From: a virus
IMG/VR virus record: IMGVR_UViG_3300017717_000035
Coordinates: 1-31,538 of that record
DNA length: 31,538 nt
Direction: 5' to 3' (one strand)
Shown one piece after another: positions 1 to 31,538 of this stretch. A program made the translations under genes and the position numbers. Each line of letters opens with the position of its first letter. Positions within the stretch are counted from its first letter, which is position 1. The notes below the pieces were generated by a model. That model was not told where the DNA came from. It did no database searches and was given only the letters and a program-made list of their open reading frames with translations.

Positions 1-234
1 ATGATAGTAGGTAATCACGATACAGTTTCAATAACTGAAAAGAGTTTTGAGGAGTACCATTTGTACTGGCACGACTCAGAAGGGGTGATGGACGATAAGT
101 TCATCGTCAGAATCTACGGGCATATAGATGTTGCTGCTAATGTAGCGAAGGCTATAGCTCATCTGCAATGCGAGTACATATCATATCCAGTGGTTGTAAA
201 ATCATGGTCAGAGTGGGAGAATGAGAATGACTGA
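1..234 (+). CDS. Hypothetical early protein, 77 aa, possibly 5'-truncated
   Basis: The frame is open from an ATG at the first base of the window to TGA at 232-234. Because the ATG is the first base, it may be an internal methionine of a longer gene and no ribosome site can be checked. The product is acidic and rich in Trp, Tyr and Glu (it ends with a WSEWENEND-like tail), with no membrane segment or recognisable motif. It overlaps the next small ORF by 14 bases and belongs to the compact early block. I do not recognise a family. Confidence 0.55.
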   Translation: MIVGNHDTVSITEKSFEEYHLYWHDSEGVMDDKFIVRIYGHIDVAANVAKAIAHLQCEYISYPVVVKSWSEWENEND

Positions 235-349
235 GGCTCAACAGCAGCAGATACTTGAATGGCTTAAACAATGTCCAGTGAGTGTAAAGTCAGTGGACGT
301 GTACGAAGCAACACAAGCAGTAAGTATTTATCTATCAACTAAAAACTAG
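221..349 (+). CDS. Hypothetical early peptide, 42 aa
   Basis: The frame runs from ATG 221 (a second ATG lies at 227) to TAG 347-349. GTGGGAGA just upstream is a fair Shine-Dalgarno site, better placed for ATG 227. The peptide begins MRMTEAQQQQILEWLKQ and looks like a short amphipathic helix followed by a variable tail. It overlaps the preceding ORF by 14 bases, in the packing style of this block. It has no recognised family, and at 42 residues the coding call rests on context and start signals. Confidence 0.4.
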   Translation: MRMTEAQQQQILEWLKQCPVSVKSVDVYEATQAVSIYLSTKN

Positions 350-362
350 CGAGGTAACATGA

Positions 363-656
363 ATGTTAAGACGTATAGAGAACCGTGCAGCGAGAGCTGT
401 AGTACGTGGGGGTGCGAAGTTAGCATCAGTGTTAGGCATGCGAGTACGTCAGGATCGTGATGGTGCTGACAGGTATTTCCTACAATCCAACAGAGGGCAT
501 TGTAATGTCTACATGTTGACGCATCGTAAGAAAAAGCATCGTACTGGTATCAGCGAGGGTGACACCTTCAAGCAATACCATCTAGGGTTTATGTCATTCT
601 ACCGTGAGGTAGGTAACCGCTACATGTGGGACATACCACAACGTGAGGAGGGGTAG
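363..656 (+). CDS. Hypothetical basic early protein, 97 aa
   Basis: The start at 363 is a non-ATG TTG-type codon with GAGG at 351-354 at good spacing. An ATG at 359 lies in another frame that closes after about 34 codons. The N-terminal 35 residues are rich in Arg and Ala (MLRRIENRAARAVVRGG...), followed by an aromatic C-terminal half with an RKKKHR basic patch near the middle. The composition suggests nucleic-acid contact, but no known domain is visible and the function is unknown. It ends in a TAG that shares one base with the GTG start of the next gene. Confidence 0.55.
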   Translation: MLRRIENRAARAVVRGGAKLASVLGMRVRQDRDGADRYFLQSNRGHCNVYMLTHRKKKHRTGISEGDTFKQYHLGFMSFYREVGNRYMWDIPQREEG

Positions 657-796
657 TGTTATACTTCACTAACCTAGTTGAGTACATGGCAGCAGTTAAG
701 CTGTGTACTCAAGAGGGTATATACTTTGAGGGTACTGAGTTTAAATCCTCAGACAATACCTTTAACTATTGCTTAGAAATTACAGGGGTAAAATAG
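656..796 (+). CDS. Hypothetical early peptide, 46 aa, GTG start
   Basis: A GTG at 656 overlaps the previous TAG by one base and is preceded by a strong purine site (GAGGAGGGG, about 643-651). The product begins VLYFTNLVEYMAAVKLC and continues with a Glu/Phe-rich segment to TAG 794-796. An internal ATG at 686 is a weaker alternative. No family is recognised and no signal peptide or membrane helix is evident. The strong ribosome site and one-base coupling make a real small gene likely. Confidence 0.5.
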   Translation: MLYFTNLVEYMAAVKLCTQEGIYFEGTEFKSSDNTFNYCLEITGVK

Positions 797-798
797 GT

Positions 799-1074
799 AT
801 GGATTGGAAAGACAAACTACATATCATCGTGGGTTGCAGTGTACTGGTTGGTGCTACCAACTTGATGACTATACCCAAGGCATATGCCGATGACGATACT
901 ATGGACAATGCCGAGCACTGCATGCCACTGCAAAAGTACCAATCACAGCAGCAGTATGTTGACAGGCTAGAGCAACTTGTGTCAGACTTATATGTATTCA
1001 AAGTACAGTCCAAGATGGACATAGCAGAGGAGAGATACCTTGAGCAATACCGCACAGAACGGCAAGGGGAGTAA
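799..1074 (+). CDS. Predicted exported early protein, 91 aa
   Basis: The ATG at 799 follows AGGGG (about 784-788). A longer TTG-initiated frame from 769 is possible but would bury the signal sequence. Residues 1-30 look like a Sec signal peptide: the short charged start MDWKDK, a hydrophobic stretch (about 9-24) and a small-residue cleavage site AYA before DDD. The mature part is polar and probably helical (YQSQQQYVDRLEQLVSDLY). It sits among early genes, so a periplasmic job during takeover or superinfection exclusion is conceivable, but that is inference. A short i-spanin-like protein is an alternative, though its early position argues against it. Confidence 0.6.
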   Translation: MDWKDKLHIIVGCSVLVGATNLMTIPKAYADDDTMDNAEHCMPLQKYQSQQQYVDRLEQLVSDLYVFKVQSKMDIAEERYLEQYRTERQGE

Positions 1075-1345
1075 GCGTAGACCAACCAACGCTGAAAAAT
1101 ACAACGACAATTTCGACAGGATATTCTGTCAGAAAGGTACTCAACCAATAGAGGAGAAAGAAAAAGTGGAAGTATTAGAACCTTATTCAGAGGGACACGC
1201 ATGGCGACCTGCATGCGGTGGTATGGAACGACCATTCGAGTGGCATGGTAAAGAGTACCTGTACATGTACAACCATGAGACGGGCGAGCATGCTTACTAC
1301 AATTCAACAGATGATGTCTTTGAGACAGAGGTGGAGTTTAACTGA
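1040..1345 (+). CDS. GKGSKRRP-motif small phage protein, 101 aa
   Basis: The frame starts at TTG 1040 with AGAGGAGAG (about 1024-1032) upstream, and overlaps the exported-protein gene by 35 bases. The N-terminus carries GKGSKRRPTNAEKYNDNFD, a motif I recognise from many small marine-phage proteins of unknown function (a basic GKGS-R-RP patch followed by an aromatic, acidic helix ending in IF). The C-terminal half (about 45-101) is rich in Tyr, His and Glu and has no known domain. The long overlap would look suspicious alone, but the motif is in frame directly after the TTG, which supports this start. Confidence 0.65.
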   Translation: MSNTAQNGKGSKRRPTNAEKYNDNFDRIFCQKGTQPIEEKEKVEVLEPYSEGHAWRPACGGMERPFEWHGKEYLYMYNHETGEHAYYNSTDDVFETEVEFN

Positions 1346-1536
1346 TGCTTCAATACTACATGGATGGTGGTGATATTACCACTTACAGAGATTGCAAAGA
1401 GTTCTACTGGTCTGTTAAAGTTAAGCCCAGTGACATCGAGATCGTAGACGGTGACGCTACAGCAGATCAGATAGCAGATGATATTAACTTTTGGTTCGCC
1501 AAGTGCGAAGGTAAAACAGTGGGGTGGAAAAGATAA
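1345..1536 (+). CDS. Hypothetical early protein, 63 aa
   Basis: The ATG at 1345 shares its A with the previous TGA, and GGAG lies at about 1333. The sequence is acidic with many aromatics (MLQYYMDGGDITTYRDCKEF...) and has two cysteines. It has no membrane segment and no motif I can name. One-base overlaps on both sides indicate translational coupling within the early block. Confidence 0.55.
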   Translation: MLQYYMDGGDITTYRDCKEFYWSVKVKPSDIEIVDGDATADQIADDINFWFAKCEGKTVGWKR

Positions 1537-1718
1537 TGGATAAGAGATATAGAATTACTACTCGGTCGGTTGTTCTAATCGAGTATATCGTCAGAGCTAA
1601 TGACGAAGAGGAGGCAGCCGATTGTATCGTAGACGGTGCATGGGAGTCTGAGGATGTAGTCGATTATGCCAACGAAGAGATATTATCAATCGAAGATATA
1701 GCATTGGAGGTGAACTAA
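1536..1718 (+). CDS. Hypothetical early protein, 60 aa
   Basis: The ATG at 1536 overlaps the previous TAA by one base, and GGGTGGAAA just upstream can serve as ribosome site. A GTG at 1524 would add four residues. The protein begins MDKRYRITTRSVVLIEYIV and becomes strongly acidic (NDEEEAADC, WESEDVVDY), giving a pattern of a beta strand pair followed by helix. Small acidic early proteins of T7-like phages often bind and inhibit host enzymes, but nothing here identifies a target. Confidence 0.5.
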   Translation: MDKRYRITTRSVVLIEYIVRANDEEEAADCIVDGAWESEDVVDYANEEILSIEDIALEVN

Positions 1719-1873
1719 TGGGACAGAGTGAAGTAGTAATTAGATTGGAGTTTGATGATGATGATTTTGATGGCAGTGAAGATGCTCTTAGAGAGTCTGT
1801 CTATCAATACTTAACAGAGCTTATGGAAGACGACAGATTATGTTATTCAGTGGAGGCTGTATCATGTATCTAG
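1718..1873 (+). CDS. Hypothetical acidic early peptide, 51 aa
   Basis: The frame starts at ATG 1718, one base into the previous TAA, with GGAGG at about 1706-1710. It ends at TAG 1871-1873. The peptide is MGQSEVVIRLEFDDDDFDG... followed by a probable helix (ALRESVYQYLTELME). It looks like a short strand-turn-helix module with a cluster of four aspartates. No family is recognised. Ribosome site and coupling support a real gene. Confidence 0.45.
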   Translation: MGQSEVVIRLEFDDDDFDGSEDALRESVYQYLTELMEDDRLCYSVEAVSCI

Positions 1874-2028
1874 TATCATACGGAACGTACAACGGTTACT
1901 ACGAAGAAACCTTTATGACATACGAGGAGGCACAGCAGTTCGTATTAGACAACCAAGATGAATGCTCAGGCATGGGTGTAGAGTGCATTGATGACCCTGA
2001 CGATGACTCTTATTATGTCTCACGATAA
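1864..2028 (+). CDS. Hypothetical early protein, 54 aa
   Basis: The ATG at 1864 lies 7 bases after GGAGG (1852-1856) and overlaps the previous gene by 10 bases. A TTG at 1840 would add eight residues but has no ribosome site. The sequence is MYLVSYGTYNGYYEETFMTYEEAQQF..., then a Cys/Asp-rich end (ECIDDPDDDSYYVSR). The motif of two strands, then a YEEAQQFV helix, is common in small phage proteins but has no assigned function. Confidence 0.5.
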   Translation: MYLVSYGTYNGYYEETFMTYEEAQQFVLDNQDECSGMGVECIDDPDDDSYYVSR

Positions 2029-2182
2029 GATAGTAATACCAGATGCTGCCATACGAGAGTTCAATAAGAAGTATGGCAAGTATCTGCCCAAGCCTAAGAA
2101 GTCTAACAAGCCGCCTGAGTGGATAGACGAAGATGAAATGTTTCTTAAGTATATACTTGACGTTCCTACGCAGTCGAAGTAA
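2015..2182 (+). CDS. Hypothetical early protein, 55 aa
   Basis: The chosen start is ATG 2015 (MSHDKIVIPDAAIREFNKKYG...), which overlaps the preceding ORF by 14 bases. Upstream in-frame starts at 1988 (TTG) and 1991 (ATG) add a low-complexity MTLTMTLIM stretch and look less likely. No start has a convincing ribosome site. The middle is basic and Pro/Lys-rich (YLPKPKKSNKPPEW), the end acidic and helical. No recognised family. Confidence 0.45.
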   Translation: MSHDKIVIPDAAIREFNKKYGKYLPKPKKSNKPPEWIDEDEMFLKYILDVPTQSK

Positions 2183-2210
2183 AGGGCTTGTCAACGAGGA
2201 GGATAAGATT

Positions 2211-2315
2211 ATGATAAGATTTTTAACGCATCCAACAGTTATGTTTATTACATTCACAGCACATTGTGTGTTGGCTGCTTGGGTAATACAGAAACTTGAG
2301 GGGGTGCTGCTATGA
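2211..2315 (+). CDS. Single-span membrane peptide, 34 aa
   Basis: The ATG at 2211 follows a strong CGAGGAGG site (2195-2202) at eight bases. A longer frame from 2133 overlaps the upstream gene and has no comparable signal. The peptide is mostly one hydrophobic helix (residues about 8-28, VMFITFTAHCVLAAWVI) with short charged ends. It overlaps the integrase start as ATGA, so the two are probably co-translated. An inner-membrane role is expected; which one is unknown. Confidence 0.45.
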   Translation: MIRFLTHPTVMFITFTAHCVLAAWVIQKLEGVLL

Positions 2316-3292
2316 CTATTGCACAAAGGGGTAAATCATATCAGGCTCGCATACAAGTAGGTGATCACAGGGCTAGTAAGACGTTTACTAACCATGCTGA
2401 TGCAGAGCTATGGGAAGCACAAGCTAAACATAATTTAACACGAGGACTAGCTGCACCTGTACACATTAACAACGTGACTGGAGTATCTTCGGCATGGTCG
2501 CTAGGTCGATCACTTGACGAAGCATACGAAACATTGTGGGAAGGTACTAAGAGTGAAGACCATGTGCCAAGCACCATGAGATGTTTATCTAAATGGTTTG
2601 GACACAAGACACCAGTCAGTAAGATAGACACACAGCTCATCAAAGGCTACGTGCAGATGATGAAGAAGCAAGGTAGGGCAGGTGGTACAATCAACAGACA
2701 CCTCTCTTGCTTACGTCAGGGCTTACTCATGGCAGTAGATAACAACCAGTTGTCAGAGCTGCCTAAGATACACAGGCAGAAGGAAGCTAACCATACTGTT
2801 AAGTGGTATCGTCCTGAACAGGAGAAGTTATTATTAAATACTCTCTTGGAAATGGGTGAGGACTACATACATGATGCAGCAATTGTCAGTCTTGACACAG
2901 GTATGCGAGCGAGTGAGCTGTTAAAGTTTGATCCAACACCAATACCTATCGGTAACAAGTGGGGTCTTATGATACCTGATCGAAAGAATGGCGATGACTT
3001 ACTACTACCAGTAACCGACCGTGTGTTGGAATGTGTTGAGCGTACTACGTTTGATACTCACCCAAGACAATTCAGAAAACGCTGGCAGAGGTTGCGTGAC
3101 CGTACAGGTATGCAAGATGCTATATGGAAAACATTCCGCAGCACTTGCTGTAGTAAATTAGTAATGGGTGGTATGGATATATTCAGAGTTAAAGAATGGA
3201 TGGGACATCGTAACATCCAAACAACAATGAAGTATGCTTACCTCGCACCCGAAGGATTACTAGATGGTCTTGATATCCTTCAAGCAAACTAA
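2312..3292 (+). CDS. int: Tyrosine-family site-specific integrase
   Basis: A 326-residue tyrosine recombinase, expected to recombine attP with a host attB for lysogeny. The N-terminal part (1-60) resembles an arm-binding segment and about 65-155 a SAM-like core-binding domain. The catalytic domain (about 165-320) shows Arg199 in DTGMRASELL, a beta-hairpin lysine near 225, Arg276 in KTFRSTCC, His299 in GHRNIQTT and nucleophile Tyr308 in MKYAY. The histidine usually found three residues before the second arginine is replaced by Lys273, a tolerated variation. The gene lies directly upstream of the RNA polymerase, as in integrase-bearing marine T7-like phages. I could not recognise an attachment core beside it. 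Confidence 0.93.
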   Translation: MTIAQRGKSYQARIQVGDHRASKTFTNHADAELWEAQAKHNLTRGLAAPVHINNVTGVSSAWSLGRSLDEAYETLWEGTKSEDHVPSTMRCLSKWFGHKTPVSKIDTQLIKGYVQMMKKQGRAGGTINRHLSCLRQGLLMAVDNNQLSELPKIHRQKEANHTVKWYRPEQEKLLLNTLLEMGEDYIHDAAIVSLDTGMRASELLKFDPTPIPIGNKWGLMIPDRKNGDDLLLPVTDRVLECVERTTFDTHPRQFRKRWQRLRDRTGMQDAIWKTFRSTCCSKLVMGGMDIFRVKEWMGHRNIQTTMKYAYLAPEGLLDGLDILQAN

Positions 3293-3341
3293 ATCTCGTG
3301 CCACAGTTTCATTAATCAGTGTCCCAATACAAGAGGTAGAC

Positions 3342-4124
3342 ATGACTACTATGGACAACCAAATCGAGCTTGAATATCGTATGCTGCAATCAGGCATCGA
3401 CAGATACAACAAGCAACTCGATGATATGACCACATCAAACTTACAATCTAAAACTTTACATGGGAGGACTATTATATCTGGTGTGTGCGAACCAGTTGCT
3501 GATGGCATTCGTCAGTTAGTTAAGAGTAAGACAAGCAACCGTGACATAGCAGTAAAATTATTACAGGGTCTTAACCCTGAACAAGCGGCTTACCTAGCCC
3601 TTATATCAGTAGTGGATAAGGTATCTCAGAACGTACCACTACTCAATGTAGCTCGTTTGGTGGGAGTGAACATAGAAACACAAAAGCGACTGGACGAATG
3701 GCTGAAGATCGACAGGGACACAGCTAAGAATCTTATACGCATGGCTAACCAAAAGTCTGACAAAGGTTTTGACCACAAGCGTCATGGTTTGAACCACAAG
3801 ATGAAATCAGATAACATTGACATACCTTACTGGGCAGACACAGACAGGATACACGTAGGGTTACGTCTTATAGATATTATCATTAGGGACACAGGCATCA
3901 TTAAATTACGTAGTGAGTACACTAGACGTAAGACAGTGACGTATCTACAGCCTACTGACGATACACTAGAATGGATCAAGGCGTTTAACGAAACGCATGA
4001 GTCTAACTTACCAAGGTACTCACCGTGTATCATTCCACCTAAAGATTGGGATTCATTCTTTGGTGGTGGTTACTACAGTGAACACATTAACAAGAAACCT
4101 TTTCTCAGGATACATGGCATATGA
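3342..4124 (+). CDS. T7-type RNA polymerase, N-terminal domain ORF (first half of split gene)
   Basis: A 260-residue protein starting at ATG 3342 (site AGAGGT about 3332-3337); an upstream TTG frame from 3264 overlaps the integrase and was rejected. It matches the N-terminal domain of T7 RNA polymerase, which in T7 binds the promoter and feeds the exit channel. Matches include LNPEQAAYLALISVV (T7 residues about 108-122), DRIHVGLRLIDIIIRDTG (about 208-225) and PCIIPPKDW..GGGYY (about 270-287), ending at LRIHG opposite T7 residue about 300. There it stops, and the rest of the enzyme continues in the next ORF in the -1 frame. No conserved block is lost at the break. It is either half of a two-subunit polymerase or the product of a one-base indel. 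Confidence 0.88.
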   Translation: MTTMDNQIELEYRMLQSGIDRYNKQLDDMTTSNLQSKTLHGRTIISGVCEPVADGIRQLVKSKTSNRDIAVKLLQGLNPEQAAYLALISVVDKVSQNVPLLNVARLVGVNIETQKRLDEWLKIDRDTAKNLIRMANQKSDKGFDHKRHGLNHKMKSDNIDIPYWADTDRIHVGLRLIDIIIRDTGIIKLRSEYTRRKTVTYLQPTDDTLEWIKAFNETHESNLPRYSPCIIPPKDWDSFFGGGYYSEHINKKPFLRIHGI

Positions 4125-5779
4125 AACAGCACGTAAAAGATTACATCACAGAATTTGAACAGCAAGACCTTACTGCTGAGTTTAGGTGTGTTAATGCTTT
4201 ACAGAAAACACCTTGGCGTATCAATCAGTTTGTAGCTCAGACGTTACGTGAGGCATGGGACAGTGGACAGGAGTGGGAAGGCTTACCTCCTCGTGACAGT
4301 ATACCAGTACCTCCTTACCCGTTTAGTGTTGACCCTAAAGATTTAGATGAGGAGCAGCGAGCAGAGTTTAAAGAGTTCAAGAGTAAGCGCAACAAAGTAT
4401 ACAACGAGAACGGACGTAATATGTCTAGGCGTATACAGGTAGAGCGTACCATACAGTTAGCTGAGGAATACTTAGCCCATGATAACTTCTGGTTTGTGTG
4501 GCAGTGTGACTTCAGGGGGCGTAAGTACCCAGTAGAATCGTTCCTATCACCACAGAATGCTGACTACTCTAAGGCACTACTAGAGTTTTCTAACCCTGTT
4601 ACTATGGACACTGACGAAGATGCTCAATGGTTAGCCATTCACGGTGCTAACGTGTTTGGTGTTGACAAGGTATCATTAGTTGACCGTGAGATATGGGCAT
4701 TGAGTAACACACAGAATGCCATTGACGTTTACGAAGACCCATTTGCAAACCGATGGTGGCAAGAGGCTGACAAGCCTTGGCAAGCACTAGCATGGTGCAA
4801 AGAGTGGGCAGAGTGGACGTTCGCTAAGGGGTCTGGAGAGCCGTATGAGACACGCTTACCATGCGCTAGTGATGGTTCATGTAACGGCTTACAACACCTC
4901 TCAGCGATGCTCAGGGACGCTGAAGGGGGTCGAGCAGTTAATTTGACACCAAATAGAGAGCCGCAAGACATATATGCCGATGTAGCCAACAGAGCTGCTG
5001 AATTACTGGAGAAAGAGAGCACATTGATGGCTCGACAGCTACTAGAAGTTGGTGTTTGTCGTAAGATTACTAAACGATCTGTAATGATTGTACCATATTC
5101 AGGCACAAGACACGCCTGTAGAGCATACATACAAGAGGCACTTGCTGATAAATGCAAAGGTATAGACCCTTGGGAAGGTAATTACTTTCAAGCTGCCCTG
5201 TATCTATCAGGTTTTGTATGGCAAGCAATCAGCGAGGTCATCGTATCAGCCTTTGAAGCTATGAATTATATCAAGGACATAGCCAAACTGTACGTAGATA
5301 ATGACTTGTCTTTCTATTGGAAGACCCCAACAAACATAATGGTTAGGCAGTATTATCCTAACAGTAAGAAGAAAAGAGTACAGTCTCACCTCAATGGGTC
5401 AATCGTTAGGTTGTCTTATCGGGAGGCTGAAGAAAATTCAATCGACAGTAGGAAGATGTTGTCAGCAGCTAGTCCAAATTTTGTACACTCGCTAGATGCA
5501 GCAGCTCTTACACTGACGGTAGATAAATGTTTAGACGAAGGTATCACTGACTTTGCTATGGTGCATGACTCATACGCCACACACAGTCCTAACATGCCAC
5601 GACTAAACAATGAGTTACGTGCTGCATTTGTTGCAATGTATGAGGAGAACGATGTCCTCATGGATTTATACGCTGCCGCAGTATCTGCTTTACCGAAGGA
5701 TGTGGTTGTACCACCTCCACCACAACGAGGAGACTTGGACTTGAAGGATGTTTTGAAAAGCGATTACTTTTTCGCCTAA
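4121..5779 (+). CDS. T7-type RNA polymerase, catalytic domain ORF (second half of split gene)
   Basis: A 552-residue protein starting at ATG 4121, overlapping the first half as ATGA, with AGGA at 4107-4110. It matches T7 RNA polymerase from about residue 301 to the C-terminus. Visible are PWRIN, DFRGRKYP, the metal-binding Asp251 in SDGSCNGLQH (T7 Asp537), Arg314 and Lys318 in CRKITKRSV with Tyr326 (T7 Arg627, Lys631, Tyr639), and His482-Asp483 in MVHDSY (T7 His811-Asp812). It ends LKSDYFFA, like the T7 FAFA foot. Residues about 402-445 correspond to the specificity-loop region. All catalytic residues are present, so the polymerase is probably active if both halves are supplied. It would transcribe middle and late phage genes. 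Confidence 0.92.
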   Translation: MKQHVKDYITEFEQQDLTAEFRCVNALQKTPWRINQFVAQTLREAWDSGQEWEGLPPRDSIPVPPYPFSVDPKDLDEEQRAEFKEFKSKRNKVYNENGRNMSRRIQVERTIQLAEEYLAHDNFWFVWQCDFRGRKYPVESFLSPQNADYSKALLEFSNPVTMDTDEDAQWLAIHGANVFGVDKVSLVDREIWALSNTQNAIDVYEDPFANRWWQEADKPWQALAWCKEWAEWTFAKGSGEPYETRLPCASDGSCNGLQHLSAMLRDAEGGRAVNLTPNREPQDIYADVANRAAELLEKESTLMARQLLEVGVCRKITKRSVMIVPYSGTRHACRAYIQEALADKCKGIDPWEGNYFQAALYLSGFVWQAISEVIVSAFEAMNYIKDIAKLYVDNDLSFYWKTPTNIMVRQYYPNSKKKRVQSHLNGSIVRLSYREAEENSIDSRKMLSAASPNFVHSLDAAALTLTVDKCLDEGITDFAMVHDSYATHSPNMPRLNNELRAAFVAMYEENDVLMDLYAAAVSALPKDVVVPPPPQRGDLDLKDVLKSDYFFA

Positions 5780-5799
5780 TTTCTAAACTTCCCCTTAAG
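5776..5799 (+). promoter_or_regulatory. 24-bp repeat, copy 1: candidate phage RNA polymerase promoter
   Basis: A perfect 24-base direct repeat (starts CTAATTTC, ends CCCCTTAAG) whose other copy is at 13741-13764. Flanking bases differ on both sides. It overlaps the RNA polymerase stop codon and precedes the replication operon by about 42 bases. Phage-RNAP promoters of T7-like phages sit in such places and are nearly identical to each other, so a cognate promoter is the simplest explanation. The orientation and start site are not proven, and a processing or protein-binding site is possible. Confidence 0.55.
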
Positions 5800-5841
5800 C
5801 CCAACACCCCCGTTCAACATTAACTATAGGAAAACTTAAGT

Positions 5842-6456
5842 ATGGCTAAAAATATATTAGTATTAGAAGGCACAGCACAGTGGGCAAAAGTCTTTGAACC
5901 TGATACCAAGTTCAACCCTTTGGGTGACTACAGTATCAACCTTCAAATGACGGCTGCACAGGCTGCTGAGATGAGTGAGCAACTAGATCAAATAGTTCAA
6001 GCTAAGTTTAATGAGGCGATCAAAGAAGACCCACGCCTTAAAACTACGCTGACCACTCAACCTGTATGTCAACCAGTCTTTGATCGTGAGACAGGCGATG
6101 ACACAGGTAACGTAGAGTTTAAGTTCAAACTGAAGGCTAAGATTCAGAAGCGTGATGGTACGTGGTATGAGCAGCAGCCAGCAGTGCTAGACTCTAAGAA
6201 AGTTCCAGTGACCAATGACATTCTTATCGGTAACGGTTCACGAGTGAAGGTAGCTTTTGAACCAATCCCTTATGTAATGGCAAGCACCAAGAAAGCTGGT
6301 GTATCTTTACGATTGAAAGCAGTTCAAGTGATTGACCTAGTGGAATACGGTAACAGTGCCGCTAGTGTCTTTGATGAGGAAGACGGCTTTGTAGCTCCTC
6401 CTGCTACAGTAGCTGCTAACTCAACTGGGGAGCTTGCTGATGTCGCTGACTTCTAG
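5842..6456 (+). CDS. Single-stranded DNA-binding protein (T7 gp2.5 functional equivalent)
   Basis: A 204-residue protein starting at ATG 5842, with AGGA about ten bases upstream. The body is beta-rich with alternating charged strands (YSINLQM, VEFKFKLKAKIQKR, VKVAFEPIPYVM, SLRLKAVQVIDL), as in the DUF2815-like OB-fold ssDNA-binding proteins of marine podoviruses. The tail is acidic and ends in phenylalanine (...ELADVADF), the feature by which gp2.5 contacts the polymerase and helicase. First gene of the replication block after the candidate promoter, in the T7 position for gp2.5. It overlaps the endonuclease gene by 17 bases. Role: coats single strands at the fork and during recombination. 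Confidence 0.85.
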   Translation: MAKNILVLEGTAQWAKVFEPDTKFNPLGDYSINLQMTAAQAAEMSEQLDQIVQAKFNEAIKEDPRLKTTLTTQPVCQPVFDRETGDDTGNVEFKFKLKAKIQKRDGTWYEQQPAVLDSKKVPVTNDILIGNGSRVKVAFEPIPYVMASTKKAGVSLRLKAVQVIDLVEYGNSAASVFDEEDGFVAPPATVAANSTGELADVADF

Positions 6457-6811
6457 ATCGACCCTAGAAGAACGTGTTCAGCAGAACCTTAATGCCCGTG
6501 GAGTAGCTTATGAGTATGAACCTTGTAAGCTACCCTACGTGGTAGAACGTAATTACATTCCTGATCTAAAGATCAACGAGATGTACATTGAGGTGAAAGG
6601 TTACTTCCGACAAGATGCTCAACGTAAGATGAGAAGCATGAAGGAACAGCACCCTGACTTGGACATACGTTTTCTTTTTCAAAGAGCAAACAGCACAGTA
6701 CAAGGTGCAAAGAAACGCAAAGATGGAACTAAGATGACTTGCAGTGAATGGGCAGATCGTCATGGGTTTATCTGGGCAGAAGAAATAATCCCTGAAGAAT
6801 GGATAAAGTAA
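6440..6811 (+). CDS. T7-type endonuclease I (Holliday-junction resolvase)
   Basis: A 123-residue protein taken from ATG 6440, with GGGGAG at about 6427-6432; a TTG at 6434 adds two residues. It aligns along its length with T7 gp3: TLEERV holds Glu10 (T7 Glu20), YIPD holds Asp42 (Asp55), and IEVKG holds Glu51 and Lys53 (Glu65, Lys67). The later EQHPDLDIRFLF and the end IIPEEWIK match closely. In T7 it resolves branched DNA and helps break host DNA. The start lies inside the ssDNA-binding gene, and the stop abuts the primase start, so these genes are translationally linked. Confidence 0.93.
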   Translation: MSLTSRSTLEERVQQNLNARGVAYEYEPCKLPYVVERNYIPDLKINEMYIEVKGYFRQDAQRKMRSMKEQHPDLDIRFLFQRANSTVQGAKKRKDGTKMTCSEWADRHGFIWAEEIIPEEWIK

Positions 6812-8386
6812 ATGGAACAAACGGAGAGTGAGTTTTTAATGCACACTCCATGCGATAAGTGTGGCTCGTCAGATGCAAACAGTTTGTACACTGATGGTCA
6901 CACCTATTGTTTTGCGTGTGAAACGTATGGGCAATCCCAAGAGGAGGCTAAGGTGGTAGAGATTAAACCTGTAGATTTTTTAACAGGTACGCATGAAGTG
7001 TTAGTTAAGCGCTGTCTGACAGAGAAGACAGTAAAGTTTTGGGATTATCAAACAGGAACTTTTAATGGTAAGACAACGCAGATTGCAAATCACAAGACCA
7101 CGAACGGTAAGATCGTTGGTCAGAAGATTAGAACAGCAGGAAAAGAGTTCAGTGTCCGAGGCAACCTTAAAGAAGCAGGACTCTACGGACAATGGCTCTG
7201 GCGTGATGGGGGCAAGAATGTCACCATCGTTGAAGGAGAGCTTGACGCACTCTCAATGTCTCAAGCGTTCGACCACAAGTGGGCAGTAGTTAGTTTAAAG
7301 ACTGGTGCAGCAGGGGCGAAGCGTGACATCAAACAAGCTATAGAATGGCTTGAGAAGTTTGAGTCTGTAGTCTTTATGTTTGATAACGATGAGGTAGGGC
7401 AGAAGGCAGCAATAGAATGTGCCGCACTGTTATCCCCTCGTAAAGCTAAGATTGCCAAACTACCACTTAAAGATGCCAGTGATATGATTATGGCAGGTCG
7501 TCATGCAGAGTTAATAGATTGCTTTTGGGGCGCTAAAAATTATCAGCCTGATGGTATCATTAACGGTGCAGACCTATGGGAAGAAGTATCGACACACAAA
7601 GAAGTACACACCTTACCTTACCCTTACTCAGCTCTAAACGAGAAAGTTGGTGGGTGTAGGTTAGGTGAGATTGTTACTGTAACAGCAGGTTCAGGGTTGG
7701 GTAAGTCACAGCTCACTCGTGAGTTTGCATATCATCTACTGAACGAGGGCGCTACCATAGGCTACGTTGCGTTGGAGGAATCCAGTAAACGCACAGCTCA
7801 GGGATTGATGTCTCTACACCTAAACAAACCTGTACACTTGGAAGACGTACCTACTGATGACTTACGTAAAGCCTTTGACGCTACCATGGGTACAGGTAGA
7901 GTCTTTATGTATGACCACTGGGGTTCAACTGAATCCGATAACTTGTTAAGTAAGATACGTTACCTTGCTCGTGGCTGTAACTGTCAGTACATTATCCTAG
8001 ATCACTTAAGTATTGTTGTAAGTGGTATGGAAGGTAATGACGAAAGACGTACCATTGATACACTGATGACAAAGCTACGTTCACTTACTGAAGAACTAAA
8101 CATTGGTATGATTGTAGTCTCACACCTACGCAGACCAAGCGGTGACAAGGGACACGAAGAAGGTATTATTACTTCGCTATCACAATTACGTGGTTCAGCA
8201 GCAATAGGTCAGTTATCAGATATTGTTATTGGCTTAGAGCGTAATCAACAAGATGCAGAAACCTCTGACACTACAACTGTACGTGTACTTAAAAACAGAT
8301 GGTCAGGTGAGACAGGCGTTGCAGGACAATTAGTTTACAACAAGGAAACAGGTCGTATGTCAGAGGACTATGACGTACCATTTTAA
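6812..8386 (+). CDS. Primase-helicase (T7 gp4-like)
   Basis: A 524-residue bifunctional replication protein. The zinc-binding domain has Cys14, Cys17, Cys33 and Cys36 (CDKC...CFAC). The TOPRIM primase core shows VEGELD (Glu141, Asp145) and FDNDEVG (Asp191, Asp193). The DnaB-like helicase domain has Walker A SGLGKS with Lys298, followed by LEESS, a Walker B-like IILDHLS and SHLRRPSGDKGHEEG. It ends in an acidic tail with a terminal Phe (SEDYDVPF), like T7 gp4, where the tail binds the polymerase. The ATG follows the endonuclease stop immediately. It unwinds the fork as a hexamer and makes primers on the lagging strand. Confidence 0.95.
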   Translation: MEQTESEFLMHTPCDKCGSSDANSLYTDGHTYCFACETYGQSQEEAKVVEIKPVDFLTGTHEVLVKRCLTEKTVKFWDYQTGTFNGKTTQIANHKTTNGKIVGQKIRTAGKEFSVRGNLKEAGLYGQWLWRDGGKNVTIVEGELDALSMSQAFDHKWAVVSLKTGAAGAKRDIKQAIEWLEKFESVVFMFDNDEVGQKAAIECAALLSPRKAKIAKLPLKDASDMIMAGRHAELIDCFWGAKNYQPDGIINGADLWEEVSTHKEVHTLPYPYSALNEKVGGCRLGEIVTVTAGSGLGKSQLTREFAYHLLNEGATIGYVALEESSKRTAQGLMSLHLNKPVHLEDVPTDDLRKAFDATMGTGRVFMYDHWGSTESDNLLSKIRYLARGCNCQYIILDHLSIVVSGMEGNDERRTIDTLMTKLRSLTEELNIGMIVVSHLRRPSGDKGHEEGIITSLSQLRGSAAIGQLSDIVIGLERNQQDAETSDTTTVRVLKNRWSGETGVAGQLVYNKETGRMSEDYDVPF

Positions 8387-8407
8387 TCAATCCAGCGAGA
8401 TGATAAT

Positions 8408-10120
8408 ATGTTAATTTTTGATATTGAAACAGACGGTCTATTAGAGGACGTAACAAAGGTACACTGCATTGTAATACAGAATGCTATCACAGGTCACGTT
8501 AGTGCATATGACCCTACACAATTAGACGTAGCTCTTGACGTACTACAAGAGGCAGAAGCACTTGGGGGTCACAACATCATGGCATATGACTTGCCAGTGT
8601 TGAAGAAGCTTTACGACTTCGACTACTATGGACAAGTGTACGACACGCTTGTTGCTTCACGTTTAATTTATCCGAACATGAAAGAAAAAGATATATTAAA
8701 GAGAACAGTAGATAACAAACTTATCGGCTCGCATTCCCTAAAGGCTTGGGGACAACGCTTAGGTGATAGGAAAGGTGACTACGGTGAGGCAGAGGATGCT
8801 TGGGATACTTTCTCTCAAGGTATGTTAGAGTATTGTATTCAAGACGTAGCACTTAACTGTAAGCTGTACGATTTACTACAAGCGAAGAAGTACCCTGAAG
8901 AACCCATGCTTCTTGAACACGAGATGAATAGACTGTTACTACAACAACAGGAAATAGGTTTTCCTTTTGACGTAGAGAAAGCACAAAAGCTTTACACAGA
9001 ACTATCCGCACGTAAGCAAGAGATAGAAACAGAGTTGGTAGATACACTACCACCCACTATTGTTGAGTTAAAGACAAAGACAAAAGTGATACCGTTCAAT
9101 CCTGCATCACGACAGCAGATAGCAGACAGGTTACAAAAGAAAGGGTGGAAGCCCACAGAGTTTACTCCGTCAGGTGAACCAAAAGTTGACGAAAAAATTC
9201 TGGCAGGAATTAATATGCCCGAAGCTAAACTACTGACAGAGTATTTAATGCTAAACAAAAGGTTAGGACAATTAGGAAATGGTAAACAAGCTTGGCTCAA
9301 ACTGGTTAAAAAGAATCGCATACATGGTCGTGTTAATCACATGGGTGCTGTCACTTCTCGTTGCACACATAGTGATCCAAATGTCGCACAAGTACCAAGC
9401 ACAGGTGCAGCTTTTGGAAAGGAGTGTAGAGAGTTGTTCCACGCCCCCGAAGGTTATTCACTGCTTGGAGCAGATGCAAGCGGGCTTGAGTTGCGATGTC
9501 TAGCACACTACATGAACCGTTACGATGGTGGTAGATATGGTAAAGAAATACTAGAAGGTGATATACATACAGCCAATCAAGAAGCAGCAGGACTAGCTAC
9601 CCGACCACAAGCTAAGACATTTATCTATGGCTTTTTATACGGTGCAGGTAACGAGAAGATAGGACAGATCATTGGTAAAGGTGCGAAGGAGGGAGGTCAG
9701 ATTAAGAAACGCTTTCTGGCTAAGACTCCTGCGTTAAAGAAACTAACAGAAGCTCTAAACAACAGACTTGAACAGCAGCATGGTGAGAAGTTTATTAACG
9801 GATTAGATGGCAGGCTTATACCTATCCGTCATCCCCATGCAGCACTGAATACTTTACTCCAATCAGCAGGAGCGATCATCTGTAAGAAGTGGTACGCAAC
9901 TGTAGAAAATATGATAAGAAGTAAAGGCTACACTACCGAAGATGTTACGATAGTGGCGTTCGTTCACGATGAAGTTCAAATCCTAGTTAAGAAAGGGCTT
10001 GAGGATGAAATTGGTGGAATCACTAAAGAGGCAATTAAAGCAACAGAACGTGCCTATAACTTCAAATGCCAGCTCGACTCCGAGTATCAAGTCGGATCAA
10101 GTTGGGCAGACACTCACTGA
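8408..10120 (+). CDS. DNA polymerase A family (T7 gp5-like)
   Basis: A 570-residue replicative polymerase. The 3'-5' exonuclease has Asp5 and Glu7 in FDIETDG, Asp61 in AYDLPVL and the YCIQD motif (Tyr142, Asp146), so proofreading looks intact. Polymerase motif A is GADASGLELR (Asp356), motif B is AKTFIYGFLYGAG (Lys403, Tyr407) and motif C is FVHDEVQ (His520, Asp521). It is about 130 residues shorter than T7 gp5: between ELVDTLPP and PFNPASR only about 15 residues stand where T7 carries the thioredoxin-binding loop. Host thioredoxin is therefore unlikely to be its clamp. The last 116 bases may overlap the start of the downstream nuclease gene. Confidence 0.96.
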   Translation: MLIFDIETDGLLEDVTKVHCIVIQNAITGHVSAYDPTQLDVALDVLQEAEALGGHNIMAYDLPVLKKLYDFDYYGQVYDTLVASRLIYPNMKEKDILKRTVDNKLIGSHSLKAWGQRLGDRKGDYGEAEDAWDTFSQGMLEYCIQDVALNCKLYDLLQAKKYPEEPMLLEHEMNRLLLQQQEIGFPFDVEKAQKLYTELSARKQEIETELVDTLPPTIVELKTKTKVIPFNPASRQQIADRLQKKGWKPTEFTPSGEPKVDEKILAGINMPEAKLLTEYLMLNKRLGQLGNGKQAWLKLVKKNRIHGRVNHMGAVTSRCTHSDPNVAQVPSTGAAFGKECRELFHAPEGYSLLGADASGLELRCLAHYMNRYDGGRYGKEILEGDIHTANQEAAGLATRPQAKTFIYGFLYGAGNEKIGQIIGKGAKEGGQIKKRFLAKTPALKKLTEALNNRLEQQHGEKFINGLDGRLIPIRHPHAALNTLLQSAGAIICKKWYATVENMIRSKGYTTEDVTIVAFVHDEVQILVKKGLEDEIGGITKEAIKATERAYNFKCQLDSEYQVGSSWADTH

Positions 10121-10397
10121 TAGTAGTAGGATAGGTGACATTGCAGAGCTTTACGCTATCACATGGTTATGGGACGAAGGTTTTGAGGTGTTCTATAATG
10201 CTGGCTCTACTGGTGCTGTTGATATGGTAGCCATTAAAGATAATGAAGTCTACTTGTTTGACGTTAAGTCCAACAGCAGTGACGCTGCAACTAACGCAAG
10301 TGGTAGAACCAAACTTCAAAAAGAGATGGGTGTTCAATATATTATCTTTGACGCTAAGACTAGAAAGATGCGTCTGCAAAAACACCATAAGGAATAA
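10005..10397 (+). CDS. PD-(D/E)XK nuclease-like protein, start uncertain
   Basis: The conserved part begins right after the polymerase stop: GDIAELYAITWL holds a candidate Glu48, GAVDMVAI holds Asp73 and LFDVKS holds Asp86 and Lys88, giving the E...D...DxK layout of small PD-(D/E)XK nucleases. A role in DNA processing or host DNA breakdown is plausible. ATG 10005 has AAGGG at a good distance but makes a 116-base overlap with the polymerase gene. GTG 10053 is an alternative with no clear site. The residues encoded inside the overlap (about 1-40) look unstructured, so the true protein may be only about 90-115 residues. The family is secure only at superfamily level. Confidence 0.65.
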   Translation: MKLVESLKRQLKQQNVPITSNASSTPSIKSDQVGQTLTDSSRIGDIAELYAITWLWDEGFEVFYNAGSTGAVDMVAIKDNEVYLFDVKSNSSDAATNASGRTKLQKEMGVQYIIFDAKTRKMRLQKHHKE

Positions 10398-10399
10398 AC

Positions 10400-10588
10400 A
10401 TGGAAACAAGCACATTAAATTTAATCTTAGGCTTTGGTTTTGGTTCTGTTTCGTTTGCCTTTGCCTTCAAGTGGATTGTGGAAGCAATCATACAATACCG
10501 TATGGCTTCTAGTTCTACACATATGGTGAGCATGTCAGCCGAAGAGTTTGAAAAGATGATGACGGAGGAAGACGATGAAGAATACTAG
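10400..10588 (+). CDS. Small single-span membrane protein, 62 aa
   Basis: The ATG at 10400 follows AAGGA (10389-10393). Residues about 6-31 form one glycine- and phenylalanine-rich hydrophobic span (LILGFGFGSVSFAFAF), then comes a basic QYR and a very acidic tail (AEEFEKMMTEEDDEEY). The topology is probably N-out, C-in. It overlaps the exonuclease gene by 14 bases. A holin or membrane anchor for replication proteins are both conceivable, but no family is recognised. Confidence 0.6.
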   Translation: METSTLNLILGFGFGSVSFAFAFKWIVEAIIQYRMASSSTHMVSMSAEEFEKMMTEEDDEEY

Positions 10589-11300
10589 AACATTATTAGT
10601 CGATGGGGACATCGTTGCTTACAAAGCAGCGACCATTGCCGAGACTCCTATTGATTGGGGTAACGGTACGTGGACGCTACACGCTCACGAGAAGGATGTC
10701 ATAGGCTCTATGGAAGAGTTTATGAGTAAGATCATAGCTGAGTCAGGGTGTGATAAAGTTATCACCTGTCTCTCAGGAGACAACCTGTACCGCAAGGACG
10801 TAGCCCCTTACTATAAAGCTAACCGTAAGAATACTCGTAAGCCTATGCTTCTTAAATTTGCTAAGGATTATTTAGCAGAAAAATATAATGGCATGGTTGA
10901 AGACAAGCTAGAGGCTGATGACTTACTAGGCATCTTAGGAAGTGCTGACCATAACACTGTTATCTGGTCGCTTGATAAAGACTTACTTACTATACCAGCT
11001 TACCACCTTATTGATGGTAAAGTTGTGGAGGTAGATGAAGAAGAAGCTGACTATCACTTCCTCTATCAAACACTGGTAGGTGACTCGACAGATAACTACA
11101 AAGGCTGTCCAACAGTCGGAGCAAAGAAAGCCGATACTATCCTTACACAGCAAGGTGCTACGTGGAATACAGTAGTCAACGCCTTTGGTGCTCAGAAGCT
11201 AGGTGAAGAGGTAGCTATAGAAAACGCACGACTAGCACGAATACTTCGTGATGGTGAGTATAACTTTGAAACAAAGGAAGTAAAATTATGGGCGGCATAA
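10575..11300 (+). CDS. 5'-3' exonuclease (T7 gp6-like, FEN1/PIN superfamily)
   Basis: A 241-residue protein starting at ATG 10575 after GGAGGAAGACG. The metal-site acidic residues of the FEN family are in order: Asp10 and Asp12 (VDGDIVAY), the basic arch RKDVAPYYKANRK (73-85), Glu113, Asp115 and Asp116 (LEADDLLG), Asp134 and Asp136 (SLDKDL), and Asp170 and Asp173 (VGDSTDNYKG). The last runs into the helix-hairpin-helix CPTVGAKKA (178-186). It is about 60 residues shorter than T7 gp6. Expected to remove RNA primers and degrade host DNA for nucleotide recycling. The stop overlaps the next start by 13 bases. Confidence 0.93.
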   Translation: MKNTRTLLVDGDIVAYKAATIAETPIDWGNGTWTLHAHEKDVIGSMEEFMSKIIAESGCDKVITCLSGDNLYRKDVAPYYKANRKNTRKPMLLKFAKDYLAEKYNGMVEDKLEADDLLGILGSADHNTVIWSLDKDLLTIPAYHLIDGKVVEVDEEEADYHFLYQTLVGDSTDNYKGCPTVGAKKADTILTQQGATWNTVVNAFGAQKLGEEVAIENARLARILRDGEYNFETKEVKLWAA

Positions 11301-11584
11301 ACGATGCGTCAGCAGCCGAGTGGGACTTAGCAGCTAGACAGGTAAAGCAAGATGAAGTGAACAAACCTGAGCATTATAATGCAGGTGAGATAGAGACTAT
11401 TGATTACATCGTAGATGTCTTAGGAGCGTATGAAGCTATAGCATACTGCCATGGCAATGTAATTAAATACACTGGCACTCGCTTATGGAACAAAGGGAAA
11501 CCTATCCAAGATGCAGAGAAGGCTCAGTGGTATCTAAATAAAATGATCGAATTAATGAAAAAGACTAAAGGGGTTAATTGGTAA
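11288..11584 (+). CDS. DUF3310 family protein (related to the C-terminal part of T7 gp1.7)
   Basis: A 98-residue protein with the hallmark pattern of DUF3310: NKPEHYNAGEIETIDYI, then YCHGNVIKYTGTRLWNKG and a DAEKAQWYLNKMI helix (about residues 25-91). The same core forms the end of T7 gp1.7, described as a nucleotide kinase; whether this short form has that activity is unknown. Position between exonuclease and ribonucleotide reductase fits nucleotide metabolism. It overlaps the exonuclease by 13 bases and abuts the reductase start. Confidence 0.85.
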   Translation: MGGINDASAAEWDLAARQVKQDEVNKPEHYNAGEIETIDYIVDVLGAYEAIAYCHGNVIKYTGTRLWNKGKPIQDAEKAQWYLNKMIELMKKTKGVNW

Positions 11585-13492
11585 ATGGATTCATATCAAC
11601 AGTACATACACAAGTCACGCTACGCACGTTGGAGAGAAGATGATGGTAGACGAGAGACTTGGGCAGAAACCGTAAGACGTTACACAGACTTCTGGGTAGG
11701 GCGTGGTCAGATTGACTACGATACATCAGAGATGTTGTACAAAGCGATATATAATTTAGAAGTAATGCCCTCCATGCGCTGCTTAATGACAGCAGGTGAA
11801 GCACTTGATCGTGATAACATGGCTGGTTTTAACTGCTCATACATTGCAGTAGACCATATCAGGGTGTTCGATGAAATCTTATACGTACTCATGTGTGGTA
11901 CAGGTGTAGGCTTCTCAGTTGAACGTCAATCAGTAAACAAATTGCCAGAGGTAGCAGAGGAGTTCCATGAAACAGATACAGCAATCGTTGTCCAAGATTC
12001 TAAAATTGGCTGGGCTAAAGCTTTCCGTGAGTTGGTTAGCCTTTTGTATTCGGGTAACGTACCTTCGTGGGATATATCGAAACTACGTGCGAAGGGTGCA
12101 AGACTCAAAACTTTTGGAGGAAGGTCGTCTGGAGCTGACCCTCTTGTTGCTTTGTTTGATTTCACTGTTGCCACTTTTAAAGGTGCTGCTGGACGGAAGC
12201 TTACGAGTATAGAATGCCATGATATTGTTTGTAAAATTGCAGAGATTGTTGTTGTCGGTGGTGTCCGTAGGAGTGCGCTTATTAGTTTGTCTAACCTTAG
12301 TGATGATCGGATGCGTCATGCTAAGTCTGGTAATTGGTGGGAGACTGATACACAACGTGCGCTCGCTAACAATAGTGCAGTCTATAATGATAAGCCTGAC
12401 TTCGAGACGTTCTTAGAAGAGTGGACAGCTCTATACAAATCTAAGGCAGGTGAGCGTGGTATCTTCTCTCGCAAGGCAGCTAAGAAACAATCAGCTCGTC
12501 ATGGACGTAGAGACATTGAGCATGACTTTGGTACTAACCCATGTTCGGAAATAATCTTAAGGTCTGCACAAGTGTGTAACCTTTCCGAGATAGTAGTAAG
12601 AAGTAAGGATAGCTTTGAAGATTTAAAACGTAAGGTAGAGATTGCTACTATCTTAGGAACACTACAGTCTTCTCTAACAGACTTCCGCTATGTGCGTAAC
12701 ATCTGGAAGAAGAACACACAGGAAGAGTGTCTCCTTGGTGTGAGTATGACAGGCATCATGGATCACCCTGTTATGTCTGGCAAGGTAAGCTCTGGTACGT
12801 GGTTCGACCACCCCAATCAGCCTATCTTACCTGAGATACTAGAGAAGCTTAAAGCTGTTGCAGTAAAGACAAACAAGAAGTGGGCAGCAGATTTAGGACT
12901 TAACCAGTCTACAGCTATCACTGCTGTTAAACCAAGCGGTACTGTATCGCAGCTAGTGGATAGTGCATCAGGTATACACGCTAGGTTCTCAGACCAGTAC
13001 ATACGGACAGTACGATCTGATGGCAAAGACCCTATCTCAGCCTTCCTGAAGGACGCTGGAGTGCCTTGGGAGAAGGACGTAATGAATGAGGATAACTATG
13101 TGTTCTCGTTCCCCATAAAAGCTCCTGCTGGCTCTACGAGTGTTGACTCACTTAACGTACAGGAACAGCTAGACTTGTGGGAAATCTATCAGAACCATTG
13201 GTGTGAGCACAAACCTAGTGTGACTATTTATTACTCAGATGAGGAGTTTCTAGCAGCAGGTCAATGGCTATGGGATCGACTGGACAGTTGTTCAGGTATT
13301 AGCTTCCTGCCTCGGACTGATCATGTATACAAGCAAGCGCCCTACACAGCCATCACAGCAGAGGCTTACGAAGAAGCCCTAGCAAAGATGCCTGAGAGTA
13401 TTAACTGGGATGACTTAGGTAAGTTTGAGAAAGAAGACACCACTACAGGAACGCAGGAGTTAGCCTGTGTAGCGGGGCAGTGTGAAATATGA
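11585..13492 (+). CDS. nrdJ: Class II (adenosylcobalamin-dependent) ribonucleotide reductase
   Basis: A 635-residue monomer-type reductase that would make deoxyribonucleotides using coenzyme B12. The active site shows NPCSEI (Asn318, thiyl Cys320, Glu322) and a redox pair Cys84 (FNCSY) with Cys331 (QVCNLSE), in the arrangement of Lactobacillus RTPR (Cys119, 408, 419). The CxxxxC tail that passes reducing equivalents is Cys628/Cys633 (ACVAGQC). Loop VKPSGTVSQL (448-457) is typical. It is about 100 residues shorter than RTPR. The class II type needs no oxygen and no separate radical subunit, but the host must have B12. Such genes are frequent in marine podoviruses. The stop overlaps the next ATG as ATGA. 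Confidence 0.93.
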   Translation: MDSYQQYIHKSRYARWREDDGRRETWAETVRRYTDFWVGRGQIDYDTSEMLYKAIYNLEVMPSMRCLMTAGEALDRDNMAGFNCSYIAVDHIRVFDEILYVLMCGTGVGFSVERQSVNKLPEVAEEFHETDTAIVVQDSKIGWAKAFRELVSLLYSGNVPSWDISKLRAKGARLKTFGGRSSGADPLVALFDFTVATFKGAAGRKLTSIECHDIVCKIAEIVVVGGVRRSALISLSNLSDDRMRHAKSGNWWETDTQRALANNSAVYNDKPDFETFLEEWTALYKSKAGERGIFSRKAAKKQSARHGRRDIEHDFGTNPCSEIILRSAQVCNLSEIVVRSKDSFEDLKRKVEIATILGTLQSSLTDFRYVRNIWKKNTQEECLLGVSMTGIMDHPVMSGKVSSGTWFDHPNQPILPEILEKLKAVAVKTNKKWAADLGLNQSTAITAVKPSGTVSQLVDSASGIHARFSDQYIRTVRSDGKDPISAFLKDAGVPWEKDVMNEDNYVFSFPIKAPAGSTSVDSLNVQEQLDLWEIYQNHWCEHKPSVTIYYSDEEFLAAGQWLWDRLDSCSGISFLPRTDHVYKQAPYTAITAEAYEEALAKMPESINWDDLGKFEKEDTTTGTQELACVAGQCEI

Positions 13493-13641
13493 CCAAGAAA
13501 AGAAGATACCTAAAGAATTGGGTAAAGGAACACAAAGAAACTTTTGAAATGTTTGCATGGTTCTGGGGTGCTAATACCTTAATGGCTGTGTTCTTGATAC
13601 TTGTCTATAGGTCAATGATGAGTAGTTGCGCTGTCTGGTGA
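13489..13641 (+). CDS. Small membrane protein, 50 aa
   Basis: ATG 13489 overlaps the reductase stop (ATGA). The frame closes at TGA 13639-13641. Residues 1-17 are strongly basic (MTKKRRYLKNWVKEHK), and about 21-41 is one hydrophobic helix (MFAWFWGANTLMAVFLILVY). The positive start predicts N-in topology. It is the last gene before the structural control region. Holin is one possibility, with no family evidence. Confidence 0.5.
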   Translation: MTKKRRYLKNWVKEHKETFEMFAWFWGANTLMAVFLILVYRSMMSSCAVW

Positions 13642-13650
13642 GGAAAGCAA

Positions 13651-13697
13651 GAGCGATAGTGGTATTGGAGGTACTAACCTGCCTCCATATCATCGCT
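13651..13697 (+). other. Long bulged RNA hairpin in the intergenic region
   Basis: The transcript can fold into about 16 base pairs. TGGAGG (13666-13671) pairs with CCTCCA (13682-13687) around a 10-base loop. A one-base bulge and four more pairs follow (13661-13664 with 13688-13691), then a three-base bulge and six pairs, AGCGAT (13652-13657) with ATCGCT (13692-13697). No U-tract follows, so it is not a standard terminator. Irregular stems between T7 genes are RNase III cleavage sites, which is my preferred guess. Confidence 0.5.
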
Positions 13698-13740
13698 AAT
13701 GTCTGGTTACACTTGCCACATAACCCTTTGTTTTAAGGGA

Positions 13741-13764
13741 CTAATTTCTAAACTTCCCCTTAAG
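13741..13764 (+). promoter_or_regulatory. 24-bp repeat, copy 2: candidate late phage promoter
   Basis: Identical over 24 bases to 5776-5799. It lies ten bases before the first gene of the virion operon and about 100 bases after the last replication gene. A small hairpin (CCCTT 13724-13728 with AAGGG 13735-13739) sits just upstream but has no partner at copy 1. Location at the head of a major transcription unit supports a promoter for the phage polymerase. Confidence 0.55.
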
Positions 13765-13774
13765 AGAAACCAAT

Positions 13775-13951
13775 ATGAAAAATACTATTATAACTAAAGA
13801 GTTACTAGAGTTATTTAAAGAGCTTTTTCCGAATAAAATTCCAAGGAAAAGGCAATCATCTGAAGACATCGCTTTTCTTCAGGGACAACAATCTGTCATT
13901 AATCGTATGGAGTTCCTATACGAAGATGGCATACAACAAGATGAGGTATAA
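13775..13951 (+). CDS. Hypothetical protein at the head of the virion operon, 58 aa
   Basis: The frame runs from ATG 13775 to TAA 13949-13951. The product is MKNTIITKELLELFKELFP... followed by SEDIAFLQGQQSVINRMEFLYED. Small proteins with a FLQGQQSV-like segment precede the portal genes of other marine T7-like phages as I remember them, without assigned function. Mostly helical, no membrane span. The ribosome site (AAGAGA) is weak, perhaps because the leader is short. It ends one base before the next start. Confidence 0.6.
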   Translation: MKNTIITKELLELFKELFPNKIPRKRQSSEDIAFLQGQQSVINRMEFLYEDGIQQDEV

Positions 13952-13952
13952 T

Positions 13953-14159
13953 ATGTGCGGAGGAGGAAGTAATTCATCACCAGCACCAGCACCACCAGCA
14001 CCCAACAGAGCACCAGAGGAAATTGAGAGCGCTGTAGACTCTAATGCGGAACAACGTAAGAAGAAAAGTAAAGGGTCTAAGCAGTTAAATAGAAATTCTT
14101 CAGCAGCCCAAACTAACACTCAAAGTTCTGGCGGTACAGGCTTAACAATTAATAAATAG
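13953..14159 (+). CDS. Tail assembly protein, T7 gp7.3-like
   Basis: A 68-residue protein from ATG 13953 with GAGG six bases upstream (13943-13946); an in-frame ATG at 13926 would overlap the previous gene and is less likely. It opens with MCGGGSN and a Pro/Ala run, continues with a basic RKKKSKGSKQLNR patch and ends with SSGGTGLTINK. T7 gp7.3, located just before the portal gene, likewise has a lysine-rich middle and ends SSGGGINI, so position and C-terminus both agree. gp7.3 is a minor virion component needed for adsorption. The protein is low-complexity, so the match rests on few residues plus synteny. Confidence 0.7.
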   Translation: MCGGGSNSSPAPAPPAPNRAPEEIESAVDSNAEQRKKKSKGSKQLNRNSSAAQTNTQSSGGTGLTINK

Positions 14160-14169
14160 GATTTAATCC

Positions 14170-15741
14170 ATGATGACTAACGATCAACGTGTAGCCCATA
14201 CATATGAAAAAATGGCAGCAGATCGAGATGTCTTTTTAACAAGAGCTAGATCAGCAGCAGAGCTGACTATCCCTACTCTAATGCCAAAGGATGGACACAA
14301 TGCCCATTCGCAGTTTGATACCCCTTATCAGGCTGTAGGCGCTAGAGGTGTTAATAACTTAGCATCGAAACTGTTAATGACTTTACTACCGCCAAACAGT
14401 CCTTTCTTTCGTTTAACGATAGATGACTTTGACTTAGTAGAGCTAGGCAGTAGTGCTAGGGGTCAGGCTGAAGAAGCCCTTGCTCGAATAGAAAGATCAG
14501 CAGCACAGGTAGTAGAAGCTAAAGCTATCCGTGTACCTGCTTTTGAAATGCTAAAACAACTCATTGTAAGCGGTAACGCCTTAATACATATGCCACCTAA
14601 AGGCGGTATGAAAGTATTTCGTTTAGATCGTTTTGTCGTTAGTCGAGACACAATGGGTAACATACTTAAAATCGTTGTTAAAGAATCTATAGCCTTTGAT
14701 GCTTTACCTAAAGAAGTTCAAAAAGCTTTGCTAGAGAACGAAGGTTATCAAGAAACAGCAGATAAGAAAGAGTGTGACCTATTTACCTGCGTTTATCGTG
14801 AAGGTAAAAAGTTTGTAGTACACCAAGAAGTACACGGTATACATATTCCTAAATCAGAAGGCTCGTACCCAGAAGATAAACTTCCTTGGTTAGCCTTACG
14901 GTTTGTTGCTGTAGACGGTGAAGATTACGGACGTTCTTTTGTAGAAGAATACATTGGTGATCTTAAATCATTAGAAGCTTTAACCAGAGCTATTGTAGAA
15001 GGCAGTGCAGCAAGTGCTAAACTTCTCTTTATGGTTAGACCTAATGGTACAACTAAGATACGCAACATTGCTGACTCACCTAACGGTGGTATCATCTCTG
15101 GTGATGCTAACGATGTGACAACGCTGCAAGCAAACAAGTTTAACGACTTCCGTGTTGCTCAAGAAACTATGCAAAAAATTACAGAGCGTTTGTCTTTTGC
15201 GTTCTTACTTAACAGTTCTGTCCAACGACAAGCTGAACGAGTGACAGCAGAAGAAGTACGCTACATGGCACAAGAATTAGAAACTTCTCTCGGTGGTATC
15301 TACTCAGTGCTCTCTCAAGAATTTCAACTCCCCCTAGTCAACCTTCTCTTAGGCAAAATGCAGAAAGAAGGTAAGATGCCAAAGTTCCCTAAAGACACGT
15401 TGAAGCCTCAGATCGTTACTGGTTTGGAAGCTCTTGGTCGAGGTCAAGACCTTAACAAACTTCAAGCGTTCTTACAAATGCTCCAACCTTTAGGACAGCA
15501 AATCATTGCACAAGAGATGAACGTAGATGATTACATTGATCGTCTAGCAGCTTCCCTTGGTATTGACACTCAAGGTTTAATCAAGTCACCTGAACAGAAA
15601 CAACAAGAGCAGCAAGCCCAACAGCAAATGATGCAACAACAACAGATGATGCAGATGGCTGAGAAAGTAGCCCCCACTGCTGTCAAAGGGATGGTTGATG
15701 GTCAAAACGCTGAAGCCGAAAGACAAGCTGAGGAGGAATAA
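14170..15741 (+). CDS. Portal (head-to-tail connector) protein, T7 gp8-like
   Basis: A 523-residue protein, close to the 536 of T7 gp8. The first third has the usual connector start (RARSAAELTIPTLMP, GARGVNNLASKLLMTLLPPNSPFF), and the middle has the stem/wing segment with LPWLALRF and YGRSFVEEYIGDLKSLE. The clip-crown part has RQAERVTAEEVRYMAQELE...LGGIYSVLSQEFQLPLV (about 355-395). The C-terminus is a Gln/Met-rich run (about 475-500) with a charged end. As a dodecamer it forms the DNA channel and docks terminase and tail. ATG 14170 and 14173 are adjacent possible starts. The stop shares a base with the lysozyme-like gene. Confidence 0.95.
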   Translation: MMTNDQRVAHTYEKMAADRDVFLTRARSAAELTIPTLMPKDGHNAHSQFDTPYQAVGARGVNNLASKLLMTLLPPNSPFFRLTIDDFDLVELGSSARGQAEEALARIERSAAQVVEAKAIRVPAFEMLKQLIVSGNALIHMPPKGGMKVFRLDRFVVSRDTMGNILKIVVKESIAFDALPKEVQKALLENEGYQETADKKECDLFTCVYREGKKFVVHQEVHGIHIPKSEGSYPEDKLPWLALRFVAVDGEDYGRSFVEEYIGDLKSLEALTRAIVEGSAASAKLLFMVRPNGTTKIRNIADSPNGGIISGDANDVTTLQANKFNDFRVAQETMQKITERLSFAFLLNSSVQRQAERVTAEEVRYMAQELETSLGGIYSVLSQEFQLPLVNLLLGKMQKEGKMPKFPKDTLKPQIVTGLEALGRGQDLNKLQAFLQMLQPLGQQIIAQEMNVDDYIDRLAASLGIDTQGLIKSPEQKQQEQQAQQQMMQQQQMMQMAEKVAPTAVKGMVDGQNAEAERQAEEE

Positions 15742-16562
15742 TGAATGATTCTTTACAGCCTATCGTTGATGGTTTTTTAAATGGTGGAGCTATACCCACG
15801 CCTGAAGAGGGTGTGCAAGCAGTTCAGGAAGTAGCAGCCAACCCTCATGTTCAGCAAGGACTACAAGCGGTAGCGCAAGCAGCATCGCCGCAGCCTGAAG
15901 CTGAACCAGTAGTTGAGGAAGAGGTTGAAACTCAAGCCGAAGTAGTTGAGCCTAACCCACACGAAGACTTCTATCTTCTCATAGGTAAACACGCAGAGTC
16001 TGACCATGGTGATGAACCTATACGTACACACGATGCAAGAGAAAAAGGTTTGCCTGAAGAAGAGCGAACTTATGACATAGGTTACGGACACAAAATCAAA
16101 GACGATGAGTGGACTTCAGGTATGATACACGGGATACCGTTTGTTGACGGTGAAGGTAACTACCTAGCCCTAACTGAAGAACAGAAGCAAGAGATACTGA
16201 CTGCTGATATGAAAGCTGAATCAGACCTTGCTAGGAAAGTTTGGGATAAGAAGTTAAAAGCTCAGGGCAGTAGTTGGGATAAGTTAGATATACGCTACCG
16301 CTACGCCTTAACATCGTTAGCCTATAACGTAGGCGGCAGTAAAGCAGGTTCACAATGGAACGCTGTAATACCAGCCGCAATCAATAGAGATGTAAAAGAG
16401 TTTGCCAAACAGCTTAGACGGCAGGATAATAAAAAATATACAGCAGGTATGGATAACAGAGTCCTTAAAGAATTGTTTTATGCAATGCTTATTAGGAATG
16501 CCTCAGAGGTGTCTGATGTCTTACCCCTAGCTGATGCTAATCAAGCTGGCGTACCCTTATAA
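15741..16562 (+). CDS. Lysozyme-like (GH24-type) protein in the virion operon
   Basis: A 273-residue protein coupled to the portal gene by a one-base overlap (TAATG). Residues 1-72 are disordered, Ala/Gln/Glu/Val-rich (PVVEEEVETQAEVVE). From about 73 the chain resembles phage-type lysozymes: FYLLIGKHAES with candidate catalytic Glu86, then YDIGYGHKI (111-119) matching the T4 lysozyme TIGIGH strand, LTSLAYNVG (190-198) like the family LxxxxYNxG, and YTAGMDNRVLKELF near the end. No signal peptide or membrane span. It should cut peptidoglycan, either as a virion component during entry or as the late endolysin. T7 has no gene here, and the T7 amidase gp3.5 was not found in this window. The exact glycosidase family is not certain. 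Confidence 0.72.
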   Translation: MNDSLQPIVDGFLNGGAIPTPEEGVQAVQEVAANPHVQQGLQAVAQAASPQPEAEPVVEEEVETQAEVVEPNPHEDFYLLIGKHAESDHGDEPIRTHDAREKGLPEEERTYDIGYGHKIKDDEWTSGMIHGIPFVDGEGNYLALTEEQKQEILTADMKAESDLARKVWDKKLKAQGSSWDKLDIRYRYALTSLAYNVGGSKAGSQWNAVIPAAINRDVKEFAKQLRRQDNKKYTAGMDNRVLKELFYAMLIRNASEVSDVLPLADANQAGVPL

Positions 16563-16581
16563 TTTTAACAGAGAGACTATT

Positions 16582-17364
16582 ATGGAACAATTATCAACAA
16601 ATACAGATACACCTGAGAGCGCAGAGGCACAGGCAGCACACGAAGAAGAAATGATTAAAGTTGCTGAAGGGTTAGAACAAAGTAATGACCCTGATCGCCC
16701 TGATTGGCTTCCAGAGAAATTTAAGTCTGCCGAAGACATGGCTCAGGCATACGCTAACCTTGAAAAGAAAATGGGTAGCCCTGAAGAAGTAACCGAAGAA
16801 GTACAGGAAGAAGTTGTCGAAGAAGATAACGCCCCCAGTGCTAACGAAGTTGCTGATGTTATTAATAAGACAGGCTTAGACTACGACTCAATGCAAACTG
16901 AGTACAACGAAACAGGGGAACTTTCTCAAGCTACTATGGACAGTTTAGCTGAGAAAGGTTTTTCTAACGAATTGGTAGATAGTTGGGTTAAGGGACAGCA
17001 ATCCCTCCTTAACAACTACCAAAATGAAGTCTACAGTAGTGTAGGCGGACAAGAAGCTTATAGCGAAATGCAAAGCTGGGCAGCAGATAATCTTAGTGAT
17101 TCTGAAATCCAAGCCTTTGACCGAGCTGTAACTTCGGGAGATATAGGATTAGTTAAGTTAGCGGTAAGTGGTTTACAAACCAAGTATCAAGCTGCTGAAG
17201 GGTCAGACCCCTCGTTATTAACGCAGGGACAATCTACCAATTCAACAGGTGGTGTGTACAACTCGTGGGCTGAAGTTAATTCAGCAATGAGTGATGCCCG
17301 ATACGAAAGTGATGTCGCATATCGCCAACAGGTTTCTGCCAAACTTGGTAGAAGCCAACTATAA
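16582..17364 (+). CDS. Capsid assembly scaffolding protein, T7 gp9-like
   Basis: A 260-residue acidic, helical protein from ATG 16582 (AGAGAGA upstream); a frame from 16534 overlaps the lysozyme-like gene and is rejected. The family marker is the RPDWLPEKFKSAEDMAQAYANL segment (about 38-59), followed by a Glu/Val-rich linker (VTEEVQEEVVEED) and long helices; the C-terminus is basic (RQQVSAKLGRSQL), as expected for contact with the coat. It directs prohead assembly and leaves the shell before maturation. It lies immediately before the terminator and capsid gene, in T7 order. Confidence 0.88.
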   Translation: MEQLSTNTDTPESAEAQAAHEEEMIKVAEGLEQSNDPDRPDWLPEKFKSAEDMAQAYANLEKKMGSPEEVTEEVQEEVVEEDNAPSANEVADVINKTGLDYDSMQTEYNETGELSQATMDSLAEKGFSNELVDSWVKGQQSLLNNYQNEVYSSVGGQEAYSEMQSWAADNLSDSEIQAFDRAVTSGDIGLVKLAVSGLQTKYQAAEGSDPSLLTQGQSTNSTGGVYNSWAEVNSAMSDARYESDVAYRQQVSAKLGRSQL

Positions 17365-17374
17365 TAGTCTCTTT

Positions 17375-17395
17375 GCCCTCTTCGGAGGGCTTTTT
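17375..17395 (+). terminator. Rho-independent terminator between scaffold and capsid genes
   Basis: GCCCTC (17375-17380) and GAGGGC (17385-17390) form a perfect six-pair stem closed by a UUCG tetraloop and followed by five T residues. It starts ten bases after the scaffold stop. T7 has no terminator at this point, so capsid transcription here must come from read-through or from a start in the 135-base leader downstream. Confidence 0.85.
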
Positions 17396-17418
17396 AATTC
17401 CAAAAGTACAACAACACG

Positions 17419-17438
17419 TAATACTATTACCTTTGACC
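17419..17438 (+). promoter_or_regulatory. Weak candidate promoter in the capsid leader
   Basis: The leader between terminator and capsid start (17396-17530) contains no ORF. Its sequence at 17419 starts TAATACTATTAC, which shares the TAATAC head and about 13 of 20 positions with the T7 class III promoter but only about 8 of 24 with this phage's own repeat. T7 places a strong promoter here. The motif may be chance; the case rests on position after a terminator. Confidence 0.2.
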
Positions 17439-17530
17439 CTCCGAGGAGGATAATCTCAGAGAACGCATGAGTGTTAAGTGACTGAGTAGAATATCAATCA
17501 TTTAAACATTTAACTAAAAGGTAAAACATT

Positions 17531-18520
17531 ATGACTGATTACAATGGTGCGAATACTGGTGCAGTATCTCGCTTAGGTCAAGTAAACGGAGCGAATGATG
17601 CAAAGGCGTTGTTCCTCAAAGTATTTGCTGGTGAAGTATTAACAGCGTTTAACACTAACAACATCGGTATGGGTCTACATCGTGTACGAACTATCTCTAG
17701 TGGTAAGTCGGCACAATTCCCATTAACAGGTTTGTCATCCACCGCAACTTTAGTGGCTGGTGATGAGCTTGTGCCTACAGCTATCAACCACAATGAGAAA
17801 ATCATTACTGTAGACGACTTGCTTACAAGTTCTGCTTTCGTAGCAAAGATTGATGAAGCAATGAACCACTACGATGTACGTTCAATTTACTCAACTGAAA
17901 TTGGTAACGCATTAGCTAAAGCTGCTGACCAAGCAATCTTTAAGTCTGTTGCGAACGCTTCTGTTGGTAAAGATAACGCTAACGCAGCCTTACCACAAGC
18001 TGATAGCTCTGCTACTTCAGGTGCAACTATTGAAACTGGTTCTGCTACACCTTCGGGCTCAACAATCGCAGATAAATTGTTTGACGCACTTCAAACTTTA
18101 GACTCTAAGAACATCACAGGTGAGCGTAGTATTGTTGTAACTCCAGCAGTCTACTACTCATTGTTCAAAGGTACAACTGCTAACCAAGCTGGCTTTATGT
18201 CATCTGACTTCGGTTCTGGCGGTAACGCTAACACTGGTACTGTACCAATGATCGGCGGTGCTAAAGTCTATATGTCTAACAACCTACCTACTGAAGCTAC
18301 TGCTGGTTATAACCACGGTGCTGGTAGTGCGACTGACGAAGACATCCAAGCATTAGTCTTCACTAAAGATGCTGCGGCAACAGTTAAGCTTCTTGATTTG
18401 GGCGTTGAATCTGAATATCTAATTCAGAACCAAGGTACATTGATGGTTGCTAAATATGCAATGGGACATGACGCTCTACGTGGCGAATGTGCTGTTCGAT
18501 TAGTAGAAGGTACTGCGTAA
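17531..18520 (+). CDS. Major capsid protein, T7 gp10-like
   Basis: A 329-residue protein from ATG 17531 with AAAAGG upstream; T7 gp10A has 345. The start VSRLGQVNGANDAKALFLKVFAGEVLTAF is typical of podovirus coat proteins. SGKSAQFPLTG and DDLLTSSAFVAKIDEAMNHYDVRS (E-loop and spine-helix region), ALAKAADQAIFKSV and RSIVVTPAVYYSLF follow, indicating the HK97 fold. Codon use looks regular and Ala/Thr/Gly-rich, as for a highly expressed gene. It is bracketed by two UUCG-loop terminators, which should make it a separate transcription unit. Confidence 0.95.
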   Translation: MTDYNGANTGAVSRLGQVNGANDAKALFLKVFAGEVLTAFNTNNIGMGLHRVRTISSGKSAQFPLTGLSSTATLVAGDELVPTAINHNEKIITVDDLLTSSAFVAKIDEAMNHYDVRSIYSTEIGNALAKAADQAIFKSVANASVGKDNANAALPQADSSATSGATIETGSATPSGSTIADKLFDALQTLDSKNITGERSIVVTPAVYYSLFKGTTANQAGFMSSDFGSGGNANTGTVPMIGGAKVYMSNNLPTEATAGYNHGAGSATDEDIQALVFTKDAAATVKLLDLGVESEYLIQNQGTLMVAKYAMGHDALRGECAVRLVEGTA

Positions 18521-18534
18521 GTAGTAACCCTTTT

Positions 18535-18573
18535 GAGAGCACCCCTTCGGGGGTGTTTCTCTCTTTATTTTTT
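18535..18573 (+). terminator. Rho-independent terminator after the capsid gene
   Basis: CACCCC (18540-18545) pairs with GGGGTG (18550-18555) around a UUCG tetraloop. The stem can extend through GAGAG (18535-18539) and CTCTC on the far side, and a T-rich tract follows to 18573. The position right after the major capsid gene equals the T-phi terminator of T7, which reduces but does not abolish read-through into the tail genes. Confidence 0.85.
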
Positions 18574-18586
18574 CATTGAGGTAAAA

Positions 18587-19210
18587 ATGACAACTCCAAC
18601 TACAAAACTGGAAGCAGTAAACACTATGCTGTCTACCATTGGCGAAGCGCCAGTGAATAGCTTATCATCTGGTCTAGTGGACGCTGAAACTGCTGAGACA
18701 ATCCTCAATAATGTTTCAAGAAGCGTTCAGTCACAAGGCTGGAACTTTAATTCAGAACCTGATTATACAGTAGCTGCCGATTCAGACGGCAACGTAGTCC
18801 TGCCAGCAGAAGTTGTAAGAGCAGACTTAGCTAAATCAGAAACCAAATACAGAAACTCTACCAACGAGTACGTGCAACGTGGCAACAAGATATATGACAA
18901 AGCAAAGCACACGTATAACATAGGCAAGGCACTTAAGCTCGATGTGGTAGTTTTATTAGATTTCACATTACTTCCTGAAGTAGCTAGACGCTACATTGCT
19001 GTCAGAGCATCTCGTATCTTTCAAGAACGAGTAGTAGGCTCTGATAAGCTATCAACAATGAACAGGAATGATGAACAACAAGCCCTTTATCATCTACAAG
19101 AAATGGAAGGTGATAACGGTGACTATAATATCTTTGATGATTATGGCACAGCGAGTGTGTTAGATCGTTCTATCGGAACAAAGGTGGTAACTAATGGCTC
19201 TAGTTTCTAA
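18587..19210 (+). CDS. Tail tubular protein A, T7 gp11-like
   Basis: A 207-residue protein starting at ATG 18587, just after GAGGTAAAA; the frame extends upstream through the terminator to 18533, which is rejected. Family features are KLEAVNTMLSTIGEAPVNSL at the start, VSRSVQSQGWNFN (about 43-55), the Tyr-rich middle and EVARRYIAVRASRIFQERVVGS. T7 gp11 has 196 residues. Twelve copies form the gatekeeper ring below the portal. It overlaps the next gene by 17 bases. Confidence 0.93.
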   Translation: MTTPTTKLEAVNTMLSTIGEAPVNSLSSGLVDAETAETILNNVSRSVQSQGWNFNSEPDYTVAADSDGNVVLPAEVVRADLAKSETKYRNSTNEYVQRGNKIYDKAKHTYNIGKALKLDVVVLLDFTLLPEVARRYIAVRASRIFQERVVGSDKLSTMNRNDEQQALYHLQEMEGDNGDYNIFDDYGTASVLDRSIGTKVVTNGSSF

Positions 19211-22200
19211 AAGTATTCCTAACCTCATCAATGGGGTATCGCAACAGCCCCCAGCCATACGGCTCGCAGGGCAAGCTGAAGTACAGGAAAACGGTTTTTC
19301 AGATGTTGTAGAGGGTTTAAAGAAACGACCTCCATCAAAATACTTAAACAAGCTAAAGAAAACAGACCCAGCAGGGACTACATACTTAAGCTCTACTGAA
19401 TTAAATAGATCGTTTTTCCATACATATAAAAGAAGTAATGATGAGCAGTACACAGTTGTCTTTGACCCTGTGCTCACTAAAATGTACGTCTATGATATTA
19501 GCGGTAATCTTCGCTATGAGTCTGGTTTAGCTAGTTGGGATGCGGACGGTGTTCAGATAGCTATCAACGCTGATAATACAGCGTTAGCGGCTTACTTTGG
19601 TAATAACGCCATAACCAGCGCTGACATAACAACCACTTCTGTGGCTGATTATACTTTCTTTGTAAATAAGAAAAAAACCATAGCAATAGATAACGCAACC
19701 CCTGATTTTGTAAGACCCTACGAAGCTCTTATCTATATGAAGATAATGAACTACGCTAAAGTTTACAAATGGAAAGTAAGTAGGGGCAACGACCCCCTAA
19801 CTTCTGCTGACGATACTTGGAGTGGGGTATACGGACAAGCTGAAACATTAGATGGGGGTGGGAACGATGCTCACCTAGAAGTAAAAGGTTTAAGGACAGG
19901 TACATTCTTTGATCTCACAATGGGCGGTGATACCGATGATGGGACAACTGGTGATACACATCTAGTAGCGGGTGATACTTTACAGAACCAAGTAGCTGTA
20001 AGCGAGTCGTCATTAACTGCACAAGGGCTTCAATCAAAAAGACAGACAGGTAATCCCTTTGTTGTCCTAGAAACTACACAAGCAAACGCTGCTGATTTTG
20101 ACATTCAAGTTACGGATGAAAATGGTGGTAATGATTTATTTGCTTTTAAAGATACGTGTACAAAATTTACTTCACTGCCTAACTTCTGTGTAGAAAACTT
20201 TACGATACAGGTGTCAGGTGATAACCAAAAGAAAGAAGATGATTTTTATGTTAAGTACGTAGGTAACAACACCACTGGCTCTTGGACTGAGTGCGCTAAA
20301 CCATCTCGTCCAAATGTACCAGTTTATCATAATCTTGACCAAACTACGATGCCTCACACGCTGAAGCAGAACGCCAATGGTAGCTTCTCTTTTACAGTAG
20401 GCTCTTGGGATGAAAGAAAATGTGGCGATGACGATACTAACCCTTTCCCAAGCTTTGTTGGTCAAACTATCAACGATGTGTTCTTTCACCGTAACCGCTT
20501 AGGTTTTCTTTCAAATGAGAACGTGATCTTTAGTGAAGCTAGTAGCTACTTTAACTTCTTCCGAGTAACGGTAAGAAGCTTGCTTGACTCAGCTCCTATT
20601 GATGTAGCAGTTAGTCAGAATCAAGTATCTATATTAAAACATGCGATACCTTATCAAGAACAGTTATTAATGTTCTCTGACTTAAACCAATTCTCTTTGT
20701 CGTCAGATAGTCTTCTTACGCCCTCAGAGGTTGCTATAGATACCTCAACAAAGTTTGAGTGTGATCTAACAAGCAAGCCAGCATCAGCAGGTAAGACAGT
20801 ATTCTTTGCTACCAGCGATGTAAACTCAGCAGGTGTAAGAGAGTATGTCACGGACGCTAACTTAGAGATTAATGATGCTCCTTTAATAACTGCACACATA
20901 CCTTCTTATATTGAGGGTAATATCAGAGAGATGGTAGCATCGACAAACTTAGATATGCTAGTCTGTTTGACAACAGGCAATAAGAAAGAAATTTATGTCT
21001 ATAAATGGTACGAACCAGCAAAAGAAAGGTTACAAAGCTCATGGTCTAAGTTTACTTTTGATTCAGACATAGCCCACGTTTCTTTTAATAACTCGGTTCT
21101 TAACATTGTATTCTCAGATGCAAGGTTTGAGAAAATGGATTTAAGCCCTGTTACTGACAATACGGCTGTGTCTTACTTTGTTAAGTCTAATACGCCTACG
21201 TCTAGTTTGACAACCTTAGGCACGTACACACACGTTCTTTTCACAGGGTCACCTATCTACTGGACTTATACTGGTTATTCTGCGTCAGGTGCACAACCAG
21301 CGAGCTCTACTTTCGGAGCACAAAGCAGTATTAAGTTTAAACAGGTACAAAAGATTAAGGCAATGAATCACGCCTCTAGTCCAATCAGCTTTCAAAAAGC
21401 TTGGATTCAAATAGAGGTTGATAATTCAGCTTTAAGTAGTAATTCTGGACAAATCTCAATTTCTGATTTACCTTCGACAATTACTGTTGGTGGCGTAGAT
21501 GTGGAAGTTAAAGATTCCACGACTGTGGGAAGCAACTACACAGGCTCTGCTGAGACATTCTTTAGAGCTGCCCGTGGTGCTTCTACAGTTGTATTTCAAC
21601 AATACATAACACAAACAGCACACGACTCTTTGTGGTCTACAGTGCCGCAACAGATAAAGCTAAATATACCTGATACTGTGATATCTCAAACTGGGGTTTT
21701 ACTTGACCACTTACAAACAATAAACACAGCTAATGATTTGGCGGCTATACAAAGCCAGTACACTCCGACAGCGGATACCCAATACATAGACCATAAAGGT
21801 GGTCTAATTGCTACAGGTTCACCTGCTGACGGCTCTGAGATATATACTTATCTTGCAGGTACACATACCTTAGCTGATGGTACATCTCAAAGTAACTTTG
21901 TTAGTGTAGGTGAGCCTTACAACTTCAAGTATCAGCTATCTGAGCAAGTCTTCAGACCTTCAGAAAACGATTCTAGTCAAATAGCTAGGTTTCAACTAAA
22001 GAACATGAACTTCCACTACAGCAATACTGGAGCGTTTGATGTTACGGTAGCTGCTACGGGGCGTGACCCCAGAGTTACCACCTTCACTGGTCGTATCTTA
22101 GGTGGTGAAGATAACGTGTTAGGCTTTACTTCAACCGTAGATAAAGGCTCATTTAAAGTAGGTGTTCAATCACAAGCTAAAGAAGTAGCTATTACAATTA

Positions 22201-22280
22201 ACAACAACAGCCATAAACCATGTGCGTTCCAAAGCGCAGAGTGGGAAGGTGAGATACAATTTAGAGGGAAGAGAATATGA
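19194..22280 (+). CDS. Tail tubular protein B (nozzle), T7 gp12-like
   Basis: A 1028-residue protein, considerably longer than the 794 of T7 gp12. The N-terminus is diagnostic: SKSIPNLINGVSQQPPAIRLAGQAEVQENG...GLKKRPPSKYL. Around 420-500 comes the conserved beta-propeller part (NDVFFHRNRLGFLSNENVIFSEASSYFNFF) and ILKHAIPYQEQLLMFSDLNQFSLS. Extra length lies mostly in Gly/Asp/Thr-rich stretches near 200-330 and in the second half, probably surface loops or added beta domains. It forms the hexameric nozzle below gp11. The stop overlaps the gp13-like start as ATGA. Confidence 0.93.
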   Translation: MALVSKSIPNLINGVSQQPPAIRLAGQAEVQENGFSDVVEGLKKRPPSKYLNKLKKTDPAGTTYLSSTELNRSFFHTYKRSNDEQYTVVFDPVLTKMYVYDISGNLRYESGLASWDADGVQIAINADNTALAAYFGNNAITSADITTTSVADYTFFVNKKKTIAIDNATPDFVRPYEALIYMKIMNYAKVYKWKVSRGNDPLTSADDTWSGVYGQAETLDGGGNDAHLEVKGLRTGTFFDLTMGGDTDDGTTGDTHLVAGDTLQNQVAVSESSLTAQGLQSKRQTGNPFVVLETTQANAADFDIQVTDENGGNDLFAFKDTCTKFTSLPNFCVENFTIQVSGDNQKKEDDFYVKYVGNNTTGSWTECAKPSRPNVPVYHNLDQTTMPHTLKQNANGSFSFTVGSWDERKCGDDDTNPFPSFVGQTINDVFFHRNRLGFLSNENVIFSEASSYFNFFRVTVRSLLDSAPIDVAVSQNQVSILKHAIPYQEQLLMFSDLNQFSLSSDSLLTPSEVAIDTSTKFECDLTSKPASAGKTVFFATSDVNSAGVREYVTDANLEINDAPLITAHIPSYIEGNIREMVASTNLDMLVCLTTGNKKEIYVYKWYEPAKERLQSSWSKFTFDSDIAHVSFNNSVLNIVFSDARFEKMDLSPVTDNTAVSYFVKSNTPTSSLTTLGTYTHVLFTGSPIYWTYTGYSASGAQPASSTFGAQSSIKFKQVQKIKAMNHASSPISFQKAWIQIEVDNSALSSNSGQISISDLPSTITVGGVDVEVKDSTTVGSNYTGSAETFFRAARGASTVVFQQYITQTAHDSLWSTVPQQIKLNIPDTVISQTGVLLDHLQTINTANDLAAIQSQYTPTADTQYIDHKGGLIATGSPADGSEIYTYLAGTHTLADGTSQSNFVSVGEPYNFKYQLSEQVFRPSENDSSQIARFQLKNMNFHYSNTGAFDVTVAATGRDPRVTTFTGRILGGEDNVLGFTSTVDKGSFKVGVQSQAKEVAITINNNSHKPCAFQSAEWEGEIQFRGKRI

Positions 22281-22759
22281 CACATCATTACAGACCCGCA
22301 AGGTTCGAGGACTGCCGTGAGATGGCTCCTAATATGCGTTCACAAGACGCTGACGAGGTGTTAGCCAGTCACGGCTGGACTCCACTACAAGCTCTACAGG
22401 AGTCATACAGGCTCTCTAGTGGCAGCTCTGAGTGCAACAGTATCATCCATGAGGATGGGAGCGTTGTGGGTATGTTTGGTGTGGCAGATCAAGGTGCTTA
22501 TGCAATGCCTTGGTTATTAGGTGCTGATAAAATGCTCGAAACTAGATACGAGTTCATTCCTCAAGCTATTGAGTGGGTGAAGCGTATGAGTATACAGCAC
22601 CCTCTACTCTTTAACTTTGTACATAAAGATAACACGGTAGCGATCAGGTGGCTCAAGTCGTTAGGATTTGAGTTTATAAAAGAAATAGAAGAATATGGGG
22701 TGGGTAAAAAACCCTTTATTCAATTTGTGAGGATAAACAAATGTGTCCACCTTTACTAG
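22277..22759 (+). CDS. Internal virion protein A, T7 gp13-like
   Basis: A 160-residue protein of N-acetyltransferase-like fold. It begins with RPARFEDCREMAPNMR, has SIIHEDGSVVGMFGV as the central strands and ends with LLFNFVHKDNTVAIRWLKSLGFEFIKE, matching the T7 gp13 segment around NFVWVGNTSHIRFLKTIG. T7 gp13 is needed for incorporation of the core proteins; no acetyltransferase activity should be assumed. It sits between nozzle and gp14-like genes, in the T7 position, and overlaps the next gene by 19 bases. Confidence 0.85.
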   Translation: MTHHYRPARFEDCREMAPNMRSQDADEVLASHGWTPLQALQESYRLSSGSSECNSIIHEDGSVVGMFGVADQGAYAMPWLLGADKMLETRYEFIPQAIEWVKRMSIQHPLLFNFVHKDNTVAIRWLKSLGFEFIKEIEEYGVGKKPFIQFVRINKCVHLY

Positions 22760-23343
22760 CAGCACTACCTGCTCTTGGAACAGCAGGAGCAGCAGCAGGA
22801 ACAGCAGCAGCAGGAACAGCAGCAGCATCAACAGCAACAGCTCTGACAGGAATGCAACAGCTTATGATAGCCAGTACAGTTCTTTCAACATTAGGTACAG
22901 TACACGGCATTAGAGAGCAAAAGAAAGCATCTAGGGAGAACGCTGAAGCCGCCAACGAAGCTAAAAATCAAGAAGATCAACAGATAAATATAAGCCAAGC
23001 TAACCAACAACAAGACGCAGCAGAGGAGAAGATACGAAATAACCAAGAAGCCGAAAAAGCGGCAGCAAGGGCTGCTGTAGCTCAAGGAGAAAGTGGCGGA
23101 TCTTTAAACAACAACGCAGTCCTACAAGACATAGTGGCTCAAGGCTTGACAGGAAATAATCAAGTATCCACAAACCTTGATAGATTAGAAGTAGATAGTA
23201 AATATCAAAAAATCGCAGCTAAAAATAGAGCACAGTCTAGGATAAACTCTGTAGCTATGCCAAGCAATTTTGCGGCTGGACTTCAAATAGGCAGTGATAT
23301 TACAAGTGGTGCGTCAGATTATTACGCTACATTCGATGATTAA
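22741..23343 (+). CDS. Internal virion protein B, T7 gp14-like
   Basis: A 200-residue protein, close to the 196 of T7 gp14. Residues about 4-55 are Ala/Gly/Thr-rich and hydrophobic (LLAALPALGTAGAAAGTAAAG), followed by a long, highly charged Gln/Ala coiled coil (about 58-120), then VAQGESGGSLNNNAVLQDIVAQ (compare T7 AIGESMLEGSSMDRI). It is expected to insert in the host outer membrane as part of the DNA-ejection channel. The DNA at about 22781-22845 is an internal GCAGCAGGAACA-type repeat that encodes the Ala-rich part. Confidence 0.87.
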   Translation: MCPPLLAALPALGTAGAAAGTAAAGTAAASTATALTGMQQLMIASTVLSTLGTVHGIREQKKASRENAEAANEAKNQEDQQINISQANQQQDAAEEKIRNNQEAEKAAARAAVAQGESGGSLNNNAVLQDIVAQGLTGNNQVSTNLDRLEVDSKYQKIAAKNRAQSRINSVAMPSNFAAGLQIGSDITSGASDYYATFDD

Positions 23344-23354
23344 GAAGGTAAATA

Positions 23355-25049
23355 ATGGCTAAGAAAACAGTAAGAAGTCAAGCTAAGATTGATAACGTGG
23401 TGGCACAGGTAAACGCTATCAATCCACAGACAAGAGTTGATACCTTTGTTAAGCCAGTGCAGAACACTAAAGGTATGCAAGTAGCTAAAGCGTTAAAAGA
23501 AACAGCTCCTGCCTTAAGTCAGTTTGCAGCAACTAAAGAAAAGAACATCATTGACGAACAAGTCAGAACCATTGCTGGAATACAAGCTCGTATTGAAGCA
23601 GATGGTGGTGGTTATCTTGAGCATGATTCTTGGGATAATCTACGTACAAGACCTCGTATGATGATTGCTGAACACTTTGGCAACAAAGCGGCTGATGCAA
23701 AAATACTTGAGCATAAGAACTTCTTGTCACGCAACAAGCAAAAACTCTTGGATAGAGATGGTGAAGAAGGTATTGAAGCGTATATAGCCGAGCACACCAC
23801 GCAAGTGACGGCAACTGACGACTTCGGCTTAACTGAGCAAGCAACTACTAAAGCAAAGTTGGACGAATACTTTAATCAAGTACGCAACCAAGGTATTACA
23901 GCTAGAGAAGAAGAGAACAAAAGAAACAGTTTAGATGCTTTCAGCTATGCCGCTCAAGATATTCTTTCTATCGAAACAACAGAAAGGTTGAAGGCAGAGG
24001 GTAAACCACACGGCTGGGAAGCATTGGAGAACTGGTATCAAGGTTTCATTGCTAACGGCACAGCTTTAACCCCTGCTGAATACAAAATAGCGTTGTACCC
24101 AGAGCTTCTTAAGGGTGTTAAAAACGGTACTATCACCCGTGACTCTTTAGACTATGACAGAATCCCTGACCAATGGAAGAGTAAAGAAATAAAAACCTTT
24201 ATTGATATATTGGCAACTGAGGCTGATGATGCAATTATAAAGAATGAAGCAAAAGAAACGGCTCTTGCGAAGCAGCGTGTACGTGAAAATACGATTGCTA
24301 TAATTACAGCGTCTAATGATGGTACTCTTAATCCTAATGATTACCGAGAAGATGCAAACGGTACTCCCACACCTCAGTTATTTGATTTTGCTACTAACTT
24401 AGCTAATGTAAAATCAGGTGTTGTTAAGTCTTTAATCACGGGCAAGGTAGCCGAGCGTAAAATGATGGCAGCCTTCTTAACTGATAATCCTGAGCTTATT
24501 GGTCAGAAAGACTTAAGCTTTGAATCAGTGGCAGCTTTTATTCAATCAAACAATCTCCAAGGTCAGGATGCCACGAGATTAGTAGAACTTGTAGAGAAGT
24601 TTGAGGTAAAGCCGCTTAAGTTTAGTGACTATCATGGTTATGAAAAACTTGAAGGAAGGATAAAGATTCTACAAGAAAATGAAAAAGCATTTTTTAGTGT
24701 TCTACCATCGCATATCAAGACAGAGCTAGATGAACTAGCTACTACTGAAATAGAAGATAGAATTATAGATCACATTGAAGAACATAAAACTATAAACAAC
24801 ACTGTAGTCCGTCAAATAGCTAATGATATTTACAACGAATACAAAGAAAAGGTTGATAATTATACGAACAGAGTACCAGTATCGGTTGGCGGAACGCTTG
24901 AAGAACGTATAGCTGGCTTAAGGCAACAGCTTGAAGGGACTGGACGCACCAAATCAAAGCAAAAGGCAAGGAAAAAGCTTGCGGAACTTTTGAAAGAACA
25001 AGCAAATAATTCAACAGACCCCTACGCTAGTACGAACCCTTTTCAATAA
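23355..25049 (+). CDS. Internal virion protein C, T7 gp15-like
   Basis: A 564-residue, charged, almost wholly helical protein, shorter than the 747 of T7 gp15. It begins with AKKTVRSQAKIDNVVAQVNAINPQTRVDTF and has a helical repeat body with LDEYFNQVRNQGITAREEENKRN and WEALENWYQGFIANGTALTPAEYK, in keeping with the tubular gp15 multimer that spans the periplasm during ejection. Identification leans on order between gp14-like and gp16-like genes and on overall character. There is no signal peptide or catalytic motif. Confidence 0.82.
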   Translation: MAKKTVRSQAKIDNVVAQVNAINPQTRVDTFVKPVQNTKGMQVAKALKETAPALSQFAATKEKNIIDEQVRTIAGIQARIEADGGGYLEHDSWDNLRTRPRMMIAEHFGNKAADAKILEHKNFLSRNKQKLLDRDGEEGIEAYIAEHTTQVTATDDFGLTEQATTKAKLDEYFNQVRNQGITAREEENKRNSLDAFSYAAQDILSIETTERLKAEGKPHGWEALENWYQGFIANGTALTPAEYKIALYPELLKGVKNGTITRDSLDYDRIPDQWKSKEIKTFIDILATEADDAIIKNEAKETALAKQRVRENTIAIITASNDGTLNPNDYREDANGTPTPQLFDFATNLANVKSGVVKSLITGKVAERKMMAAFLTDNPELIGQKDLSFESVAAFIQSNNLQGQDATRLVELVEKFEVKPLKFSDYHGYEKLEGRIKILQENEKAFFSVLPSHIKTELDELATTEIEDRIIDHIEEHKTINNTVVRQIANDIYNEYKEKVDNYTNRVPVSVGGTLEERIAGLRQQLEGTGRTKSKQKARKKLAELLKEQANNSTDPYASTNPFQ

Positions 25050-25065
25050 ACCATAAGAGGCACAC

Positions 25066-28000
25066 ATGAGTAATGAACTTTACACTCCTTTTGCAGACCT
25101 AGAGGGCAACCGCTATGAAGTGCAAAAGGAAGTTGACTGGACTTCACTGTCAGGCAACAATGGTTGGAAGGCTGGTTCAGCAGAGTTGTTCAAAGCTAAT
25201 CATGGTAGCTATCCTCAAGATGTAAATGACCCCATCCTTAAGAAATACGAAGGTGAAACATTTGATGAAAAGATGGCTGACTACGGCTTGAAACAGATGG
25301 CTGGGTTTAACTACGACCTTGGTGAAATGGTTGTAGATACCTATAACATCACAAGAGCTGAACAAAAACAAAAGGAAGCTTTCATCTACTTGTTAGATCA
25401 GTATGATGAAGTAAACACAAGCTGGCACACAGCCAAACAGGCTGGTTGGGAAGTCTTAAGTGACGCTACTAACTGGATTGGTCTTGCTACGTTTGGTACT
25501 GGTACTATAGTAAGTGCTGGTGCAAAGATTACAGGTAAGGCTGCTCTACGCAAAGCCCTTAAAGAGTCTATCGAAGAAGGTGCTGAAGAGACTGTTAAGA
25601 AGTCTGTGCTTAGAGAGTCTGCTGAGAAGGTAGGCACTGTAGGAGCTATTGAAGGCGCATTACACGCTGGAGTTAGTGACAGCCAACAACAAACTGTCCG
25701 TATGGACGCAGGAGCACAGCTAGAGTATGACTACGGTCAAACAATGGGCAGTGCCGCAGTTGGTAGTGTGTTCGGTTTCGGTGCAGCAGTAGGCTTTGAT
25801 GCGTTGTTTAGTAAGATGTCTGGTAAGATGTTGAGCAAGCGTGTTGATGAAGAAATCGCTAAGGACGCTGACAAGATTGAAGCTAACACAAAAGAAGCTG
25901 CGGAGATTGTTGAACGCAGAGCAGCTAAAGACAAGAAGGAACAGGCTCAAACACCAGCACAGCGTGAGCAAGAGTTAAAGAACCAAGAAGAAATAATGAG
26001 GAAGGCTGAGGCTGGTAGAAACCCTAAAGCTGACCCAGAGGATGCCTCAACAGTTATACCTAAGAAGCGAAGATACGTTAAAGGTGTCATGGAACTATTC
26101 AAGAGTCCCAAAGTATTAATTCGAGCCATGCGTGGCGACCCAGATGCGTTAGAGAAAACTTTAGTGCAGTGGCAGAAACAATCACTTAATGAGACAGAAG
26201 GTAAGGCAGCTAGTAGAACAGTCTATGAAGCACTACAGATGCTGAACCACAAACAGAAAAGAATAGTTGATATACTTGAAAGCACACCTAACCTAACTAA
26301 AGAAACACGAGATTCACTTAGAGCTGAGTTAAAAGACTTGGATGGTGACATCATACGTATGGAAGGTATGTACGACCACGTAGCTGGTTGGAAGGGTAGA
26401 TACTTACAGGACATCCAAAACTTCTTAGATTACAAAAGAGGCGATGACGGTTCACTATCACCTGAAGCTCGTAGGAAGGCTTACACAGAGTTCTACATGA
26501 AAAAGATGAACCGTATTACACAACAGTTCAATAAGAAGATGGATGAGGTGTTAGATTCTACTTCTCCTAATTACAACCCTGAGAAGGCTATAAGTATCAT
26601 GCGGCAGCGTGAAGCTTTCCGTAAGAAGATGATGGACGCAATCATAGAAAATGATCCTAGCTTAACACCTAACAAGCTTAGAGAACTATATAATAAGTTT
26701 GGTGAGTCTCTTGTAGAGATGTCTATTGCTGGTCGTTTTAGCCCTCAAACTGTTGCGGTAAACACGTTGTTTCCTTTTATTAAGACTATGACATACCCAA
26801 TACTTGAGCAAATTATGCGCCACCCTCTCAAGAGAGAGATGTGGAGGCGGACTGCTCGACAGTATATGTATATGTTTGCTAACCAAAGAGCGTCCTTAAA
26901 CGCTATGCGATACGCATTCCGATATGAGCAGACAGGTCTTACACAAGACCCCTCTAGGTTTCTTATGGGAGGTATAAAAACTAAAGGACATTTCGCAGCT
27001 TTCTATAGAAGTATTAATAGAGCTATGAGTGCTACTGATGCTTATATGCAGGAAACGGCTGCAATGGGTGACTTAGTAATTAAGTCTTTCGACAGTCTTC
27101 TTGATCAAGGGGCTAAGAAAGGTTTAAAAGGTAAGGAGCTTGAAGAGTTTGTTAATGCTCGTATGCCTAGTGAAATTGATAAGGGGTACAGTTATCTAGT
27201 AGACCACAACACTTTAAAACCTCTTATTGAAAAAGGACAAAGCTTAAACCTAAAGGGTGAAGCTTTAGAGAAGTTTGTCTTACGTGAGCTTGATGACATT
27301 ACTAAGTATGTGCCAAGTGCAGACGACTTAGCTACGTTTAGATTGCAAGGTGAGCGTCTAAAACTTAAAGGTAAAAAACTTCAGAACTATATTGACGAGA
27401 GAGTAAACAATCGCAAGTTCCGTATGATTCGTACTCTTAAGAATAAAGACTCTGTAGAGATGGTTAAAGACCTCTTGTACAAAAAAGAGTTTAGCAACGA
27501 TAATGCTTTTGAAAGAGTTGCTGGTGGTCTTGAGAGTTTTCAACAGAAGAATTGGGAAGCTCGTTTCTTTGGTAACTTATTCTTCAGAACACTTGTACGT
27601 CTATTTAACGAGTCTATGCGTATATCTCCAGTTGCTAACTCGTTGTTGCCTAGCTTCCAACGTGACCTTCAGGGTCTTAACGGAGCGCAAAAGCAAGCAC
27701 GAGCACAAACTGAAGGTGCTATCTCTCACGCCATACTAATGGTTGTGTTGAGTAAGTGGGCGCAGGGTGAGATACAAGGCAGCACTAATCCAAACTATCA
27801 TAAAACAATGGAGTTTGAGCGTACAGATCAAGCAGAGCCAATGACGATTGATGTCTTTGGTGGCGACCGTTCGTACAGATGGGCTGATCCATTTAGGATT
27901 CCATTAACTACGCTTACTAATACTTTAGATGGTATTAGACGGCAGCAGCAGCTTGAACGTGAAGATTATGCGTTAGAAAAGGCAATGGGAAGAGAGCTGG

Positions 28001-28911
28001 AAGAGTCTGAAAGAAAGGCTGAGTCAGCAGCTAACCAAGCATTAGCTATTGCGTTTACCTCTGTACTTAGTGTCTTTAAAGACTCTGGTATGACTCAGGG
28101 TTTAGCTGACCTTGTTAAAGGTATTGCAAGAATGGTAAAAGCTGGAACTGACGAGCAAGATGGCGATGCAGAAAACGCCTTAGACGTTCTTGGGGACTTT
28201 CTCACAAAGAAAGTAATGATGCCTCTACCTAACACTCTGACTAAAGCAGCTAAAGGTGCTTTTGGTGATGATCAGTTGATTGAACCTCTAACACCACAGC
28301 AGCGTTTTATTTCTCAGTTTAACCCTAACCATCCTTCAGTACCTCGTAAGTATGACTTCTTTGGTAATCCACGCAAGATGGATACACCCGTAATGCAGCT
28401 AATACCTTGGGCTGCTTCTACAGAGGCAGACAGGAGTGGTGCAAATAAAGGTTTGTCTTATGAGCAGGAAACAGTACAGAACTTTGTAGCCCGTTTAGAG
28501 GCAGCAGGTTTTGGCGTGTTCAATAGACCAAAGAGAACAGATGAGGCGTTTAAAGATAAATACGGACTTATTGATCTTAGGACTATTTACACAACGGTAC
28601 AGGGTACTAAGGTAACTGTCATGGATGCTATACGTCTACGTGCTAGAGATGCGTATGGACAAGCATTAGCAGAAAACTTAATCAAGTACGTTGATAACCC
28701 TTACGCCCCTGTGTCAATACAAGACGCTGATGATAAAACTGGAGTTATAACCATCATTAAAGACGAAAGGCGTAAAGTCTTAGAAGTAGCTTTACTGGAT
28801 GTGATATACGCAGACCCAGCATTACTAAAGCTTGTTAAAGATAAAGAATTGCTGGAGTATCGTAGATCACAATTACCCACTTATAGAATAGAAAAAGATA
28901 GGACTAAATAA
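25066..28911 (+). CDS. Internal virion protein D, T7 gp16-like, without visible transglycosylase motif
   Basis: A 1281-residue protein in the gp16 position, close to the 1318 of T7 gp16. Its N-terminus (VDWTSLSGNNGWKAGSAELFKANHG) does not show the lytic transglycosylase pattern (catalytic Glu-Ser followed by GAxGLMQ) of T7 gp16. A Gly/Ala hydrophobic segment lies near 220-245 (GSAAVGSVFGFGAAVGFDALF). The rest is a long charged helical chain with a possible internal repeat near 685-790 (GLKGKELEEFVNAR, LNLKGEALEKFVLR and LKLKGKKLQNYIDER), three spaced copies of an LKGKxLExFV-like unit. It should form the DNA-ejection core. It overlaps the fibre start by one base. Confidence 0.87.
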   Translation: MSNELYTPFADLEGNRYEVQKEVDWTSLSGNNGWKAGSAELFKANHGSYPQDVNDPILKKYEGETFDEKMADYGLKQMAGFNYDLGEMVVDTYNITRAEQKQKEAFIYLLDQYDEVNTSWHTAKQAGWEVLSDATNWIGLATFGTGTIVSAGAKITGKAALRKALKESIEEGAEETVKKSVLRESAEKVGTVGAIEGALHAGVSDSQQQTVRMDAGAQLEYDYGQTMGSAAVGSVFGFGAAVGFDALFSKMSGKMLSKRVDEEIAKDADKIEANTKEAAEIVERRAAKDKKEQAQTPAQREQELKNQEEIMRKAEAGRNPKADPEDASTVIPKKRRYVKGVMELFKSPKVLIRAMRGDPDALEKTLVQWQKQSLNETEGKAASRTVYEALQMLNHKQKRIVDILESTPNLTKETRDSLRAELKDLDGDIIRMEGMYDHVAGWKGRYLQDIQNFLDYKRGDDGSLSPEARRKAYTEFYMKKMNRITQQFNKKMDEVLDSTSPNYNPEKAISIMRQREAFRKKMMDAIIENDPSLTPNKLRELYNKFGESLVEMSIAGRFSPQTVAVNTLFPFIKTMTYPILEQIMRHPLKREMWRRTARQYMYMFANQRASLNAMRYAFRYEQTGLTQDPSRFLMGGIKTKGHFAAFYRSINRAMSATDAYMQETAAMGDLVIKSFDSLLDQGAKKGLKGKELEEFVNARMPSEIDKGYSYLVDHNTLKPLIEKGQSLNLKGEALEKFVLRELDDITKYVPSADDLATFRLQGERLKLKGKKLQNYIDERVNNRKFRMIRTLKNKDSVEMVKDLLYKKEFSNDNAFERVAGGLESFQQKNWEARFFGNLFFRTLVRLFNESMRISPVANSLLPSFQRDLQGLNGAQKQARAQTEGAISHAILMVVLSKWAQGEIQGSTNPNYHKTMEFERTDQAEPMTIDVFGGDRSYRWADPFRIPLTTLTNTLDGIRRQQQLEREDYALEKAMGRELEESERKAESAANQALAIAFTSVLSVFKDSGMTQGLADLVKGIARMVKAGTDEQDGDAENALDVLGDFLTKKVMMPLPNTLTKAAKGAFGDDQLIEPLTPQQRFISQFNPNHPSVPRKYDFFGNPRKMDTPVMQLIPWAASTEADRSGANKGLSYEQETVQNFVARLEAAGFGVFNRPKRTDEAFKDKYGLIDLRTIYTTVQGTKVTVMDAIRLRARDAYGQALAENLIKYVDNPYAPVSIQDADDKTGVITIIKDERRKVLEVALLDVIYADPALLKLVKDKELLEYRRSQLPTYRIEKDRTK

Positions 28912-30917
28912 TGGCATACTCATATAACGACTATGTTTCTGGTACAAACAGTGACGGTACATCTTATACTGTCACCACTTCTACTGTCTTTGCATCTCCT
29001 CCTTACCTTAGCGGTAGGGGGGCTTCTGATGTAACAGTGGCAGTAGATGGAGTCATAAAAGTAAAAGACACTGACTACACAATAACAAACACTGAAGTTA
29101 AATTTTTAGTTGATAAAATCCCACCAGCAGGGGCTAAGATACGAATAAGCAGAAATTCTAGTCAGGGGCAAAGGATTACAGATTATTCTGATGCCTCGCT
29201 GCTAAACGCTGACACGATGGATGCTGACGCAAACCAGTTGTTCTTTATAGCACAGGAAGCCTTAGACACAGCTAGTGAGACTAACCTTGCGGTTGCTACG
29301 TTTTATAGCTCAGGTACTAGCGCCCCAGCGTCAGCCACAGCGGGTGACTTATTCTTTAACACCTCTACAGGATTGTTACAGATTTACACTGGAAGTGCTT
29401 GGGAGTCCATTAATAACAGAGGACACAAACAAACCTTTGCTATCTCTGGGAGCACTACAGTATTTACACCTAGTAACCCAGTAGATGCGAACACTTTAGT
29501 ATTCTTAAACGGTGTTCTACTTGTTGAAGGCTCAGGCAGTAATGGTGATTACACTACATCATCCACACAGGTAACTTTAAATGTAGCAGTTACTTCAGGT
29601 GTTGTTGAGATTATATCGTTCCCTAACGCAGCTTTTGTTGGCACAGTTAATGCTGTTGATGGTGTATTTAGCGGTAACTTAACAGCCGATACATTAAACA
29701 CTGCAACTCTGAGCACTGAATACCAACCTTTAAGTGCAAATTTCTTCACTCCTTACACTCGAATAAGAGAAACAGGTAATGGTAGTTTTAAATTAGAAGG
29801 TGAAGGTGTAGAAATAAACGTAAGTGATGGAACTGCTACTAATTTTAGCAATGGCGTTGCCTATAAAAGAGTAGTATGTACTGGTGGTAGTGCTAACGGT
29901 GTAGAGCTAAAACATGGCACAGGTGATACTAAGCTATCTACTACAGCAACAGGTATAGACGTAACAGGTACGGTAACTGCTGACGGCTTGTCTCTTGGTG
30001 ACAATGAAAAAATCCTGTTAGGTAATGCAGCAAGTCCTGACTTAGAGATTTACCATAATGGTACTGACAGCTATATCATAGAGAAAGGCACTGGCGATTT
30101 AAACATCCAATCAAATGGAGCTGATATAAAGCTGTATGATGATGCTAATAATACAAACCTAGCAGCATTTGTCACTGGTGGGGCTGCAAAACTTTACTGG
30201 GCAGGTAACAATGCAGAGGTTCGCCTAGCAACAACAGAAACAGGCATAGACGTAACAGGTACGGTAACTGCTGATGGTGTCAAGCTAGGCGATAACGACA
30301 AGCTACAGTTCGGTAATGTTACAACTCCAGATTTAGAGATATATCACGATGGCTCCAATAGCAGAATAACAGACCAAGGTACGGGCAGCCTAATTATTAC
30401 TGGAGAGGAGTTAAGTCTTCAAGCTGCTAATGGCTACCGTAGAGTTCACGCACAGAATGGGGCTTCTGGTCAGACGCTGCTATATTATGGCACAGACAGC
30501 ACATCGAAACTCGCAACCACCTCAACAGGCATAGACGTAACAGGCGATGTTGCAGCTACTACAGTAACAGTAGGTGACTCAACAGGTACAAACCTAGAGC
30601 TTTATGAAGACAGTAGCCAAAATGCAATTATCAAGCAGAGAGGTACTGGCGGCTTACAGATTTCTGGTGTTAATGGCTCATTAGCTAATGACGATTACGC
30701 ACAGTTAGTAACTTGGGATGCTGATAATGTAAATCTTAGTTGGCAAGGTGCTTCTGGAGCAGGTACTAAACTATCTACTACTGAGACAGGCATAGACGTA
30801 ACAGGCGACATCGAAGTAACCGATAACACCAAAGGCGTAATTCTTAAATCACCTAACGGCTCACGATTTAGACTTGAAGTTGCTGATGATGGCACTTTGT
30901 CTACTGAAGCGCTTTAA
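28911..30917 (+). CDS. Tail fibre protein with T7 gp17-type N-terminal domain
   Basis: A 668-residue protein. Residues 1-130 form the T7 tail-fibre virion-attachment domain (YSYNDYVSGTNSDGTSYTV, then DASLLNADTMDADANQLFFIAQEALD). After a Thr/Ser-rich linker, the region from about 330 has repeats containing LSTTxTGIDVTG (near residues 346, 443, 538 and 625) alternating with PDLEIYHNGTDSYI-like strands, a beta-helix style common in marine phage fibres. The end (GVILKSPNGSRFRLEVADDGTLSTEAL) resembles a closing cap. It should form trimeric fibres that contact the host surface; the receptor is unknown. Confidence 0.92.
   Translation: MAYSYNDYVSGTNSDGTSYTVTTSTVFASPPYLSGRGASDVTVAVDGVIKVKDTDYTITNTEVKFLVDKIPPAGAKIRISRNSSQGQRITDYSDASLLNADTMDADANQLFFIAQEALDTASETNLAVATFYSSGTSAPASATAGDLFFNTSTGLLQIYTGSAWESINNRGHKQTFAISGSTTVFTPSNPVDANTLVFLNGVLLVEGSGSNGDYTTSSTQVTLNVAVTSGVVEIISFPNAAFVGTVNAVDGVFSGNLTADTLNTATLSTEYQPLSANFFTPYTRIRETGNGSFKLEGEGVEINVSDGTATNFSNGVAYKRVVCTGGSANGVELKHGTGDTKLSTTATGIDVTGTVTADGLSLGDNEKILLGNAASPDLEIYHNGTDSYIIEKGTGDLNIQSNGADIKLYDDANNTNLAAFVTGGAAKLYWAGNNAEVRLATTETGIDVTGTVTADGVKLGDNDKLQFGNVTTPDLEIYHDGSNSRITDQGTGSLIITGEELSLQAANGYRRVHAQNGASGQTLLYYGTDSTSKLATTSTGIDVTGDVAATTVTVGDSTGTNLELYEDSSQNAIIKQRGTGGLQISGVNGSLANDDYAQLVTWDADNVNLSWQGASGAGTKLSTTETGIDVTGDIEVTDNTKGVILKSPNGSRFRLEVADDGTLSTEAL
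29950..30805 (+). repeat. Four direct DNA repeats within the tail fibre gene
   Basis: Copies start at 29950, 30241, 30526 and 30787. The first two share 34 bases with one mismatch. The last two share about 22 bases, including the common core AGACGTAACAGG. Spacing is about 291, 285 and 261 bases, all coding for TGIDVTG. Such nearly identical segments can recombine and change the fibre length. Confidence 0.8.
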
Positions 30918-30941
30918 TCTAATTTAACAAAGGAAACAAAA

Positions 30942-31226
30942 ATGGCACAAGTAGCTAACGATAACACTCCCTTTAAACCTTCTTTGCGTGACGGTGGTAG
31001 GGGTTTAGTACAATGCGTACACAACGGAAGCAACAACGCTTCTCTATACGGCAGTTTAGACGGCACAAACTTTGCATTGATACATACTTTTACTGCATCA
31101 GAAATCAAAGAGGTTGCTTTAGCTCCTGATATGTTGATTGCGGCAGACACCAGTGCAACTGTAACTGTAGCTGGAGCTACTGACGTAAACGCAGGAACAA
31201 AAGTATTTATTAACGAAACTAGATAG
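30942..31226 (+). CDS. Small probable structural protein downstream of the fibre, 94 aa
   Basis: The ATG at 30942 follows AAAGGA (about 30928-30933). The protein begins MAQVANDNTPFKPSLRDGGRGL and is rich in Ser, Thr, Asn and Ala, with alternating strands (SLYGSLDGTNFALIHTFTASEIKEVALAP, TVTVAGATDV). It has no membrane span, so it is not an obvious holin. The composition fits a beta-sandwich decoration, fibre-tip or fibre-assembly protein. I do not recognise a family. Confidence 0.65.
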   Translation: MAQVANDNTPFKPSLRDGGRGLVQCVHNGSNNASLYGSLDGTNFALIHTFTASEIKEVALAPDMLIAADTSATVTVAGATDVNAGTKVFINETR

Positions 31227-31234
31227 GGGGTAAT

Positions 31235-31538
31235 ATGCTTAAAAATGTCATACAACCCTTAATAACAGATACCATTACAAATACCATCACTCAGGCTAGT
31301 GCAGCTTTGGGTGATGGTTTTATGATGAACAGTGTAGGTACATCTCTCATAGACTCTATAACCATCACAAGCGGTACGATTAATATCTACGGTAACATTT
31401 ACTCAGGCTATGGGTCTGGTATGAATGGTTATCATGGCTCAAAGAGTCCATCTACTATTGATCTAGCTGATGGTGTTACCCATACCCTTGAAGCTTTACG
31501 TCAGCATAACAACAAAGTTGAATTTGCATTGGGTGCTA
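31235..31538 (+). CDS. Partial CDS, probable tail/adhesin protein cut by window end
   Basis: ATG 31235 lies after GGGGG (31226-31230), and the frame stays open for 101 codons to the window edge. The start MLKNVIQPLITDTITNTITQ is followed by FMMNSVGTSLIDSITITSGTINIYGNIYSGYGSG, a beta-strand-rich, Gly/Ser/Thr-rich sequence typical of phage surface proteins. Its place after the fibre operon suggests a second host-contact protein. Without the C-terminal part no family can be given. Confidence 0.6.
   Translation, partial: MLKNVIQPLITDTITNTITQASAALGDGFMMNSVGTSLIDSITITSGTINIYGNIYSGYGSGMNGYHGSKSPSTIDLADGVTHTLEALRQHNNKVEFALGA

Follow-up and report, generated by a model that had tools for sequence, protein, structure and literature searches.

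The T7-type polymerases are the textbook example of an RNA polymerase built as a single chain, and an engineered T7 RNA polymerase (RNAP) may tolerate being cut near residue 301. Man-made split versions of T7 RNAP work from two to four co-expressed fragments, with cuts at residues 67, 179, and 601 named in the text (PMC4299498). In nature, the RNAPII of phage N4 and the Schitoviridae (gp15 and gp16) is a heterodimer, a T7-family polymerase in two separately encoded pieces (PMC4496689), and in phages of the G7C type, other genes lie between the two N4-type RNAPII genes (PMC5418858). For T7 RNAP itself, the C-linker region has been shown as residues 251-296 and the hinge as 258-266, and the C-terminal domain has been taken as 300-883 (PMC3961267). 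Here, we describe a T7-type polymerase encoded by two genes in a phage genome fragment, and in its relatives, that is cut at a different place from that of N4.

The window analyzed, the whole 31,538-nt stretch (31.5 kb) of IMG/VR virus record IMGVR_UViG_3300017717_000035, is a fragment with a T7-like order of genes. A tyrosine integrase precedes the polymerase genes, which are followed by genes for SSB, endonuclease I, helicase-primase, DNA polymerase A, exonuclease, and ribonucleotide reductase, and later by those for the portal, scaffold, capsid, tail, and internal virion proteins; with its own T7-type polymerase and this gene order, the window has the features of an Autographiviridae-like phage. 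The ribonucleotide reductase (635 aa; 11585-13492) matches models of the class II (B12-dependent) enzyme. A 42-nt repeat occurs four times at 29927-30805, with a spacing of 261-291 nt, within an ORF (28911-30917; 668 aa) that is probably a tail fibre, in which the repeats correspond to a repeated protein segment. In the gap between integrase and polymerase (3293-3341 in the window, and in relatives), a TCCCAA element, often TGTCCCAA, is conserved just 5' of the ribosome-binding site; it may belong to an attachment site or act in early control.

The ORFs, Pfam profiles, and phmmer alignments confirmed the claim, made earlier from the letters of the window alone, that a T7-type polymerase is divided between ORFs of 260 and 552 aa. 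Residues 7-255 of the first (N) chain align with T7 RNAP 36-297, and the second (C) chain aligns from its residue 2 with T7 298-883, such that the N chain is equivalent to the T7 N-terminal domain, hinge, and C-linker region. The catalytic residues are intact, as had been stated: the C half keeps the counterparts of T7 D421, R423, G424, R425, D537, R627, K631, Y639, H784, H811, and D812. That sequence-only reading was also right that the break falls between the two ORFs and, in kind, at a natural domain boundary, but its exact position, T7 300/301, did not hold; the alignment puts the cut at T7 ~297, about 30 residues past the hinge and at the end of the C-linker region. By family profiles and by catalytic residues (D537, K631, Y639, H811, D812, and DxxGR), the enzyme belongs with the T7-like (single-subunit) RNA polymerases. 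It is, however, not one polypeptide: it has two ORFs with conserved separate starts, and is thus a member of that family by descent, not by architecture.

Table 1. Positions of the polymerase genes and associated features in the window.
Feature	Position	Strand	Basis or remark
Tyrosine integrase	2312-3292		Upstream of RNA polymerase genes
Ribosome-binding site of first gene, AAGAGGT	3331..3337	+	Sequence
N subunit gene (putative), 260 aa	3342..4124	+	Pfam RPOL_N 9e-16; phmmer to T7; T7 ~30-297
N subunit tail, residues 221-260	4002..4121	+	Conserved; pLDDT below 50, predicted disordered alone
SD-like AGGA for second gene, within first gene	4107..4110	+	AGG codon conservation; predicted anti-SD pairing
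ATGA overlap: second-gene start and first-gene stop	4121..4124	+	ATG 4121-4123, TGA 4122-4124
Catalytic subunit gene (putative), 552 aa	4121..5779	+	Pfam RNA_pol 8e-103; phmmer; T7 ~297-883
Promoter-like element directly 3' of polymerase	5776..5799	+	Exact 24-nt repeat of 13741-13764
Promoter-like element, second copy, 5' of structural genes	13741..13764	+	Exact 24-nt repeat

To place this junction among its relatives, which were gathered by protein and alignment searches of IMG/VR, we read the contigs holding both of its sides and counted junctions as distinct when they differed within the first 200 aa of the C half. All 66 distinct junctions are split at the same place, with the halves in separate ORFs, and no fused member was found within the split clade among them. 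Their C halves are ~53-86% identical to that of the window. Most (57 of 66) have a -4 overlap (ATGA, with a few GTGA), five read TGATG or TAATG, three have an 8-nt spacer, and one has a 19-nt spacer, the spacer types being those of L089, L137, L138, and L104/L022. The 8-nt spacer junction carries its own ribosome-binding site, and in L089 the order is TAG, then GAGG, then ATG. The junction of L104/L022 holds two near copies of ~18 nt (CGAGT[T/A]CAT[G/A]GATTATGA), and the second start lies 23 nt further on; this is apparently a natural local duplication that changed the frame relation and left both genes intact. One contig (L014, 4001-4120; the same contig as L016) has a frame break near the start of its N gene, with the C gene intact, which is either an assembly error or a truly broken copy. 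The check proposed earlier, a search of related phages for the same ATGA split, thus supported a naturally two-subunit polymerase; the outcome that was to speak against it, close relatives all having one continuous gene, did not appear.

The start signals are conserved along with the split. The first-gene start (3342) and a GAGG-type ribosome-binding site are kept in most relatives, and the ATGA junction with AGGA upstream was confirmed in the window. At the SD-like site within the first gene, the Arg/Lys codon is AGG in 46 of 61 distinct junctions, versus 24% of other Arg codons. Predicted anti-SD pairing is stronger before the second ATG (median -6.1) than at internal Met codons (-1.8), with a p value of 4e-23 that is overstated, because the sequences are related and significance values ignore kinship. 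L089 has CGA at the SD-like codon position and its own AGGAGG spanning the stop codon.

Both halves appear to be maintained. Pairwise dN/dS is ~0.04-0.10 for the N gene and ~0.05-0.11 for the C gene, ratios that are rough, given synonymous sites near saturation, yet clearly low, and which indicate that both genes are under strong purifying selection; the distances of the N and C halves also correlate (r 0.89). The C chain alone has a predicted fold with a pLDDT of 88, in which residues 4-552 match T7 300-883 (Z up to 42), and residues 1-226 of the N chain model match T7 30-268 (Z ~18). Fold matches to the N model comprised T7 and mitochondrial enzymes and no N4 RNAPII, which is uninformative either way on N4.

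The polymerase is accompanied by repeated elements that we infer to be promoters. An element of ~20 nt recurs ~8-10 kb downstream in 10 of the 11 genomes tested (the window and ten long relatives); in nine of the ten relatives, the post-polymerase element recurs 8.2-9.9 kb downstream, and its sequence differs per lineage. The second copy is weak in one of these genomes (G010; 4 mismatches), and G004 has no second copy. Shuffled windows gave zero chance matches to the window's element. Several copies finish with CTATAG and then (A/G)G or a close variant, an ending like that of T7 promoters. Within each genome, the repeated element is the one of its own lineage, as would be expected if polymerase and promoters change in step, and such recurring, lineage-specific elements suggest a working, promoter-specific enzyme. 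G001 and G002 (L166-L169) have an extra copy 8.2-9.2 kb upstream of the polymerase, which in G001 reads GCACTATAGGGAAG, very close to the T7 promoter. The annotated phage promoters of LUZ100 were considered as equivalents and show no resemblance to the elements described here.

We propose that the two genes encode the two polypeptides of a working phage RNA polymerase of the T7 type, a reading to which we assign a probability of about 0.88 and within which translational coupling, assembly of the chains, docking of the tail, recognition of promoters, and activity are inferred. The first gene would supply a promoter-binding and -opening subunit, consisting of the N-terminal domain, hinge, and C-linker tail. 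A ribosome ending at the TGA, or one recruited by the internal AGGA, would then initiate at the ATG of the overlap and make the catalytic subunit. An ATGA is usually read as a sign of coupled translation, and such coupling is presumed here; roughly matched amounts of both subunits would result. The two chains would assemble with the conserved N tail, the C-linker equivalent, probably docking on the catalytic chain, much as the C-linker region of T7 lies on the catalytic body. The enzyme would transcribe from the phage's own promoters, 3' of the polymerase gene and 5' of the structural genes. This reading is favored because the split is conserved, the starts are separate, selection acts on both halves, and the promoter-like elements are repeated, and also because the distances of the halves correlate, the halves are predicted to fold as T7 parts, the catalytic residues are intact, the split members group in one clade, and N4 RNAPII offers a precedent (PMC4496689). 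The frame break in the N gene of L014/L016 counts against it. A further possibility, which we regard as speculative and rather unlikely, is that the N subunit acts as a sigma-like factor for promoter opening that is separable from the catalytic chain: it would join for initiation and might depart or be swapped at elongation, unlike the in-place refolding of T7.

Several other explanations of the split were weighed, beginning with those in which the second gene is not started on its own. An extra base in ATAT (4118-4122), introduced by sequencing or assembly, could have broken a normal single gene, and its sole point of appeal is that changing one base would restore a continuous frame. Against this, 66 distinct sequences, drawn from many separate metagenome contigs and only 53-86% identical in their C halves, share the two-gene junction; because it is conserved over such deep divergence, the error proposed in the sequence-only reading fails and can be ruled out. 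The alternative raised alongside it, a -1 shift at the TTTT run (4100-4103) upstream of the junction, likewise fails, as that run is not conserved. More generally, programmed -1 frameshifting could yield a fused, full-length chain besides or instead of the two chains, and the -1 frame is indeed open 5' of the second ATG, with the second gene sitting in that frame at most junctions. Yet no slippery heptamer lies in frame within the last 20 codons at any of the 62 distinct N-gene 3' ends, the spacer junctions are not readable by a -1 shift, L104/L022 shows a different frame relation, and a search for unusually stable RNA structure at the junction found none (z +1.2), making frameshifting very improbable. 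Since the spacer, TGATG, and TAATG junctions need a new start and slippery heptamers are lacking, the junctions indicate that the second gene is separately started, not reached by frameshifting.

Separate starts leave the question of what the two products do. A polymerase gene broken once, with halves that no longer work, would agree with the frame break in the N gene of L014/L016, but such decay is scarcely credible against dN/dS values far below 1 in both genes, intact catalytic residues, a split conserved clade-wide, and promoter-like elements repeated in each lineage. The C chain might instead be an active polymerase alone, with the N chain a loosely or temporarily bound separate factor and no stable subunit. 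Structure prediction gives the C half a good fold by itself, and the T7 N-terminal domain rotates and refolds from initiation to elongation (PMC3961267), so that an untethered chain could leave. We nevertheless consider this improbable: the conserved 40-residue N tail is predicted to be disordered alone, as expected if a partner is needed, the two halves diverge together (r 0.89), and N4 RNAPII is a heterodimer (PMC4496689).

The origin of the split was examined in a tree built from the C halves of 40 split and 18 single-chain polymerases (N4 gp16 was left out). The split members group in a single clade (SH-aLRT 100) that lies among single-chain Autographiviridae-like enzymes, with one change of state, which argues for a single origin; the exact sister of the clade is unsure, because the tree is quick and some branches are long. 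The nearest single-chain relative found, L141, is 44% identical to L089. In the phage collection, a nucleotide search gave no match, and protein searches recovered only relatives at or below about 40% identity, all of which were single-chain where inspected; a genome-contig scan gave only one relative, at 29%. The named phages found to be single-chain were LUZ100, HTVC109P, Eistla, CRP-114, BB8, and Pasto, as well as Limnohabitans phage YIMV22061, Vibrio phage 1.204.O, and T7, and no named phage or isolate with the two-gene arrangement was found in the collection searched. AP013541, a candidate split with an N match near the record end, continues as a single chain up to that end. In the open-access literature, we found no description of a two-gene arrangement with a cut at T7 ~297.

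Naturally evolved subunit pairs, together with candidate matching promoters, offer material for building split polymerases, and with the promoter-binding and catalytic parts encoded separately, the need for tethering of the mobile N-terminal domain in initiation and in the switch to elongation becomes testable. With the single-chain Autographiviridae (T7, LUZ100, Pelagibacter phages HTVC109P and Eistla, and CRP-114), the enzyme shares its family, its conserved residues, and its gene neighborhood (an integrase in several, then polymerase, SSB, and endonuclease I), but the polymerases inspected there are one ORF of 814-883 aa, with a best identity to the C chain of about 40%. With N4 RNAPII, it shares the division of a T7-family polymerase into two genes and two non-overlapping polypeptide pieces. 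The N4 cut, however, falls near T7 453, after DX2GR, and gp15 therefore carries the thumb, whereas the cut here lies ~155 T7 residues earlier, with the thumb and DX2GR both in the catalytic chain of the second gene; residues 4-404 of N4 gp16 match just residues 165-552 of the C chain. The different cuts, and the position of the split clade among single-chain Autographiviridae-like enzymes, argue against common descent with N4 RNAPII, and the split described here is most likely an independent event. The natural two-chain T7-type enzyme that we found described is of the N4 type; beside it, the comparisons made here point to a second, deeply conserved split, in which a large group of uncultured phages has a two-gene T7-type polymerase that is two-part like N4 RNAPII, with a different cut.
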